Assembly (NCBI GenBank): GCA_947625205.1
Contig: CANQNN010000003.1
Location: forward strand, 1-64,000
Length of the DNA: 64,000 bases
Source of the DNA: an uncultured Lachnospiraceae bacterium
Lineage (GTDB): Bacteria; Bacillota; Clostridia; Lachnospirales; Lachnospiraceae
Direction of reading: 5' to 3'
Position numbers and translations under genes: made by a program. The notes below the pieces were generated by a model. That model worked only from the letters and a program-made list of their open reading frames with translations. It had not been told where the DNA came from and searched no databases. Below, piece by piece: positions 1-64,000 of this stretch. Each line of letters begins with the position of its first letter. The first letter of the stretch is position 1.

Positions 1-1206
1 ATAAGACAGGTTGACATTGATATGAAAATCCGGAATGATCTCTCTCCATTTCTTACACATACGCGCGGCCTGCCACAGAACATATTTTCCGACGGGAATG
101 ATCAGTCCGCTCTCCTCCAGGATCGGAATAAACACGGCCGGCGAAACACTGCCGTATTTCTCACAATTCCAGCGCAGCAGCGCCTCCGCGCCTATGATAC
201 GGTAATCCGGGGCATGCACAATAGGCTGATAGAACACCTGAAATCCCCTAAAATTGCTGTTGACGTCACGGCGCATCAGCTTACGGATATCCAGCCTCTT
301 CAGATACCCGTCATAGGCCTCTTTATCAAACATTGCCATCTGATTCTTGCCGTTTCGCTTTGCCTCATTTAAAGCAAACTCCGTCAGCCGCAAAATACTG
401 TCTGCGCCCTTGTTCTCAAACCCGTCCTGCATCACACCGGCAGATATTGTGTAGAAACAGCTATACTCTTTCTCACGCACCGTATTTGCAACCTTATTTT
501 TGATCTCATTATAGATATCCGCCGCGTCTGCATCGGATTCCGGATTGGCGTCCATGATCATGAACTCATCAGCCATCAGCCGGTATACGTCCACTTTGCT
601 GTCCACCGTGGCTACAATACAGTCAGCAAGCTCTCTGAGCACATTGTCGCCCGCCTCTATCCCCTCTTTTTCGTTGATCTCCTTAAAATTATCGATGCCG
701 ATACGCATCATATAATTGATCGTCTCCGGCATATCACGAAGAATTTCCTCCGCATCATACTGGAATCTTGTCTCCCTGCGAAGCCCCGTGATATTGTCCG
801 CCTTCGCTTCCTTGCCGAGCTCCGTCACCCTGCCAAACAGCAGCCTATGACCGTCCTGACCTGTGATAACCGTACCGCGACAGTCTATCCACACGATCCT
901 GTGCTCCCTGTCGAACCAGCGGTATTCCATCTCATGGTTGTCCTGTTCACCGGTAGCGCATTTGCGGATATCCGCCTGCAGCTTCGGAAAATCAGACGGA
1001 TAAACAAGCCGGGAAAACATCGGCGTCAGATCCGTTGACATGACGCCATCCATCGGGAACCTTTTGATCATCTTCCCGGTCGTTATGTACGTATAGGTAT
1101 CCAGATCCATAATATAAAAATATGAATCTGAAGATTTCTGAAGCGCTTCCATCACCGCCGTAAGCTGCTCCAGCGACATATCATGCAAAGTCTCTTCATA
1201 TCCCAT
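1..1206 (-). CDS. PAS / degenerate GGDEF / EAL cyclic-di-GMP protein (partial)
   Basis: Open frame of 402 residues that runs off the left edge, so the C-terminus is missing. Residues about 20-130 look like a PAS-type sensor. Residues 140-290 are a GGDEF domain whose signature is replaced by MADEF (211-215), so diguanylate cyclase activity is unlikely. An EAL domain begins near 320 and keeps EALLRW (341-346), a Glu in PILEES (about 364) and NVNLSY at the edge, the pattern of an active c-di-GMP phosphodiesterase. No membrane segment is seen, so it is probably cytoplasmic. The start is the ATG at 1206, preceded by GAAGG. A consensus promoter lies 97 bases upstream. The role as c-di-GMP hydrolase with a regulatory GGDEF remnant is inferred from motifs; only part of the EAL domain is visible. 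Confidence 0.9.
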   Translation of the reverse strand, partial: MGYEETLHDMSLEQLTAVMEALQKSSDSYFYIMDLDTYTYITTGKMIKRFPMDGVMSTDLTPMFSRLVYPSDFPKLQADIRKCATGEQDNHEMEYRWFDREHRIVWIDCRGTVITGQDGHRLLFGRVTELGKEAKADNITGLRRETRFQYDAEEILRDMPETINYMMRIGIDNFKEINEKEGIEAGDNVLRELADCIVATVDSKVDVYRLMADEFMIMDANPESDADAADIYNEIKNKVANTVREKEYSCFYTISAGVMQDGFENKGADSILRLTEFALNEAKRNGKNQMAMFDKEAYDGYLKRLDIRKLMRRDVNSNFRGFQVFYQPIVHAPDYRIIGAEALLRWNCEKYGSVSPAVFIPILEESGLIIPVGKYVLWQAARMCKKWREIIPDFHINVNLSY

Positions 1207-1302
1207 AACTGCCTTACCTTCTTTCGATCCTAAAACTGATGAACCGCAAATCCCCCCCCCGGTATGCACTGGTCCTAGTGCTCCGATTTTGAGACTAATA
1301 AT

Positions 1303-1331
1303 ATTATAATGACCTCATTGTCCAATGTCAA
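1303..1331 (-). promoter_or_regulatory. Consensus sigma-A promoter of the GGDEF/EAL gene
   Basis: On the minus strand TTGACA (1326-1331), a 17-base spacer and TATAAT (1303-1308) match the vegetative consensus exactly. It points at the gene starting at 1206. A run of nine C on the plus strand (1252-1260), nine G in the transcript, lies in the predicted 5' leader. Confidence 0.85.
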
Positions 1332-1378
1332 TGGAACGTTGTATAATTTTACCATATTTATTTTGTACAGAATTCATT

Positions 1379-1424
1379 TTTTGTGAAAACGCGACAAATA
1401 TTTTGTGAAAACACGACAAAAATA
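1379..1424. repeat. Two direct repeats in the arcC / EAL intergenic region
   Basis: Two copies of a unit with core GTGAAAACRCGACAAA lie side by side at 1379-1400 and 1401-1424, offset by 22 bases, about two helical turns. They sit in the 364-base divergent gap, 29 bases upstream of a possible arcC -10 box (TATACT, 1453-1458). This arrangement suits a regulator binding two sites on one DNA face. No regulator can be named. Confidence 0.55.
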
Positions 1425-1452
1425 CATTCTATACAAAATGAACGGTTTTTGA

Positions 1453-1458
1453 TATACT
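1453..1458 (+). promoter_or_regulatory. Candidate -10 box of arcC
   Basis: TATACT lies 113 bases before the arcC start, and no good -35 box stands at 16-18 bases. A weak -35 beside the upstream direct repeats would fit an activator-dependent promoter, but that is inference. Confidence 0.4.
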
Positions 1459-1570
1459 AAGAGCATACTTTTGAAAATGAAAATGAGCGTTTCCGGACGG
1501 GTGCAGGCAGATGCGTCCGCCTGTGCACAGGATCTGCGCCGTCCCGTGAACGCTTTAGATCGGAGGCAAT

Positions 1571-2506
1571 ATGAGCAAAAAGAGGGCGGTCGTCTCTCTC
1601 GGACATGAGGCGCTGGGCTATACGATACTGGAACAATGGGATGCCGTCAAGGTAACTGCAAGAGCGCTTGCGGATCTGGTGGAATCCGACTACCAGCTTA
1701 CGATCACGCACAGCAACGGACCGCAGGTAAGTATGATCCACAAGGCGATGACAGAGCTGCGGCGTATCTATATCGACTACACGCCCGCCCCTATGTGCGT
1801 CTGCTCAGCCATGAGCCAGGGATATGTGGGCTACGATATTCAGAACGCCCTGCGTGCCGAGCTGCTGGCGCGCGGCATCTCTAAGCCCGTCAGCACCATA
1901 CTGACGCAGGTGACGGTGGATCCTTACGATGAAGCTTTCTATGAACCGACTAAGGTAATTGGCCGCTATATGTCCAGAGAGGATGCCGAGACCGAGATCA
2001 AGAAGGGCAACTATGTAGTGGAGGAACCCGGCAAGGGATTCCGCCGTGTGGTTGCCGCTCCCAAGCCTATTGATATCGTGGAGATCGACGCCATACGGGC
2101 GCTTGCCGATGCGGATCAGGTCGTGATCGCCTGCGGCGGCGGCGGCATACCCGTCATAGAGCAGAGCCATGCGTTAAAGGGCGCTTCCGCCGTGATAGAA
2201 AAAGATTCCATTGCCGGTAAGCTGGCGGGCGACTTAAACGCCGACGAGCTTATCATCCTCACCGGCGTTCCCTGCGTTTATATGGACTTTGGAACAGAGC
2301 GTCAGAAACCGATAGAAAGGCTGACCGCTGCCGAGGCAAAAAAACTGTGCGCCGAAGGACAGTTTGAGAAAGGGACAATGCTCCCCAAGATAGAAGCCTC
2401 TATCGCCTATCTGGAGAAAAATCCCACCGGAAGCGTGCTGATCACATCCATAGCATCCGTTTCCGATGCGATCAGGGGCAAAAACGGTACGGTCATAACA
2501 GCTTAA
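1571..2506 (+). CDS. arcC: Carbamate kinase
   Basis: 311 residues, the usual length for carbamate kinase, which transfers phosphate between carbamoyl phosphate and ADP in the last step of arginine or agmatine/purine catabolism. Family features seen are the N-terminal LGxxALG loop (here LGHEALG, where many enzymes have LGGNALG), THSNGPQV near residue 47, MSQGYVGYDIQNAL near 83, and the IACGGGGIPV substrate loop. The start ATG follows GATCGGAGGCAAT, a clear ribosome binding site. No other arginine deiminase genes are adjacent, so the substrate route is open. The stop shares the TTAA at 2503-2506 with the stop of the convergent lspA. The H-E replacement in the first loop suggests a clostridial subfamily and not loss of function. 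Confidence 0.92.
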   Translation: MSKKRAVVSLGHEALGYTILEQWDAVKVTARALADLVESDYQLTITHSNGPQVSMIHKAMTELRRIYIDYTPAPMCVCSAMSQGYVGYDIQNALRAELLARGISKPVSTILTQVTVDPYDEAFYEPTKVIGRYMSREDAETEIKKGNYVVEEPGKGFRRVVAAPKPIDIVEIDAIRALADADQVVIACGGGGIPVIEQSHALKGASAVIEKDSIAGKLAGDLNADELIILTGVPCVYMDFGTERQKPIERLTAAEAKKLCAEGQFEKGTMLPKIEASIAYLEKNPTGSVLITSIASVSDAIRGKNGTVITA

Positions 2507-2964
2507 TCGCCGGCCGTTCCCAGCACCATGAGAAGCGCGCCTATCATGATACAGAAATCAGAAATATTAAACACAATATTTCTGATTTTTTTGTTTTTCA
2601 CAGGAAAACTCACGTAATCCACCACATATCTGCGGACCAGTCTGTCGTAGGTGTTGCTGTACGCACCGCCCAGCAGAAATGCCAGTCCGGTCTTAAGCAG
2701 CTTACTTCCCCTGCACGTAAACGTTGCCAGAAAAAGCACAGTCGCTCCCAGCGTCAGCGCAAGCGAAAGAGCGGCTACAAATCCCCGTCTGCGCTTTCCG
2801 ATGGCAAGGACCGCCCCTGTATTATGATACTTGCGGATCAAAATCCGGCCGCCGCACAGGGGTTTTTCTTCCCCCTCCGTCCCTGACCGCTCAATATAGT
2901 TTTTGATCAAAAGGTCTGCGACAAATATTCCCATCGCAAGAACCGCGCACAAAATAATCGTCAT
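2503..2964 (-). CDS. lspA: Signal peptidase II family protein
   Basis: 153 residues from the chosen start. Lipoprotein signal peptidases cleave prolipoproteins after lipidation in the membrane. Visible motifs are HNTGAVL in the middle, GGAYSNTYDR followed by VVDYV (first catalytic Asp region) and NISDF (second catalytic Asp) near the C-terminus, with about four hydrophobic segments. The ATG at 2964 is preceded by AAGGCG and lies 7 bases after the stop of the subtilase gene. A longer frame to 3021 would overlap that gene by 50 bases and add a non-hydrophobic leader, so it was not used. Divergence from typical LspA (TYDR for the usual LIDR) suggests this may be a second, specialised copy. Confidence 0.8.
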   Translation of the reverse strand: MTIILCAVLAMGIFVADLLIKNYIERSGTEGEEKPLCGGRILIRKYHNTGAVLAIGKRRRGFVAALSLALTLGATVLFLATFTCRGSKLLKTGLAFLLGGAYSNTYDRLVRRYVVDYVSFPVKNKKIRNIVFNISDFCIMIGALLMVLGTAGD

Positions 2965-2971
2965 GATCGCC

Positions 2972-4666
2972 TTATGTCCTCGCCAGCACCTCAAATGTCC
3001 CGTTGATATCCAGTCTTCCAAAACCCCAGCGGTTATCGGGATACACTATACCATCCGGTCTGTCCGCGCCGAGGATCAGATAACTCTTGATACCCCTGCC
3101 CGACACCGTAGGCACGTTTCCGTCCACCACAGCCCACTCCATAAACTGTGCCACGCATCCCGCCGCCAGCGCCGCCGCCATGCTCGAGCCTGTCACGGTT
3201 CCCAGCGCCGTGGGAACCTGTACGCCGGGCGCGGCAAGATCGGGCTTGATGATCCCGCTCTTTGTATAGCCCCTGCCCGACTGTGCAAACCAGCTCCCGG
3301 CTATGCCGTTATAAGCCGATACGGTGATGACCTGCGCCGCATTGGACGGTTCCGTCAGCGTTACATCCGGATCGGGAGCCAGAAAAACGACATCTGTGTC
3401 AAGAAATGACGTAACAGGCAGCCACAGGTGAAAAACACCCTCTCCGCTCTGTTCGTCCTGCGACGGATAGATCCGCAGATTCCATACGCCCGGCGTCGGG
3501 TCCATGAAACGAAAGAAAATAAGCTGCTCTCCGGAGTCCCGCTCCACGATCACATTGCTCACAATAATGCGGGTGTTTTCAAAAACAAAATCAATCTCAC
3601 TGTCTCCTTTGTTTCTGAAATCGATCTCCGGCGAAGTCTCACCGCCGGGAGAGCGCACACGCACTGCACAGGTATCCGGAAGAGAGCCCCATAATTCAAG
3701 ACAGAAGCCTCTGGTCTCCTGCGCTACACGAACCTCTGCCACATCCGGCATAACGCCCTCATAATGATGCTCTTTATCGCCCTCATTGCCGCCGCACACA
3801 ACGATCGCCCGGCTTCTGCGACTTGCAACCGTGTTCAGATAGGACGCTAACGGCGATGTACCGTTATGGCTCCCCATATTGGTTCCTATACCGAGAACGA
3901 TAACCACGGGTCTCTGCAAAGCAATTGCCATGCGCTCCAGATATCTAACCGCCTCCATGATATCATTTTCCTGATAGGCAGCGGCGTCATCCGCTATCAG
4001 ATAAAAATCTCTCAGATACTGCTTCGCGCCTTTGAGCTTGACGACCGCAATATCCGCCTGGGGCGCGGCGCCCCTGAACGTAAGACCCGAATCAATAATG
4101 CTGCCGGCAGCGGCAGACGCCATCTGTGTTCCGTGCCCGTCCGTATCGGTGGACGGAACGATCTGTTCCGGCGCATCCGATAAAAGCGCCCTGTCTATAT
4201 CTGCCCTCGTATATTCCGTACCGTACAGAAAGCCTTCAGGCGGCTCGCCGTCCTGAATCGTCTGATCCCAGATCGCCATGATGCGGCTGCTTCCGTCTTC
4301 CCTCCGAAATACATCCAGCCTGTAACGTATACCGGTGTCAATAAAGCCTATCACAACGCCGTTTCCCTGCAGCGACAACGGCGGATTCTGCACACGCAGA
4401 TTTCCCGATACCGCCAGGTTCTCCGGATCAAACAGATTCCCGCCGGTCTGCATCAGACCATACAGTGCGGGTATCACCGAATAGCCATAAGTTCCTGCAG
4501 ACATTGGCGGGATCACACTGCGGTTCACATTGGCCACGGCATATCCGGCGTCTATGTCATGTATGCACAGCTCCATAGGGGATATCCCCAGCAGTTCATC
4601 CGCCGTCACATAATCCGTTATCAGGTCCGCATACTCGTTTGATAGTATCTTCTCCCTGCAAGTCAT
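2972..4666 (-). CDS. Csp-like S8 (subtilisin) serine protease
   Basis: 564 residues. The subtilase triad is Asp110 (GFIDTG), His178 (DGHGTQ) and Ser495 (TGSSMA). About 320 residues separate His and Ser because a beta-rich insert (roughly 310-440) interrupts the catalytic domain, as in the clostridial Csp germination-protease family. No signal peptide is visible, and the first 80 residues resemble a short prodomain. It lies 69 bases downstream of clpX and upstream of lspA on the same strand, so the three may be cotranscribed. No good ribosome binding site precedes the ATG at 4666. A short frame starting at 4718 overlaps the start out of frame and may couple translation. The substrate is unknown; similar proteases are common in Lachnospiraceae outside sporulation loci. 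Confidence 0.85.
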   Translation of the reverse strand: MTCREKILSNEYADLITDYVTADELLGISPMELCIHDIDAGYAVANVNRSVIPPMSAGTYGYSVIPALYGLMQTGGNLFDPENLAVSGNLRVQNPPLSLQGNGVVIGFIDTGIRYRLDVFRREDGSSRIMAIWDQTIQDGEPPEGFLYGTEYTRADIDRALLSDAPEQIVPSTDTDGHGTQMASAAAGSIIDSGLTFRGAAPQADIAVVKLKGAKQYLRDFYLIADDAAAYQENDIMEAVRYLERMAIALQRPVVIVLGIGTNMGSHNGTSPLASYLNTVASRRSRAIVVCGGNEGDKEHHYEGVMPDVAEVRVAQETRGFCLELWGSLPDTCAVRVRSPGGETSPEIDFRNKGDSEIDFVFENTRIIVSNVIVERDSGEQLIFFRFMDPTPGVWNLRIYPSQDEQSGEGVFHLWLPVTSFLDTDVVFLAPDPDVTLTEPSNAAQVITVSAYNGIAGSWFAQSGRGYTKSGIIKPDLAAPGVQVPTALGTVTGSSMAAALAAGCVAQFMEWAVVDGNVPTVSGRGIKSYLILGADRPDGIVYPDNRWGFGRLDINGTFEVLART

Positions 4667-4681
4667 ATTTTAATAACAGTC

Positions 4682-4703
4682 GATATTGTAAAATCTCAAT
4701 ATC
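4682..4703. repeat. Small inverted repeat between clpX and the subtilase gene
   Basis: GATATTG and CAATATC form a 7-bp stem around an 8-base AT-rich loop, just upstream of the subtilase start. There is no U-run, so it is not a convincing terminator. It could shape translation of the downstream gene. Confidence 0.35.
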
Positions 4704-4735
4704 AACATGCGCTTTCATACTGTTTCCCTATTATT

Positions 4736-6229
4736 CTATGCCTGCCCGCCCGCATTGCCATTCTCTATCACCTTCAGGTGATCGGGATGCTCCAGCGAAT
4801 TGCTGCGGATATCAATGACCGGACCTCCGGTTCCCTCTATATACTCTTTGGTGATCGTCACTCTTCCGATATTGTCGTCCTTGGGCACCTCATACATGAT
4901 ATCGAGCATAAATTCTTCGATAATAGCGCGCAAAGCTCTCGCTCCCGTATCCTTTTCCATAGCCTTCCCGGCTATCGCTTCCAATGCGTCCGGCTCAAAC
5001 TCAAGCTGTACCTCATCCAACTCCAACAGCTTCTGGTACTGCTTCAAAATAGCATTTCTGGGTTCCGAAAGGATCCTGACCATCATTTCTTTGCTCAGTC
5101 CCTCCAGCGTAAAGATAACCGGAAGTCGGCCGATAAATTCAGGGATCATGCCAAACTTCTTGATATCTTCCACGGTGACATGGCTTAAGATGTTTTTCTC
5201 TTTATCGTATTTATCGCGCAGCTGCGCGGTGTAACCGATCGACGTCTGCTTGTTCAGCCTCTGCTTGATGATCTCCTCGAGATCCGGGAAAGCGCCGCCG
5301 CAGATAAAGAGAATATTCCTCGTATTCACCGTTGCGAGGGGCACCATAGCATTCTTGGAATTGGCGCCTACAGGAACCTCCACCTCGGCGCCCTCTAAGA
5401 GCTTAAGCATACCCTGCTGCACAGATTCCCCGCTGACATCGCGGGATGTGGTATTCTTTTTCTTGGCGATCTTATCGATCTCGTCAATGAAAATAATGCC
5501 GCGCTCCGCTCTCTCCACATCATTGTCGGCGGCTGCCAGCAGCTTGGATACTACGCTCTCAATATCATCGCCTATATATCCTGCTTCCGTCAGGGACGTT
5601 GCATCCGTGATCGCAAGCGGCACATCCAGAAGACGGGCCAGCGTCTTGACCAAATATGTCTTGCCGCAGCCCGTAGGACCGATCATCAGCATATTGGATT
5701 TCTCGATCTCGATCTCATCCATAGTTCCGGTCGCTACTCTTTTATAATGATTGTACACAGCCACAGACATTACCTTTTTGGCATGCTCCTGTCCGACCAC
5801 ATATTCATCCAGTTTCGCTTTGATCTTATGGGGCGGCATGATATTCTTAATATCGATCTCGGGCTTATCGTCCGTTGATTTCTTCTTCCTGATCTTCTGC
5901 TTGTTCGGGATACCTCCGTCGCCCTGCAAGTCCGCCAAATTGACAAAACTGATATTGGGAAACCGGTTGTTACCGCCATCCGTGGGCGGCTGGTTCAACA
6001 GCCCCTGATAATCGAACTGGCTGACCGTATCCATTGTCTTGTGCATACAGTCGTCACAGACGCATATATGGTTGGGCAGCCTGAACATCTTGCCCGCCTT
6101 GCTCTCCGGTCTGCGGCATATAAAGCAGACATCCTCGTAATCTCCCGACTTATCACTGTCATTGGCTGATGACGTCTCTTTTTTTTCATTTATATCATCG
6201 TTTTGGTCATTGTGTCTGTTATCGCCCAT
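4736..6229 (-). CDS. clpX: ATP-dependent Clp protease unfoldase ClpX (long-linker variant)
   Basis: 497 residues, against about 420 for typical ClpX. An N-terminal zinc-binding domain (CFIC at 35-38, CDDC at 58-61) is followed by a long polar linker (about 70-125). The AAA+ domain has Walker A GPTGCGKT (184-191), Walker B IIFIDEIDK, pore loop AGYIGDD and the C-terminal small domain. ClpX unfolds tagged proteins and feeds them to ClpP. The ClpP-docking loop reads IGY where IGF/LGF is usual, so ClpP binding may be altered. The ATG at 6229 has GGAG seven bases before it; a GTG at 6241 would sit inside that ribosome binding site. No clpP is in the window. It may be a second ClpX paralogue. Confidence 0.9.
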   Translation of the reverse strand: MGDNRHNDQNDDINEKKETSSANDSDKSGDYEDVCFICRRPESKAGKMFRLPNHICVCDDCMHKTMDTVSQFDYQGLLNQPPTDGGNNRFPNISFVNLADLQGDGGIPNKQKIRKKKSTDDKPEIDIKNIMPPHKIKAKLDEYVVGQEHAKKVMSVAVYNHYKRVATGTMDEIEIEKSNMLMIGPTGCGKTYLVKTLARLLDVPLAITDATSLTEAGYIGDDIESVVSKLLAAADNDVERAERGIIFIDEIDKIAKKKNTTSRDVSGESVQQGMLKLLEGAEVEVPVGANSKNAMVPLATVNTRNILFICGGAFPDLEEIIKQRLNKQTSIGYTAQLRDKYDKEKNILSHVTVEDIKKFGMIPEFIGRLPVIFTLEGLSKEMMVRILSEPRNAILKQYQKLLELDEVQLEFEPDALEAIAGKAMEKDTGARALRAIIEEFMLDIMYEVPKDDNIGRVTITKEYIEGTGGPVIDIRSNSLEHPDHLKVIENGNAGGQA

Positions 6230-6256
6230 TTTAATCTCCACACCCCGCCCTTATAC

Positions 6257-6284
6257 AGCCATACCTCTGTCACTGTGTATGGCT
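6257..6284 (-). promoter_or_regulatory. Inverted repeat in the clpX leader
   Basis: AGCCATAC (6257-6264) and GTATGGCT (6277-6284) form a perfect 8-bp stem with a 12-base loop, between the predicted promoter and the ribosome binding site of clpX. It could be an RNA hairpin or an operator. Confidence 0.45.
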
Positions 6285-6303
6285 CACACATTATCTTACC
6301 CTT

Positions 6304-6332
6304 ATCATAGTATAAAAAGAGAGAACTCACAA
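6304..6332 (-). promoter_or_regulatory. Predicted clpX promoter
   Basis: On the minus strand TTGTGA (6327-6332), a 17-base spacer and TATGAT (6304-6309) stand about 75 bases upstream of the clpX start. Confidence 0.6.
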
Positions 6333-6387
6333 GTAAACATTTTATAAAAGAACCATAAAAGAACCGCATCCTGCATGGCACAATATG

Positions 6388-6414
6388 AAAAGGCGGCCCA
6401 AAGACCGCCTTTTT
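6388..6414 (-). terminator. Rho-independent terminator of the HtrA gene
   Basis: AAAAGGCGG (6388-6396) and CCGCCTTTT (6405-6413) form a 9-bp stem with an 8-base loop. It follows the htrA-like stop on the minus strand, and the flanking A/T runs mean it could work in both directions. Confidence 0.8.
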
Positions 6415-6439
6415 ATAATGATTCTTTACATACTTCACA

Positions 6440-8047
6440 TCACGCTTTATTTCCCAGTGTCAACGTCACTTTTCTGCTCACATATCCGTTATTGGACGCC
6501 GACATAACAGTCAGTTCAACGCTTTCGCCCTTGGCATGGAATTGCAGCTCCTCTTCCAGATCGTCCATAGACTCGATCGACTCGCCGTTAAATTCCGTAA
6601 TGATATCGCCCTTCTGCAATCCCGCTTCTTCTGCAGCGGTATTGTCATATACCTGGTATACAAATACTCCTTCCGGTATGCCGTACATTTCCGATACATC
6701 CTCAGGTACATCAATGCCGGATATACCCAGATAGCCCCGCTTATCCTCAGCTACTTTGTTTTTCGTCTCTTTGAGCATCAGATCCGCTATGATAGGACTT
6801 GCGGACGAAATCGGGATCGCATATCCCATACCTTCTATCGCGCTGCCGCCGATCTTGTTGGAATTGATGCCGATCACTTCGCCCTTCATATTCAGAAGCG
6901 CACCGCCTGAATTACCCGGATTGATCGCCGCGTCTGTCTGGATAAATGTTCCGTTGGAGCCGTCCGACAGTTCAATGCTTCTGTCCAGCGCGCTAATGAC
7001 GCCTGTTGTTACTGACTGGCCATATCCCAGCGAATTGCCTATGGCGATCGCAGGCTCGCCCAGCTCCAGCGAGTCAGAGTCACCAAGCGTTGCGATGGCG
7101 ATCCGGTCCATAGTACTGTTATCAATATCACTTAAGGAAACCGAGATCACCGCCAGATCCATATCCGCATCGGTTCCCTTGACAGCCGCCTCGATCTCGC
7201 TGCCTTCCACGAACTTGACCGTAAGCTTCTCGGCATCCGCTATTACATGATAATTCGTCACGATCAGAAGCTCCGTGTCGTTCTTCCCTACGATAATGCC
7301 GGAGCCGCTGGCATCCGCTTCATTGACATAGGACTGACCGAAGAAAGACATTCTCTCGGTATAATGATTGTTGATAGACACCATAGCGGGCATCACTTCT
7401 TCAACCACCGCCGATACATCCGACACGATCGTAGTCACATTGCCCGTATTCTGGATACCGTTCGCAGCCTGCGCCGTTTGATCCTGGCCAGACAGGTCCG
7501 TCACGGTTTTCCCCGTGGCATCCTCGGCATCTTCAACCACCTGCCCGGCCTCTTCAAGCAGGGCTTCCTCTCCCGGTGAAGGCTGCGCATCGGACACCTG
7601 AGCCTCCTCATGACTGCCAAACAGGTCCGTTACGGACTGCACCGCATAGATACCCACGCCTGCAAAAATCCCGAACAGGATACCGAGCGATACGGATACA
7701 AGCGCTTTTTTGAAATAGGCGCTGTGCTCCTTCTTCTTTTTCTTTTCCTTCTTATCCTTCTGATTTCCGTTCATCAGCGTATAATCATTGGGATACGTAT
7801 TGCCATACTGATAATTTGTTGTATGACCGGAATACATACCGCCGGCCGTCTGATCTGTGTACGGATTTCCCGAATTGCGGTTCGCATAAGGATTCTCCGG
7901 CCCCCGGTTTGCATAGGTGTTCTGACCCGTATGCCCGTAAGGACTTCCCGATGCGCCCTGCGTATAGGAACCGTCTCTCTGATCCGGATTGGACTGATTT
8001 GTATTTTCATAGTTTGCATTTGAGTTTGGATAATTGCTGTCGTACAT
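6440..8047 (-). CDS. Membrane-anchored HtrA/DegP-type serine protease with PDZ domain
   Basis: 535 residues. The N-terminal 95 residues are rich in Asn, Tyr, Gly and Pro with repeats such as NPYANR, then comes a Lys-rich patch (98-107) and one membrane helix (114-137). The order implies a cytoplasmic tail and an extracellular protease. The trypsin-like triad is His267 (TNYHVI), Asp297 (DADMDLAV) and Ser380 (NPGNSGGA). A PDZ domain (about 435-530) follows with the GYLGI start. Such proteins degrade misfolded secreted proteins and respond to envelope stress. A strong site, GGAGGAG, precedes the ATG, and a terminator follows the stop. The long low-complexity cytoplasmic tail is unusual for the family. 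Confidence 0.93.
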   Translation of the reverse strand: MYDSNYPNSNANYENTNQSNPDQRDGSYTQGASGSPYGHTGQNTYANRGPENPYANRNSGNPYTDQTAGGMYSGHTTNYQYGNTYPNDYTLMNGNQKDKKEKKKKKEHSAYFKKALVSVSLGILFGIFAGVGIYAVQSVTDLFGSHEEAQVSDAQPSPGEEALLEEAGQVVEDAEDATGKTVTDLSGQDQTAQAANGIQNTGNVTTIVSDVSAVVEEVMPAMVSINNHYTERMSFFGQSYVNEADASGSGIIVGKNDTELLIVTNYHVIADAEKLTVKFVEGSEIEAAVKGTDADMDLAVISVSLSDIDNSTMDRIAIATLGDSDSLELGEPAIAIGNSLGYGQSVTTGVISALDRSIELSDGSNGTFIQTDAAINPGNSGGALLNMKGEVIGINSNKIGGSAIEGMGYAIPISSASPIIADLMLKETKNKVAEDKRGYLGISGIDVPEDVSEMYGIPEGVFVYQVYDNTAAEEAGLQKGDIITEFNGESIESMDDLEEELQFHAKGESVELTVMSASNNGYVSRKVTLTLGNKA

Positions 8048-8232
8048 AATACTTCACTCCTCCCAGGTTATCAGGTCGGTTTACTGCCGATCTTTCCTTT
8101 GATTCTGAGGCTAGTATATTCTTTAATTGTGTATAATTTGTGACTACTTTTTATTATAATTGTGTTTTAAAATTGTAGCTTTTGTGTCCTGGCGCCGCAG
8201 ACCAAGCCGCCCGTCAGACATACTACTGAAAA

Positions 8233-10059
8233 TTATTCCACAGTGACAGATTTTGCCAGATTTCTCGGCTTATCCACATCGCATCCTTTGCCAACAGCCA
8301 CATAATACCCGAACAGCTGAAGCGGTATGATCGCCAGCGAATTGGCAAAATACGGATTCGTTTCCGGAATATAGATCACATAATCCGCCGCCTTCTCAAT
8401 CGCTTTATTCTCCTCGCAGGTAACTGCCAGGACAAACGCACCCCTCGCCTTTACTTCCACCATATTGCTGATAGTCTTGGCGTACAGATCAGGCTGTGTG
8501 GAAACCGCCGCAACAAGCGTTCCTTCTTCGATCAGGGAAATCGTGCCGTGCTTTAACTCCCCCGCTGCATATGCCTCGGAATGTATATAAGAGATCTCCT
8601 TTAATTTGAGCGATCCCTCCAGCGAGATCGCATAATCGATCCCCCTGCCGATAAAAAATACATCTTTGGCGCCCACATAACGGTTGGCAAACTTCTGTAT
8701 CTTAAGCTTGTTGTTAAGCAGCATCTCGATCTGATCCGGCAGACATTTCAGATCGCCAAGCATGGCGGTAAACGTTTCGGGATCGATCTTTCCGCGTACT
8801 TTGCCGATCTTCATGGCAAGAAGATACAGGGCTATCAGCTGTGCGCTGTACGCTTTGGTAGTTGCGACGGCGATCTCCGGTCCCGCCCATGTATACATGA
8901 CGTTATCCGCTTCCCTGGCAATGGAGCTGCCCACCACATTGACAATGCCAAGCACCTTAAATCCGCGCGCTTTCGACTCTCTGAGCGCCGCCAGCGTATC
9001 TGCGGTCTCTCCGGACTGGCTGATCACCACCACCATAGCGCCCTCTTCCAGAATCGGATCGCGGTATCTGAATTCGGAGGCAAGATCCACCTCCACCGGT
9101 ATGCGCGCAAGGCCCTCTATGACATATTTGCCGGTCACGCCTGCATGATAGGCCGATCCGCACGCAACAATATGGATCTTCCTAATGGCTGCCAGCTCCT
9201 CATCGGTCATATTCAGCTCTTCAATGACGATGTCATCGTCCTTTATTCTGGGCAACAGCGTATCCGTTACGGTCTTGGGCTGTTCGTACATTTCCTTTAA
9301 CATAAAATGTTCATAGCCCGCCTTCTCCGCGGCATCCGTATCCCACTCGATGGTGACGGGTTCCTTATGTATTTCTTCCTCGTCCACGGTGTAGAAATGC
9401 ATATGATCCGCACGCAGACGCACCACTTCCTGATTGTCCACATAATAGACTTTTCTCGTGTACTTTAAGATCGCCGGCACATCGGATGCGATAAAGCAGC
9501 CTTCCCCGCTCTGCCCTACGATAAGCGGCGAATCCTTTCTTGTGGCAAAAATCTGATCCGGGCAGTCCGCAAAAAGAATTCCCAGCGCATAGGAGCCTTC
9601 CACACGGTGAAGTACCTTGGTGACCGCTTCAAGCGGATTTCCCTTGTAATAATAGTCCAAAAGATGCGCCAAAACCTCTGTGTCCGTATCGGAGACAAAC
9701 TTATAGCCCTTATCAGCCAGCATCTGCCGGAGCTGCAAATAATTCTCTATAATGCCGTTATGTACGACCGTGATCGTCTCGTCCGCATTAAAATGAGGAT
9801 GCGCATTTGTATCGCTGGGAGCGCCATGAGTTGCCCATCTGGTATGTCCTATGCCGCAGACGCCCGGCATAGTCTCACCGCCGCGCGTGAGATTCTCCAG
9901 AACCTTCAGCCGCCCAACGGATTTGGTAATGTTGATTTTCTTTCCGTCGTAGATCGCCATCCCTGCCGAGTCATACCCGCGATACTCAAGCTTACTGAGC
10001 CCGTCAAGAATAATGGGGGCTGCCTGTTTAGTCCCTATATAACCTACGATTCCACACAT
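8233..10059 (-). CDS. glmS: Glutamine--fructose-6-phosphate aminotransferase (isomerizing)
   Basis: 608 residues, standard length. It makes glucosamine-6-phosphate from fructose-6-phosphate and glutamine, the first step to UDP-GlcNAc for peptidoglycan and surface glycans. The N-terminal glutaminase domain begins MCGIVGYIG, with Cys2 as nucleophile after Met removal. HTRWATHG, two SIS domains (ISQSGETADT) and the C-terminal KSVTVE are all present. The ATG follows GGGAGGGATGAAGT. It lies 32 bases downstream of a GT2 gene on the same strand, so it is the last gene of the polysaccharide block here. No glmS ribozyme fits in the short upstream gap. Confidence 0.97.
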   Translation of the reverse strand: MCGIVGYIGTKQAAPIILDGLSKLEYRGYDSAGMAIYDGKKINITKSVGRLKVLENLTRGGETMPGVCGIGHTRWATHGAPSDTNAHPHFNADETITVVHNGIIENYLQLRQMLADKGYKFVSDTDTEVLAHLLDYYYKGNPLEAVTKVLHRVEGSYALGILFADCPDQIFATRKDSPLIVGQSGEGCFIASDVPAILKYTRKVYYVDNQEVVRLRADHMHFYTVDEEEIHKEPVTIEWDTDAAEKAGYEHFMLKEMYEQPKTVTDTLLPRIKDDDIVIEELNMTDEELAAIRKIHIVACGSAYHAGVTGKYVIEGLARIPVEVDLASEFRYRDPILEEGAMVVVISQSGETADTLAALRESKARGFKVLGIVNVVGSSIAREADNVMYTWAGPEIAVATTKAYSAQLIALYLLAMKIGKVRGKIDPETFTAMLGDLKCLPDQIEMLLNNKLKIQKFANRYVGAKDVFFIGRGIDYAISLEGSLKLKEISYIHSEAYAAGELKHGTISLIEEGTLVAAVSTQPDLYAKTISNMVEVKARGAFVLAVTCEENKAIEKAADYVIYIPETNPYFANSLAIIPLQLFGYYVAVGKGCDVDKPRNLAKSVTVE

Positions 10060-10091
10060 ACTTCATCCCTCCCGGCATATGCCATCTTCTT

Positions 10092-11018
10092 TTATTTCCA
10101 GTAATCCTTATTGGAAGACATGGCAACGACCAGTCTTCCCGGAAACATACGGTAGTGTTTTCCAAACGTATATCCTGTGTATTTACAAGCGCTCTGAAGG
10201 ATCACCCTGGGGATCTGCCCCTTCCTGTGGGAATCCCACAGATGCCGCACCGTCTGTCTGACCAGACGAATTCCTTCGGACTCGGAAGGATACGCCGCGA
10301 ACACCTCCGGATGCTGTGCCTGGGATACTCCCAGATCAAAGTTTCTGTGAAACTGTTCTGCGCAGCTGTAATCATGGGAATGATACACCATTGCACCGGC
10401 AGCATATGCGATACCGTAGCCTTCTTCTATCGCTTTGGCGGCATAGAGCATATCCTCATTGAATATTGTATGTTTGACAAAACCGCCCAATACATCAAAA
10501 ATCTTTCGGTTGTAAGCCGCACAGACATTGGAGCAGAAAAACGTCCTGATGCCGAGCTTCTCCAGATCCGCCCTGGTCCTGACTGCCGGCTTATCCGGAT
10601 AATTAAAGTTTCTCGTGTATTTCTCGGCTTCGCTGCACGCATCGTCCGCAAGCTGCCTAGCGTACGACACTGCCACATTCGGATCGCGAAGCGGTTCCAG
10701 CAGCTTCCGCACAAGATCGTCGTCTGCGGGGACAGCATCTTGCGTCATCATGACGAAATAGTCTGCATCCGAGCACTGCACGCCCATGTTCCGCGTTTTT
10801 CCGTGATCAAACTCCCGTTTCGACAAATGCTTCACTACAATATTATGATAATCCTTCCCATAGGAAGTACCATAAAACAGGCGGTCAAAATATTTCTGCT
10901 CCGTGTTCATAATAATGATACGGTTGACCGGAACGCTCTGGCGCTCCAGGCGCTCGACCATAGACAGAAATTTTTGATCCGGTTTATACACGGGGATTAT
11001 AATGTCCACCTTATTCAC
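10092..11018 (-). CDS. GT2 family glycosyltransferase (rhamnosyltransferase-like)
   Basis: 308 residues, single GT-A domain, no membrane helix. The nucleotide-binding start is DIIIPVYKPD and the acceptor/metal region includes MMTQDAVPAD. HGKTRNMG and FNEDMLYAAKA fit the RfbF/WbbL type of rhamnosyltransferase. It starts with GTG at 11018 after GGAGGGAGAGAAC. A terminator lies between this gene and the upstream LCP gene, so it probably has its own promoter and is cotranscribed with glmS. The rhamnose donor would be supplied by the Rml genes in this locus. Donor and linkage cannot be read from the sequence. Confidence 0.85.
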   Translation of the reverse strand: MNKVDIIIPVYKPDQKFLSMVERLERQSVPVNRIIIMNTEQKYFDRLFYGTSYGKDYHNIVVKHLSKREFDHGKTRNMGVQCSDADYFVMMTQDAVPADDDLVRKLLEPLRDPNVAVSYARQLADDACSEAEKYTRNFNYPDKPAVRTRADLEKLGIRTFFCSNVCAAYNRKIFDVLGGFVKHTIFNEDMLYAAKAIEEGYGIAYAAGAMVYHSHDYSCAEQFHRNFDLGVSQAQHPEVFAAYPSESEGIRLVRQTVRHLWDSHRKGQIPRVILQSACKYTGYTFGKHYRMFPGRLVVAMSSNKDYWK

Positions 11019-11031
11019 GTTCTCTCCCTCC

Positions 11032-11066
11032 CCGAAATAAAAGGGACCAGCAAAACCGGTCCCTTT
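11032..11066 (-). terminator. Rho-independent terminator after the LCP gene
   Basis: AAAGGGACC (11040-11048) and GGTCCCTTT (11058-11066) form a 9-bp stem with a 9-base loop. On the minus strand it is followed by TTTTATTT. Confidence 0.85.
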
Positions 11067-11076
11067 GCTCTGCTTA

Positions 11077-12321
11077 TTATTTTAGATATCCGTTCGTGTC
11101 GGAATAAATTTGTGCGCTGCATGTCTTGACAGTCTCCGACGGCTCATAGTCATAGTCGTTGAACAGGTACTGGTGCAGCCATTTAACATTGTCTTCCAGC
11201 GTGACCGGAATGACGCACGATCCTTTTGAACCGATCCTTCCTGTCGCACGGTAAGACTCCTGAGGGAAGCCCGCCGTATCAGAAATGTAGTATTTATTTA
11301 CATCGCTGAGCATCTCAACGATCTCCGACAGATCCAGAGACGTGTAAGTCTCTTCAAATACGGAATTGGCTATCTCTGTCAGGCTGGGCACGGAAGCCTT
11401 CTTCGTCTGGTCCGCCACCGCCTGTAATACTTCACGCTGTCTCTCCGCCCGCCTGAAGTCATCGCCGCCGCCATACCGCACACGGCAGTAGCCCGTTGCC
11501 TGAAGGCCGTTCAACAGCTGGTAACCGGTAGACGATACCGGTGTATAATCACGGTGCAGGTTCTCCGCCATACAGATCTGATAGTTATTCAGATGCTTCA
11601 TCTCGTTATCATCCACATCAATATATACGCCGCCGAGCGCATCGATCGTATCCGTAAGTCCCGCAAAGCCCACAGTGACAAAATCTGTGATGTTCATATC
11701 CAGATTCATATTCAGCATATTGATCGCCATTTCAGGACCGCCCTTGGCATATGCCGCGTTACATTTATTATAAGAATCATTGCTCAGATTCAGGTAAGTA
11801 TCACGGTATACCGATACCAGCTTGCATTCGCCTGTATCCTGATTGATGGAAGCGATCATGATCGAATCGCTCCGCGTGTTCTTTGTCAGTGCGCCGGTAG
11901 TGGAGTCCACGCCGAACAGGGCGATGTTCCGATACCCTTTCATCGTTGCTTCCTCTTCCTGCTGGACAGTGTCATTGATGATGATATCATTTTCCTTTAT
12001 TTCCATCTTACCGCCCTTGGTTGCCGTCAAGACGCTGTACAGAACCACGACTGCAATGACAAGAATGATGATCTCCACAATAAAGATAATGATCCTTCTG
12101 CGCTGTTTTCTCGCCTGCTGTTTTCTGCTGGTTCCCTTTTTACCTGTGCCTTTGCTGCCCGTTTTCTTACCGCCGGAGCTTTTAGCGCCTGAACTCTTAG
12201 TGCCCGAGCTCTTACCGCCTGAACTCTTTTTACCGGAAGTCTTCTTACCGCTCCCGTTTGCGGAAGAGGATTTCTTTCTCGGACGTTCTTCATCGTATTC
12301 ATCTTCGATATATTTTGCCAT
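11077..12321 (-). CDS. LytR-CpsA-Psr (LCP) family glycopolymer ligase
   Basis: 414 residues. A cytoplasmic tail rich in Ser, Gly and Lys (17-75, repeats of KSSG type) is followed by one membrane helix (77-98) and an extracellular LCP domain. LCP enzymes move lipid-linked glycopolymers onto peptidoglycan. Core signs are NTRSDSIM with the conserved Arg/Asp, SVYRDTYL, NAAYAKGGPEMAI and RVRYGGGDDFRRAERQ, all as in the family. It lies just downstream of the polyprenyl-phosphate sugar transferase, which supports anchoring of the polysaccharide made by this locus. GGGAG precedes the ATG; a promoter lies upstream and a terminator downstream, so it can be expressed alone. Confidence 0.93.
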   Translation of the reverse strand: MAKYIEDEYDEERPRKKSSSANGSGKKTSGKKSSGGKSSGTKSSGAKSSGGKKTGSKGTGKKGTSRKQQARKQRRRIIIFIVEIIILVIAVVVLYSVLTATKGGKMEIKENDIIINDTVQQEEEATMKGYRNIALFGVDSTTGALTKNTRSDSIMIASINQDTGECKLVSVYRDTYLNLSNDSYNKCNAAYAKGGPEMAINMLNMNLDMNITDFVTVGFAGLTDTIDALGGVYIDVDDNEMKHLNNYQICMAENLHRDYTPVSSTGYQLLNGLQATGYCRVRYGGGDDFRRAERQREVLQAVADQTKKASVPSLTEIANSVFEETYTSLDLSEIVEMLSDVNKYYISDTAGFPQESYRATGRIGSKGSCVIPVTLEDNVKWLHQYLFNDYDYEPSETVKTCSAQIYSDTNGYLK

Positions 12322-12422
12322 ACACTGTACTCCCTTAGTTCTAAATACCCTGTGAAAACTACTGCTCTATATTTTCTCATATATTTACGCAAAAATCAAG
12401 CTGTAGCGTAAATCTACTTACG

Positions 12423-12450
12423 ATTATACTACATCTTGATATAATTGCAA
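12423..12450 (-). promoter_or_regulatory. Predicted promoter of the LCP gene
   Basis: On the minus strand TTGCAA (12445-12450), a 16-base spacer and TATAAT (12423-12428). An inverted repeat, TTTACGC with GCGTAAA, lies just downstream in the leader. Confidence 0.65.
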
Positions 12451-12486
12451 CCCGCATTAGCTGTTTCTCAAATAAATAGTATCCCG

Positions 12487-13896
12487 TTAATAGGCGTTTT
12501 TATTTATAAACCCCTTAAAAATCGTGAGGAACATGATCTTAATATCAAAAGACATCGTCCAGTTCTCAATATAGAAAATATCGTATTCGATCCTGCGTTT
12601 TATGGACGTATCGCCTCTGTATCCGTTGATCTGCGCCCAGCCGGTCAGTCCCGGCCTTACCTGATGTTTCACCATATAACGCGGTATTTCTTCCCTGAAC
12701 TTATCCACGAACTGCGGGCGCTCCGGTCTGGGACCGACCACGCTCATATCGCCCTTCAGGATATTGAACAGCTGGGGCAGCTCGTCTATGCTTGTCCGGC
12801 GCAGGAATTTGCCTACTTTTGTTACGCGCGGGTCGTCCCTGGTCGTCCATCCCTGCTCCTCCGCAGACGGTTTCTGCACTTTCATCGTGCGGAATTTATA
12901 CATCTGAAAGGGCTTGTTATGAAGACCGATCCTCTCCTGCTTAAAGATAATGGGGCCCCGGGACGTACAGCCGACAGCCACCGCCGCCGCCAGCATGACC
13001 GGTGATGACACCGCAAGTCCGGCTAAAGCTACAACCACATCGACCACTCTCTTGGCCACCCAGTTCAATGTATTGGTAAGAGGCACATAGCGGATGTTGA
13101 TAACCGGAAGCCCCATCAGGTCCTCGGTATATGGACGGCTCGGGAACATACTGTTGTAATCCGGTATAAACTTCGTGTGAACGCCCGACTTCTCGCAGAT
13201 ATCCACAATGCGCTCCAGATTGTCATAATCCTTTAACGGCAGCGTGATGGCGATCTCATCCAACTTATTCTCCGGAAGAATATACAGAAGATTGCCGATC
13301 GAACCCACTACCTTGACGCCCTTATAGAGAGTCCCCCGTGGCACACTGTCGTCGAGAATGCCCCGCACAACATAACCCCACTGCGGATTCGCATTGATAC
13401 GGTTGATGTACTCCTCCGCCGCACGAGAATAGCCCACCAGCAGAATATATTTAAGATTGTAGCCTTTTTCGCGGAAATACTGCAGCAGGACCCGGATCAG
13501 GGATCGCCCCAGATTGGTAAGGAAAATGTTAATAACAAAGAAATACGCCATCATCGCACGGGAGAAGTGGATCTGAGACACCAGATACCATCCCGCCATC
13601 AGTAAGATCAGGCCTACCACATTTGCCTGAAAAATATTCAGGATCTCATACTTATGCACCGTTGCCCGCTTCGGCGTATACAGGTTAAAGTTATAATACA
13701 GAATAAGATACCCCGGAACGATCACATAGAGCATCTCGAAATATGTGCGCATAGAAAGGACACCGACGCTCGCGTCGATGTCAGAAAAAGGACTGGCAAA
13801 CTTCAAATACCACGCCAACATATAGGACGCCGCTATAATCAGGGCATCCATGACTACATGCAGTCTGTTGAAATACTTCTGGTTATCTTTGATCAT
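12487..13896 (-). CDS. Polyprenyl-phosphate hexose-1-phosphate transferase (WcaJ/CpsE type)
   Basis: 469 residues from the ATG at 13896. It starts glycan assembly by transferring a sugar-1-phosphate from a UDP-sugar to undecaprenyl phosphate at the membrane. Four to five N-terminal helices and a nucleotide-fold middle part precede the catalytic bacterial sugar transferase domain in the last 200 residues. Signatures are FKQERIGLHNKPFQMYKFRTM, TSIDELPQLFN, GDMSVVGPRPE and RPGLTGWAQINGYRG. The upstream ATG at 13926 has no good ribosome binding site, whereas 13896 has GAGG eight bases before it. Glucose is the usual first sugar for this subfamily, but that is inference. Confidence 0.93.
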   Translation of the reverse strand: MIKDNQKYFNRLHVVMDALIIAASYMLAWYLKFASPFSDIDASVGVLSMRTYFEMLYVIVPGYLILYYNFNLYTPKRATVHKYEILNIFQANVVGLILLMAGWYLVSQIHFSRAMMAYFFVINIFLTNLGRSLIRVLLQYFREKGYNLKYILLVGYSRAAEEYINRINANPQWGYVVRGILDDSVPRGTLYKGVKVVGSIGNLLYILPENKLDEIAITLPLKDYDNLERIVDICEKSGVHTKFIPDYNSMFPSRPYTEDLMGLPVINIRYVPLTNTLNWVAKRVVDVVVALAGLAVSSPVMLAAAVAVGCTSRGPIIFKQERIGLHNKPFQMYKFRTMKVQKPSAEEQGWTTRDDPRVTKVGKFLRRTSIDELPQLFNILKGDMSVVGPRPERPQFVDKFREEIPRYMVKHQVRPGLTGWAQINGYRGDTSIKRRIEYDIFYIENWTMSFDIKIMFLTIFKGFINKNAY

Positions 13897-14006
13897 ACCT
13901 CGATCCTCTATGCACGTATCATACAATATTTTGCCTAAAATTACAACCGGCGGCGCCGTTAAGTTACCTGCCGGCGCACAGTGTTGTCAGACGGGCGGTT
14001 TCTACA

Positions 14007-14978
14007 CTAACGCTCCGCAAAACGATACCATATATTACGCCACAGCTCCAGCTGTATGAGAAAATAGTTGTACAACCTGTCCTTGGAAAAGCGCACCCGT
14101 CGCTCTCTTCCGAACCCCAGCAGGCAGATCGCGATCCCTCTGCCAAGTCCCTTGAAATAAGTGCGGCCCAGCCCTTTTCGCGCAAAAAACAGGCCCTTGA
14201 CCGCAAATCCGACGAGTAGGAACGGCAGATTCAAGAGGATCTGGACTGCCGGCATATTCTTGTATACAAGATACACGCTGTTCCGGGACGTCAGGGATAC
14301 CTTGAACTCGTTGTAACGGGAACCGCTCGCGCCGCTCCCCGCATGATAGACTATCGCTTCGGGAATATACAGATTGACATAGCCGGAAAGCCTCGCCCTG
14401 TATCCCAGATCGATGTCCTCCAGATAGGCAAAATGATTTTCATCCATGTCCCCGATCTCGTCAAACACCTTCCGTCTATAGATGGCCGCACCGCCGCAGG
14501 CCGCAAAGATCCTGCGCTTATTCTGATAGTTCCCAACCGGCCTGTCCTTGCCCCGGGCAAACGCCCAGCCCAGCGCACAGTAATAATCTCCCGCGTCATC
14601 GATCCGCTCCGGCCGGTACATATTTCTCATCTGGGCCGATCCCGAAAACACTGTCGGGTTCTGCTCCAGAGGCTTCTCCAGTGCACGGACAAACCCCGGC
14701 TCGACTTTCGTATCATTATTCAATAAAATAACATATGTTGTTTTGCTGCGCGCTATCCCTTCGTTGACAGCCTTGCAAAAACCGTAATTTTTATCAAGGC
14801 AGACCAGCTCTACCCCGGGAAAATTGTCCCGCACCATCTGTCTGCTGCCGTCTTTTGAACCGTTATCCACCACGATAATATGCGCCGGTTCTTCCGCCAG
14901 CGAATCCAGGCAGTCACCAATATATTTTATGCCGTTATAATTCGGCACCACAATTGTGGATCTGATCAAGCGTTCCAT
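14007..14978 (-). CDS. GT2 family glycosyltransferase
   Basis: 323 residues, WbbL/COG1216 type. STIVVPNYNG opens the nucleotide-binding fold, LLNNDTKVEPG holds the metal-binding region and AYLEDIDLGYRARL is the catalytic ED motif. One hydrophobic stretch near 240-260 suggests membrane association. AGGAGG lies 4 bases before the ATG at 14978 and only 1 base before an ATG at 14981, so the second Met is preferred. It lies 15 bases downstream of another GT2 gene and is probably cotranscribed. It is likely a rhamnosyl- or related transferase for the repeat unit; donor unknown. Confidence 0.88.
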   Translation of the reverse strand: MERLIRSTIVVPNYNGIKYIGDCLDSLAEEPAHIIVVDNGSKDGSRQMVRDNFPGVELVCLDKNYGFCKAVNEGIARSKTTYVILLNNDTKVEPGFVRALEKPLEQNPTVFSGSAQMRNMYRPERIDDAGDYYCALGWAFARGKDRPVGNYQNKRRIFAACGGAAIYRRKVFDEIGDMDENHFAYLEDIDLGYRARLSGYVNLYIPEAIVYHAGSGASGSRYNEFKVSLTSRNSVYLVYKNMPAVQILLNLPFLLVGFAVKGLFFARKGLGRTYFKGLGRGIAICLLGFGRERRVRFSKDRLYNYFLIQLELWRNIWYRFAER

Positions 14979-14993
14979 CATACCTCCTGTCTG

Positions 14994-16421
14994 TCATCCG
15001 TCAAGACGGCATGACATCTGCGGATCCCACAATACCCTGTATCCGCGCTGTGCCGCTGCAAGGCCAAGCTCCATGCTCAGCTTACGATACCCCGCTTCAT
15101 CACAGGAAAGCCTTGTCACATCGGCTATCCGCATCTTATTACCCGCTTTGCCCTCGGCACAGCGGACAGTACGCTCCCCGTAAGGCAGCCCCGTGATCTG
15201 TTCAAAGACTTCCCGCATCTCCGGCCGCACCTGCATGCACCTGACATCGACGGCACACACATCCTGCTTCACAGACGCAAGATGCGTGCTTCCGCCGCTG
15301 TATTCCTTATACAATCCTTCAAACAGGCAATTCCCGTCCTCATCCATAGCTCCCGCGCATATCCGGCCGCGACGGTCCAGTATCCTGCCTCCCACGATTC
15401 CGACATCCGTCCTGACAGAAAAGAGATCCGGAAGATAGGTTATCTCATAAAATCCCAGATGCAGGCCGTGCTCCACCGTCACCCGCCACCCCTGATCGGT
15501 ACAGAAGCTTTCCAACGCTTTCAGCCCCGCCTCATATGCATAGGATTTGCTGGCGGTGTTGTCTGCGGTGGAACCCGTGTGACAGCGCCAGTGATACAGC
15601 ACCCCGGGAACGTGAAGAATCTCCTGCGACAGCTTGCGGGATGCCGGTTTCCCCAGCAGTCTCCCGATAATGCGCAGCACAAGATCATAATCCTGTGCGC
15701 CGTCATATTCACTCCGCAAACCCAATTCTTTAAGCAATTCCGATTTTACCGCCATAAAATGACAGATGTAATTATTTGATAAAATTAAATCTAAATTAAA
15801 TTTTTTCTTATTGTGAGGCGATATATAACGGTGCGCGCCGTCATCATATTTATCTTCATCGGTATACAGAAGCGCCGGCTCTGCGCCCCGCCTCCTTGCG
15901 CGGTCCAACGCCGCAGCCATATAATAAAGCGCATCCGGCGCAAGGAAATCATCGTGATCGAGCAGCGCGGTATAATCCCCCGACGCCAATGCTATGCCAG
16001 CGTTAGTATTCCCGGATATACCCTTATTCTCCGTCAGACGCATATACCTGATACGCCCGCCGCACGGTCCGCAGGATATTTCCTTTACGATCTTTTCCGT
16101 GCCGTCGTCCCGGCTCGCATCCGCAATGATCAATTCCCATTTTTCATAACTCTGTCGCAGTACGGATTCTATCATCTTACGCAGAAAACGCTCATCTGTC
16201 TCATAGGCGGGCACAACAATGCTGAACACGGTGTTGCAGGCAGCCAACTCTTTCCTCTGTTTTTCCAGGACTTCTTCGGACGGCTCCGTATAATGATAAT
16301 CAGATCGTCTCTCCTCGCCGATCCTCTCCCTGGCAGCATAATAAGTATGGCGGACGCCATTTTTGCGCAGATAGCGCAGGGTCTTTATCAAATTGCTCTT
16401 TTTAAGAAAATTATATCCCAT
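14994..16421 (-). CDS. GT2 family glycosyltransferase with a remnant second domain
   Basis: 475 residues. A complete first GT-A domain (about 65-330) has FSIVVPAYETDE, NKGISGNTNAG and ALLDHDDFL as DxD region. Residues 345-470 align by eye with only the end of a second GT2 domain (VGIVGGRIL, CMQVRPEMREV, SCDEAGYRKLS), and its nucleotide-binding half is absent. The first domain closely resembles the first domain of the 666-residue GT2 encoded at 18347-20347. GGAG stands five bases before the ATG. It follows the pgm terminator, so its promoter is unclear. Acceptor and donor unknown. Confidence 0.87.
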   Translation of the reverse strand: MGYNFLKKSNLIKTLRYLRKNGVRHTYYAARERIGEERRSDYHYTEPSEEVLEKQRKELAACNTVFSIVVPAYETDERFLRKMIESVLRQSYEKWELIIADASRDDGTEKIVKEISCGPCGGRIRYMRLTENKGISGNTNAGIALASGDYTALLDHDDFLAPDALYYMAAALDRARRRGAEPALLYTDEDKYDDGAHRYISPHNKKKFNLDLILSNNYICHFMAVKSELLKELGLRSEYDGAQDYDLVLRIIGRLLGKPASRKLSQEILHVPGVLYHWRCHTGSTADNTASKSYAYEAGLKALESFCTDQGWRVTVEHGLHLGFYEITYLPDLFSVRTDVGIVGGRILDRRGRICAGAMDEDGNCLFEGLYKEYSGGSTHLASVKQDVCAVDVRCMQVRPEMREVFEQITGLPYGERTVRCAEGKAGNKMRIADVTRLSCDEAGYRKLSMELGLAAAQRGYRVLWDPQMSCRLDG

Positions 16422-16452
16422 ATTTTCTCCACCGTGGCCCGCAATAAAAGAT

Positions 16453-16478
16453 CATCGCCCTGCACAGGCAGGGCGATG
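16453..16478 (-). terminator. Rho-independent terminator of the phosphoglucomutase gene
   Basis: A perfect 11-bp stem (CATCGCCCTGC with GCAGGGCGATG) with a 4-base loop. On the minus strand it is followed by ATCTTTTATT, just after the pgm stop. Confidence 0.9.
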
Positions 16479-16490
16479 CAGAATTCTCTC

Positions 16491-18212
16491 TTAGAGATAT
16501 GCTTTCAAATCTTCCGTCAGTTTATTCAGACGCTGCGCGGCATCTTCCAATCCTGTACCCTTGACGCCCATGTAGAATTTGATCTTGGGCTCCGTGCCTG
16601 ACGGACGGGCGCAGCACCACGAATCGTTGTCCAGATCAAAATACAGCACGTTGGACTTCGGAAGCCCCGTTACGCCTTCCGCTCCGGTTTCCAGATCAAC
16701 GGTCTTACCCGTATTGTAATCCCTGAACTCCTTTACCTTCAGATCGCCAAAGCTCTTAGGCGGATCACTCCTGAGTTTATTCATGATCGCCTCGATCTGC
16801 GCAGCGCCATCGATTCCCTTCATGGTGATCGAATACTGACTCTCTTTGAAATATCCGTACTTCTCATACAGGGCGATCATCTGGTCCCACACGGTCCTTC
16901 CGTTCTTTTTGCACCAAGCAGCCATCTCGCACAGGCACATAACCGCAACGACCGCATCCTTATCTCTCGCATGGGTTCCTGCCAGACAGCCGTAGCTCTC
17001 TTCCAAACCGAACACATAATGGTTGGACCCGCTCTGCTCAAACAGCTTGATCTGCTCTCCGATAAACTTAAATCCTGTCAAAACTTCAATAAATCTTACT
17101 TTATAATCCTCCGCGATAGCGCGCGCCATATTGGTGGTCACGATCGTGGTCACAAGCGCCGGATCAGCCGGCATTGTCCCTGTCGCAGTCCTCTCTCTCA
17201 GAATATACTCTGCGATCAGCATACCGGACATATTGCCCGTAAAAGGCACATATTCACCGGTTTTGGTGTCCAGCGCATAGATTCCCAGTCTGTCCGCATC
17301 GGGATCAGTCGCCAGAACGATATCCGCATGCTTCTCTTTCGCCAGCTTAAGCGCAAGGGTAAATGCCTTGGGATCTTCAGGATTCGGATATTCCAGCGTG
17401 GTGAAATCGGGATCGGGCATCTCCTGTTCGGGCACCACATACACATTCTTAAAGCCCAGCTCCGACAGGATCCTTCTGACAGGAATATTACCCGTACCGT
17501 TAAACGGAGAATATACGATCTTCATATCTTCTGCCATCTCTTTGATGATCTCCGGATGGATGATCTGCTTCTTCAATTCCGCCATGTACCTGTCATCGAT
17601 CTCCCTGCCGATGACCACATAGAGTCCGGCTTTCTTCGCCTCTTCCTTATCCATAGTCTTTACAGTATGATAATCGGTAACATTCTTAACTTCCGTGATG
17701 ATCTCTTTATCCCTGGGAGCGGTAACCTGGGCGCCGTCCTCCCAATAACACTTATAACCGTTATATTCCGGCGGATTGTGGCTCGCCGTAATGACAATAC
17801 CCGATATGCAGCCCAGTTCACGCAGCGCAAAAGACAGCTCCGGCGTGGGCCGTAAAGAATCAAACACATATGCCTTGATACCGTTTGCCGCCAGACACAG
17901 CGCCGCCTCATCCGCAAATTCGGGAGACTTTCTCCGGGAATCGTAAGCGATCGCTACCCCTTTAGCCTCTCCACCCTGTTTCTTTATGTAATTCGCCAGA
18001 CCCTGCGTTGCTTTGCGCACCGTGTAAATATTCATGCGGTTTGTGCCCGCTCCGATCACGCCCCGCAGTCCGCCAGTACCGAACTCAAGCTCCTTATAGA
18101 AACGATCCTCCACCTCTTTCTCATCGTTTCTGATCGCCAGAAGCTCCTGTCTGGTTGCATCGTCAAAGTAAGAGTCTTCTACCCAAAAATCAAATTGTTC
18201 TCTGTAGCCCAT
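16491..18212 (-). CDS. pgcA: Phospho-sugar mutase (phosphoglucomutase/phosphomannomutase)
   Basis: 573 residues, the length of the Firmicute PgcA type. It interconverts glucose-6-phosphate and glucose-1-phosphate, the precursor for dTDP- and UDP-glucose used by RmlA and Ugd-linked pathways here. The phosphoserine loop is ITASHNPPEYNGYK with Ser144, the metal loop is DPDADRLGI, the sugar loop includes FGLEESYG, and the phosphate loop is RPSGTEPKIKFY. GGAGG precedes the ATG. It has its own predicted promoter and a strong terminator, so it is a single-gene unit inside the glycosyltransferase block. Phosphomannomutase activity cannot be excluded. Confidence 0.94.
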   Translation of the reverse strand: MGYREQFDFWVEDSYFDDATRQELLAIRNDEKEVEDRFYKELEFGTGGLRGVIGAGTNRMNIYTVRKATQGLANYIKKQGGEAKGVAIAYDSRRKSPEFADEAALCLAANGIKAYVFDSLRPTPELSFALRELGCISGIVITASHNPPEYNGYKCYWEDGAQVTAPRDKEIITEVKNVTDYHTVKTMDKEEAKKAGLYVVIGREIDDRYMAELKKQIIHPEIIKEMAEDMKIVYSPFNGTGNIPVRRILSELGFKNVYVVPEQEMPDPDFTTLEYPNPEDPKAFTLALKLAKEKHADIVLATDPDADRLGIYALDTKTGEYVPFTGNMSGMLIAEYILRERTATGTMPADPALVTTIVTTNMARAIAEDYKVRFIEVLTGFKFIGEQIKLFEQSGSNHYVFGLEESYGCLAGTHARDKDAVVAVMCLCEMAAWCKKNGRTVWDQMIALYEKYGYFKESQYSITMKGIDGAAQIEAIMNKLRSDPPKSFGDLKVKEFRDYNTGKTVDLETGAEGVTGLPKSNVLYFDLDNDSWCCARPSGTEPKIKFYMGVKGTGLEDAAQRLNKLTEDLKAYL

Positions 18213-18247
18213 GATGACACCTCCGCTATTATTTTTATAAAAAGTGA

Positions 18248-18276
18248 TTGCTGACTCTTCGTTTATTTTATCACAC
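18248..18276 (-). promoter_or_regulatory. pgm promoter region sharing a 29-base element with the MBOAT gene
   Basis: On the minus strand TGTGATAAAATAAACG contains an extended -10 (TGA-TAAAAT; -10 at 18265-18270). A TTTACG lies 18 bases upstream. The 29-base block matches 57728-57756 at 27 positions. Confidence 0.5.
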
Positions 18277-18346
18277 CCGAAGTTGAATCGTAAATATATT
18301 TCGCGCGAATATGAGCGGTATAGTCGATTAAGCCTGCACCAGCCGC

Positions 18347-20347
18347 TTACTCCTCCGTTCTCAGCGCAAAATCGCTTCTGTCCAGGGAAAAATTCGGATT
18401 ATAGTACGGATCTCCCTTCTCAAGCAGTTCTTTCCACTTCGCGCGAAAAGCCTCCGACTCCCTCTCATAGCGCTCCGCCTTTTCTCCCCGATCGTCCAGC
18501 CCCCGGGAGACGGATTCATAGTGATACAATTCCGCAAACGGCGTAAACACGTTGACATACCCGGCTTCCCACGCTCTGATACACAAATCTACATCGTTAA
18601 GCGACACGGCAAAGCTTTCATCCAGCCCTCCCAGCTTCTCAAACAACGATTTTTTCATCATCAGACACGCGCCCGTTACAGCCATTACATTCTGTGCATA
18701 GCAAAGGCGCCCCATGTATCCTAAATTGTTGCTGCTGACCCTGTGATGACTGTGTCCTGCGGTTCTGTGACGTCCCAGTCCGAGCACCACGCCCGCATGC
18801 TGAATCGTCTTGTCCCCGTAATACAGCTTCGCACCCACGGCGCCCACATCGGGCCGCTGGGCATACATCAGAAGCTCCTCGATCCAGTCGAGCGATATGA
18901 CACTCGTGTCATTATTCAGCAGTATAACGTATTCACCGCGGGCCTTTCCGACACCCATGTTGTTGATTCTGGAATAATTGAAGTCCCCTTCGTAAGTGAT
19001 CACTCTGATATTGGGATTCTCCTGTATTTTCCTGTAGTATTCGAATATATCCTCTTCCGTGCTGTTATTTTCGACTATCAGTATCTCATAGTTGCCGTAA
19101 CTGCTCTTCTCCAGGATCGATGTAACGCACCGCTCCAGATCCTGTCTATGGTCTTTGTTCGGGATCACAATGCTTACAAGCGGATCGCCTGTTATCTCGT
19201 ACTTGATCTGAAAGATCGTCTCAAACGCCTTGGTCGACAGGATCTCAAAACCGGTAAAGCCCTGCGCGTGAAGATGCGCCGCCACAGCACCTTTGGCCGC
19301 ATCAACGGCATAGCTCTTGGCGTTTATGTCCGCCGCCACGCTTCCTGCATGGGAGCGCCAGTAATAGAGGAGCTTAGGCACATGGACCACACACTTTGCC
19401 CGGCTGGTCAACCGCAGGATCATGTCGTGGTCCTGGCTTCCGTCAAATTCCGACCGGAAAACCACGCCGCCTTCGAGCAATCTTCTGTCAAATGCACTGA
19501 AATGACAGATATAATTGTTGGCGCGCAGATTGTCGGGTGCAAAGTCCGGCTTAAAATGCAGCGTGATCATGTGGTCGATCGTCTTATTTCCCTTAAACGT
19601 CGCCTCATCACAGTAGATATAGTCCGCGCCCTTATCGCAGATAACCTTCATATATTCATACAGAACGCTCGGATGCAGCACATCGTCATGGTCAAAAAGC
19701 GCTATATAATCGCCCGACGCCATAGCGAGGCATGCGTTCGTATTGCCGGATATTCCCTCGTTCTTCGGAAGCTTCCGGTATAAGATCCGCGGATCCTTCC
19801 CTGCATATTCTTCACAGATCCTCTCCACATTCCCATGCCCGGCATCGGAACCGTCCGCCAGACACAGCTCCCAGTTTGCGTAGGTCTGCGCCCTGACAGA
19901 ATCGATCGCCTGCCGCAAAAACTTCTCCGGTGTGTTATAGAGCGGCACCAGAATGCTAAACTTAATGCTCCGCATAAATTTCTCACCGCTCTGCCGCCTG
20001 GCCTCTTCCGCGTCCGGAAAGCTGGCCGTTCCGTGCTGTGCACGCGCCTTTCTCTCAATACTCTTCGCATGAAGCTTGCGCGCAACGCCTCTGATACTGC
20101 CGTAGTACCCCAGTCTTTCTTTGGTTCTGCGCACCCAGTGAACGAAGGATCGCAGAGGCTTGGATACACGCCAGAACACGCTTCCCTTGATACGCCCCAG
20201 TCTGCTCTCCAGCTCTGCGCTTTTCTGCTCTGCCTCCGACAGCTGGCCGGCAAGCTCTTTTCCTTTGCGCTTCTCCCGCTCGTAGGCATCTTTATAGTAA
20301 CGAAGCTTCTCTTCCTCCGTCATTTTATCCGGTTCTTTCCGTTCCAT
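18347..20347 (-). CDS. Two-domain GT2 glycosyltransferase
   Basis: 666 residues. A coiled-coil-like N-terminus (about 10-55) and a basic linker precede two complete GT2 domains. Domain 1 (about 125-375) has FSILVPLYNTPEK, NEGISGNTNAC and ALFDHDDVLH. Domain 2 (about 395-640) has VSIVIPNKDHR, ILLNNDTSVIS, TGACLMMKKSLF and SLNDVDLCIRAWEAG. Bifunctional enzymes of this layout build repeating glycan chains at the membrane face. It is the last gene of the rmlB operon, 22 bases after the 806-residue GT2, with AGGA nine bases before the ATG. It is the only one of the three related enzymes here with both domains intact. Donors unknown; rhamnose is likely from context. Confidence 0.9.
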   Translation of the reverse strand: MERKEPDKMTEEEKLRYYKDAYEREKRKGKELAGQLSEAEQKSAELESRLGRIKGSVFWRVSKPLRSFVHWVRRTKERLGYYGSIRGVARKLHAKSIERKARAQHGTASFPDAEEARRQSGEKFMRSIKFSILVPLYNTPEKFLRQAIDSVRAQTYANWELCLADGSDAGHGNVERICEEYAGKDPRILYRKLPKNEGISGNTNACLAMASGDYIALFDHDDVLHPSVLYEYMKVICDKGADYIYCDEATFKGNKTIDHMITLHFKPDFAPDNLRANNYICHFSAFDRRLLEGGVVFRSEFDGSQDHDMILRLTSRAKCVVHVPKLLYYWRSHAGSVAADINAKSYAVDAAKGAVAAHLHAQGFTGFEILSTKAFETIFQIKYEITGDPLVSIVIPNKDHRQDLERCVTSILEKSSYGNYEILIVENNSTEEDIFEYYRKIQENPNIRVITYEGDFNYSRINNMGVGKARGEYVILLNNDTSVISLDWIEELLMYAQRPDVGAVGAKLYYGDKTIQHAGVVLGLGRHRTAGHSHHRVSSNNLGYMGRLCYAQNVMAVTGACLMMKKSLFEKLGGLDESFAVSLNDVDLCIRAWEAGYVNVFTPFAELYHYESVSRGLDDRGEKAERYERESEAFRAKWKELLEKGDPYYNPNFSLDRSDFALRTEE

Positions 20348-20369
20348 ACAGCGTTGTCCTTTCTCCGGT

Positions 20370-22790
20370 TTACACAGCGTCCCCGTCTGCCTGGGTCCTT
20401 ATATCCGCTTCCGCCTGCGGTATCCTGCAGGTCTTATCGCTCCACGCGATCAGCTTTTCGCCCTGCTCTTTCGTACATAACATGCCGATCCGGTATGTCC
20501 CCGGCCGCAGATCCGCCTGCCGGATGCGAAGCACAAAACCGGCAAGCCCGATATTCTGCTCCACGGGCAGAATAGCTTCCACATCCTTGCGGTGCCAGGG
20601 TGACGGCGCGGCAATATAATCTTGGTCCGGCGCGCCTTCCGACGCAGCCTCCGCCCGCAGCAGCACCTGTTTTTCATACAGTGCATTATCCGCTCCCGGC
20701 ACATAACACCATCCCGTGATCTGCAGAATATCCGGTTCATCGGCATGAATCTTATGCTGTATCCCGGCAAGGTCCACCGTCAGCTGCAAACGCTCTGCCC
20801 TGGCTTTGTCCACATGCTCTTTCTGTACCGTTTCGGGAATAACCGTATACAGGTGGTCCTCATAAGGGAACTTATAATTGCACCCGTAATCCGACGCGTT
20901 GTCAACCAGCGCGCGGTGATAGAAAACATCCTCATCCTTCATCTGCGGATGCTTTGCGTACAGCTTTTCTTTCTCGGCAAGAAGCCGTTCCCACTTGTCC
21001 GCGTCCTGTTCGTCCAGCCCTCGGCTCAGAGACTCATGATGGTACAGCACGGCGTCGTTGCGCTGCACATTATAATAACCGGCCTCGATCAGCCTGAAAC
21101 AGAAATCCACATCGTTGTAGGCAACCGCCATAGTCTCGTCAAATCCGCCCGCCGCTTCAAATTTTTCGCGGCTTACCATCAGACACGCGCCGGTCACGCC
21201 TATCATGTCATAGACGACCCGGTTGCGCCCATAATAATAATCGCGGTCATCCGGAAAAGTAGCGAGCTTGTGCGACGGTCCGATCCGCATATTGGTGATC
21301 CCGGCATGCTGGATATTCTGCGTACCCGCATACCACAGCTTGGCTCCCACGGCGCCCGTGTGCGGCTGCAGCGCCTGTCCCGCCATGCGCCTCAGCCAGC
21401 TTCGCTCTATGATCTCAATATCATCATTCAGAAACAGGAGCAGATCGCCAGTCGCCTTCGCCGCCCCCATATTACACATCTTGGAAAAATTAAACGGCAT
21501 CTGTTCATATATATAAGTAAAGCCGAATCTGCGTTCCAATTCTTCCATTTTCGTCCGGTTATCCGCGCTGCTTCCGTTATCCACGACGATCCACTCGTAA
21601 TACTCGTAGTCTGTTTTCTGCCGGAAAGATACAAGACAGCGTTCCAGGACATCGGGATGGTCTTTGGACGGGATCACGACCGAAACGACATAATGCGGCT
21701 GAATATGCCCGTCCTTACTCTGTACGCGGGCACACCGTTCCCGGCCGGATATGGAGGTATCATACACCACATGGAAGATATCTGGTTCCTGCCCGCTCAT
21801 AAAGCTTCCTTTTATACCGCGCCTTGCAAGTGCGGCTTCTTTCAACGCGACATATTCCCTGCCCGCCCCGGCAAGATAACGCCCTCTCTCCAGCTCTTCA
21901 GTCAGGCTCTGCTGTACCATTCGGAACCGCTCGTCCGGGTCTTTGCAGCTCTCCAGCCGGCGCTGAGGCTCCTCGGAGGGCTCATAGGCGCAATGATAGA
22001 GTACGTCTTCCATATGACAGATACTCTCGTTAAGGGGCACACCGTTCACAAGGCACCGCCTGCCGACCGCCTCCTCCAGTCGAAGACACAGTTCGTAAAA
22101 ATGTGCCGGCTGGCTGTTATTCCGCTCCATGTTCATGACGGCCCCGCCGGTCAACACCTCCGATAACAGCTCGGCTCTGACCGCCACAAGATGTCCCCAG
22201 TAATTAAAGGAAAGCAATGTGTCCGGTGAATAGCACGGTTTAAACCACGGGCACATACGGTCAGCCGGATCATCCCAGTAAAAATCCTCATCGGCATAGG
22301 CGATCATGCAGTATTTATTTTTATTAAAATACGTTTTAATTTTATAAAATGTATCGTTGCCAAGATAACCCGTTCCATATGTCAAAATCATGATATCCGA
22401 TTCCGGAATTGTGACCGAACGCCATCCGGTAACGTATGTTATTTTATCATAGCTTTCGTTACCTTCCTGTCGTATCCATTCCAGATAAGGATACCTCTGT
22501 CTGTTTATCTCCTGTCTGTACCGCAGGATGTAAGGATCGGTCTCCGGGTTAAATGATACGTCTTTATCATGTTCCGGTCTACCCTTTAACCTCCGGTACA
22601 GTTTGCGAAAAGGAGCCGTTGCTTTCCAGAACGGACTGGCATAAATGCGGTTCAGGTTGTCCTCCAGATCCGCCTGACGTCTCTGTGCATCAGCGATCTT
22701 TCCCGCCAGCGCTGTATTCTTTTTACGTTCGTTCTCATATGCCGCCGCATAGTAAGCGGCCCAGCTATAACGCTCTGCATGCCCTCTCAT
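20370..22790 (-). CDS. Large GT2 glycosyltransferase with truncated first domain and C-terminal beta domain
   Basis: 806 residues. The N-terminal coiled-coil region resembles that of the neighbouring 666-residue GT2. Residues about 125-290 match only the later half of a GT2 domain (IAYADEDFYWDD, FNYWGHLVAVRAELL) and lack the nucleotide-binding start. A complete GT2 domain follows (about 365-620) with VSVVIPSKDHP, LFLNDDIEII, TGACLMVSREKF and AYNDVDFCFRLIEAG. Residues about 675-795 form a beta-rich tail with LQITGWCYVPGADN that may bind glycan. It starts 3 bases after the stop of the methyltransferase/kinase-like gene, which implies translational coupling. Probably one transferase activity remains. 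Confidence 0.87.
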   Translation of the reverse strand: MRGHAERYSWAAYYAAAYENERKKNTALAGKIADAQRRQADLEDNLNRIYASPFWKATAPFRKLYRRLKGRPEHDKDVSFNPETDPYILRYRQEINRQRYPYLEWIRQEGNESYDKITYVTGWRSVTIPESDIMILTYGTGYLGNDTFYKIKTYFNKNKYCMIAYADEDFYWDDPADRMCPWFKPCYSPDTLLSFNYWGHLVAVRAELLSEVLTGGAVMNMERNNSQPAHFYELCLRLEEAVGRRCLVNGVPLNESICHMEDVLYHCAYEPSEEPQRRLESCKDPDERFRMVQQSLTEELERGRYLAGAGREYVALKEAALARRGIKGSFMSGQEPDIFHVVYDTSISGRERCARVQSKDGHIQPHYVVSVVIPSKDHPDVLERCLVSFRQKTDYEYYEWIVVDNGSSADNRTKMEELERRFGFTYIYEQMPFNFSKMCNMGAAKATGDLLLFLNDDIEIIERSWLRRMAGQALQPHTGAVGAKLWYAGTQNIQHAGITNMRIGPSHKLATFPDDRDYYYGRNRVVYDMIGVTGACLMVSREKFEAAGGFDETMAVAYNDVDFCFRLIEAGYYNVQRNDAVLYHHESLSRGLDEQDADKWERLLAEKEKLYAKHPQMKDEDVFYHRALVDNASDYGCNYKFPYEDHLYTVIPETVQKEHVDKARAERLQLTVDLAGIQHKIHADEPDILQITGWCYVPGADNALYEKQVLLRAEAASEGAPDQDYIAAPSPWHRKDVEAILPVEQNIGLAGFVLRIRQADLRPGTYRIGMLCTKEQGEKLIAWSDKTCRIPQAEADIRTQADGDAV

Positions 22791-22793
22791 TGT

Positions 22794-24872
22794 CTACAGC
22801 AGTCCTCTTTTCCGTATATGCTTCACTGTCTCCTCCGGCAGCCCCGTCACTTCCATACTCAACTGCAGGAGATTATTCTCCTCGTCCGGCAGCCCCGCCA
22901 GCGACACGGTAATATTTGGATCGGCAGTCGGGAATACATAAGTATTGTCTCCAATCTTAAACCCGTTTACCGCTATCTGCTTTCCTTTAAACGTCAGCGG
23001 CGCACCATTCCATTTGATCTCCCGGATATATATCATACAGGGTCTGCTGCAAGGATCTACCCTGAGAGCGCTTCTTCCGCGCGCCACCGGAAGCTCCAGA
23101 ACCGTCATTCCTTCCGGAGTGACGTAAACCTGTTCCCCGCCGGGTTCGTCCAGAAAGAAAGACTGCTCCTCGTTAAATCCCCTGCCGGTATCCTCATAGA
23201 CCTGCAAGCGGTCTTTGCGGTCCGCCGCAGCCTGTCCTTCGCAAAAAGCTTCCACAGTATATATTGGATAACCTATGTTATCTCTCATCTCCGCCATCGA
23301 CATTTTTCTGCCCGTCACATACTTCTGGAATTTCATCTCCTGTTTTCGGTACTGTTCGGCCTCGGACTGATCCATTTTTAGCTTTTCAAGTATCAAATCA
23401 AGATTTAATGTGTTCCTTTTGTCATCTTCCATCAAGTAACAATACACTGCCCGGAACGCAATCTGTTTTGTCTCGACAGGCCGTTCAAAGCTCCATTCAC
23501 AGTCTATAACATTCCATGTGTTATTAATCTCGTCCGGCACAATAATATTGGAGAAGATAAGATCATAATCCGCAATGTCTGCCTCTTCACCCACACAGAT
23601 CCGTTTAAGATACTCGTCAAACAGTCTCTGAAACCCCTGCGTGTCATTACGCGCAAGGCAGGCGTCCATTAGTTCCTCAAGAGTCTTTCCCTCAACATAT
23701 TCCAGGCGAAGATAAGGATGCTCTGCTTCCTTAAGCTCACACCGGTTGACGGACAAACCGCTGCCCGCATAGCGCACTGCCAGCCTGTTATAAGCATTCG
23801 CCGTTTTTTGTATATGCTCCCACGCCTCTTTGCATAACGGATGTTTTTCAATAAATTTATCCGTTTCATTTACCTTGAGGACCGTCCTGATACAAAATTC
23901 GGGCGCCCTGTCGTTGGAATATTTCACATACTTTACGTCAAATTCCGGTCCGAGAACCATCATATAAGAATTGGAGAACAGAGAAAATCTGTCCTCCTGT
24001 ATGATCGTGTCAAATACTTTTTTCTCATCAAACAACTGCAGCCTGTCCCTGTCAAAATTGCGAAGATTGGTGGAAAGCTCCCCCACCTTCGGTAGTCTTT
24101 CATCAGAATACAGGCAAGTCATAAATTTGTAATCGGGATACGGATAATACATCTGCGGGCGCTCATATCCACACTGCCGCGCTATACGCCTGAGTCCGTC
24201 CGCCGTGAAGGTCCTGACTACACCGCCGTCAGGATAGTTTTCCAAGCTGCTGAAATATGTGCCCAGATGATCTTCTTTACACCCCGCCCAATACTTGAGC
24301 CCGAATTTATTCTCTATGGCTATCACGATATGTCCGTCTGTCTTTATATGCTTTTTGATGCTATTGAGGAAATCCTCATACGGGCTTTCCGAATCGATAT
24401 ACGCCTGCGCGTACTCGAAAACACCGATCAGACATATAAAATCGTAGTCGCGGCACAGGTCCGGCTCCACATCCTGAAAATTGCCCACATGAATAGTCAC
24501 ATTATCCGCATCCATATGCCTGTAAGCGTTGATCCTGCTCCTTTTAAGCGACAGATCGATACACGTCACTTCACCCGCTTTGCGAGCGAGCGCCCCTGTA
24601 ATCGCGCCGCAGCCCGATCCCACTTCAAGGACCTTCATGTCTTTCGTGATAGGCAGCCATTCAACGATATTCTCTCTCTGCTGTGACAAATGATACAGTA
24701 TCGGCCAACTCTTTCGTTCCTCGATCAGACGCTGGTATTCCACCTGTGCATAGTTGCGGGCAATATCCAGAAGTTCATCCTCCGTGTCTCCGTCGCAGTA
24801 GTAATCCTCACCCGGATAATGTGTCAGGTCCAGCTTGATCCTGCCGATTTCCTCCATCTTATTTTCAGACAT
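22794..24872 (-). CDS. SAM methyltransferase / kinase-like fusion (WbdD-like architecture)
   Basis: 692 residues. Residues 50-260 form a class I methyltransferase with motif I VLEVGSGCGAITG (81-93) and the acidic end of strand 2 in CIDLS. Residues about 300-500 look like a protein/aminoglycoside-kinase fold: a Lys in RTVLKV (333), a hinge-like LEYVEGKTLEELM, DYDLIFSN (Asp436, Asn442) and VIDCEW (Asp457). A beta-rich tail (about 560-690) ends the protein. WbdD of O9a polysaccharide also joins methyltransferase and kinase domains to cap the chain and set its length for Wzm/Wzt export. Here the gene starts one base after wzt, the same context. The catalytic-loop His of typical kinases is missing, so kinase activity is unproven. 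Confidence 0.8.
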   Translation of the reverse strand: MSENKMEEIGRIKLDLTHYPGEDYYCDGDTEDELLDIARNYAQVEYQRLIEERKSWPILYHLSQQRENIVEWLPITKDMKVLEVGSGCGAITGALARKAGEVTCIDLSLKRSRINAYRHMDADNVTIHVGNFQDVEPDLCRDYDFICLIGVFEYAQAYIDSESPYEDFLNSIKKHIKTDGHIVIAIENKFGLKYWAGCKEDHLGTYFSSLENYPDGGVVRTFTADGLRRIARQCGYERPQMYYPYPDYKFMTCLYSDERLPKVGELSTNLRNFDRDRLQLFDEKKVFDTIIQEDRFSLFSNSYMMVLGPEFDVKYVKYSNDRAPEFCIRTVLKVNETDKFIEKHPLCKEAWEHIQKTANAYNRLAVRYAGSGLSVNRCELKEAEHPYLRLEYVEGKTLEELMDACLARNDTQGFQRLFDEYLKRICVGEEADIADYDLIFSNIIVPDEINNTWNVIDCEWSFERPVETKQIAFRAVYCYLMEDDKRNTLNLDLILEKLKMDQSEAEQYRKQEMKFQKYVTGRKMSMAEMRDNIGYPIYTVEAFCEGQAAADRKDRLQVYEDTGRGFNEEQSFFLDEPGGEQVYVTPEGMTVLELPVARGRSALRVDPCSRPCMIYIREIKWNGAPLTFKGKQIAVNGFKIGDNTYVFPTADPNITVSLAGLPDEENNLLQLSMEVTGLPEETVKHIRKRGLL

Positions 24873-24873
24873 G

Positions 24874-26157
24874 TCAATGCACCTCTATCCTGGAATTCAT
24901 ATCATAGAACCCTACCGTGTCCTTATCGGAGATCACCGTCAGATCCAGTACATCATACAACCGGTGATACACGGTAAAATCATCATTCTCGTATCCTGTG
25001 ACCCCGAGAGACAGCAGATAATCGCCGCCCTGAAGATTCATTTCCTGTGTAAAGGTAACTTCACGGTCCTCCCCCGCCTTTACAGGCTCCAGAAAAGCCT
25101 TTTCAAACATCGTATTGGTGCCGGTGATCTCCGTCCCGCGCACGTTTTTAATAGTAAAGGCAAAAATTGGCGCTGTAAGATCCTGCTCCATATGCACCTT
25201 CATATGGATCGTAAACGTACTGCCCTTAAGGATGGCCGGCGTTCTGCTGCCTTTTTCATCCGTAATGTAGTATTCCGTAATCACCGCTTTCTTAGACCCG
25301 TATTCCAGAAGTTCCGGATTTTCCGAAGACGGCTGTCCCTGTACCGGATCCCCGCCTCCTGCGGCACGGCGCAGCTCCTCGTCATCCAGCAGGCTACCTT
25401 GCTCCGGTTCCGGAAATGTATACTGACCTACCAGCACCTGCTTATAAATATCGATCATCTTCTTGGGCGCGCCTTCTCCCAGCTTAACGCCCTGGTTGAG
25501 CAGCACAACTCTGTCGCAGTATTTGCTGATACTGCTCAGGTCATGGCTGACAAATACGATGGTCTTTCCCATCGCTTTAAATTCCTCGAATTTGTGATAA
25601 CATTTCGCCTGAAAAAAGACGTCGCCGACAGAGAGCGCCTCGTCCACAATGAGAATTTCCGGTTCGATATTGATCGCCACCGCAAAGGCAAGACGCACAA
25701 ACATACCGCTCGAGTAGGTTTTGACCGGCTGGTACACATACTCTCCGATATCGGCAAACTCCAGTATCGCATCCATCTTCTCATCGATTTCTTTCTCGCT
25801 GAAGCCGATCATAGTGCCGTTGAGATAGATATTCTCGATCCCGTTATATTCCATGTTGAACCCCGCGCCCAGCTCCAGCAGCGCCGAGATGCGTCCGTTG
25901 ACAGTCACATCGCCGTGCGTCGGATTCAGCACGCCGGTAATGATCTTTAAGATCGTAGACTTTCCCGACCCATTCGTCCCGATAATGCCGATACACTCTC
26001 CCTGATAAACCGTCAGATCAACACCCTTTAGGGCATGATGCTCCGTATGGTGCCTGCCGCGCCCGAAACCAAGAGCCTCTTTGATACGGTCGGAAGGCTT
26101 ATCGTACAGCTTATATATTTTTTCCAAATTGGTAACCTGAATTGCAATATTTTCCAT
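24874..26157 (-). CDS. wzt: Polysaccharide ABC transporter ATP-binding protein with C-terminal glycan-binding domain
   Basis: 427 residues from the ATG at 26157, 14 bases after the wzm stop and with GGGG upstream; a longer frame to 26289 lies inside wzm and is not used. The ATPase has Walker A GTNGSGKS, signature YSSGMFVRLAFA, Walker B ILIVDEALSVGD and the VSHD switch. After an acidic linker, residues about 285-427 form a beta-sandwich like that of E. coli O9a Wzt (TGTNTMFEK and GGDYLLSLG), a domain that recognises the modified end of the chain before export. Its pairing with a methyltransferase/kinase-like protein suggests recognition of a terminal cap. It acts at the inner face of the cytoplasmic membrane. 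Confidence 0.93.
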   Translation of the reverse strand: MENIAIQVTNLEKIYKLYDKPSDRIKEALGFGRGRHHTEHHALKGVDLTVYQGECIGIIGTNGSGKSTILKIITGVLNPTHGDVTVNGRISALLELGAGFNMEYNGIENIYLNGTMIGFSEKEIDEKMDAILEFADIGEYVYQPVKTYSSGMFVRLAFAVAINIEPEILIVDEALSVGDVFFQAKCYHKFEEFKAMGKTIVFVSHDLSSISKYCDRVVLLNQGVKLGEGAPKKMIDIYKQVLVGQYTFPEPEQGSLLDDEELRRAAGGGDPVQGQPSSENPELLEYGSKKAVITEYYITDEKGSRTPAILKGSTFTIHMKVHMEQDLTAPIFAFTIKNVRGTEITGTNTMFEKAFLEPVKAGEDREVTFTQEMNLQGGDYLLSLGVTGYENDDFTVYHRLYDVLDLTVISDKDTVGFYDMNSRIEVH

Positions 26158-26171
26158 ATCATTTACCCCGC

Positions 26172-27203
26172 CTACAGTACATCCGCAAAATGGACTCTGA
26201 GTTTTCTGAAAATGAGCGTACCGATACAGAACAGGCTGATCGTAAATATCCAGAAGTAGGTAGAGGAATAGAAATGCTCCCAGAACCACATTTTTTCATA
26301 GATAGCGCTTCTGTACCCATTGACGATGTACACAAGCGGATTCAGCTTGAAAAGCGTTTTCATATTATCCGTTTTAAGCATGGAAATATCCCAGAGAATA
26401 GGGGTAGCCCACATACCGATTTGAAGGGCGATATTAATGATCTGCTGCAGGTCCCGGATGAACACAACGAGCGCACAGGTAAGATAGCTCATACCCAGCA
26501 CGAGCAAAAACATACAAAGACTGTAATATAGTAACTGCAGTGTATATATACTCGGATAATAGCCGTAACCCACGGAAACCATAAGCAATATCACCACAAA
26601 AAAAACATGGATAAACGTTGCCGCGATCACTTTGATGATAGGTAGGATGCTGATATTAAACACTACTTTTTTCACAAGATAATTATATTCGATCAGCGCC
26701 ATAGTCCCCTGTGTGATCGCCTCGGAAAAATAAAACCACGGCACAAGCCCTGCAGTCAGGTACAGCACATAGGGCACATTCAGGCCGCTTGCCACAAGCT
26801 GGCTTCTGGTATCAAATACTTTGTCAAAAACGATCCAGTACATCACCACAGTGACTACCGGCTGTGCCATTGCCCACACAATGCCCAGATAAGACCCCGC
26901 ATACCGCTTCTTAAAATCATTCTTCGCAAGCTTCCAGATCAATTTCCTGCTCTGAAAAAGTTCCGCCGGGATCGTCATGATCCGGTCATAATATACTGCA
27001 AAAATAATGCAGGTAAAAGCGATCAGCACACAGCCGCTGATCTTTTTCATCTGTTCCGTCACGGGATCGGCAAGCGCGTTATGGTGATGAATGATGACAA
27101 AAGCCAAAATCAAACCAAGCCCCCAGAATATGGCTATTCCTGCGGGCTTTCCCAAATGTCTGACTCTGTGATCGAAATTATTCTTACGCTCTGCTTTCTT
27201 CAC
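26172..27203 (-). CDS. wzm: Polysaccharide ABC transporter permease
   Basis: 343 residues. An ABC-2 type permease of the Wzm/TagG family with about six membrane helices in the last 250 residues, preceded by an extra N-terminal segment of about 85 residues with two further hydrophobic stretches. The family signature KNDFKKRYAGSYLGIVWA is present near residue 94. It moves undecaprenyl-linked glycan across the membrane with Wzt. The start is GTG at 27203 after AGAGGATTTG. Its neighbours rmlC (38 bases upstream) and wzt (14 bases downstream) place it within the rml operon. The N-terminal extension is longer than in typical Wzm. Confidence 0.92.
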   Translation of the reverse strand: MKKAERKNNFDHRVRHLGKPAGIAIFWGLGLILAFVIIHHHNALADPVTEQMKKISGCVLIAFTCIIFAVYYDRIMTIPAELFQSRKLIWKLAKNDFKKRYAGSYLGIVWAMAQPVVTVVMYWIVFDKVFDTRSQLVASGLNVPYVLYLTAGLVPWFYFSEAITQGTMALIEYNYLVKKVVFNISILPIIKVIAATFIHVFFVVILLMVSVGYGYYPSIYTLQLLYYSLCMFLLVLGMSYLTCALVVFIRDLQQIINIALQIGMWATPILWDISMLKTDNMKTLFKLNPLVYIVNGYRSAIYEKMWFWEHFYSSTYFWIFTISLFCIGTLIFRKLRVHFADVL

Positions 27204-27241
27204 GCCAACAAATCCTCTGTCAATGATGCTCTTCGCTCCGG

Positions 27242-27805
27242 CTATCTGCGGTAGCTTGCAGTAAACTCTGCAAAGCTTCCGTTGCGGAGATCCTTATCGG
27301 ACAGGATGGGCTGCGCGCCGACCGCTACCGGCCAGTTCACACCGATGTCCGGATCGTTCCAGATAATACCGCCCTCATCGTTAGGATGATAAAAATCCGT
27401 ACATTTGTATGCAAACTCAGCATAATCGGACACCACATAGAAGCCGTGGGCAAAATTCTTCGGAACAAAAAACTGTTTCTTATTCTCTTCCGACAAAAGC
27501 ACGCCATACCACTTGCCGTAAGTAGCGGAGCCCTGCCGCAGATCCACCGCGACGTCAAAGACTTCCCCCCGCAGAACGCGCACAAGCTTGTCCTGCGGAT
27601 AATTGATCTGAAAATGCAGTCCCCTCAGCACGCCTCCTCTGGATGCGGACTGATTATCCTGCACAAATATCTGATCGATCCCCGCCGCCTTATAATCATT
27701 ATAGTTGTAAGTCTCCATGAAATAACCGCGGGCATCCTCAAATACGGTCGGTGTGATCACCTTAAGCCCTTCGATCTCACATGTTTCCACTGTTATCTTT
27801 CCCAT
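27242..27805 (-). CDS. rmlC: dTDP-4-dehydrorhamnose 3,5-epimerase
   Basis: 187 residues, typical length. It epimerises dTDP-4-keto-6-deoxyglucose at C3 and C5 on the way to dTDP-L-rhamnose. The cupin fold shows DARGYFMETYN, NQSASRGGVLRGLHFQ with the catalytic His, and PKNFAHGFYVVSD with the second conserved His. The ATG at 27805 (MGKITVET) is preferred over 27829 because it has an AGG site and matches the family start. It lies between the GH25 lysozyme and wzm in the same operon. RmlD, the reductase for the last step, is not in this window. Confidence 0.96.
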   Translation of the reverse strand: MGKITVETCEIEGLKVITPTVFEDARGYFMETYNYNDYKAAGIDQIFVQDNQSASRGGVLRGLHFQINYPQDKLVRVLRGEVFDVAVDLRQGSATYGKWYGVLLSEENKKQFFVPKNFAHGFYVVSDYAEFAYKCTDFYHPNDEGGIIWNDPDIGVNWPVAVGAQPILSDKDLRNGSFAEFTASYRR

Positions 27806-27847
27806 AATACCTATATCCTTTCCGATCATTCTACTGCCGCTGGCGCA

Positions 27848-29188
27848 TTACCGGTCCACCGTCGGCACATTGCCGCTGTCGCCGTCAACAATTCCCGAAT
27901 ACCCCGCTGCGCCTCTGGCATGATCAACAGATGTATCTATATTCATATAACACAGGTTCAGATCCACCTTCGTCTCTATACCGTCCACAGTGCCTCTGGA
28001 TGTATACTGCCACATATCATAATATTGATCGTAAGAAGGCGCGTCCGCGTATTCCGCAAGCCATATGTTGTATTGTGACAGTTGTGTCACATCTATCCTG
28101 TCATTCAGCCAGTTCTTCGACGCATAGACGCCCGCCTCATAACCGGAAGCAGCGATCGTCTCCAGAAAAGCCTTGTGGAACTGTGTGCGCTGCTCCGCAT
28201 CAAGCTGATCCGCCCTACCCGATCCGCCCGCGCTCTCGCTGTCGAGAAATACCGGATAATCCACATCATAATCCCCGATGAGGCTGATCACCATACTGGC
28301 CTCTTCTATCGCTTCCACCTCTGTGATGGCCTGCGTATAAAAATATACGCCCACAGGAATACCCGCCGCAACAGCGCCCTTGATGTTCGACTCGAACATA
28401 GGATCCAGTATCAGCGCGCCGCTCATGGCGCCCCGGTATCCGCAGCGAATAATGGCAAATTCCACGCCGGCATCCTTTACCTTCTGCCAGTCAATAGACT
28501 GATTCCATTTCGATACATCGATCCCCAGTCTTCCGTTACCGAATTCCAGATCCGTGTTCTCGCTCCCGTCTGCCGAATCCGCCGCGCTGTTGACAAAGGT
28601 ATCTTCCTTCTCCGCATCAACGTCATTCTCTGTCAGGATCATATATTCTATGTCGTCAAGGACACGGTATTCTACCTGCTGTCTCACCTGAATGGTATTG
28701 ACCGTATTGGGGACGATGTACCCCTGGACCTCCACCAGCGAGACGCTGTATTCTCCGGCACGCAGTCCGTCCAGATAGATAATGCCGTCCTCGTCCGTGT
28801 CAGTATACTCCCCAAGCTCCTGTATCTGTACCGTAAACGGAACCCCGGTCACCAGTCTGCCCGCGCTGTCCACTATCATGATCCTGAGGTCCTTTGCCAC
28901 GGAGCTCATGATCATAGAGACTCTTCTTCCGGAATAACTCTCTATACTTTTGAACCGGACTTCAGGATCGAAAAAAGTCTCATCGCGCAGGAAAGCCGAC
29001 AGATCATTTCCGTTTGGCGCCGGTTCGGCGCCTTCCTCCATAGAGGCTGCCTCTTCAGCCTGTCCGCTTTCGGCCAGACCGAGCTTCTGCTTCACGGTAT
29101 CAGGATTTAACGCCGCTATCACGCCTATCAGTACCGCAAACATAGCGATCATGGCAATCAGCATTGTACGCATTTTCTTAGAGTCCAT
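27848..29188 (-). CDS. Membrane-anchored GH25 lysozyme with SpaA-like domain
   Basis: 446 residues. One N-terminal membrane helix (8-27), a linker, a prealbumin/SpaA-like domain (about 100-180, [18 protein letters not shown]) and a C-terminal GH25 lysozyme domain (about 220-430). GH25 signs are [10 protein letters not shown] with catalytic Asp, [18 protein letters not shown] with the acidic pair and [10 protein letters not shown]. It would cut peptidoglycan glycan strands outside the cell. The ATG at 29188 lies inside the end of rmlA (11-base overlap) with GAGG before it, so translation is coupled to the rhamnose gene. Its parallel with the 1003-residue GH25 protein suggests paralogy. Confidence 0.92.
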
Positions 29189-30047
29189 TGGCAACCTCAA
29201 CCAGATATTGGCCGTACGCCGTCTTCATCAGCGGCTCAGCCAGTTTAAGCAGTTGTTCTCTTGTGATAAAGCCTCTCTTGTAAGCGATTTCCTCTATGCA
29301 GGAAATGTATAAGCCCTGCCTCTTCTGAAAAGCTGCAACAAAATCCGCGGCGTCCAGCAAAGAGTCGTGATTACCCGTATCCAGCCATGCGAAGCCGCGC
29401 CCCAGCGTCTCCACGCAAAGCTCCCCTCTGCTCAGATACGCATTGTTGATACTTGTGATCTCTATCTCCCCTCTTGCCGAAGGCTTCACATTTGCAGCAA
29501 TGTCCACTACCTTATTGTCATAGAAATAAAGACCCGGCACCGCATAATTACTCTTGGGATTCTGCGGTTTCTCCTCTATGGAAAGCGCCCTGCCGTTCTC
29601 GTCGAACTCCACCACCCCATACTCCCTGGGATCTCTGACGTAATATCCGAAAATAGTCGCTCCCGACTTCCTGTCCGCCACTTCCCTGAGGATCCTGGAA
29701 AAGCTTTGTCCGTAAAAAATATTGTCGCCCAGAACTAACGCCACGTTGTCCGACCCTATAAAGTCGGCGCCGATGATAAACGCATCCGCAAGCCCCCTGG
29801 GATATTCCTGTATGGCATACTCCATTCTAAGGCCAAGCTGTTCACCGGTTCCGAATAATTCCTTAAAGGCCGGCAAGTCCCGCGGCGTCGATATGATCAG
29901 TATATCTCTTATTCCCGCCAGCATAAGAATGGACAGCGGATAATAGATCATCGGTTTGTCATATACCGGCATGATCTGTTTGGAAATTGCTTTGGTGAGC
30001 GGATACAGCCGTGTGCCTGAGCCGCCCGCAAGTATGATGCCCTTCAT
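29178..30047 (-). CDS. rmlA: Glucose-1-phosphate thymidylyltransferase
   Basis: 289 residues, typical. It makes dTDP-glucose from glucose-1-phosphate and dTTP, the first step of the dTDP-rhamnose pathway. [18 protein letters not shown] is the nucleotide-binding start; [43 protein letters not shown] and [12 protein letters not shown] are all as in RmlA. AGGAG precedes the ATG. It lies 34 bases after rmlB, and its last codons overlap the following GH25 gene. Confidence 0.97.
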
Positions 30048-30081
30048 ATTGTCTCCTGTCCCGTATCCCGTTCTTTCGGGG

Positions 30082-31161
30082 TCACTGTTTATACATTTCC
30101 TCGTAATATTTCTGATAATCGCCGCTCGTTACGTTACGCATCCAGTCCTCATGCTCAAAAAACCATTGTATTGTCCGGCGGATCCCTTCTTTAAACATCG
30201 TCTCCGGCTCCCATCCGATCTCGGATTTGATCTTATCCGGCGCTATGGCATATCTTCGATCGTGACCTTTGCGGTCCTCCACGTACGTGATCAGATCTTC
30301 GCTGACAAGCGCCTTGCGCGGATCATCGTCCGGCAACATCTCCTGCAGAGTCTCTATAATGATCCTGATAATTTCAATATTCTGCTTTTCATTGTGGCCG
30401 CCCACATTGTAGGTCTCAAACAACCGCCCCTTCTCCTGCACCATATCGATCGCCTTGGCATGATCTTCCACATAGAGCCAATCCCGAACGTTCTTACCGT
30501 CCCCGTATACGGGCAGTTTTTTGCCCTGAAGCGCATTGTTGATAATAAGCGGTATCAGCTTCTCCGGGAACTGGTACGGTCCGTAGTTGTTGGAACAGTT
30601 GGTGATATTGGCCGGAAATTTGTAAGTATCCATATACGCTTTCACAAGCATATCAGAGCCCGCCTTGCTAGCGGAATAAGGGCTGTGGGGGGCATAAGGC
30701 GTTGTCTCATAGAAATACCCTCCGTCCTCGTCCAGTGAGCCGTACACTTCATCGGTAGACACATGCAAAAACTTCTTATCCGGCTTATAGCTTCCGTCCG
30801 GCAGCTCCCATGCCGCCCTGGCGCAGTTTAACATCACTGCCGTCCCGAGCACATTGGTCTGTACAAAGATCTCCGGATTTCTAATGCTTCTGTCCACATG
30901 GCTTTCCGCCGCGAAATGGACGACCCGGTCAATATCGTTCTTGGCAAAAATATCCGCTATGGCGTCTTTGTCGCATATATCGGCTTTGATGAAGGTGTAA
31001 TTATCCCTGTCCTCCACATCCTTAAGATTTTCCAGATTACCCGCATAAGTCAGAGCGTCCACATTGATGATGCGAATATCTTTATCATATTTGGCAAACA
31101 TATAGTGAATATAATTAGAGCCGATAAAACCGGCGCCTCCCGTTACAAGGTAAGTTCTCAT
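30082..31161 (-). CDS. rmlB: dTDP-glucose 4,6-dehydratase
   Basis: 359 residues. An extended short-chain dehydrogenase with NAD loop [10 protein letters not shown] (8-17), STDEVYGSL with the catalytic Asp137/Glu138 and YSASK (Tyr162, Lys166). It converts dTDP-glucose to dTDP-4-keto-6-deoxyglucose. It is the first gene of a nine-gene minus-strand operon that extends to 18347. A promoter lies upstream and GAAGGAGAG precedes the ATG. Confidence 0.97.
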
Positions 31162-31195
31162 CCAATCTCTCCTTCAGGTATTTTCTTATCTGTCT

Positions 31196-31224
31196 ATTGT
31201 ACTATGTATGCGCGCACAACGCAA
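31196..31224 (-). promoter_or_regulatory. Predicted promoter of the rmlB operon
   Basis: On the minus strand TTGCGT (31219-31224), a 17-base spacer and TACAAT (31196-31201), about 35 bases before the rmlB start. A G/C-rich hairpin without a U-run lies between this promoter and the upstream lysozyme stop, so some read-through is possible. Confidence 0.65.
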
Positions 31225-31262
31225 GCGGCGTCGGATTTTTGCCCCCGGCGCCACTTACCTTC

Positions 31263-34200
31263 TTAATAGCCCATATAGCTTATGTTCATGTCCACATTGC
31301 CGCTGATGCCGCTGACCTTACCTTTGGAGGAATACTGCCACATGTCGTATTTGGTAGCCGTATATGTCGGTGCGCTGGCATACTGTGCAAGCCATATCTT
31401 ATATCCGGTCAGGCTTCCCGTATTGATCTTCTCCGTAAACCATGTCTTGTTCGCATAGACGCCCGCCGAATAGCCGGAATTCTGCACGGTCGCGCAGAAC
31501 GCCTTACATACAGCCGTCCGCATCTCTTTGCTTACGCCGTCTCCACGACCGCCGCTGGATTCAACGTCTAAGAAAATAGGATAATTCAGACCGTATCCGC
31601 TGGCCAGGCCGACTGCCATAGACGCTTCCTCCACCGCCTCAACTTCATTGACTGCCTGACTGAAGAAATACAGTCCAACCTTTAATCCCGCAGCCTTCGC
31701 GCCCTTAATGTTGCTTCTGAACTTCGGGTCTTCAATCAGAGCACCGGTGGAAGAGCCTCTGTAACCGCACCGGATAATAACGTAGGATACGCCGGAATTC
31801 TTCACTGCGTTCCAGTCAATGTTCCCGTTCCATTTGGAAACATCGATCCCCATCGAGCCCGAACCGGAGGACAGCCTGCCATCGCTGCCAAACGTATATT
31901 TCGCGCCCTGGATGACCTGGTCACCCGTCACGTAGTTGCCGTTCTTGTCAAAGAAATATACGCTGCCGTCTATTGTCTGCCACCCTGTATAGAAATACAG
32001 CGCTCTCTGGAGATAAAACTTCATACCGTCCACATAATAATCGGCGTAGGTAGCCTGCCTGAACTGACCGTCCAGCTTTACATAAACCTGATTACCGTTC
32101 TTATCTTTTAAGAGTGTCTTGTTATCGCCCCGCTTATCGTTCACCACCGTCACTTTCCATGTGGAGGATGCATCGCCGCACTTGGCCGTAATGGTTGCCT
32201 CACCGGCTTTGATACCTTTGAAATTCGCCGTTGTTGCATTCTGGCTTTCGATCTTAAGGATACTCTCATCACTGCTTGTCCACGAGATCGCACCGCCTTC
32301 AGGAGTGGTCTTACCGCTCACGGACGCCGTTGCATTGATATTGACAGAGTTCGCGCCGCTTATGGCGATCGCCGTATATTTGACGTTCTCTACCGTGACT
32401 TCCTTTGTTGCCGCTGCGGCTGCGTTATCGCAATTCGCGGTTATCGTGGCCTTACCCGCGGCTTTCGCCGTCATCTTTCCGGTACTCTCCTCTATCGCAA
32501 GAATGTTTGCATCATTGGTGCTCCATTTGATCGTACCGCCCGCCGGGTCCGTTGTCGCCACGGCCTGCGCCGTACCGCCCACCGTCATTGTGGCGGGGCA
32601 GTCGGTGATGGTGATGGTGTAGGACACGGGTTTCGCAGCTGCTTCTGTTCCTTTGCACGCATTGATATTGGCTTTGCACGCCTCGCAGTCATCCCTCTGT
32701 TTCTTATCTGCCGTACACTTAACGCCTTCGGCATCGCAGATACACTCCGGCAGCTCAACGGGCTGCTTCGTCCCCTGGCACTGGGTGTAATCATTCTGAC
32801 ACACCGTACAGCCTTCCTTACGCTGCGATTCCGTACACTTTTCATCATCCGCCCCGCATATACAGGTTTCAGCTGTCCGGGGACTGCATTGCGTATGGTC
32901 ATTTTGACACACACTGCACTCCGAGTTCTGCCCGGCCTCAGCGTCCGCGCACTGCACCGTACACGTGCAGCTGTCGGGACCGGTCGCCGCCAACAGCATC
33001 ATCCCGCTGTGCGCGGCGATCCTATTTAGGACGCCCGACGCGTTTAGCGTAAACGTTGCGGGGTCCGGTATCGTGTCTTTGCCTATTTCCTGATAGTTAT
33101 CATCGGAATTCAAAGGTGTCTTTGTGGATTCCACCCACTCTATCGTATCCTGAAGCGCCGACTCCTGTGCCGTGTCCTGTTTCGCGGTATCTTCAACCGC
33201 CGCGTTGACTTCCGCCTCTGTCTTGACCTCATCCTGGACTTCTACCTTCTTATAAGCAATGGTATCAGTAACCTTAACGCTCGTAGCGGCGGCCGGGAGA
33301 ATATAATCATCGTACTCACCCTCTTTAAATGGCTTCGCCGTCACCTTATAGGTTCCCGCTTCAAGCCCCGTCTGATAGATGATTCCGTCTTTGTCGTCAT
33401 CCTTCAGTTCAAAGGTTTTCTTTCCGTTTGACACTTCCACGGCAAACGGCACACCGCCGATCAGTTTACCGGTCGCTTTGTTCACAAACTTGATCTTCAG
33501 GTCAGACTGCACGGAGGTCAGATTTATCGTTACTTCAATGCCCTTATCCTGGTCTTCCTGTTCCTGTGCTGCGTCCTCCGGTTCTTCCAGATCGATCATG
33601 GACGCCAGCCTTGCCGATTCGGATACGGCGACAAGACCACTCTCACCGATCACAGAGATACCTTCCACCTGCTCGCCGACCGCCGCGAATGTCTCAACCT
33701 GTTTTGCAACGGTCTTAGCGTTCACATAGAGAGAACCGGATATGATGACGCCGGCGATCACAACGATTCCAAGCATAGCCACGATCATATCCAGGGTGCT
33801 CATCTGCGCCAGATAACGCTTAAAGCGTACTAGCACGCCTCCTTCATCGTCATAGTCGTCATCCTCATCTTCATAGTCTTCATCATCGTCTTCATCTACA
33901 TCATAGTCCTCGTCGTCTTCGTCATCTTCATCATCTACTTCATAATCTTCGTCATCTACTTCATAATCTTCATCGTCTTCTTCGTCGTCTTCGTCTTCAT
34001 CTACTTCATAGTCTTCGTCATCTTCTTCGTCGTCTTCGTCTTCATCTTCATAGTCTTCATCATCGTCCGCCGGATCTTCATCAAACCTCGCACTCGATGC
34101 TTTATGTCCGCTCTGATAAGCCTCTATCGCCTCATCGTCAAGGCTCAGGAATTCAAGCGTATCATCCGTTACGCTGTCTTCATCCTCTTCATCAAATCTG

Positions 34201-34274
34201 TCATCCTCCACAAATTCCTCAAATGACAAGTTCCTGCGCACTTTTTTTCTACTTTTTTTCCTGCTGTCCTTCAT
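31263..34274 (-). CDS. Large membrane-anchored GH25 lysozyme with acidic tail, Cys-rich repeats and Ig-like domains
   Basis: 1003 residues. In order: basic start, an extremely acidic Asp/Glu/Tyr tract (65-145), one membrane helix (161-183), a SpaA-like domain (257-345), a Cys-rich region of three repeats (436-541), two Big_2-type Ig-like domains (550-630 and 632-712), choline-binding-like aromatic repeats (about 755-800, YFYTGWQTIDGSVYFFD) and a GH25 lysozyme domain (808-1003) with GIDVSKWN and YPIFLDVESSGG. The acidic tract should face the cytoplasm and the rest the outside. It would act on peptidoglycan, perhaps during glycan attachment. CGGAGGAAAT precedes the ATG, and a promoter with an internal palindrome lies upstream. 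No sortase signal is present. Confidence 0.93.
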   Translation of the reverse strand: MKDSRKKSRKKVRRNLSFEEFVEDDRFDEEDEDSVTDDTLEFLSLDDEAIEAYQSGHKASSARFDEDPADDDEDYEDEDEDDEEDDEDYEVDEDEDDEEDDEDYEVDDEDYEVDDEDDEDDEDYDVDEDDDEDYEDEDDDYDDEGGVLVRFKRYLAQMSTLDMIVAMLGIVVIAGVIISGSLYVNAKTVAKQVETFAAVGEQVEGISVIGESGLVAVSESARLASMIDLEEPEDAAQEQEDQDKGIEVTINLTSVQSDLKIKFVNKATGKLIGGVPFAVEVSNGKKTFELKDDDKDGIIYQTGLEAGTYKVTAKPFKEGEYDDYILPAAATSVKVTDTIAYKKVEVQDEVKTEAEVNAAVEDTAKQDTAQESALQDTIEWVESTKTPLNSDDNYQEIGKDTIPDPATFTLNASGVLNRIAAHSGMMLLAATGPDSCTCTVQCADAEAGQNSECSVCQNDHTQCSPRTAETCICGADDEKCTESQRKEGCTVCQNDYTQCQGTKQPVELPECICDAEGVKCTADKKQRDDCEACKANINACKGTEAAAKPVSYTITITDCPATMTVGGTAQAVATTDPAGGTIKWSTNDANILAIEESTGKMTAKAAGKATITANCDNAAAAATKEVTVENVKYTAIAISGANSVNINATASVSGKTTPEGGAISWTSSDESILKIESQNATTANFKGIKAGEATITAKCGDASSTWKVTVVNDKRGDNKTLLKDKNGNQVYVKLDGQFRQATYADYYVDGMKFYLQRALYFYTGWQTIDGSVYFFDKNGNYVTGDQVIQGAKYTFGSDGRLSSGSGSMGIDVSKWNGNIDWNAVKNSGVSYVIIRCGYRGSSTGALIEDPKFRSNIKGAKAAGLKVGLYFFSQAVNEVEAVEEASMAVGLASGYGLNYPIFLDVESSGGRGDGVSKEMRTAVCKAFCATVQNSGYSAGVYANKTWFTEKINTGSLTGYKIWLAQYASAPTYTATKYDMWQYSSKGKVSGISGNVDMNISYMGY
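33840..34080 (-). repeat. Low-complexity GAA/GAT repeat coding an acidic tract
   Basis: Imperfect short repeats of CTTCAT/CATCGTC type on the plus strand encode units such as DEDDEEDDEDYEVD in the lysozyme tail. Such DNA can expand or contract by slippage in steps of three bases. Confidence 0.8.
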
Positions 34275-34382
34275 ATTTCCTCCGTTCCGTATCCGCCCGT
34301 TACGGCGAACCGTCAGTCGAGTCTTAGGCCGCTGTGATCCGTAGCCTTATGTAAACCCTTAATTTTTTAACAATTTTGTAAC

Positions 34383-34411
34383 ATTATATCATAGAACTAT
34401 GATAACATCAA
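34383..34411 (-). promoter_or_regulatory. Promoter of the large lysozyme gene with an embedded palindrome
   Basis: On the minus strand TTGATG (34406-34411), a 17-base spacer and TATAAT (34383-34388). TATCATAG and CTATGATA (34387-34404) form a perfect inverted repeat that fills the spacer and touches the -10 box, a classic repressor position. It lies in the 323-base divergent gap 34275-34597. Confidence 0.65.
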
Positions 34412-34512
34412 GGGTGTTTATAATTCTTCCGAATTTGGTAAGATTTACATAATATTTGTATTTTTGCGCGATATTTAACATCGCTCAAACCGCCATATTC
34501 CCTTAAAATGCC

Positions 34513-34541
34513 TTGACTTTACCTCCCATAACTGACACAAT
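34513..34541 (+). promoter_or_regulatory. Candidate promoter of the zinc-ribbon gene
   Basis: TTGACT (34513-34518), a 17-base spacer and CACAAT (34536-34541), 56 bases before the start. The -10 box is poor. Confidence 0.4.
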
Positions 34542-34597
34542 ACAAGTGCAACCTTACAATTTCAACATTCATTTTATTGGGAAAAGGGGATTTTACT

Positions 34598-34921
34598 ATG
34601 ATGTACATGCATTATTGTAAGCGTTGCCACCGGGTCTATATGCTAAATGGACATAAGCAAAAGTGTCCGAAGTGCCGTGAGCAGATCACGGAACTGAAAA
34701 TCACTTACATGGATTATGTCACCATGGATATGGATGCGCGGGAACAGCTGAGCAGCTGCTGTGCGGATGAAGAGCAGCTGCAGAAGTTAAGTACTACATA
34801 CCGTATGTACAAATACAGTAAATGGTACAAAGAGCTAAACGAACAGCTTCCGCAGACAACGATCATAACGTATCCGATAGCAGACAGGACCCCGATGGAA
34901 AACGCCGTGTCCATGGTCTGA
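34598..34921 (+). CDS. Small zinc-ribbon protein of unknown function
   Basis: 107 residues from the ATG at 34598, which has AAGGGG before it; an upstream TTG at 34577 is less likely. Two CxxC pairs, CKRC and CPKC, separated by about 16 residues, form a likely zinc ribbon at the N-terminus. The rest is polar and helical with a Tyr/Lys-rich patch (YRMYKYSKWYKEL). No membrane helix or signal peptide. It stands alone between the divergent lysozyme gene and a downstream SGNH gene and has its own terminator. I do not recognise the family; nucleic-acid or protein binding is possible. Confidence 0.75.
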   Translation: MMYMHYCKRCHRVYMLNGHKQKCPKCREQITELKITYMDYVTMDMDAREQLSSCCADEEQLQKLSTTYRMYKYSKWYKELNEQLPQTTIITYPIADRTPMENAVSMV

Positions 34922-34943
34922 CTACCATGTGACGCACTTATTC

Positions 34944-34983
34944 AAGAGCGCCGTTGAGAATCTTATTTTTCGACAGCGCTCTT
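34944..34983 (+). terminator. Hairpin after the zinc-ribbon gene
   Basis: AAGAGCGC (34944-34951) and GCGCTCTT (34976-34983) form an 8-bp stem with a 24-base loop followed by TTCCTTT. The long loop makes it a moderate terminator candidate. Confidence 0.5.
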
Positions 34984-35150
34984 TTCCTTTGGTTCTTCTG
35001 CAGTCCTCATTCAGTCCCGTTTAAGGGCAATAAAATAAATGCCCCCAAAAAGAAAGATTTTATTAAAATATCAGGAATACATGGATTTTTGGACAAGTTC
35101 ATAGTAAAATAAACAGGAAAAGGAAATACTTTCCGTCAAAGGAGGATACT

Positions 35151-36230
35151 ATGAAGCATGAACATATAGAACCGGATCAGGACCAGGAGATCCTGGACGA
35201 AGCGAAAAAAAGCGAAGAGCAGGGACCGGAAGGAAATGAAGAACAGGAACCGGATCAGGACCAAGATGCTTCCGGCGGCCGGTTTCGTATAAATCTTCAT
35301 GCCGCTTTGCTGTGTGCCATTGTACTGATCGTAGCATTTTGCGCTTTCAGATTATATAAATGGAATCAGGGTGAGCCGTCAGACTACGACCCGGATTACC
35401 AGACAACTGATTTTGACATAGAGACGATGGATACCATCATTCCGTTACTGCCCGAACAGTTGGAGGGACACGAGGATGACGGCGTAACCACCATTCTGTG
35501 CCTCGGCGATGACCCTTTTTCTATGGAACAGGGCGAGCACGGGCTGGCGGAGCAGATCGCCGCCAAAACAAATGCCACCGTCTACAACGGCGCGTTTACA
35601 GGCACTACGGTCGCGGCACAGTACCCGACTTATAACGACTGGTACATGCTGGACGCCTTTTCGTTCTCGTATGTGGCGCAGAGCCTCGCATCAGGCGATT
35701 TCGACCAGATGAAACACGCGGCCACATTCAGCTACGATGAAGCGTTCCCGCGCACGGTAGACATGCTTGAATCGATCGATATGAACAGCGTGGACATAAT
35801 ATGCATCATGTATGACGCCAGCGATTATATCAACCTGCGGGCCTGCGATGACCCGAACAGCCCTTATGACATCATAACCTATACCGGTGCGCTGAGAAGC
35901 GGCATCACGGCGATCCAGGAAGCATATCCTTTCATCCGTATCGTTGTCATGTCCCACACGTTCTGTCACTCCGTCGGTGAAGACGGCAATTTTCAGAACG
36001 GCGACCGCACAGACTTAGGCAACGGAACCATAAGCCATTACTGGCAGAAGGAGCTTGATGCATGCATGGACTGCGGTGTTTCTTTCATTGACAACTTCTA
36101 CGGCTCCATCAACGAGGATAACTACATCGAATATATGACCGACTATATCCACTTCAATGACGCCGGGCGGGAACTGCTGGCACAGAGATTTGCCGAGTGT
36201 ATTTTCCCTGACCTTGCGGATACAGAATAG
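35151..36230 (+). CDS. Membrane-anchored SGNH-fold protein with degenerate active site
   Basis: 359 residues. An acidic, Gln-rich cytoplasmic start (1-42), one helix (about 47-67) and an extracellular SGNH-like domain. It aligns by eye with the intact SGNH protein encoded at 53821-54924: LCLGDDPF against VFMGDSVL, VYNGAFTGTT against VYNMAIGGTT, and MYDASDY against VEYGINDF. The nucleophile Ser is Asp121 and the block III Asn is Ala, while DYIHFNDAG keeps the final Asp/His. Hydrolase or acyltransferase activity is therefore doubtful; a binding role is possible. AAAGGAGG precedes the ATG. It is convergent with the MBOAT-linked SGNH gene. Confidence 0.75.
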   Translation: MKHEHIEPDQDQEILDEAKKSEEQGPEGNEEQEPDQDQDASGGRFRINLHAALLCAIVLIVAFCAFRLYKWNQGEPSDYDPDYQTTDFDIETMDTIIPLLPEQLEGHEDDGVTTILCLGDDPFSMEQGEHGLAEQIAAKTNATVYNGAFTGTTVAAQYPTYNDWYMLDAFSFSYVAQSLASGDFDQMKHAATFSYDEAFPRTVDMLESIDMNSVDIICIMYDASDYINLRACDDPNSPYDIITYTGALRSGITAIQEAYPFIRIVVMSHTFCHSVGEDGNFQNGDRTDLGNGTISHYWQKELDACMDCGVSFIDNFYGSINEDNYIEYMTDYIHFNDAGRELLAQRFAECIFPDLADTE

Positions 36231-36250
36231 ACGCGGTCTGCGGTCCGGCG

Positions 36251-37306
36251 TCAATATTCTTGCGAGAACAACGCTTCAAAATCAAATCTGTCTATCACGG
36301 CGCGCATATCATCAAGCGCGCCTTTCATTTGCTCTGCGCTTGTCACTTCACAGGCTCCGTCGGCAAAGCACTCTGTCATATACCGGTTGATATCCTTGTG
36401 ATAATGGGTATAATCCGCATAATTGTTCAGGTCTGTGACGATCTGTTCCTGACTGGCGAAAAAGAACATTCTCACATTGTCGTAGGACAGCAGCGTATCC
36501 GCTATATACTGATACTCAGCCAACGTAGCCTCCAGATGATTTTCCGTCATCACATCGTTCCAGTACAGGATACTGTACGGCGGGAAAAAAATATAAAATT
36601 CCGTATCGGGATTCTGCTCGATATAGGGGCAGATATTTGCGCGAAGGTTTTTCCTGACGGCCTCGATATACGCCTCCGGGTCTGCCTCGGTCTCCACCCT
36701 TTCCGGCGGTTCATAATTGTGCATCACCCACTGGATGTTATAATATTCATCCGTCCACCAGCTCTGGTAAACCGTTGCCAGATCCGTCCTGTCTGGATCG
36801 GCAAGGGGCCTCAGTACATAATTAAGCAGCACATCCTTATTGAATATATATCGCACATCGTTGACAAGATCATCGTCATAGAGATATGTGGGGATCGGAT
36901 ATTTTGTTTCATCCACGCCCCCGGAGTATGTCATCACATCCACGCCCAGAAAAACCGTGTCCACCCTGTGTCCGCTGTCAAATATGATATCCATGATATT
37001 TGCCTGATCTTTTGGGTAGGCTCCACTGTAACATAACTTGATCGTATTAAGGCCCATAAGCTCATCAAACCACCTGGTATCAAAATTTACCGTCATGGAG
37101 GACCCAAGGATCACGCTGTCATACTCCAGATGTTTCGCCATGCCCGGATTCTGGGATAACTGGTTATCCACCAGGTACGGGAACCATTTAAGCGGCGCGT
37201 GATACTGGAAAAAGGGATCCACCCAGATAACCAGAGCCGCCGTTAGAGAAAGCAATATGAGAATAAACGCTAATGCGGATACGATCCACTTTTTAAATCT
37301 GTTCAT
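36251..37306 (-). CDS. SGNH/AlgX-DltD-like partner of an MBOAT acyltransferase
   Basis: 351 residues. One N-terminal membrane helix (about 8-28) then an extracellular SGNH-like domain with VILGSSMTVNFD (Ser nucleophile block) and YADYTHYHKDINRYM (Asp/His block). Proteins of this type receive acyl groups moved across the membrane by an MBOAT protein and place them on glycans. The MBOAT gene lies 15 bases upstream on the same strand, and GGGGCAGATGTT precedes the ATG. The acyl group, often acetyl, cannot be read from the sequence. Confidence 0.82.
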   Translation of the reverse strand: MNRFKKWIVSALAFILILLSLTAALVIWVDPFFQYHAPLKWFPYLVDNQLSQNPGMAKHLEYDSVILGSSMTVNFDTRWFDELMGLNTIKLCYSGAYPKDQANIMDIIFDSGHRVDTVFLGVDVMTYSGGVDETKYPIPTYLYDDDLVNDVRYIFNKDVLLNYVLRPLADPDRTDLATVYQSWWTDEYYNIQWVMHNYEPPERVETEADPEAYIEAVRKNLRANICPYIEQNPDTEFYIFFPPYSILYWNDVMTENHLEATLAEYQYIADTLLSYDNVRMFFFASQEQIVTDLNNYADYTHYHKDINRYMTECFADGACEVTSAEQMKGALDDMRAVIDRFDFEALFSQEY

Positions 37307-37321
37307 AACATCTGCCCCGAC

Positions 37322-38803
37322 CTAAAAATTAAAATACAGAAATGTGCTTACGTTGGAAAAAGAAAGCACACACCACACTCCCAGCACAGCAAGTACGGCC
37401 GCAGAGCCGATTCTGTACCGCGCGCGCTCCATTCTCTGCGCCGCATTTCTGCCGATCATTGCCAGATATACGCCTGCGGCAAGCATCACTGCCATAGGAA
37501 TATAGCCGCCCCACGCAAACCTGTCGAGATGGAGCACCTTGATAACATACCACAGTTCATCCGGATCAACCGCTGCTGCCAGTTCCGAAGAGACCCTCTG
37601 CACAGGACCCTTAACGGCAGTATACAACATCTTGTTTGCCTGCGGGATATCTTCGGCGCGGAAATAGACCCACGCCACACTCACATAGATAAACAAAAGC
37701 AGTCTCGAGACAAGCGATGCAGCCTTATTTTTACTCCGGATATACCGCGGTTTCAGGTTTTTCAGCCAGAATCTGGTCAATACATACAACGCGCCGTGCA
37801 GGAACCCCCATGCCAGATAATTGAAGCCTGCGCCGTGCCACGATCCGCTGAGTAAGAAAACGACCATCAGATTCAAATACATCCTGACCTGACCTGCACG
37901 GTTTCCGCCAAGCGGTATATAGACATATTTCGTGAAAAAACGGTTCAGCGTAATGTGCCATCTTTTCCAGAACGCAACAATATTCTCCGCCTTGTACGGT
38001 GAATCGAAATTGACCGGGATCTCAATGCCGAGCATCCCGCCGATCCCACGTGCCATATCGCAGTATCCGCTGAAATCAAAATACAGCTGGAGCGAATATA
38101 AAACGATAACGAGCATGGCGTCAAACCGGCCCAGCAGAGCGATATTTTCATATCCGTAATCAACGCCCGCACCGAACGTATCCGCGAGCAGAACCTTCTT
38201 GGACAGTCCAAGGATAAAAAGTCCGAAACCCTCCGCGATCCGCTCCCACCCGACAGGTCTGTGTCCGATCTGCGCAAACTGCGGGAGCATCTCGCTGTGA
38301 TTGACGATCGGGCCCGCGATCAACTGCGGAAAGAAAGAGACAAAAAGCGTATAATCGACAAGCGGGCAGTCCCTCACCTCGCCGCGATAAGTGTCCACCA
38401 CAAAGGAGATCTGCTGAAACGTGAAAAAGCTGATGCCAAGGGGCAGCAGAATGTTCTTAAGCGCCACGGAAGTGCCGAATACGGCATTGACCGTCTCGGC
38501 AAAAAAATCATAGTATTTAAAATAGAACAACACGCCAAGATCGACCGCCACCGCAAGTACCATGACCGCCTTATGCGGCCTTTGGGACAATATCTTGTGA
38601 AACAGATAATTCACGCCGATGCTGCATATCATGATGAGCAGGTAGGCAGGATTAAAATATCCGTAGAACCAGAAGGACATAAAGATCAGGAAAAGCTTGT
38701 CCTGCACCGCCCTGCTCTGCCCCCTGTGATTCGATGGAAGATAGAAGCCCAGCAGGCATATGGGTAAAAAAACAAACACAAAAATATAGGAATTAAATAA
38801 CAT
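37322..38803 (-). CDS. MBOAT family O-acyltransferase
   Basis: 493 residues with about ten membrane helices, typical of the AlgI/DltB/PatA group. Family marks are LLPLGISFFTFQQISFVVD, LIAGPIVNHSEMLPQF, FSGYCDMARGIGGMLG, FWKRWHITLNRFF and SGSWHGAGFNYLAWGFLHG with the catalytic His. It moves an activated acyl group across the membrane for glycan O-acylation. The SGNH partner follows 15 bases downstream, and split membrane-protein genes lie upstream in the same direction. GGAG lies seven bases before the ATG. Confidence 0.93.
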   Translation of the reverse strand: MLFNSYIFVFVFLPICLLGFYLPSNHRGQSRAVQDKLFLIFMSFWFYGYFNPAYLLIMICSIGVNYLFHKILSQRPHKAVMVLAVAVDLGVLFYFKYYDFFAETVNAVFGTSVALKNILLPLGISFFTFQQISFVVDTYRGEVRDCPLVDYTLFVSFFPQLIAGPIVNHSEMLPQFAQIGHRPVGWERIAEGFGLFILGLSKKVLLADTFGAGVDYGYENIALLGRFDAMLVIVLYSLQLYFDFSGYCDMARGIGGMLGIEIPVNFDSPYKAENIVAFWKRWHITLNRFFTKYVYIPLGGNRAGQVRMYLNLMVVFLLSGSWHGAGFNYLAWGFLHGALYVLTRFWLKNLKPRYIRSKNKAASLVSRLLLFIYVSVAWVYFRAEDIPQANKMLYTAVKGPVQRVSSELAAAVDPDELWYVIKVLHLDRFAWGGYIPMAVMLAAGVYLAMIGRNAAQRMERARYRIGSAAVLAVLGVWCVLSFSNVSTFLYFNF

Positions 38804-38829
38804 TGTTCTGCTCCGTTTGATCCATGCAG

Positions 38830-39609
38830 TTATTTTACAGTTGCGATATCCGTCTCCATATCCTTATAGATCAGATATTCTCCTACCCGGTCATACAGGG
38901 CATACCCGTACCCGGTCAACGGCTCTTTCATCTGCCTGTCTTCACTAAGGACAATGTACGCACAGGGATATGTCCTTGCAAGTTCGACAAAGGACGCCGT
39001 ATCGATCACTTTCGCCTGCTCCATCGCCATGTACATATCATGCCAGTAGTCCCATCTGGCAATCAGCATTTCTCTGCCGTAAGGAAGCTCTATGTTGGTA
39101 CTGTACTGACGGATATAATAGATCAGGTCTGCAGGGACAAGAATCGTGATGCGCCCCTCTTCAGGTTCCACCAGATCCACGATATCGACCGCATCCTGCG
39201 GAAGATGATAGGCGTTCTCGGCCTTCGTAATATTTTCGCTGTCGTAGACAAAATCGCCGCAGACAATGACCGCCGCGCACATGAGCACCAGCCCGATCCG
39301 CCTGTGCCTCCCGCACAGCTTGATCATGCCATAAGCGCTCACCAGACTCATCTGCAGCAGCCACAGCAGCCTGTAGTATGTCTCAGAATCATCCAGTATC
39401 CGCACAAACGCTTTACGAAACAGCGGGCAGAAAAACAGCAGAAGAATAACGGTGGGCGCATAGACCAGAACCGCTTTGATCCGCTTATCCTTCTCCGTCA
39501 GCCACAGGTACAGCAGCATAAAAAGATAGATACCCGCAAGATAACCGTTCTGATCAAATCCCATATAATTCTTGAAAATGACAACGCTCTCCAAAAAGAT
39601 ACCCCACAT
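38830..39609 (-). CDS. Polytopic membrane protein, C-terminal part
   Basis: 259 residues with about four membrane helices, then a soluble part of about 120 residues (VDLVEPEEGRITILVPADL). It is in the same reading frame as the upstream 372-residue membrane protein and separated from it only by one TAG and three sense codons. AGGAG, which includes the G of the stop, stands six bases before the ATG, so separate translation is possible. Either this is the second half of a large membrane protein interrupted by a nonsense mutation, or a true split gene. The function is unknown; the setting next to an MBOAT suggests glycan-related work. Confidence 0.65.
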   Translation of the reverse strand: MWGIFLESVVIFKNYMGFDQNGYLAGIYLFMLLYLWLTEKDKRIKAVLVYAPTVILLLFFCPLFRKAFVRILDDSETYYRLLWLLQMSLVSAYGMIKLCGRHRRIGLVLMCAAVIVCGDFVYDSENITKAENAYHLPQDAVDIVDLVEPEEGRITILVPADLIYYIRQYSTNIELPYGREMLIARWDYWHDMYMAMEQAKVIDTASFVELARTYPCAYIVLSEDRQMKEPLTGYGYALYDRVGEYLIYKDMETDIATVK

Positions 39610-39618
39610 AGAATGCTC

Positions 39619-40737
39619 CTATCTCAAAAGATATCCGTATGCCAGATACGCATAGACCGACATATAGATAACGTTCGGAATACACGCAGCCGCCATTTTA
39701 ACAACCACCTTATGATCTCTCTCTACCGCTGCAAGGCACAGCGCAGTCACCGCCATCAATATACACACTAGAAATACGGCGATCGAACTGCACAGCCCCG
39801 CCGCCGTATTGACACAGGTCAGCAATATCCACAGCCCGGTATCCTTACGGCTTTCCTTCGCCCCATCGTATATACGCAGAATAACCCAGAACAGAGCCGG
39901 GATCACGAGGCTGCCCGCCACGGCTTTGCCCTGCCACGTCCGGGTAAGGAAAAACGTCTCGTTCGTGTAGATCGACACGTTTCCGAATATTTGAAAGAAG
40001 GCCATAACGCACATGAAGACCGGAAGATTTTCCGAATGAAAAACGCTGCCGTCAGCTTCACCGCGCCTGCAAAACAGAATACGCCCAATCTCATAATATA
40101 CAAGATAACTTAAAGGGATCAGTACAAGCGGCATAACCACATGCGACACGATCGTTGCATGTATATCGCTTTTTACCGCTACATACGCGATCCACATCGG
40201 AAACACCGCCAGTGCATGCCTGATATCCGGGTCCGTCGGCCTGCCCGTGTACGGCAGAATACGGTACATCACATCCGCCTGCTGCGCGATCAGCGATTCC
40301 ACCACATAGTAGGCGTCATCCCCGTCAAAAGACGCATGGGATACCGACATATACAACTGGACGCCGAGCAAAATAAAAAACAAAACCCACTCGATCCGCT
40401 GCGCAGGTGGAAGCGGCTTAAACAGCGCACCGGGGCCCCGCACACTGCGGCTTGTCCCCTGCGTCTTATGCATGCGGTACGTAAGCCACAGTCCCGCCGC
40501 TGCACACAAGAGACTTACGACCATAAAGCAAATCGAAGCCTTGGTAAAATTATTATATTTGACCCAGAACACTGCGGGTATTGCGATAACCTCAAACAAC
40601 GACCACATCAGAAAGTATCCGGACAACAGCACCACGCCCGGATCCTTCTTGTCTGCCGTTATATAACGCGCCGGTATCAGACCGATGCAGTATGGTATAA
40701 TTAACAGCCAGAATAATAAGCTCAGAATATGAAGCAT
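39619..40737 (-). CDS. Polytopic membrane protein, N-terminal part (GT-C-like)
   Basis: 372 residues with about nine hydrophobic helices. SFDGDDAYYV sits in the first large loop, an acidic motif found in GT-C-like glycan enzymes and in Lachnospiraceae proteins of DUF6077 type, which are longer than this frame. The frame ends with TAG at 39619, and an in-frame continuation of 259 residues follows, which suggests an original protein of about 635 residues. GAGGATGTT precedes the ATG, and a TTGCGG-17-TACAAT promoter lies upstream. It is the first gene of a four-gene unit ending with the MBOAT and its SGNH partner. Family assignment is tentative. Confidence 0.68.
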   Translation of the reverse strand: MLHILSLLFWLLIIPYCIGLIPARYITADKKDPGVVLLSGYFLMWSLFEVIAIPAVFWVKYNNFTKASICFMVVSLLCAAAGLWLTYRMHKTQGTSRSVRGPGALFKPLPPAQRIEWVLFFILLGVQLYMSVSHASFDGDDAYYVVESLIAQQADVMYRILPYTGRPTDPDIRHALAVFPMWIAYVAVKSDIHATIVSHVVMPLVLIPLSYLVYYEIGRILFCRRGEADGSVFHSENLPVFMCVMAFFQIFGNVSIYTNETFFLTRTWQGKAVAGSLVIPALFWVILRIYDGAKESRKDTGLWILLTCVNTAAGLCSSIAVFLVCILMAVTALCLAAVERDHKVVVKMAAACIPNVIYMSVYAYLAYGYLLR

Positions 40738-40787
40738 AACATCCTCTCTCTATCCCTTAAGACTGCGCAACTATATATTTCCTCGTT

Positions 40788-40816
40788 ATTGTATCATACT
40801 GTACATTTTCCCGCAA
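40788..40816 (-). promoter_or_regulatory. Promoter of the membrane protein-MBOAT-SGNH unit
   Basis: On the minus strand TTGCGG (40811-40816), a 17-base spacer and TACAAT (40788-40793). It overlaps the forward promoter of the FAD oxidoreductase gene. Confidence 0.6.
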
Positions 40817-40828
40817 ATATGATAAAAT
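40800..40828 (+). promoter_or_regulatory. Promoter of the FAD oxidoreductase gene
   Basis: TGTACA (40800-40805), a 17-base spacer and TAAAAT (40823-40828), overlapping the divergent promoter, so the two transcripts may compete. Confidence 0.5.
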
Positions 40829-40871
40829 TGAAACAGTTTTTTTATACCAACTTACGAATGCGAGGTAATCC

Positions 40872-42431
40872 ATGAAAAAGGTTTATGTTATTGGCGCCGG
40901 ACCCGCGGGTCTGACCGCAGCGTACGAACTGTTAAAGCAGAGCAAAGATTATGAAGTGGTCGTTCTGGAAGAAAGCGAAGCGATGGGCGGTATCTCCAAA
41001 ACCGTCAACTACAAGGGCAACCGCATGGATATGGGCGGGCACCGCTTTTTTTCCAAGGTGCCGGAAGTAAATAAGTGGTGGAACGATATGCTCCCGCTTC
41101 AGGGGAGCCCCGCCCGTGACGATATCAAATTATCCAGAGACATTCCCCTTGCCAAAAACGGTCCCGATCCCGAAAAAGAGGATCGTGTCATGCTGACAAG
41201 GAACCGTGTTTCCCGCATTTATTACAATCAGAAATTCTTTGATTATCCCATCAGCTTAAAATGGGAGACCTTTGCGAATCTCGGGCTTGCCACGGATATT
41301 GCGGCGGGCTTCAGTTATCTGGCGTCCGTTATACACAAACGCAAAGAAAATTCACTGGAGGATTTTTATATCAACCGCTTTGGCAAAAAGCTGTACTCTA
41401 TATTTTTTGAACGCTACACTGAAAATCTGTGGGGACGCCATCCCAGAGAGATCGATCCAAGCTGGGGCGCCCAGCGCGCCAAAGGGCTTTCGGTATTTGC
41501 CATCATTAAGGACATGTTCGGCAAGATACTGCCCGGCAGGAAAAACCGGCATGTTGAGACTTCCCTCATCGAATCCTTCAGCTATCCGAAGCTCGGACCC
41601 GGTCAGCTGTGGGATGTGACTGCTGAAGAGATCCGGAAGCTGGGAGGCACGATACAGACAAACTGTAAGGTAATTTCCCTCACCAAAAACGCAGACAACC
41701 ATATTGTCTCACTGACTTACGAAACGAACGGACAGTCTGTCACGGCAGAAGGAGATATTTTCATATCCTCCATGCCGCTTAAGGATCTGGTCGGCGGTAT
41801 GAACGATGTACCCGCCAAAGAAGCTGCAATCGCGGCGGGTCTTCCCTACCGCGATTATAGAACGCTGGGCGTGCTCATCCGCAAACTGAATCTGCAGAAT
41901 AAGACGAAAATAAAAACTATCGGCAACATCGTTCCGGACAACTGGATCTACGTTCACGACCGCACGGTACAGGTAGGGCGTTTCCAGATATACAACAACT
42001 GGTCACCCTATATGGTAGTAGATCTGGAGCATACGGTCTGGATAGGACTGGAATATTTCTGCAGCGAGGGAGACAAGCTCTGGAATATGTCAGACGAAGA
42101 GTTCTCTGCTTTCGGGATCTCAGAGATGATCAAGATGGGACTGATCGACAGTAAAGAAGATGTCATTGATACCCATTCGGAATCCGTAAAGAAAGCGTAT
42201 CCCGCATACTTTGATACCTACAGCGAGATCGATACGCTGATCGACTACCTGAAGGGAATCGACAACCTCTACTGCGTAGGACGTAACGGCCAGCACCGCT
42301 ACAACAATATCGACCACTCTATGATGACTTCCTTTGAGACAGTCAGGAACATCGTAAACGGTATTGACAACAAGGATAATATCTGGAGCGTGAACACAGA
42401 GCAGGAGTATCACGAATCCAAATCATCGTGA
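40872..42431 (+). CDS. NAD(P)/FAD-dependent amine-oxidase-like protein
   Basis: 519 residues. The dinucleotide loop is [17 protein letters not shown] (5-21), followed by an acidic strand end and [22 protein letters not shown] and the C-terminal [17 protein letters not shown] complete the FAD site. It belongs to the protoporphyrinogen-oxidase/UDP-galactopyranose-mutase-like superfamily, and similar proteins occur in many polysaccharide loci. It may act on a nucleotide or lipid-linked sugar, but the substrate is not known. GAGGTAATCC precedes the ATG. Its end overlaps the convergent YbhN-like gene by 22 bases. Confidence 0.85.
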
Positions 42432-43492
42432 TGACCCGACCCGGCCGCACGTCTTGCGGCCACCGCGCGCCCGGCAATTACCGCAAGTCCGGCGATCAGC
42501 AGAAAATAGAAGCTGATCCCTCTTGTCACGTAAAGCGATGGCATCAGATATCCGCCCGTAAAGATCGTTCCAAATATATTTCTATACATGAGTTCCGTGA
42601 TTCCCTGTGCCCCGGGCACAGGGAGCATATCTACGGCAATATAGACCGAAGCCTGAAGAAGCGCTATTGTAAGCGCATCCGACCCGTTAAGGGCAAATCC
42701 CCGATAGATGATCCAGGTCAGAATAAAAACACTGCATCTTTGCAGAAATGTAAACAGGCATACATAAAACACTTTCTGCTTATTATCGATCAGGAATCTT
42801 ACCGCCGACCTGTACCCTTCCACAAAATGCCCGATCTTCTCCGTTCTTTTCACGGAAGCTTTGAAAACTCCGATTTTAACTAACTGCCGCTCCGCCTTCA
42901 GCGCTACTTTCTTTATCACATCCGGCATCATCATGACCGCCAGGATCGCCAGCACCAGCGCCAGATTCAAGCCCAGTCCTAGAAGGTATAACGGGAAAAA
43001 TCCCCGAAGATAAGCTTTAAGTGGTTTATGCCAGAACAGCAGCATTGCGATCCCGATCAGCACAAGCACAAGCTTATAGATCAGCGCTACCGTCATCAAA
43101 ACCACCGAGGATTCCGACAGGCTGTTATGGTCTTTTCGCATATAGTACAGCTGCATCGGCTGACCGCCGGTAGCCGACGGCGTGATACCTGAATAGAAAA
43201 AACCGATAAATGAATAGGAGATGCATCTGAGTATACTGCCCCTCCCATGCATGGAATGAAGCAAATACCAGATCATGATGCCCTCGGCGCTGACAAAAAA
43301 CAACGCCACGAGCATTGCAAGGCATAAAGCCCACGGTGACAGTTCGCGCAGCGCGTTGATGACCTGCTCCGCATCCTGGCCACGAAAAACGGTATAAAAC
43401 GACAGACACATGACTAGCAGGAAAAAAATCCCTTCCGCGATCCTTTTCCTGCTTATCTTCATCCTGCCCCTAACATTATGTCCGGTATCCAT
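42410..43492 (-). CDS. YbhN/UPF0104-type integral membrane protein
   Basis: 360 residues, about eight membrane helices. [21 protein letters not shown] and [15 protein letters not shown] are the two conserved parts of the lysylphosphatidylglycerol-synthase transmembrane (flippase-like) family. Members without the synthase domain are thought to move or bind lipid-linked substrates. AAGGA stands ten bases before the ATG at 43492; an alternative ATG at 43462 (MKISRKRI) has AGGGG and is also possible. It is the last gene of the minus-strand cluster that starts at 51005. Confidence 0.88.
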
Positions 43493-43499
43493 TTACACA

Positions 43500-44027
43500 T
43501 TATCCTTCCACCAGTTTTGCCAGACGGCCCTCAAATACAGTCCTCTTATACGGATAATAATAGAAATCCTTCGGGGTTACAAGAGAAAAATGCTTAGACG
43601 ATATATCAATATGATTCTCGGCAAGCAGTCGCGCGATATAAGAAGAACATGTATAATGATCTCTCTGGTAAAACGGTATGCCGCACATGATAAAGAAAAG
43701 TCCGGCTACTGCGTAATGACTGCTCTTCCGGTATTGATAATCCTGGCGCAGACGTTTTCTGATCCTCTCCTTCTGTTCCGCGCTGCACTCCAGTTCGCAC
43801 ACCCGGTAATCCGCGGTAGGGAAAGCCCGCAGTATTCTATTTTTATCTTCCCTCTCAAACCCTGCGAAGAACGGCAGCCTCGGATTTCTCCTTCCGAAGC
43901 TGTATGCCTCTTCGAGCCGCTCGTCCAGAGAAATCACAACATGTACATACTTCTGTTTCAGAAAGCGGCGTATGATACCGGCAAACAGTCCCGGCGTATC
44001 CACCATCGCAATATAGATATGCTCCAT
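43500..44027 (-). CDS. YiiX-like permuted NlpC/P60 cysteine peptidase family protein
   Basis: 175 residues from the ATG at 44027, which has GGAGG eight bases upstream; the Met at 44045 has none. YVHVVISLDERLEEAYSFG holds a conserved His and YTCSSYIARLL holds the Cys that follows it, the order of the permuted papain-like YiiX/YebB family. No signal peptide is seen. The family acts on lipids or peptides; the substrate here is unknown. It sits between a GT2 gene and a YbhN-like gene, 7 bases from the latter. Confidence 0.7.
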   Translation of the reverse strand: MEHIYIAMVDTPGLFAGIIRRFLKQKYVHVVISLDERLEEAYSFGRRNPRLPFFAGFEREDKNRILRAFPTADYRVCELECSAEQKERIRKRLRQDYQYRKSSHYAVAGLFFIMCGIPFYQRDHYTCSSYIARLLAENHIDISSKHFSLVTPKDFYYYPYKRTVFEGRLAKLVEG

Positions 44028-44046
44028 ATCCGCTGCCTCCCGCATC

Positions 44047-45102
44047 TTACTGAAACTGATAGATCCTTCGAGCCGCCCGGTAGCCGCCTCTTGTAAGTAT
44101 CCCGCCCAGTCTGCCGGGCAGATAAGTCAAACCGCTCAATGTGGTATACTTCAAGCGGAAATACAATCTGGCATTTTCCTCTTTTACATTATTCCACAGT
44201 TTTTTTCTCTTTCCGAACGCCTCATCGGAATTGATGAGCAGGAGATGAACCGAAGATATAGCCATCATAATGGAGATATTGCGGCACATATATTCTGCGA
44301 GCTTCGGATACCTCTCCTTCACTTCATTCAAGTCCACCGATCTAAGGACGATCTCTGTCACCTTGATCTGCTGGTCGATTCGGCTCATGAGAATCTTTTC
44401 ATTGACAGACTGATCCGTCCGCCCGATATAGTAATGATACAGATCCGTATCCATATAATAGATATGTCTTACACAGGGCAGTGGCTTGTAAGCAAATATA
44501 TTATCTACATAGAAAGTGTGCTCCGGTAAAACCACATCCGCTTCTTTAAGCAGGGCGGTCCTGAAGACCAGCGCATGCATGATCAGATACTGGGATGCAT
44601 GAAATCTGCCAATGTCGTTCCAGTCACACATTACCTCCACCGGAAATACATTGCGGTAATGTACCGCATGGTATGTCCCCTCGTCCAGATGGTCATAGAT
44701 ATAGTTGCAGACAAACATGTCAGGGATCTCTCTGACAAGTCCCGACTCCTTCATCGCGCAAAATCTTCTGATCCTGCCGAGCAGCCTTTGATATGCCCCT
44801 TCATCAAGCCAGTCGTCCGAATCGACCACTTTAAAATAAATTCCCTTTGCTGCTTTCAAACCGGCATTGACGCCCGAACCGTGTCCGCCGTTTTCTTTAT
44901 GGACCGCCCTGACGATACCCGGATATGCTTTCTCATACATATCCGCAATTTCTCCCGTTGCGTCCGTGGAACCGTCGTCCACTACGATGATCTCCACATC
45001 CCTGCCACCCACAAGCAGCGAATCTATGCAGCGACTCATATAATCCTGGGAATTGTAGCAAGGTACAGTAAACGTGATATATTTTGTTTCTCTTTCGTCC
45101 AC
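44047..45102 (-). CDS. GT2 family glycosyltransferase
   Basis: 351 residues. FTVPCYNSQDYMSRCIDSL, EIIVVDDGSTDATG and KVVDSDDWLDEGAYQ are the standard GT2 donor and metal motifs in the first 130 residues, and the C-terminal half is helical and basic. The start is not certain: GTG at 45102 has GGAGG eight bases before it, while GTG at 45111 touches that site directly. A 10-bp hairpin (45112-45148) can pair with the ribosome binding site. Donor unknown. Confidence 0.85.
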   Translation of the reverse strand: MDERETKYITFTVPCYNSQDYMSRCIDSLLVGGRDVEIIVVDDGSTDATGEIADMYEKAYPGIVRAVHKENGGHGSGVNAGLKAAKGIYFKVVDSDDWLDEGAYQRLLGRIRRFCAMKESGLVREIPDMFVCNYIYDHLDEGTYHAVHYRNVFPVEVMCDWNDIGRFHASQYLIMHALVFRTALLKEADVVLPEHTFYVDNIFAYKPLPCVRHIYYMDTDLYHYYIGRTDQSVNEKILMSRIDQQIKVTEIVLRSVDLNEVKERYPKLAEYMCRNISIMMAISSVHLLLINSDEAFGKRKKLWNNVKEENARLYFRLKYTTLSGLTYLPGRLGGILTRGGYRAARRIYQFQ

Positions 45103-45111
45103 CCTTTTCAC

Positions 45112-45148
45112 CTCCGGTTTCTATCTATCATAACGAAAGAAACCGGAG
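45112..45148 (-). promoter_or_regulatory. Hairpin that sequesters the GT2 ribosome binding site
   Basis: CTCCGGTTTC and GAAACCGGAG form a perfect 10-bp stem with a 17-base loop in the minus-strand leader. The GGAG of the downstream GT2 ribosome binding site is in the stem. On the plus strand it would be followed by ATTTTCTTC, so a converging terminator is another reading. Confidence 0.6.
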
Positions 45149-45201
45149 ATTTTCTTCAAAGCATTCTTAATTTATTCTTAAGTATGAAATTTTATATGCG
45201 C

Positions 45202-46179
45202 TCAGTTCTTCATGGCTTCCACCACGGTCTGCGCTACAAGCTCCATACCGGCGTGATTCGGATGAACGCCGTCCGATACAAACTCATGCAGATGATCGAT
45301 GTCGACGCCGCAGTTTTCCAGATCGATCGTCGGGATCCCCCGGCTATCCGCAATGATTCGAATCTGCTCCGAATAATCCGATGACGTCATCCCCAAACGG
45401 TTCACCATCGGGTCAAACGGCCGCTCTCCCTTTCCCCAGGTGCCTGCCGGCAACAGCGTACAGCAATATATCTGTGAAACAGGATAACAGCTCTCCAATT
45501 CATCCAGGATCAAAGTATACGCATCGCTGAAGTTATCCACCAGTCCCGGCTCCACAATACGCGTACCGTCGTTATCGCCGAGCGGAATGTTCTTCAGCAG
45601 GTCGTTTGTCCCCATATATACAATGATCACATCTGGCATTTTGCCCTGTCTGCCTGACAACTGGGATATTCTGTACTCGCTGCACCCGTTTGCGGGATCA
45701 TCCGGCGACAGCGAATCTCCCGCGCATGTACACCCGGCGCTGGAGTCATTTGCACATAGCTCCATCTCCATTTCATCCATGACCTGCATCCACCATGTCT
45801 GCGATACATCGGACAGTTCACCGTCAAGCGGATAGAATATGCCGAATCCATCGGGGATCCAACCATCGTAAGTGGAGATGCTGTCACCCAGGATCGACAG
45901 GCTTAACGGCTGCTCCGCACCGGCCTCATCAGGTTCTGTGACCCTGTCGGCGTCTGTATCTGCGTCAACCGCCTGAGCCGTGTAAACACCTGTTTCCGTA
46001 TCATTTGTTTCAACACTGTCGATTGCAGTTTCAACACTATCGATCACGGCATCATTTTCTGCATCATTTTCTGCCGCACTGTCTGCTGTGCCGTCCCGAA
46101 CAGCGCCGCCGCATCCTGCCATACACATAACCGAAAGCAGAAGACACGATGCGCATATTATCCTGGCTTTTTTCACCAT
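45202..46179 (-). CDS. SGNH/GDSL-family lipoprotein
   Basis: 325 residues from the ATG at 46179 (GGGG seven bases before it; the ATG at 46197 has no site). A signal peptide ends in the lipobox MAGC near residue 22, so it is lipid-anchored outside the membrane. After an Asp/Thr/Glu-rich linker the SGNH domain shows LSILGDSISTYDG (nucleophile Ser), YMGTNDLL (Gly/Asn blocks) and DGVHPNHAGM (Asp/His). All catalytic residues are present. It may remove or transfer acyl groups on surface glycans. It lies in the minus-strand cluster between the radical SAM and GT2 genes. Confidence 0.85.
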   Translation of the reverse strand: MVKKARIICASCLLLSVMCMAGCGGAVRDGTADSAAENDAENDAVIDSVETAIDSVETNDTETGVYTAQAVDADTDADRVTEPDEAGAEQPLSLSILGDSISTYDGWIPDGFGIFYPLDGELSDVSQTWWMQVMDEMEMELCANDSSAGCTCAGDSLSPDDPANGCSEYRISQLSGRQGKMPDVIIVYMGTNDLLKNIPLGDNDGTRIVEPGLVDNFSDAYTLILDELESCYPVSQIYCCTLLPAGTWGKGERPFDPMVNRLGMTSSDYSEQIRIIADSRGIPTIDLENCGVDIDHLHEFVSDGVHPNHAGMELVAQTVVEAMKN

Positions 46180-46221
46180 ACCGTAACCCCTCATCATTTG
46201 TCAGTGAAATACTGTCCGACA

Positions 46222-47202
46222 TTACCGCTTAAAAACAGACTGTCTGGCGCCGTGCAGCTGTTCGTGATGCTTCAGGACATCCGTCACCGCATCCATCCGA
46301 AGCCCGGCGTCTATAAAGTCGCAGTTTTGGCAGAACGGATAATTCTGTCTTCCGTCCCGGATCGCCTCGCGCAGCTTGCGGTACGGCTCGCTGTTCCATC
46401 CCTCTTTCAAGGACACCTTATGCAGATCCGCCAGATCGGTCACTTCAAAGTTGTCGCAGCAGCAGATACCCATCTTACCGTTTGGCATGATCCACATATC
46501 AGTATACGGCATCAGACATGTCTCTGAGATTATCTCCCCTTTGCTCTGCTTATTCGGCGCGCTGCCGGCCCTGTTCGTCAAAACCTCCTTCAGATAACGC
46601 ATCTGGATCAGTATATCCACGCTCTTAAACTCATCGGGATGCGCCTTGACGTAATCGTATATTTCTTTTATATTTTCATGAAGCTTCATATCAAGACAGT
46701 AGTTATTAATGATAAGCTGGTTCACATACGGGACGATCGTCTTTACTTTATCAATATCCAGCAGAAGCCCGTTAGTGGACATGAATATAAATGCATCCGG
46801 AAGCTGCTTTCTTGCATATTTGTGAAATTCAACGATCCTGTTATCCAGCCAGGGCTCATTGTTACCGTAAAGCGTCAGGTGGCCTTTATAGTCCCAGTCG
46901 TGAAGCTGGTCGATAACGGAATAGTAGATCTCGTCTTCCATTTTCATATACGGCCTTTTCTCGGCATGAATATTGGCGGTACAGAATTCACAGGTACTGT
47001 TACACCTGTTTACCGTCTCCAGATTGACCACTATAGGCTGCGGCAGCTCTTCCTGTGCAAAAAAATATTCGATATATCTCTTCTGCTGCCTTCTCCTGTA
47101 TGCAAACTGCAGCTTTAAATAACTCTGACTGGACAGCTTCGGCAGATATTTTCTCGCATTCCACCCAAGCACGCCTCCGAAATTGTGTACTCTGATTGGC
47201 AT
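46222..47202 (-). CDS. Radical SAM/SPASM domain protein
   Basis: 326 residues. The cluster motif CNSTCEFC (Cys67, 71, 74) binds the SAM-cleaving iron-sulfur cluster. A C-terminal SPASM-like region has Cys residues in CLMPYTDMW, GICCCDN and FCQNCDF for extra clusters. Such enzymes modify peptides or sugars. With GT genes on both sides, a role in nucleotide-sugar or glycan modification is plausible, but a peptide substrate is not excluded; no precursor peptide is seen. AAAGGAG precedes the ATG. Confidence 0.87.
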   Translation of the reverse strand: MPIRVHNFGGVLGWNARKYLPKLSSQSYLKLQFAYRRRQQKRYIEYFFAQEELPQPIVVNLETVNRCNSTCEFCTANIHAEKRPYMKMEDEIYYSVIDQLHDWDYKGHLTLYGNNEPWLDNRIVEFHKYARKQLPDAFIFMSTNGLLLDIDKVKTIVPYVNQLIINNYCLDMKLHENIKEIYDYVKAHPDEFKSVDILIQMRYLKEVLTNRAGSAPNKQSKGEIISETCLMPYTDMWIMPNGKMGICCCDNFEVTDLADLHKVSLKEGWNSEPYRKLREAIRDGRQNYPFCQNCDFIDAGLRMDAVTDVLKHHEQLHGARQSVFKR

Positions 47203-47230
47203 ATTAGTTCTCCTTTGACATATTATTGCG

Positions 47231-48982
47231 TCATTTTACCGTATATACATAAACCGTGTAGCTATCCTGCGCCGTATAGCTTCGTAACAGGCGAAGCCCG
47301 GCCTCATCCGCATTGCTAAGCTTGATCCGCGAAAAAATATATTCGCCGCCCAGCTCCCGAAAAGCCTCCGTATCCATGTAAATATCACAATCTGTAGCAT
47401 ACACCGTTTTGGTCGCGCTGACAATACTCAGATCCGTCCCTGAATACAGATAAGCCCTGGCTCCCCAGTCATCATAATAGATCCGTGTGGCTTCCACCCT
47501 GTCAAGCGCCGGTGCGATCACCCTGCGGAAAGCCTCCTTATACTGCTGCGTATAGTAGCCGAGATAACCATCCAGTGTAGCGATCCCGTTATATTCCAGC
47601 ACCGCAGGATAGAGCCCGTAGGCCGCCGACCACTCGCCCTGATAGCCGATATCCTTCTTGATCTCATCAAAAAGCGCCTGCGCATAGAACTGTTCATAAT
47701 CCAACTCGTCTACTTCAGAGCCGTGATAATACTCATATGCCCTGTTCCGGCATGTGGCATACAGGTCATTATAGCGGTTCGGCGTCAATATGATCACGAG
47801 CACAGCAATGCAGATAACCGCATTGGCGACCCACATCTGCCATATGCCGGCATCATACAGCCTGACCAGCACTATTAAAAGCGCCGCATACCACAGAAAT
47901 GGATTAAAGAAGATCGTCCGATTAAACTGCCAGCCCGTAAGCGGCGGAATAAGCATCTCCACAAACGACCGCAGAGGTTTACAGTCATACAAAGCGCAGA
48001 TCACGCTGTTAAACAGGATAAACAGCATAATGAAATTAAACAGATCATGAAATATCTTCCCGGGCGTCTTCCGCCAAAGAAATACAGCATTATGGAGCAC
48101 GAAGTACAGGACGCAGACCGGAAGCACCACCTTACCGTGCACGCTGTCCGCGTGAAAGACGCCCTCGCGCCAGACGGTCCATATCTCCTGCAGTATCTCC
48201 GTCGCGGAAAGGTCCGCATTTACCATCGTAGAACGAATCGTCTCCTCGCCGCTGAATAACATCTGTCCGAACAGTCTGTACTCGCATACCACATATCCCA
48301 GCGACAGCACAGCAAATGCCGCCGCAAGCCTCCATGCCGGTTTCCTGTCCCGTATGGACAGCCACAAAACAGCGATCAGCAGATATCCTAAGATAAACAG
48401 CCCGTGATAAGAAAAATACGACACAAGAGGATATGCCAGAAGAGCCACATACCAGCCAAGCCCGCCTTTGCGGTATATTTTGATGAGAAGATACACGCAC
48501 AGAGGTATCGAGGCGAAGGCAAAGCCAAATGCCGGGAAAAACCATAGAATACCGTATGCAAATCCCGTCATACAGATAATGGGACGGTACAGCATATATT
48601 TATCCGCAAACAATTCCTTTGCAAGCAGCCGAAAGGAAACGATACCCAGCAGGATCTTGCCGATGATACCGAGCACATACGCGATGTAGACCGGAAAGAT
48701 CATGTAAAGCACGCTGTACAGCGACAGCTCCGACGGCAGATCATCTCTGCTTATCCCGCCCAGAAACGGCACATCCACCCCGTGTTTAAAAAAAGTTCCC
48801 GTATTTTTAAGCATCTGAAACTGCGGAAGAAAAAGATCCATGTTGTCATGAAGGCCAATATAGCTCCTCTCCCCATAACCGAAGAAAACTCCCGCCGTCA
48901 GGAGCAGGAAGCCTGTGATTGGAAAATAAAACCAGTATTTAGTAAGCCATATGAACCATTTCTGTTCCGTCAGCCGTTTCAT
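47231..48982 (-). CDS. Large polytopic membrane protein (DUF6044-like)
   Basis: 583 residues from the ATG at 48982, which has GGAG six bases before it; ATGs at 48997 and 48994 are less well supported. About twelve membrane helices with an extracellular first loop containing YIGLHDNMDLFLPQFQ, an acidic motif typical of GT-C-like or DUF6044-type membrane proteins of Firmicutes. The last 150 residues are soluble. It may be a membrane glycosyltransferase that uses a polyprenyl-linked sugar; the GtrA gene next to it supports that reading. The family name is from memory and uncertain. Confidence 0.72.
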   Translation of the reverse strand: MKRLTEQKWFIWLTKYWFYFPITGFLLLTAGVFFGYGERSYIGLHDNMDLFLPQFQMLKNTGTFFKHGVDVPFLGGISRDDLPSELSLYSVLYMIFPVYIAYVLGIIGKILLGIVSFRLLAKELFADKYMLYRPIICMTGFAYGILWFFPAFGFAFASIPLCVYLLIKIYRKGGLGWYVALLAYPLVSYFSYHGLFILGYLLIAVLWLSIRDRKPAWRLAAAFAVLSLGYVVCEYRLFGQMLFSGEETIRSTMVNADLSATEILQEIWTVWREGVFHADSVHGKVVLPVCVLYFVLHNAVFLWRKTPGKIFHDLFNFIMLFILFNSVICALYDCKPLRSFVEMLIPPLTGWQFNRTIFFNPFLWYAALLIVLVRLYDAGIWQMWVANAVICIAVLVIILTPNRYNDLYATCRNRAYEYYHGSEVDELDYEQFYAQALFDEIKKDIGYQGEWSAAYGLYPAVLEYNGIATLDGYLGYYTQQYKEAFRRVIAPALDRVEATRIYYDDWGARAYLYSGTDLSIVSATKTVYATDCDIYMDTEAFRELGGEYIFSRIKLSNADEAGLRLLRSYTAQDSYTVYVYTVK

Positions 48983-49005
48983 CCGTCTCTCCATCATTAT
49001 CCGCT

Positions 49006-49470
49006 TTACTTATCTTTACCCTCTCTTACAGTCGCCTCACTGTTCTTACGAAACACAAATAATTTCTGCCCAAAGAAATTCATGACAACAAAGAAGCACA
49101 TGCCGAAGAGCATTGCCACATTGTCCACGATCACCTTCGGCTGTGAAGACAGCAAGCGTCTGACAAGGGGCTGCGCCGTACCATAGGCGATCAGATAGCA
49201 TACTATGATATTTATGGCAAACCGCCACGGAAGCCATTTATCCCTGTTCTCCACCTTAAAAGTAACCTTCGCATTGGCATGATAGGAAAAAACACTTCCG
49301 ACAAAATAGGAAATACCCGTAGAGAGCCAGTAATTTATATGAATAAAATTATACAGCACCGCCATGATCACCCATCCCATAAACGTATTGATAACGCCCA
49401 CCATACCAAAATGAATGACTTCCATGATAAAGGTTCTGTGCGTATTATAAAGTTCTGCGAGCTTTTTCAT
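49006..49470 (-). CDS. GtrA-family membrane protein
   Basis: 154 residues with four membrane helices. FGMVGVINTFMGWVIM, YFVGSVFSYHANAKVTF and NFFGQKLFVF are the GtrA family pattern. GtrA-type proteins are thought to flip undecaprenyl-phosphate-linked glucose or similar sugars made by a GtrB-type GT2. A GtrB-like gene is present at 61268-62254. AAGGAATATAT precedes the ATG. It lies between two large membrane proteins that may use the flipped sugar. Confidence 0.9.
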   Translation of the reverse strand: MKKLAELYNTHRTFIMEVIHFGMVGVINTFMGWVIMAVLYNFIHINYWLSTGISYFVGSVFSYHANAKVTFKVENRDKWLPWRFAINIIVCYLIAYGTAQPLVRRLLSSQPKVIVDNVAMLFGMCFFVVMNFFGQKLFVFRKNSEATVREGKDK

Positions 49471-49505
49471 ATATATTCCTTTTCTACCGTTACTTTTATA
49501 CCAGG

Positions 49506-51005
49506 TCAGTCACCGTACATCTCCATCCACTCGGGACGGTCCATACTGATCACGCTTTGCTTTCCGTAAAAATCGGCCGTGACAGTGTTGCTCCACGCTT
49601 CCGGATCATCCGTGACAGGCACGTGCATCAGCGGACCCTGTATATTGTTGATACCCGGAACCACTATATCTTCAGCATTTTCGTTTTCCAGCAGCCGGGT
49701 CTGAAGATCCATCTGCTCCTTATAATCTTCTGCCTGACCGCTTATTATATAATCAAGCGAAACATAAGAAGCGCTGGTCTTGATATAACCGCGCCCGATC
49801 AGGACCCAAACGGCGCAGACCAGTATCCCCGGAAGAACGATCCGCCGCCAGACTGCCATGTCAATATTACCATGCCGTGCCAGCCCCCCCCCAATTCTTT
49901 CTGCCGTCTTTTGCGCCGCCACAAGCAATATTCCCGATGCCGTAAGCAAAAAGACCTGATAATTGGTATTCAGAACCCCTCTGGAAACTTCCACTCCAGC
50001 ATAGATCGCGGGCGCCTGCATAGCGCTGTACAGGCAGAAAAGCATAAGCGACAGCAGGACCGGATGCCTGAATCTGTATACCTTTTCCTCTGTACAATAC
50101 ACTGCGGTCAGAAGAACAAAAAGTAACAAAAGTCCGGCAAATATCAAGGGTCTGTCTTTCACATAGACTCCGATGTCCTTTATTCCGCAGACAAACGATT
50201 TGCCGACGGTCATGAATACAGCCGAAACGGAAAAGCCAAAATCCTCTCCCGCTCGGCACTTATTTCCCGGCGCTGTGGCGCTGACAACAAGCCCGGCCAC
50301 TTCACACAAAACAGGGACCGTAAGCATCAGAATGCGCTTGTCTTTCCGGAGCAGCCATGCGGATATACCCACGTAACAGGCAGCCACCAGCGCAAATAAT
50401 GCAGCCTGATAATTTGCTCCTCCAAGTAATGTCATAAAAATAAGGATCCCGACAAATGTACTCTTCTTATATTCCACGCTGTATCTTATAAGCCATGCCG
50501 CCGTCATCTGACACATAGCGAAGGGGACCATATAGTGAGCGCACCCATTAAACCAATAAATAGAAGATTTGGTGCTGGGAACAAATTCTATGCTGACTGC
50601 CAGAAAGCAAACGGTAAGCAGCAGATAACTCCATCTGTCAAACCGCAGCATTCTACATAATATCTCCCTGAACAGGTAAAATGTACTGCCGATCCACAGA
50701 AACAGCATCAGGACCGCAACAATGACATATGCCCTGTCATGAAAGACTTCCGGCTGAAGGGAAAAAAGCGCCACGTCAAACCATGTCCCCTGCCAGCTGT
50801 AATAATATCGTACCACCGTGCCAAACACCGCCCTGACCACCGCCGCCAGGGAATGCGTACCCATCCACGCCATTCTGGTAAGAGTGCCATATCCGTAATC
50901 ATCGCCGCTTGCCCTGTTAACAAAGGTAAGATATACGACCGGCAGCATCAGGACAGTAAAGCATACCAATGATATAACAGCGAGATATTTAAACCTTTTT
51001 CCCAT
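49506..51005 (-). CDS. Polytopic membrane protein (DUF6056-like)
   Basis: 499 residues from the ATG at 51005, which has AGGA six or seven bases before it. About eleven membrane helices, with NRASGDDYGYG in the first outer loop, the pattern of DUF6056-type and GT-C-like proteins. The last 100 residues are soluble with INNIQGPLMHVPVTDDPEAW. A run of nine G at 49884-49892 encodes three Gly in ERIGGGLARHG and could cause slippage. It starts the eight-gene minus-strand cluster. A glycosyltransferase role using polyprenyl-linked sugar is a guess from context. Confidence 0.75.
   Translation of the reverse strand: MGKRFKYLAVISLVCFTVLMLPVVYLTFVNRASGDDYGYGTLTRMAWMGTHSLAAVVRAVFGTVVRYYYSWQGTWFDVALFSLQPEVFHDRAYVIVAVLMLFLWIGSTFYLFREILCRMLRFDRWSYLLLTVCFLAVSIEFVPSTKSSIYWFNGCAHYMVPFAMCQMTAAWLIRYSVEYKKSTFVGILIFMTLLGGANYQAALFALVAACYVGISAWLLRKDKRILMLTVPVLCEVAGLVVSATAPGNKCRAGEDFGFSVSAVFMTVGKSFVCGIKDIGVYVKDRPLIFAGLLLLFVLLTAVYCTEEKVYRFRHPVLLSLMLFCLYSAMQAPAIYAGVEVSRGVLNTNYQVFLLTASGILLVAAQKTAERIGGGLARHGNIDMAVWRRIVLPGILVCAVWVLIGRGYIKTSASYVSLDYIISGQAEDYKEQMDLQTRLLENENAEDIVVPGINNIQGPLMHVPVTDDPEAWSNTVTADFYGKQSVISMDRPEWMEMYGD
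49884..49892 (-). repeat. Nine-G homopolymer inside a coding region
   Basis: C9 on the plus strand gives G9 in the DUF6056-like gene, at three successive Gly codons. Change by one base would frameshift the last quarter of the protein. Confidence 0.85.
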
Positions 51006-51053
51006 GAACTTTCCTTCCATAGTCCGGCCATTTAAAGTTAAGCCGCATCCGCC

Positions 51054-51082
51054 TTGTAAAAATCACAGGGCTTATATATAAT
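51054..51082 (+). promoter_or_regulatory. Promoter of the VOC-protein gene
   Basis: TTGTAA (51054-51059), a 17-base spacer and TATAAT (51077-51082), 86 bases before the ATG at 51168. Confidence 0.7.
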
Positions 51083-51167
51083 AATATAATAGACGATGCC
51101 GCAGCGGTATCGTCCGGTCGCCGGTCATTCCGGCGTCAGAAAACATCCGACCAGAGAGGAGAAATAA

Positions 51168-51581
51168 ATGCCAGCTTTAAAAATACATCATATCGGCTAT
51201 CTTGTCAAAAAAACAGATGCCGCCATTCTTTCATTTATAAAGCTCGGATATAAGGTCGTCCAGGATACGGTATATGATGACATTCGCAAGGTAAATATAT
51301 GCTTTCTTCAAAAAGACGGCTATCTTATAGAACTGGTGTCCCCCGCATCCGAAGATTCCGTAGTCGCCGGATTACTCAAAAGGTATAAAAACACCCCTTA
51401 TCATATCTGCTATGAAACAGAGCATTTCGACGAGGATTATCGGGCTCTGACAGCCTCCGGTTTTATCGCCATCGACACGCCCACACCCGCTCCGGCTCTG
51501 CAGAACCGTGATGTTGTATTCCTGACAAGTCCTGCCGTGGGAATGATCGAACTGCTCAGACATACTATATCTGAGCCATAA
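51168..51581 (+). CDS. VOC (glyoxalase-like) superfamily protein
   Basis: 137 residues, one or two beta-alpha-beta-beta-beta modules. IHHIGYLVKK (His7/His8), TPYHICYETE and VGMIELLRH supply the His/Glu metal residues in the order of methylmalonyl-CoA epimerase/lactoylglutathione lyase. The fold serves epimerases and dioxygenases. Its 3' end overlaps the convergent ACP gene by 17 bases. Its position beside ACP and FkbH suggests that it could act on the ACP-bound or CoA-bound acyl group, but this is inference. AGGAG precedes the ATG. Confidence 0.85.
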   Translation: MPALKIHHIGYLVKKTDAAILSFIKLGYKVVQDTVYDDIRKVNICFLQKDGYLIELVSPASEDSVVAGLLKRYKNTPYHICYETEHFDEDYRALTASGFIAIDTPTPAPALQNRDVVFLTSPAVGMIELLRHTISEP

Positions 51582-51813
51582 TGATATCGACCATCTCTCC
51601 CACATTCTTCATGGAAACGACCTGTCCCATGTTAAATTTCATGCCAAATTCCTGCTCCACCGCCGCCAGCAGATTAATATGCTCCAGGGAATCCCATTCC
51701 TCAATATCATCCGCCGTTGTGGTATCCGTCACGGTAATGTCCTCGTCGTCAAACACATCCCGGAACACTTCATTCAGCTTTTCATACACTTCTTCTCTGC
51801 TCATTTTGCCCAT
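51565..51813 (-). CDS. Acyl carrier protein
   Basis: 82 residues, highly acidic helical bundle. EWDSLEHINLL contains the Ser (residue 42) that takes the phosphopantetheine arm. It lies 53 bases downstream of the FkbH-like gene and is probably cotranscribed with it. It is not near fatty-acid genes, so a dedicated carrier for a hydroxyacyl group is likely. GGAG lies eight bases before the ATG. Its overlap with the VOC gene is convergent. Confidence 0.93.
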   Translation of the reverse strand: MGKMSREEVYEKLNEVFRDVFDDEDITVTDTTTADDIEEWDSLEHINLLAAVEQEFGMKFNMGQVVSMKNVGEMVDIIMAQI

Positions 51814-51866
51814 ATCGCTCTCTCCACTCTTATAATGTTAATAACAGTACTATATATGGTTTTCCT

Positions 51867-53651
51867 CTATTTTACAACTTCGATCACCGTATTTTTGTTC
51901 TCATAATCAACAATATCAAATCTCCATTCTGTACTGCCATCGTCTTTCTCCCCGGTCTTTGTAAATCCCATGACCGCGTAAAACTCCTTCACCATGACAT
52001 TCTTGGCGGTAGGATAATAATATCCGTATATCGTATGGATGCCGCAGGAAATGCAAGCCTGCACTATGCTGTCCATCATGGCATATTCCATGTCACGCTT
52101 CAGCACACGGCAACTCATCAGCCACAATTCAATATGAAGCGCCTTCTCCCGTTCGTCTTTCCGGCCGATCACCACGGATACAACACCGTTATCGCCGAAC
52201 TTGTCCTCCAGCCTGCCATACCTTGTAATATAAAGGTCATCTGCCGCAAATCTCTCAATATCGCTCTGGGTATATCTTCTGGTCGTCAGGTTAAACTGGT
52301 TGCTCTTGTTGGTCAGCTGGGCGATCCGTGACATGTAGATCGCTTCAAACGGCTTAATAGTGCCTTTCATCTGAAGGGAAAGCAGGTACTCCCTGTAATC
52401 GCCGAAGTTTTGCTGCTGCCGCTTCCTCTCTATATTCGCCTTATACATCTCATTACGCTTCCGGTCGTCTTCCGATAAGTTTGTAACCTCAAAAAATCCC
52501 GCATGGTCCAGCACTCTAATGTACTGCTCCGGCGTGCCGATCTCCGGCACGGCAACGCCCGGCACCTGCGTTCCGACGATCTCACGCTCCGCGGGATTGT
52601 CATCGACAAACACAAGGCTGTCCGGCAGGATATTTAACGCATCCGCTATCGCGGCGATATTCCCGCTCTTAGGCTCCCAATCCGCCTTGATCAGAATAAA
52701 ATCTTCGGGGCGCAGTATCCCGCCCGGATGATTCAGTCCCGCTATGGCGTTTTCATATTCATTCTTGGAGGCAACGTTGAGCATCACGCCGATATCCTTC
52801 TGGGATTTGAGGTATGACTGGAATTCCGCGTAAACCTGCCCCATAGAGGTTTCCTGTCCGATCTCGATATTCTCTACGCCGTCATCGCCTATGACGCCGC
52901 CCCAGAGCGTGTTATCCAGATCTACAACAAGGGATTTTCTGTTCTTTCCGAACACCGCCTTGATAATATTGGACAAGTTATAGGAGAACTCCGGTATTGC
53001 CTGCATACACATGGCATATTTATACATGTGCCAGTATGCAGGATCCGCCCACCGGTCCAGCCCGTACGCCGCCGACAGGTAATTAATGTCGTTGATATAG
53101 AAGTTGTCATGTTCTGCGGCATACTGGTAAAATTTCTCGTTTAACCTGTTGATAAAACTGATACGGCCCTGTCTGTAGACCGCATCCTGGTTCCCCAATA
53201 TCCTGTAGAACGGATACTCAAAATTATTCTGGATCACGGGACAATCGTACGTATCTGCGATTTTCTCCCACATGACACGAAAATGTTCAAACTGCTCTTC
53301 AAGCAGCTCGTCGGTCCGCTGCGGCGTATCTTCTATGGACGGATATGCCGTGATGTTACGGTTGGATGTATGAATATAGATCAGATCCGGTCTAAACTGT
53401 GTAAGCTGGGGGTTATCAAACATCACATCCTGCCAGTACTGCGCATACTCCGATTCATAGAAAACCGGCTGGATCCCCCTGTTCAAAAGAAACAATTCCA
53501 GTATCCTAATAATGTCATGCGTTGTACTGCCGCCCAGGACCGCGATCTTTTTCGTCAGAAGATCCGTCCCGCCCTGCAGCAGTTCTCTTTTGATCTTTTT
53601 AGACTTTTTCAGTATATATTCGCTGTCAAAGGGATATTCCAGTTCTCTCAC
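51867..53651 (-). CDS. FkbH-like HAD-IIIC family protein
   Basis: 594 residues from the GTG at 53651, which has GAGG six bases before it; the GTG at 53663 has a poorer site. The order is an SGNH-like N-terminal domain (VLGGSTTHD near 43), a HAD phosphatase domain (VVDLDNTLWGGVIGDDG near 245) and a C-terminal GNAT-like domain (about 450-590). FkbH proteins load glyceryl from 1,3-bisphosphoglycerate onto an ACP. The ACP gene follows directly. In a polysaccharide setting the glyceryl-ACP or a related acyl group could feed the nearby MBOATs; this last step is inference. A TTGCCG-18-TATGAT promoter lies upstream. Confidence 0.9.
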   Translation of the reverse strand: MRELEYPFDSEYILKKSKKIKRELLQGGTDLLTKKIAVLGGSTTHDIIRILELFLLNRGIQPVFYESEYAQYWQDVMFDNPQLTQFRPDLIYIHTSNRNITAYPSIEDTPQRTDELLEEQFEHFRVMWEKIADTYDCPVIQNNFEYPFYRILGNQDAVYRQGRISFINRLNEKFYQYAAEHDNFYINDINYLSAAYGLDRWADPAYWHMYKYAMCMQAIPEFSYNLSNIIKAVFGKNRKSLVVDLDNTLWGGVIGDDGVENIEIGQETSMGQVYAEFQSYLKSQKDIGVMLNVASKNEYENAIAGLNHPGGILRPEDFILIKADWEPKSGNIAAIADALNILPDSLVFVDDNPAEREIVGTQVPGVAVPEIGTPEQYIRVLDHAGFFEVTNLSEDDRKRNEMYKANIERKRQQQNFGDYREYLLSLQMKGTIKPFEAIYMSRIAQLTNKSNQFNLTTRRYTQSDIERFAADDLYITRYGRLEDKFGDNGVVSVVIGRKDEREKALHIELWLMSCRVLKRDMEYAMMDSIVQACISCGIHTIYGYYYPTAKNVMVKEFYAVMGFTKTGEKDDGSTEWRFDIVDYENKNTVIEVVK

Positions 53652-53716
53652 GGGATACCTCACGCTTTCTCTTTCTTACTTCAACACTTATCCGCATGGC
53701 TTTCAAATCTGTTTCT

Positions 53717-53746
53717 ATCATATCATATTCTACACCGATACGGCAA
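53717..53746 (-). promoter_or_regulatory. Predicted promoter of fkbH-like and ACP genes
   Basis: On the minus strand TTGCCG (53741-53746), an 18-base spacer and TATGAT (53717-53722), just after the terminator of the upstream SGNH gene. Confidence 0.55.
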
Positions 53747-53757
53747 AAAATATTTTA

Positions 53758-53789
53758 AAAGGATGCACGCCATGCAGCATGCATCCTTT
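53758..53789 (-). terminator. Rho-independent terminator of the SGNH gene
   Basis: AAAGGATGCA and TGCATCCTTT form a 10-bp stem with a 12-base loop. The minus-strand transcript continues TTTTAAAATATTTTTT. Confidence 0.8.
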
Positions 53790-53820
53790 CTTAAGATAAA
53801 ATATTATACTTTGGGGACCG

Positions 53821-54924
53821 TTACTCCTCGCGATAATAATCGGACAGGAGGATCTTGCTGATGCAATCGGCATATACATCGCATCCCTTACCTGACAAAT
53901 GGATCCCGTCCTTCAGATATTCCGTCACGTTATAGGCGTCAATGCCGGTCTGTTTCAGCGAATCCAGGAAGAGAACGCCCTCATTCTTATGCTCTGCCGC
54001 TACATAACCGGTAAGCCCGCCGAAATTCACCAGCGTTCCGCACCCGTAATCCAGCGAATAGGAATTGCCTATATAGGTGCCGTTCTCAAATATTTCACAG
54101 TAGTGAGGCGATATCAGCAGGATCTTGGCATCGGGAAAATGATCGATCAGCATTCTTACCCCTAAATCCAGTGCGCCTACATAGGTGTGCGGTTCGTCTA
54201 TATTCAACACCTCACCGTTATCCATATACCGGCTGCGCCCGATCTGACGGCACAGGAAATCATTGATGCCATACTCCACCACAAAATAGTCAGTCCTGGA
54301 GAAATCACAGTTTTCTATAACCTCTTTCGTCGGATATCCGGTAAAAACATCCGAATCTATAAGCCCGCAAGCCGCATAAACCGCTCCGAGAAAACCAACG
54401 GACTGCCACTTTTCATATTCGGCCGACTCTTCCGGCAACAATCCCGCCGTCGTACCGCCTATCGCCATGTTATAAACGCTGGCGTTGCACGCCTGTGCAA
54501 CACGCGCTGCTACGCCTCCGTTCTCGCTCACATCGGCCAAAACACTGTCGCCCATGAACACGATCTGCATCTCGTCATCCTGATCGCTAAGTATCGCATT
54601 GTCAGGCAGGTTTTGTTCCGATAAGGAATTGGCAGATATCGAGTCACCGCTCATTTCTTCCCCGTTATTATCAACCTGGTCGGCAGACTCCGCCGTATCC
54701 GGATCATCTTGAATATCTCCGGTATTGCCCTGCGCCTCCTGCAACTGCTGCTCCAGCTGAAGATTCTGTTCTTCCAGAAGCTCCCTTTTTTCTCTCTCCG
54801 CCCTGACCTGTGTCTGTCCATGTATGATCTCTATGATCGCCAGAATACAGAATGCGATCAGAACGGCAAGCAGTACCGTACTGCTGCTATATCTTTTTCT
54901 TTTCATTCCATTCCTATTATCCAT
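53821..54924 (-). CDS. Membrane-anchored SGNH hydrolase-like protein
   Basis: 367 residues. One N-terminal helix (about 15-34), a short coiled coil rich in Glu/Gln (38-66), an acidic linker and an extracellular SGNH domain. IVFMGDSVLAD (Ser127), YNMAIGGTTAG (Gly block), VEYGINDFLC (Asn block) and KDGIHLSGKG (Asp/His) are intact. It resembles the degenerate protein encoded at 35151-36230. AGGAATAAAAG precedes the ATG, and a terminator follows. It may transfer or remove the acyl group handled by the nearby MBOAT at 56178-57713, but no direct operon link is seen because a 242-base gap lies upstream. Confidence 0.85.
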   Translation of the reverse strand: MDNRNGMKRKRYSSSTVLLAVLIAFCILAIIEIIHGQTQVRAEREKRELLEEQNLQLEQQLQEAQGNTGDIQDDPDTAESADQVDNNGEEMSGDSISANSLSEQNLPDNAILSDQDDEMQIVFMGDSVLADVSENGGVAARVAQACNASVYNMAIGGTTAGLLPEESAEYEKWQSVGFLGAVYAACGLIDSDVFTGYPTKEVIENCDFSRTDYFVVEYGINDFLCRQIGRSRYMDNGEVLNIDEPHTYVGALDLGVRMLIDHFPDAKILLISPHYCEIFENGTYIGNSYSLDYGCGTLVNFGGLTGYVAAEHKNEGVLFLDSLKQTGIDAYNVTEYLKDGIHLSGKGCDVYADCISKILLSDYYREE

Positions 54925-55166
54925 CTTTTATTCCTGCCTTTCCCATTCATTATCCTTCGGCATGTATGGGTTCCCTTATGCTGCTTACATATCCGTATAC
55001 CGGATCCACTAACACAATATCACTTTCAAATCGGCATGAATATACTTCTCATGATTTTTTAATAAAACATTCCAAAAATCTTAAGAATCAGGATTTCGTT
55101 TTGTCTGTCCTCCCTTATTCTATAACAGTATATAATAAAAAGCAGAAAATATTCCTCGCATCATGT

Positions 55167-56102
55167 CTATTCCACGTGATTAACTTTGCGCGTAACCAGC
55201 GTCAGACGGTACTCAAAGTCTCTTCTGTTCCTGACGGCCATGTTGGACAGGATCAGCCCGGTAAACAGTGACTGTATCGCCGCAAGCCCTATAAATCCGC
55301 AGCCAAACAGGGTCGGAAAACGCAGCACCTTACCGGTCTCCACATAGGCGATAAAGACAGGAATAAAGAGGATCACAGCGATCAGGGCAAGAACCAGCGC
55401 GCACACACCGAAAAAGTGCATCGGCTTATAATCCCTGTACAGCTTCACGATCGTGTTGATCACTTTAAATCCATCTGAAAACGTATTGAGCTTGGATTCG
55501 CTTCCCGCCGGTCTGTCCCGGTAATCCACTATCACATTCTCAATCTGCATCTTATTATACACGGCATGGATCGTCATCTCCGTCTCTATCTCAAATCCTG
55601 TGGACAGTACCGGAAAGGTCTTCACAAATCCATAGCTGAAAGCGCGGTATCCGGTCATGATATCCTTGATATCACAGTGAAACAGCCGATTGATGCTGCT
55701 GCGCACGACCGTATTCCCAAAATTATGAAAAGGCCTCTTATTCTCCGTAAAATACGTGGACGACAATCTGTCACCCACCACCATGTCCGCATTGTGAAAC
55801 AGCACCTTATCAACCATCTCTCTGGCATACTCCATAGGATAAGTATCATCGCCGTCCACCATGATATAACACTCCGCCTCTATCTCACGAAACATACGTC
55901 TGATCACATTGCCTTTGCCCTGCATATACTCATGCCGGATCACCGCCCCGGCCTGGGATGCGAGCTCCACGCTGCGGTCTGTGGAATTATTGTCATAGAC
56001 GTAAACCACCGCTTCCGGCAAGGCCTTCTTCGCATCCGCCACCACCTTGGCGATCGTCCTCTCTTCGTTATAACATGGGATCAAAACAGCTACTTTATCC
56101 AT
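55167..56102 (-). CDS. GT2 glycosyltransferase, dolichol-phosphate-mannose-synthase type
   Basis: 311 residues from the ATG at 56102; a GTG at 56132 without a site is not used. VAVLIPCYNEERTI, YVYDNNSTDRS and VDGDDTYPMEYA are the donor and DxD motifs, and MTGYRAFS is typical of the DPM1-like group. Two C-terminal membrane helices (about 230-255 and 265-290) anchor it. It probably makes a polyprenyl-phosphate sugar for outer-face glycosylation. It lies 75 bases after the MBOAT gene on the same strand. Confidence 0.87.
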   Translation of the reverse strand: MDKVAVLIPCYNEERTIAKVVADAKKALPEAVVYVYDNNSTDRSVELASQAGAVIRHEYMQGKGNVIRRMFREIEAECYIMVDGDDTYPMEYAREMVDKVLFHNADMVVGDRLSSTYFTENKRPFHNFGNTVVRSSINRLFHCDIKDIMTGYRAFSYGFVKTFPVLSTGFEIETEMTIHAVYNKMQIENVIVDYRDRPAGSESKLNTFSDGFKVINTIVKLYRDYKPMHFFGVCALVLALIAVILFIPVFIAYVETGKVLRFPTLFGCGFIGLAAIQSLFTGLILSNMAVRNRRDFEYRLTLVTRKVNHVE

Positions 56103-56177
56103 CGTTCCATACACCTTTCTTCGTCGTGGCACATACCGACCTGCGTCTATTTTAACACATAATTTTCATCTATTCCA

Positions 56178-57713
56178 TCAGAACCCCTGATATATAAACT
56201 CACCCGCACTGTAACCCGGTCCGTAACAGCCAAACAAGATCACTGCAAACAAAAGCGCATACCATATAAGCCACCGTACAGGCAGCGGCATCCGGGCAAC
56301 TCTGTCCCTGACAGAGCCTGTCCGCTCTAAGAGCGATACTATAAGAAGCAGCATAAGCGCCACAGCGGCAATGACCATATCCGCACCGTCAAGTCCCAAA
56401 GTAAGCAGCGCGCCGTTCCACAAAATATGCGGATTCCACACCCGGACCGCCCCTTTTAGCATCGCCAGGGCATCTCCCACCGATGCGGAACGAAAAAACA
56501 GATCGCCGATACACACCAGAAAAAAAGTCCTCACAATACGTATCAGTCCGACCAGTTTACCCCCGGCGTCCACATGCCACTTCTCCATGAGCGCTGCGCA
56601 CGGCGGTGCAAGGAGTTCCTCCATCACAATATAGAACCAGTGCAGAAGACCGGAACCGATGACGAATTTCCAGTCTCCACCATGCCAGATCCCCACTGTC
56701 AGCCACAGGATAAACATAGCCGCAAACGTTGCATACTGTTTGCCACGTTTCTTACCGAACCTGTCTCTCCACGACCGGTTAAGCTCTGTAAAAAAGCGGG
56801 TGCGCAGCACAGGATAAAACACATACTCCTTCATCCACACCCCCAGCGTAATATGCCACCTGCGCCAATATTCGGCGATGCTGCCCGCAAAAAACGGCGT
56901 TCTGAAATTCTCGGGAAGAATAATGCCAAGGCTCTCCGACATGCCGAGTACAATATCCATACAACCGGAGAAATCCGTATAAAGCTGAAACGCATAGCAC
57001 ACAGTCGCGACCCAGATATAGGTCCCCGCATAATCCGGATACGCGCCATACACCGTATCGACCAGAATCCCCAGCCGCTCGGCGATCACCAGCTTCTTAA
57101 AGAATCCCCAGGCCATACGCTGCAGTCCGCGTGTCACTCTCCGGTAATCAAACGCATGCGGTTCAAAGAACTGTTCCCCATGCTCTCTGTACTTAAGGAT
57201 CGGTCCCGAAATGATCACCGGAAAATACATCCCATACAGCATCAGCTTCAGGTAATTATTCTGCGGTCTGGCAATGCCATAATACACATCGATAACATAA
57301 CCGAGGAGCGAAAATGTGTAAAACGACACTCCCAGAGGAACCAGAAAATCCACACTCCGGATCAGATCGCCGGAGCTTCCAAATATTCTGGCAATGCCAT
57401 CGATCGTATAAATGCCGAAATTCACATATTTTAAAACAACCAGTATACCAATATTGGCCAGTATCGTTACGAGCAGAACTCCCCGGCGCTTTCCTGCATT
57501 CTCCGGGGGTACGGCGGCAAGCAGGCGGATACCGGCATAACAGACCGACACAGACGCCACAGGATATAAGATCAGCATGCCGTTATTACTCAGCAGATAA
57601 TAGGCTATACTGCATAACAGCAGAAGCCCCCACTGCAGTTTGTGCGGAATAAGATAATACAATATCAAAATAAAAGCAAAAAAACACAAAAAATAAAACG
57701 AGGTTATTCCCAT
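56178..57713 (-). CDS. MBOAT family O-acyltransferase
   Basis: 511 residues from the ATG at 57713 with AGGA seven bases upstream; a longer frame to 57758 would begin before the predicted transcription start. About eleven helices. FLVPLGVSFYTFSLLGYVID, ISGPILKYREHGEQFF, FSGCMDIVLGMSESLG, YWRRWHITLGVWM and LTVGIWHGGDWKFVIGS with the catalytic His mark the family. The adjacent FkbH/ACP genes make it a candidate for moving a hydroxyacyl group from ACP across the membrane, as DltB does with D-Ala-DltC. Acetyl-CoA remains the default donor. Confidence 0.92.
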   Translation of the reverse strand: MGITSFYFLCFFAFILILYYLIPHKLQWGLLLLCSIAYYLLSNNGMLILYPVASVSVCYAGIRLLAAVPPENAGKRRGVLLVTILANIGILVVLKYVNFGIYTIDGIARIFGSSGDLIRSVDFLVPLGVSFYTFSLLGYVIDVYYGIARPQNNYLKLMLYGMYFPVIISGPILKYREHGEQFFEPHAFDYRRVTRGLQRMAWGFFKKLVIAERLGILVDTVYGAYPDYAGTYIWVATVCYAFQLYTDFSGCMDIVLGMSESLGIILPENFRTPFFAGSIAEYWRRWHITLGVWMKEYVFYPVLRTRFFTELNRSWRDRFGKKRGKQYATFAAMFILWLTVGIWHGGDWKFVIGSGLLHWFYIVMEELLAPPCAALMEKWHVDAGGKLVGLIRIVRTFFLVCIGDLFFRSASVGDALAMLKGAVRVWNPHILWNGALLTLGLDGADMVIAAVALMLLLIVSLLERTGSVRDRVARMPLPVRWLIWYALLFAVILFGCYGPGYSAGEFIYQGF

Positions 57714-57727
57714 ATCCGTATCCTTAC

Positions 57728-57756
57728 TTGCTGAATCTGCGTTTATTTTATCACAC
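57728..57756 (-). promoter_or_regulatory. MBOAT promoter region sharing a 29-base element with pgm
   Basis: The minus strand has TGTGATAAAATAAACG with an extended -10 (57745-57750), matching 27 of 29 bases with the pgm upstream block at 18248-18276. TTTATT lies 17 bases upstream of the -10. Confidence 0.5.
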
Positions 57757-57799
57757 ATACGATATGAAATAAATATTTTTTACGCCTTTATGCATCTAT

Positions 57800-57828
57800 T
57801 TGCATATTTCATACAAATAGAGTAAAAT
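57800..57828 (+). promoter_or_regulatory. Promoter of the forward MBOAT gene
   Basis: TTGCAT (57800-57805), a 17-base spacer and TAAAAT (57823-57828), 30 bases before the ATG at 57859. Confidence 0.65.
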
Positions 57829-57858
57829 TACTACAGTCGTTTTGGAAGAAGGTGCGGT

Positions 57859-59304
57859 ATGCTTTTTAACTCTATATCTTTTGGCATATTTATTATGATC
57901 GCCTTTATTTTATATTATAGCGTCCCCCACAGATGCAGATGGTGCTTTCTGCTGATCGCCAGCTATGCATTCTATATGAATCTGCATATCGGTTACGGTA
58001 TACTGCTGTTTATGACGACGGTACTGACCTATGTGCTGGCGCTGTGTCTTGAGAAAGCCCCGACGCCCGGCAGCAGGAAAAAATATCTGTTAAGCGGCAT
58101 TCTGCCGCTGGTGTTGATACTCCTCTTCTATAAAACAGCCGGTCCTGTCATCGACAGACTGAATCTCATGATAAACGCGGGACGCCTGGCCATGCAGCCG
58201 ATCACCGTGCGTATTCTGCTTCCGGCAGGTATTTCCTTCTACTTTTTTCAGTCTATAGGTTACCTGGCGGACGTATACCGGGGTAAGATCAAAGCGGAGC
58301 GGCACTTCGGCTACTATGCGCTGTTTATCTCCTTTTTTCCGCAGCTGCTGGCAGGGCCGATCGGCAGAGCCGAAAGTCTGCTTCCCCAGTACAAAAAGGA
58401 ACGCCCCTTCGACTACGGCAACGTAACGTACGGACTTAAACTGATGGCCTGGGGATATTTTAAGAAGCTGGTGATCGCCGACATATTTGCCGATGTAGTC
58501 AATGAGGTCTATGATAACGTGCATGCCTATGTAGGCATGGTGCTCATCGTTGTCACAGTCATGTTTGCCATAGAGATCTATTGTGATTTTTCCGGTTATT
58601 CGGATATTGCAATCGGATGCGCGAAGCTGTTCGGGATCGACCTCATGACCAATTTTAAAAGTCCTTATTTTTCCTTCTCCATCCGGGAATTCTGGAACAG
58701 ATGGCATATATCGCTGTCCACATGGTTCCGCGACTATGTATATATTCCTTTAGGCGGCAGCAGAGTCCCCAGATGGCGGCACTGTCTCAACCTGCTCATC
58801 ACCTTTCTGGTGAGCGGTTTCTGGCACGGCAGCAGCCTGACATATATCGTGTGGGGCGCCCTGCACGGTCTGCTGCAGATCATGGAGACGCTGGTCCGAC
58901 CCGGAACAGGAAAGGGCGCTGCCGCCAAAAGGCGCAAACATCTGTGGCAGCTTCCCGTGACCTTCATTGTACTGTGTTTTACCTGGATCTTCTTCCGCGC
59001 CAACAGTATGCAGGATGCCGGGTGGATCATCTCACGGCTGTTCTGGGACATCGGGCGGCCGCTCAACTACCTGCAGACCTGCATTATCAGCCTCGGCCTT
59101 CCGCGCGTCTCAGCATTGGGCATGCTCGCGTCCGTGGCGGTTCTTGCCTTGTATGACGCATTATCACTGAAATACGATGTGATAAACGTTCTCTCGCGGC
59201 AGAAGTTTTTTATCAGATGGCCCGTATATGTGCTGTTTCTTGTTGTTATAGCACTGTTTTCCCATAAGGGCGTGGCAACGGAATTTATATATTTCCAGTT
59301 TTAA
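57859..59304 (+). CDS. MBOAT family O-acyltransferase
   Basis: 481 residues, about ten helices. ILLPAGISFYFFQSIGYLAD, LLAGPIGRAESLLPQY, FSGYSDIAIGCAKLFG, FWNRWHISLSTWFRDYVY and VSGFWHGSSLTYIVWGALHG with the catalytic His show the AlgI/DltB class. GAAGGTGCGGT precedes the ATG. It is divergent from the MBOAT at 56178-57713 and followed 20 bases later by its own SGNH partner. It probably O-acylates a surface glycan; acetyl is the common group. Confidence 0.93.
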   Translation: MLFNSISFGIFIMIAFILYYSVPHRCRWCFLLIASYAFYMNLHIGYGILLFMTTVLTYVLALCLEKAPTPGSRKKYLLSGILPLVLILLFYKTAGPVIDRLNLMINAGRLAMQPITVRILLPAGISFYFFQSIGYLADVYRGKIKAERHFGYYALFISFFPQLLAGPIGRAESLLPQYKKERPFDYGNVTYGLKLMAWGYFKKLVIADIFADVVNEVYDNVHAYVGMVLIVVTVMFAIEIYCDFSGYSDIAIGCAKLFGIDLMTNFKSPYFSFSIREFWNRWHISLSTWFRDYVYIPLGGSRVPRWRHCLNLLITFLVSGFWHGSSLTYIVWGALHGLLQIMETLVRPGTGKGAAAKRRKHLWQLPVTFIVLCFTWIFFRANSMQDAGWIISRLFWDIGRPLNYLQTCIISLGLPRVSALGMLASVAVLALYDALSLKYDVINVLSRQKFFIRWPVYVLFLVVIALFSHKGVATEFIYFQF

Positions 59305-59324
59305 AGGAGAGTGACCAGGATGCT

Positions 59325-60284
59325 ATGAAGACAAAATATGACGTTATACGGTTTATTCTAAAGTGTATATTGATCCCCGCAGCCGCCGTTATCATTATCC
59401 TGATACTGAATGAACCATACAGGGAGATCAACGACCAAAAATACATGGATACCGTCAAATTCACACTGCTCAAAGATAACCCGCAGCAGATCGAGATCGC
59501 CAATCTGGGAAGTTCCCACGGAGCGTGTGATTTCGTGTATGACGCTATTACCCAGAGGGGATACAGCTGCTTCAATTTCGCCAACACAAGCCAGAGCTAT
59601 AACTATGATTATGCCGTCCTGACCGAATTCGGGCAGAACATGACGGCTGGCAGCGTGCTCTTTATCCCCGTCTCTTATTTTTCCTTTAACAACGAAGTTA
59701 TCAACAGCGTTGAGGCTGAGTCGATGAGTCTGCGGTACTACCGTTTCCTGTCGCCGGATAATATACCCGATTATGACCCATACATTGACATCGTCACCAA
59801 CAGGCTGCCCATCCTGTCCGCCGGAAAAGATATCCTGCAGCTGTTTCCAAAGCTGAACACCGTTCTGACGGCACACGCTGCAGATAATGGGATAAACACG
59901 GAAGAATTCATAAGAAGGGCACAGGAACGCTACAGCCGGCATTTTGACAATAAAGAGGAATATTTTATGCCGGAACGCATTGAAAACCTGCGGGATATCA
60001 TCGATTACTGCAAACAAAACCAGATCACGCCGGTATTGATCACTACGCCGTTTTCCACATATTACAACGATCTGGTAAGCCAGGATTTCCTTAAGGAATT
60101 CTATGAGACGGTCAACACGGTCGCATCGGATACCGGTGTTAACTACTATGACTATTCACACGATGAACGCTTTGGCGCTAATCTGGAATATTTCTCAGAT
60201 TCCGATCATCTCAACGAAACAGGGGCCGCATATTTCATGGATATCATCTGGAATGAAACAGAAGAACTGGAAAAATTTCATTAG
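59325..60284 (+). CDS. SGNH/DltD-AlgX-like partner of the forward MBOAT
   Basis: 319 residues. One N-terminal helix (about 10-28), then IANLGSSHGACDF with the Ser block, FNFANTSQSYNYD and SDSDHLNETGAAYFM with the Asp/His block. The fold is of DltD/AlgX type, which completes acyl transfer outside the membrane. The gene follows the MBOAT by 20 bases. AGGAGAG and a nearer CAGGATGCT precede the ATG. Confidence 0.83.
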   Translation: MKTKYDVIRFILKCILIPAAAVIIILILNEPYREINDQKYMDTVKFTLLKDNPQQIEIANLGSSHGACDFVYDAITQRGYSCFNFANTSQSYNYDYAVLTEFGQNMTAGSVLFIPVSYFSFNNEVINSVEAESMSLRYYRFLSPDNIPDYDPYIDIVTNRLPILSAGKDILQLFPKLNTVLTAHAADNGINTEEFIRRAQERYSRHFDNKEEYFMPERIENLRDIIDYCKQNQITPVLITTPFSTYYNDLVSQDFLKEFYETVNTVASDTGVNYYDYSHDERFGANLEYFSDSDHLNETGAAYFMDIIWNETEELEKFH

Positions 60285-60303
60285 GCAGTGACAAATACTG
60301 CCA

Positions 60304-61257
60304 TCACTTCCTTAGCAGCGTCCCGACCCTCTTAACCGCATCCATTTCCAGATGACGGTCTTCTCGCAGATAAAAGCCCTTTAAGGCCTCCCTGCCGATC
60401 TCCGCCGACTTTTCCTCAGGGAGCATCTGCCCTGGGTGGAAGACCAGTTGAAGACTCCTCCCGTCCTTTTCCGCACGGGCAGCCACCTTCGGATACAGCA
60501 GTGATATCCTGTCATAATCCATCCGGCCGCTCATGATAAGCCCCCACATATACATCGGCTCCATTCCGTGCATCGCCGCATACCTGTCTACCTTATGCGA
60601 ATAGAGAGATAAGAGGATATTCTTGAGGAAATTGACAGGACGGTATGTTTTCCAGAGCGAAGGCTCCTTAACAAACTCCGCCAGCACCTCTTTGGCATTG
60701 CGAATATATTCTACATCCAGCTGCGCTTCCTCGATCACCTCTGTCAGCGCCTCCCATACAACAGGGATCATGTGTATGTGCTGATGCGAATCTATCCGAA
60801 GCTTCTGCCTTGTATAAGGGATCCCGTTCTGTGCCGCTATCTCCATGACATGTTCAATAGCAGCCCTCGCGGTTTCGATCTGCACCCTGATCTCACGCTT
60901 GATCTGCTCTTTTAACACAGCGCGGCGCCACGGCAGATACGAAGAAAAAAACAGGGAACTCCATGTAAGCCTCATGACGCTGCTGTCTTTCTTTACAAGC
61001 AGCGATACCGCTCCGGTCCTCCCTGATGCCAGGCTGTGCCCCTCCACTAAATTCAGATGTATTATCATCTCCGGTACAAACGGCAGCCCCGGCACAGCAC
61101 GGTACAGCAGCTCCATACACTCCCGAAAACACGACATATTCGGTAAAATGCTGATGCTGTCCAGATGTCCCCCTTTAAGACAGTCAAGAATATCCCGTGA
61201 TGTGTTGACAGACAATGCATAATCGTCCGCGTGAATATCCGTTCCAGGCATTGACAT
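60304..61257 (-). CDS. YdjC/ChbG-family carbohydrate deacetylase
   Basis: 317 residues. HADDYALS near the N-terminus (metal Asp), IIHLNLVEGHS (metal His) and RIDSHQHIHMIP (second metal His with catalytic residues) match the YdjC family, which removes N-acetyl groups from chito- or glycan oligomers. No signal peptide is seen. The start may be the ATG at 61257 or 61251, both after AAGGAG; the longer frame to 61305 overlaps the upstream GT2 gene. It is the last gene of the ugd set, 10 bases after GT2. Confidence 0.88.
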   Translation of the reverse strand: MSMPGTDIHADDYALSVNTSRDILDCLKGGHLDSISILPNMSCFRECMELLYRAVPGLPFVPEMIIHLNLVEGHSLASGRTGAVSLLVKKDSSVMRLTWSSLFFSSYLPWRRAVLKEQIKREIRVQIETARAAIEHVMEIAAQNGIPYTRQKLRIDSHQHIHMIPVVWEALTEVIEEAQLDVEYIRNAKEVLAEFVKEPSLWKTYRPVNFLKNILLSLYSHKVDRYAAMHGMEPMYMWGLIMSGRMDYDRISLLYPKVAARAEKDGRSLQLVFHPGQMLPEEKSAEIGREALKGFYLREDRHLEMDAVKRVGTLLRK

Positions 61258-61267
61258 CTGCTCCTTC

Positions 61268-62254
61268 CTAATGCGGACCGCTTTCCTGATCCTCTTTCCA
61301 GACAACCGTATCTATGATGTACCTCGGTCTGTGTTTCGTCTCCATGTAGATCTTCCCGATATATTCACCCATAATGCCCAGAGCCAGAAGCGTAACGCCG
61401 CCGAGCAGCAGAGAAACAATTAACGTGGTCGTATAGCCGGGTACTGTGCTTCCCGACGCCCAGTCCGCCAGACAGTATATGCCCATACCGATACTGAACA
61501 GGAACACGATAAACCCAAGCGCACTGATCATCCGCAGCGGGCGCACGCTCATGGACGTAATACCGTCAAGCGCAAGCGTCATCATTTTACTAAACGTATA
61601 CTTGGAATGTCCCGCCTCTCGCTCTTTGACGTCAAAATACACCACATCGGAGGCAAACCCCATAGTCGGGATCAGACCGCGCAGGAACAGATTGGTCTCC
61701 TCATATTCCGACAGCGCGTCGAGCGCTTTCTTCGACATCAGCCGGTAGTCTGCATGGTTGGTGATGACCCGGCTGCCCAGCAGATGCATAAGACCATAAT
61801 ACAGCGTTGCCGTGCTTTTCTTAAAGAACCCGTCGGTATGCCGGTCATTGCGCACGCCGTATACGACCTCGCTGCCCGCCATATAACATGCAAGAAACTT
61901 ATCCAACGCTTCTATATCCTGCTGCAAGTCGGCATCAACAGTCACCACTGCATCGGCATAGTTTCTGGCCGTCATCATGCCCGCCAGGATCGCGCTCTGA
62001 TGACCGTAATTGCCCGCCAGGCTGACTACGGAGTACAGTCTGTCCTGTTCTGCGATGCGGTGCAGCAGATACAGCGTATTGTCCTTGCTGCCGTCGTTGA
62101 CAAACATAACTTTGCTTCCAGGCGCGATCTTTCCCTCTTCCATAAGGCGGCGCATTTTACCGCCCAGGACATCTGCCGATCTTTCTATGACTTCTTCCTC
62201 GTTGTAACAAGGTACTACCAGATATAAAACCGGTATATTCCTTTCCTTCTCCAT
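61268..62254 (-). CDS. GtrB-like polyprenyl-phosphate glycosyltransferase (GT2)
   Basis: 328 residues. YLVVPCYNEEEVIERS, FVNDGSKDNT and TVDADLQQDIEAL are the donor and DxD motifs, and SLAGNYGHQSA is typical of GtrB/ArnC enzymes. Two helices near residues 240-260 and 275-297 anchor it. It likely transfers glucose or a similar sugar to undecaprenyl phosphate; the GtrA-like flippase is encoded at 49006-49470. GGAAATAGG precedes the ATG. Confidence 0.92.
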   Translation of the reverse strand: MEKERNIPVLYLVVPCYNEEEVIERSADVLGGKMRRLMEEGKIAPGSKVMFVNDGSKDNTLYLLHRIAEQDRLYSVVSLAGNYGHQSAILAGMMTARNYADAVVTVDADLQQDIEALDKFLACYMAGSEVVYGVRNDRHTDGFFKKSTATLYYGLMHLLGSRVITNHADYRLMSKKALDALSEYEETNLFLRGLIPTMGFASDVVYFDVKEREAGHSKYTFSKMMTLALDGITSMSVRPLRMISALGFIVFLFSIGMGIYCLADWASGSTVPGYTTTLIVSLLLGGVTLLALGIMGEYIGKIYMETKHRPRYIIDTVVWKEDQESGPH

Positions 62255-62310
62255 CCTATTTCCGTTCTGCCTTTCTTCTGCTGTTCCTCTCCTGTTCCCG
62301 GGCCGGCGCT

Positions 62311-63306
62311 CTATACCTGGTAGTATTCACGATACCACCGCACAAATTTCTCCAGGCCCTCTTCGATCCCAGTGTCCGGTTTAAAGCCATAATCCCGCAT
62401 CAGATCCGACACATCCGCATAGGTCTGATAGACGTCTCCCGGCTGCATGGGAAGGAACTCTTTTACGGCTTTCCTGCCGAGACATCTCTCCAGCGTCTCT
62501 ATATAGTCCATCAGCTTTACCGGCTTATTATTGCCGATGTTATACAGTTTATAGCTTACTCCCTTGGCATTCTGCGCGGGCGGATTACAGAGAATATTCT
62601 CTACTCCCGTAACAATATCGTCTATATAAGTGAAATCCCGGTACATATCGCCGTTGTTATAGATCTGGATCGGCTCTCCCGCCATGATCTTCTTCGTGAA
62701 TTTATAATATGCCATATCCGGTCTGCCATAAGGACCGTATACGGTAAAAAACCTGAGACCCGTCACCGGGATCCGATACAGCTTGCTGTATGCATGCGCC
62801 ATCAGCTCATTGGATTTCTTGGTGGCTGCATACAGGCTTACCGGCTCATCCACCTGATCCTGCGTGGAGAACGGCACCTTCACGTTACCGCCATACACGG
62901 AGCTGGAAGATGCGTAAACCAAGTGCTCCACCGGGCAGTGCCGGCATGCTTCCAGGATATTGTAAAAGCCTACGATATTGGACTGTATATAGGCGTCCGG
63001 ATTATCGATACTGTAACGGACGCCTGCCTGGGCGCCCAGATTGACCACGACATGCGGCGCATATTCCCGAAACAGCCGGGATACCGCATCCCGGTCTGCC
63101 AGATCGCCCCTGACAAAGCTGTAATCAGCATACTTGTTTAGAATAGACAGGCGGTCCATCTTAAGCTGCACGTCATAATAATTGTTCAGATCATCGAAAC
63201 CTATGACCCTCGCACCTCGTTCCAGAAGACTCTTAGACAGATGAAAGCCAATAAATCCTGCGCCCCCTGTCACGAGATAGGTTTTATTGATATCCAGTGG
63301 ATTCAT
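62311..63306 (-). CDS. UDP-glucuronate 4-epimerase type NAD-dependent epimerase
   Basis: 331 residues from the ATG at 63306, which has GGGAG five bases upstream; a Met at 63318 has a weaker site. The NAD loop is [12 protein letters not shown], the catalytic Tyr/Lys motif is YAATKKSNEL, and FDDLNNYYDVQLK and GAQAGVRYSI are typical of the CapI/UDP-GlcA epimerase group. It would convert UDP-glucuronate from the upstream Ugd to UDP-galacturonate. The gene starts 15 bases after the ugd stop. Confidence 0.92.
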   Translation of the reverse strand: MNPLDINKTYLVTGGAGFIGFHLSKSLLERGARVIGFDDLNNYYDVQLKMDRLSILNKYADYSFVRGDLADRDAVSRLFREYAPHVVVNLGAQAGVRYSIDNPDAYIQSNIVGFYNILEACRHCPVEHLVYASSSSVYGGNVKVPFSTQDQVDEPVSLYAATKKSNELMAHAYSKLYRIPVTGLRFFTVYGPYGRPDMAYYKFTKKIMAGEPIQIYNNGDMYRDFTYIDDIVTGVENILCNPPAQNAKGVSYKLYNIGNNKPVKLMDYIETLERCLGRKAVKEFLPMQPGDVYQTYADVSDLMRDYGFKPDTGIEEGLEKFVRWYREYYQV

Positions 63307-63321
63307 GATGTCTCCCATCCG

Positions 63322-64000
63322 TTATCTTCCGATACCGTAATATTCCACGCCCGCTTCCTTCATAGCCGCGGGGCTGTACAGATTACGCCCGTCATACACA
63401 AGAGGTATCTGCATCAGCTTCTTATAGGTTTCAGGCGCTATCGCCCTGATCTTATCCCACTCCGTAAATATAAAGCATATATTGGCATTCTGAAGTGCAT
63501 CCTCCGGATCCGCCACATACTGTATCGTCCCCTTATCGTGCTTACCTTCCGGATATCTCAACTTAAAATTATCCGTCGCAACAGGATCGTACGCATAGAC
63601 ATTCGAACCGCTCTCCAGAAGAAGCTTCACATTGTCAAGCGAAGGAGCCTCCCGCAGATCGTCCGTTCCCGCCTTAAATGCAAGGCCCAGCACCGCCACC
63701 TTCAGATTCTGGAACGTGATCATCCTATTACACGCTTTATAATAGAGCTTCGTCTTCTGTTCCGCATTGACATCCACGGCCGCCTCCACCGTGCGAAGCT
63801 GATATCCGTGCTGTCTGGCAAGATATTTCAGCGCTTTGGTATCTTTGGGGAAACAGCTTCCGCCATAGCCCACGCCGGCATTTAAGAATTTCGCACCGAT
63901 ACGCGGATCATAACTCATGCCTTCCGCCACGGCGCCTATATCCGCACCCACCAACTCACACAGATTGGCGATATCGTTCATATAGGAAATCTTGAGCGCC
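63322..64000 (-). CDS. ugd: UDP-glucose 6-dehydrogenase (partial)
   Basis: The N-terminal part lies beyond the right edge; 226 residues are visible and the frame continues to 64000. The catalytic loop is GGSCFPKD with Cys, followed by VAVLGLAFKAGTDDLREAPS, the C-terminal UDP-binding fold. The frame before the Met at 63981 reads ALKISYMNDIANLCE, a typical Ugd helix, so the gene starts outside. It oxidises UDP-glucose to UDP-glucuronate for capsule-type glycans, feeding the epimerase encoded downstream. Confidence 0.95.
   Translation of the reverse strand, partial: ALKISYMNDIANLCELVGADIGAVAEGMSYDPRIGAKFLNAGVGYGGSCFPKDTKALKYLARQHGYQLRTVEAAVDVNAEQKTKLYYKACNRMITFQNLKVAVLGLAFKAGTDDLREAPSLDNVKLLLESGSNVYAYDPVATDNFKLRYPEGKHDKGTIQYVADPEDALQNANICFIFTEWDKIRAIAPETYKKLMQIPLVYDGRNLYSPAAMKEAGVEYYGIGR

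Follow-up and report, generated by a model that had tools for sequence, protein, structure and literature searches.

A candidate Dlt-type surface acylation locus with an FkbH protein as proposed carrier loader in an uncultured Lachnospiraceae bacterium

Described systems and the layout of the locus

Among MBOAT-SGNH pathways, Dlt is described as the one that works with a carrier protein, the others being carrier-free and evidently users of acyl-CoA (excerpt of PMC12148441). In the Dlt system (DltA, DltB, DltC, DltD, and DltX), which adds D-alanine to teichoic acid, the loader is an AMP-forming ligase and the FXYXXF acyl-shuttle motif resides on DltX. PatA/PatB and other MBOAT-SGNH O-acetylation pairs (alginate, cellulose, peptidoglycan) likewise combine an FXYXXF-tailed MBOAT with an SGNH protein. 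FkbH proteins load glyceryl from 1,3-bisphosphoglycerate onto an acyl carrier protein (ACP). FkbH domains are also found in place of A domains in nonribosomal peptide synthetases (NRPS; excerpt of PMC8949500).

The cluster considered here lies at 51168..60284 of the window, by which we mean the whole analyzed stretch of 64,000 nucleotides. An earlier note on this DNA had described an ACP, an FkbH protein, a VOC protein, two MBOATs, and two SGNH proteins at this place and had proposed that they form a Dlt-like system loaded by FkbH. All of these genes were found as open reading frames with domain matches (Table 1). The window also contains a third MBOAT gene (37322..38803, minus strand) and further SGNH genes (35151..36230, plus strand, and 45202..46197, minus strand) that the note had not listed.

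Table 1. Features of the cluster
Feature	Position	Strand	Matches, motifs, and proposed role
VOC	51168..51581	+	Glyoxalase_4 2e-15; glyoxalase-I-like; proposed acyl-ACP modifier
ACP	51565..51813	-	PP-binding 2.4e-5; DSLEH site; dedicated carrier, 82 aa
FkbH	51867..53663	-	FkbH_N 3e-13; TIGR01686 3e-80, over cut-off; proposed loader in DltA's place
Promoter-like match	53746..53717		Accompanies hairpin 53757..53790 (-)
Terminator-like hairpin	53757..53790	-	Pattern scan and sequence reading; between SGNH and FkbH
SGNH	53821..54924	-	Lipase_GDSL_2 1.8e-7, slightly below cut-off; N-terminal membrane anchor; proposed final transferase
GT2	55167..56132	-	AglJ model 5e-59, below cut-off; polyprenyl-phosphate sugar transferase-like
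MBOAT1	56178..57758	-	PF03062 2.2e-15; PLGG-less, carrier-type; C-terminal FIYQGF
MBOAT2	57859..59304	+	PF03062 7.9e-30; PLGG-type (PLGGSR); ends FIYFQF
DltD-like SGNH	59325..60284	+	PF04914 4.8e-7; adjoins MBOAT2, co-directional

Like Dlt, the cluster combines a carrier, an MBOAT that lacks the PLGG loop, an SGNH protein, and an FXYXXF motif. It differs in having FkbH as the loader, in the fusion of the shuttle motif to the MBOAT, and in its GT-rich surroundings and an acyl group that is expected to be glyceryl-derived. Unlike the O-acetylation pairs, MBOAT1 has a carrier and a loader in its cluster and no PLGG loop. With the glyceryl-ACP modules of polyketide and NRPS pathways the locus shares FkbH and ACP with the same conserved active-site residues, but it has an MBOAT/SGNH outlet and a VOC gene (MaoC/SDR in relatives) and no ketosynthase. 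Closest in layout are AMP-ligase/ACP/MBOAT/SGNH loci of Lachnospiraceae relatives (L164-L177), which supply the nearest MBOAT relatives outside the FkbH group and carry a DltA-like adenylation enzyme, often with a PLP decarboxylase, instead of FkbH.

MBOAT1 lies 2.5 kb from FkbH and 4.4 kb from the ACP gene, a distance that is shorter in many relatives. The VOC gene is convergent to the ACP gene, which its 3' end overlaps by 17 bp. The 2.5-kb gap and the terminator-like hairpin between MBOAT1 and FkbH speak against a Dlt-like system fed by FkbH, and because the hairpin separates SGNH from FkbH, one MBOAT1-to-ACP transcript is only putative. GtrA-like, UDP-glucose dehydrogenase, and epimerase genes accompany GT2 in the locus; GT2 itself sits within the cluster, and its part in acylation is likewise putative. 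The genome carries a second copy of the locus (L015) on another contig and a third FkbH gene elsewhere.

The proposed loader and the recurrence of its neighborhood

The FkbH domain contains the HAD catalytic residues and a conserved cysteine, D248, D250, T252, K332, D354, D355, and C518 being invariant in 78 of 78 relatives; its PDB relative, 3slr, is an uncharacterised protein. S42 of the ACP is conserved in 77/77 sequences. The ACP has a net charge of -14 and scores below every NCBIfam ACP cut-off. An AMP-ligase profile run over the window found no adenylation domain, and FkbH occupies the place that an AMP-forming DltA holds in Dlt. One such AMP-ligase, together with an ACP, lies on the same contig, about 123 kb past the window end. 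It counts against our reading that AMP-ligase/ACP genes elsewhere in the genome could in principle load this ACP.

Recurrence was assessed in two sets of FkbH loci, both of which may include closely related species; no identical FkbH N-termini were found between them. The 83 family loci (80 places and three of the bacterium's own genome) remain from 102 places over the cut-off after 19 had been left out, most of them weak, truncated, or second copies; the second set comprises 80 loci from a separate scan of named genomes. A carrier protein, counted among short ORFs only, lies within 1.5 kb of FkbH at 71 of the 83 family loci. An MBOAT lies within 5 kb at 42 of them, the nearest being on the same strand in 40, and at 62 of the 80 loci of named genomes, 60 of which have a PLGG-less MBOAT. 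This proximity exceeds chance, which we put at roughly 4.5% for a random FkbH-sized stretch in the bacterium's own genome with its 10 MBOATs, an approximation that takes no account of clustering in glycan loci. Compact FkbH-ACP-MBOAT-SGNH orders occur, for instance, in L056, L069, and L117, and in L060 FkbH and ACP are fused into one protein with the MBOAT directly after it. The earlier note had suggested looking in other genomes for such neighborhoods without polyketide genes, and they are indeed recurrent, with a ketosynthase motif at 2/83 and 0/80 loci. Among the open-licence PMC papers listed in our searches, some of them on aeruginosin-type natural products, none showed an FkbH-MBOAT surface system; part of these searches gave mainly papers without FkbH and thus excludes little.

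The note had also held that FkbH-ACP widely found away from MBOATs would tell against its proposal. This is the situation at 41 of the 83 family loci, where no MBOAT lies within 5 kb, but not at the other 42, and FkbH-ACP by itself is therefore no predictor of an MBOAT. A GNAT gene, counted like VOC by a separate profile, lies within 5 kb at 13/83 loci, eight of which also have NeuB and none an MBOAT. The distribution fits a picture in which FkbH-ACP may be a general acyl-ACP donor module with several outlets.

One of these outlets provides an alternative explanation, which we consider unlikely for this locus. The hydroxyacyl-ACP of FkbH-ACP, with or without VOC, might be used in the cytosol on a nucleotide sugar by a GNAT or other transferase, while MBOAT1 would use acetyl-CoA and be present only since the locus builds a glycan. 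The loci with GNAT and NeuB would agree with this, as would the third FkbH locus of the same genome, which reads FkbH-ACP-GNAT-like ORF-VOC and has no MBOAT. A comparable setting, although with pseudaminic acid on flagellin as the target, is the flagellin glycosylation locus of Campylobacter jejuni, which is not known to contain an MBOAT. The available parts of two papers place an fkbH-domain gene, cj1302, in that locus (PMC7099621) and di-O-methylglyceric acid on the pseudaminic acid of NCTC 11168 flagellin (PMC3068675); the link between gene and glyceric acid derivative is one that we draw from the two together. Against cytosolic use, GNAT and MBOAT share a locus in 0/83 cases and no GNAT was found in the window cluster among 30 window proteins scanned. 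Moreover, the MBOATs here are of a carrier-associated type, as outlined below.

MBOATs with and without the PLGG loop

MBOAT1 resembles DltB in its two catalytic histidines, H302 and H359, which are invariant in an alignment of 20 rows, as is the shuttle tyrosine motif. This DltX-type motif forms the C terminus of MBOAT1 itself and is not on a separate microprotein. The match to DltB (6bug, 1.6e-21) is below the DltB equivalog cut-off. MBOAT2 outscores MBOAT1 in this respect (1.1e-28; 159.6 versus 130.2 bits with LTA_dltB), and DltB likeness alone therefore cannot pick out MBOAT1.

MBOAT1 falls in a clade of 49 rows (SH-aLRT, 100), every member of which is PLGG-less. Of these, 27 are FkbH-adjacent, 13 are AMP-ligase-adjacent and come from AMP-ligase/carrier/MBOAT loci resembling dlt, three have an ACP only, and six are unlinked. 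Because MBOAT1 groups with MBOATs of AMP-ligase/carrier loci, FkbH can be regarded as the probable counterpart of the DltA-like ligase, and the comparison supports the view that it holds the position of this enzyme in the sister loci. We also inspected 22 MBOAT1 relatives away from FkbH (20 loci, hand-picked from a similarity ranking). An ACP lies within 3 kb of 15 of these, 12 of which have an AMP-ligase as well; this ligase passes the cut-off for amino-acid adenylation and scores close to DltA. A control set of 21 ordinary MBOATs at 20 places, hand-picked from the same kind of ranking, has the PLGG loop in 20/21 cases and, in the DNA stretch taken around each, an ACP, FkbH, or ligase in 0/21. 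The loop between the two catalytic histidines is also enlarged and basic in the MBOAT1 type (median, 55 residues and +7 to +8, versus 38 residues and +3 to +4 for MBOATs with PLGG), MBOAT1 itself having 55 residues and a net charge of +7.

Several observations run counter to this pattern. The DltB loop, with 45 residues and +5, is between both types. Eight FkbH-adjacent MBOATs carry PLGG, and 11 of the 38 PLGG-less FkbH-adjacent MBOATs fall outside the clade. Four short MBOATs, those of L048, L054, L060, and L091, do not have the shuttle motif at their C terminus, and no DltX-like ORF turned up beside them. An independent-pairs test of PLGG loss against a nearby carrier was not significant (about 1.9 pairs for and 0.1 against, of 13), so that we report the loss mainly as a clade trait and do not regard it as repeated convergence. 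The PLGG loop may serve as a marker of CoA use.

MBOAT2 lies outside the clade, among carrier-free PLGG-type MBOATs, and shows both the loop and the lack of a nearby carrier that mark the control set and that we take as typical of PatA/AlgI-like acetyl-CoA-type pairs; MBOAT1 shows neither. Probably, only MBOAT1 belongs to the system, and MBOAT2 is probably an ordinary acyl-CoA-dependent MBOAT that forms, with its DltD-like neighbor, what is likely to be an unrelated acetylation pair. The DltD match lies on this neighbor; profile searches gave none for the SGNH protein at 53821..54924, in which S127, N221, D339, and H342 are invariant in 11/11 sequences. The inclusion of both MBOAT/SGNH pairs with the ACP in one system, as the earlier note had it, is improbable given the PLGGSR loop and the grouping of MBOAT2, even though MBOAT2 stands divergently beside MBOAT1 and the pairing recurs in L015, L073, L099, and L236.

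Proposed tailoring of the acyl group and a predicted route to the surface

The best PDB matches of the VOC protein, 2qh0 and 3hdp (about 1.5e-29), carry the names lactoylglutathione lyase and glyoxalase I. H8, E55, H79, and E128, invariant in 21/21 sequences, suggest an H/E/H/E metal site, which we take to be the set of glyoxalase I, as opposed to H/Q/H/E in methylmalonyl-CoA epimerase. The latter assignment was rejected (TIGR03081, 41.5 bits versus a cut-off of 114.95). The placement of VOC with FkbH in the set is borne out, in that 29 of 30 genomes with this VOC have FkbH (P = 4e-21). Of the 33 VOC places, 23 have an FkbH no more than about 3 kb away; the remaining 10, which have none nearby, weaken the association. 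In related loci, VOC is replaced by MaoC with SDR or with a split transketolase: VOC occurs at 24 and MaoC at 15 of the 83 family loci, never together (P = 0.003), and at 18 and 19 of the 80 loci of named genomes, again never together (P = 0.004).

The names of the PDB matches and the invariant metal ligands might also suggest a glyoxalase acting on the carrier, which would turn methylglyoxal and holo-ACP into D-lactyl-ACP within the same overall pathway. FkbH would then act earlier or produce another acyl-ACP. We give this little credence, as the methylglyoxal route has no need of the FkbH that accompanies VOC so regularly and other FkbH loci have MaoC/SDR in its stead. A small-molecule product of tetronate or methoxymalonyl-type chemistry, with the MBOATs as bystanders, is very improbable: polyketides are the best-known setting of FkbH-ACP (excerpt of PMC7489565), but the near absence of ketosynthase motifs given above led us to reject a polyketide origin, and the neighbors are glycosyltransferase, sugar-nucleotide, MBOAT, and SGNH genes.

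We therefore favor, with a probability of roughly two in three, a Dlt-type, carrier-dependent MBOAT-SGNH acylation in which FkbH would replace DltA and a glyceryl-derived group would reach a glycan. Of the earlier proposal, the Dlt-like core is supported by the recurrence of FkbH-ACP-MBOAT, the MBOAT1 clade, and the VOC-FkbH tie, and the MBOAT2 pair probably drops out. We infer the chemistry, the acceptor, and the ACP-MBOAT contact as follows. FkbH would load the glyceryl unit of 1,3-bisphosphoglycerate on the 82-aa ACP. VOC might then alter the bound acyl group, most likely at its acidic alpha carbon via a metal-bound enediolate, leading to D- to L-glyceryl epimerisation or to water elimination and a pyruvyl group. 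The ACP may dock on MBOAT1 at its enlarged, basic loop on the cytosolic side, and MBOAT1 would, by analogy with DltB/DltX and PatA, acylate the tyrosine within its own C-terminal FIYQGF. Finally, the anchored SGNH protein at 53821..54924 could hand it to the extracellular glycan. By the same logic, loci with MaoC and SDR might produce lactyl-ACP.

A wider idea, which we offer tentatively and at somewhat less than even odds, is that FkbH-ACP heads a modular and hitherto undescribed family of surface hydroxyacylation systems, in which a glycolytic intermediate is loaded without ATP-driven adenylation, tailored on the carrier, and passed to a carrier-specific MBOAT, PLGG marking CoA- versus carrier-using MBOATs. 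The outputs would be plain glyceryl for FkbH-ACP-MBOAT, L-glyceryl or similar after VOC, and lactyl by way of pyruvyl-ACP with MaoC and SDR. MaoC with split transketolase and aldo/keto reductase might yield a branched polyhydroxy acid by addition of a ketol to pyruvyl-ACP.

In summary, a surface glycan seems to be decorated with a glycolysis-derived acyl group by a carrier and MBOAT route. If confirmed, this would be a new way of bacterial surface modification and, beside Dlt, a second carrier-fed MBOAT-SGNH class, with FkbH as the loader. It would bring polyketide and cell-envelope research together, offer a sequence rule to predict MBOAT donors, and hint at how bacterial glycans gain glycerate or lactate substituents. 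It would also form a direct link between a glycolytic intermediate and the cell surface in common gut bacteria.

The proposed acylation cluster and its relation to Dlt

We put the odds at roughly two in three that the window carries a variant of the Dlt-like scheme in which FkbH, ACP, VOC, and MBOAT1 would be the members. All genes on which the earlier note based its Dlt-like acylation proposal are present (see the table). They are surrounded by genes for GT2, YdjC, UDP-glucose dehydrogenase, epimerase, GtrA-like, and large membrane proteins, and we therefore regard the region as a glycan locus. A pattern scan placed a terminator-like hairpin at 53757-53790, in the gap separating SGNH from FkbH, and a promoter-like match immediately downstream of it, so that FkbH-ACP may be transcribed on its own.

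Features of the window cluster, with minus-strand genes in order of transcription
Feature	Position	Strand	Layout
MBOAT1	56178-57758	-	first in minus-strand transcription order
GT2	55167-56132	-	between MBOAT1 and SGNH
Anchored SGNH protein	53821-54924	-	after GT2 in transcription order
FkbH	51867-53663	-	after SGNH, before ACP
ACP	51565-51813	-	last in minus-strand order
VOC	51168-51581	+	convergent with ACP, overlapping ACP gene end
MBOAT2	57859-59304	+	opposite direction to MBOAT1
DltD-like protein	59325-60284	+	same direction as MBOAT2

Dlt possesses DltA and the window cluster does not, which places the latter outside Dlt, yet we propose that it would work in a Dlt-like manner. In Dlt, the carrier DltC docks onto a horizontal helix of DltB via hydrophobic contacts and salt bridges (PMC11035591; PMC9338922), while the MBOAT-SGNH pathways other than Dlt are described as operating without such a carrier (PMC12148441). 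NRPS provide a precedent for FkbH taking the place of an adenylation domain (PMC8949500). Likewise, an fkbH-domain gene lies inside a glycan locus of C. jejuni (PMC7099621), the flagellin of which can carry di-O-methylglyceric acid (PMC3068675); joining these two reports, we infer that the gene is tied to this modification.

Recurrence in the family and in the same genome

TIGR01686 exceeded its cut-off at 102 places in 82 of the 397 family genomes. A first set of 83 of these places (80 plus three from the window's own genome) was compared with a second set of 80 FkbH loci from a scan of named genomes, mostly Bacillota MAGs with one Eisenbergiella tayi. ACP lay within 1.5 kb of FkbH at 71/83 first-set loci and was found at 70/80 second-set loci. 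The expected recurrence of FkbH-ACP-MBOAT neighborhoods without polyketide genes was borne out, with an MBOAT within 5 kb at 42/83 loci (on the FkbH strand in 40 of the 42, taking the nearest MBOAT) and at 62/80 loci (60 of the 62 PLGG-less), and with a ketosynthase motif at only 2/83 and 0/80 loci. At L060:9042-11204, FkbH and ACP are even fused in one 720-amino-acid protein directly followed by an MBOAT. A wide occurrence of FkbH-ACP without MBOAT, which would argue against the scheme, was seen in part, with no MBOAT within 5 kb at about half of the family's FkbH loci.

The window's own genome holds 3 FkbH genes and 10 MBOATs. Contig C11 (L015, L016) carries a second version of the glycan locus in identical gene order, most proteins being 62 to 87% identical to those of the window and the SGNH proteins 45 to 73% (two at 45 and 48%). 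The third FkbH (contig C33, L014:607-3797; 33% identical) is accompanied by ACP, a GNAT-like ORF, and VOC, the last split into two neighboring segments that differ in reading frame and perhaps broken; no MBOAT lies near this locus. The same genome also encodes, at L307 (C3:186960-188186) and L308 (C11:2462-3649), one adenylation enzyme followed by ACP and one adenylation protein that itself contains an ACP domain, possibly an ordinary Dlt-like locus.

Assignment of the MBOAT

Following the first catalytic His, MBOAT1 has HITLGVWMKEYVFYPVLRTRFF and MBOAT2 has P[LM]GG, as do the remaining MBOATs of this genome once the two MBOAT1-type copies are set aside. Both window MBOATs end in a C-terminal FXYXXF, demonstrated as the acyl shuttle in PatA and DltX (PMC12148441). 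A third window MBOAT (37322-38803), PLGG-type and ending in FLYFNF, precedes a 351-amino-acid protein without a Pfam match (36251-37306), a pair repeated elsewhere in the genome.

In a tree of 98 MBOATs, built by a quick method with SH-aLRT support only, MBOAT1 fell within a 49-row PLGG-less clade (27 FkbH-adjacent, 13 ligase-adjacent, 3 ACP-only, and 6 unlinked) and MBOAT2 outside it. The earlier interpretation is supported for FkbH, ACP, VOC, and MBOAT1 but finds no support for MBOAT2 or the DltD-like protein. The loop that separates the two catalytic His is longer and more basic in PLGG-less MBOATs (median, 55 residues; charge, +7 to +8) than in PLGG MBOATs (38 residues; +3 to +4) or DltB (45 residues; +5); the ACP has a net charge of -14. 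Counting against this assignment are 11 PLGG-less and 8 PLGG-bearing FkbH-adjacent MBOATs outside the clade and a plain score that brings MBOAT2 closer to DltB than MBOAT1. The association of PLGG loss with a nearby carrier was not significant with independent contrasts only.

A profile from 20 FkbH-type MBOATs found relatives in 367/397 family genomes. At 20 loci chosen away from FkbH, 15 of 22 such MBOATs had ACP within 3 kb, 12 of the 22 with an AMP-ligase as well, while none of 21 control MBOATs (20 loci, about 5 kb each side) had ACP, FkbH, or ligase; 20 of these 21 carried PLGG. The ligase of locus L170 passed the cut-off for adenylation domains and fell slightly short of the DltA cut-offs. 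Dlt-like AMP-ligase/ACP/MBOAT/SGNH loci of Lachnospiraceae (L164-L174, L176, L177) include several with a diaminopimelate decarboxylase-type PLP decarboxylase. At four loci (L048, L054, L060, L091), the MBOAT next to FkbH-ACP is of DltB length (about 400 amino acids) and has no C-terminal FXYXXF; no DltX-like ORF is visible there.

VOC, other tailoring modules, and outlets

The top solved-structure relatives of VOC, 2qh0 and 3hdp, are named lactoylglutathione lyase and glyoxalase I; its four presumed metal ligands are invariant (21/21), and it scored far under the methylmalonyl-CoA epimerase cut-off. Enzymes of this type, as is established for glyoxalase I, act on a 2-hydroxyacyl thioester by forming an enediolate at its alpha carbon, chemistry that would suit glyceryl-ACP. 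Our first choice for the VOC reaction would be epimerization to L-glyceryl, and our second would be dehydration to pyruvyl-ACP. FkbH occurs in 29/30 VOC-bearing genomes versus 82/397 overall; that 10/33 VOC places lie away from any FkbH counts against such a link.

Three modifiers recur at FkbH loci: VOC (24/83 first-set and 18/80 second-set loci), MaoC (15/83 and 19/80), and SDR (16/83 and 10/80, of which 12 and 10 are alongside MaoC). Neither set has VOC together with MaoC or SDR at one locus. With loci treated as independent, VOC-MaoC avoidance has a P of about 0.003 and 0.004 in the first and second sets, and MaoC-SDR co-occurrence a P of 2e-9 and 6e-8. Nine second-set MaoC loci (L240, L241, L262, L272, L276, L278, L279, L293, L296) contain a split transketolase, with an aldo/keto reductase at 4 of the 8 listed individually; domains were confirmed by Pfam on single examples. 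At such loci, pyruvyl-ACP could be built up into a branched polyhydroxy acyl group.

GNAT is found at 13/83 first-set loci, 8 of the 13 also with NeuB, and never shares a locus with MBOAT among the 83. FkbH-ACP-GNAT adjoins NeuB/NeuA/PseG nonulosonic acid genes (e.g., L053, L089, L104, L105, L127), suggesting that a glyceryl-type group is used to N-acylate these sugars. The simplest view is that FkbH-ACP is a single donor module with a choice of tailoring steps and of outlets.
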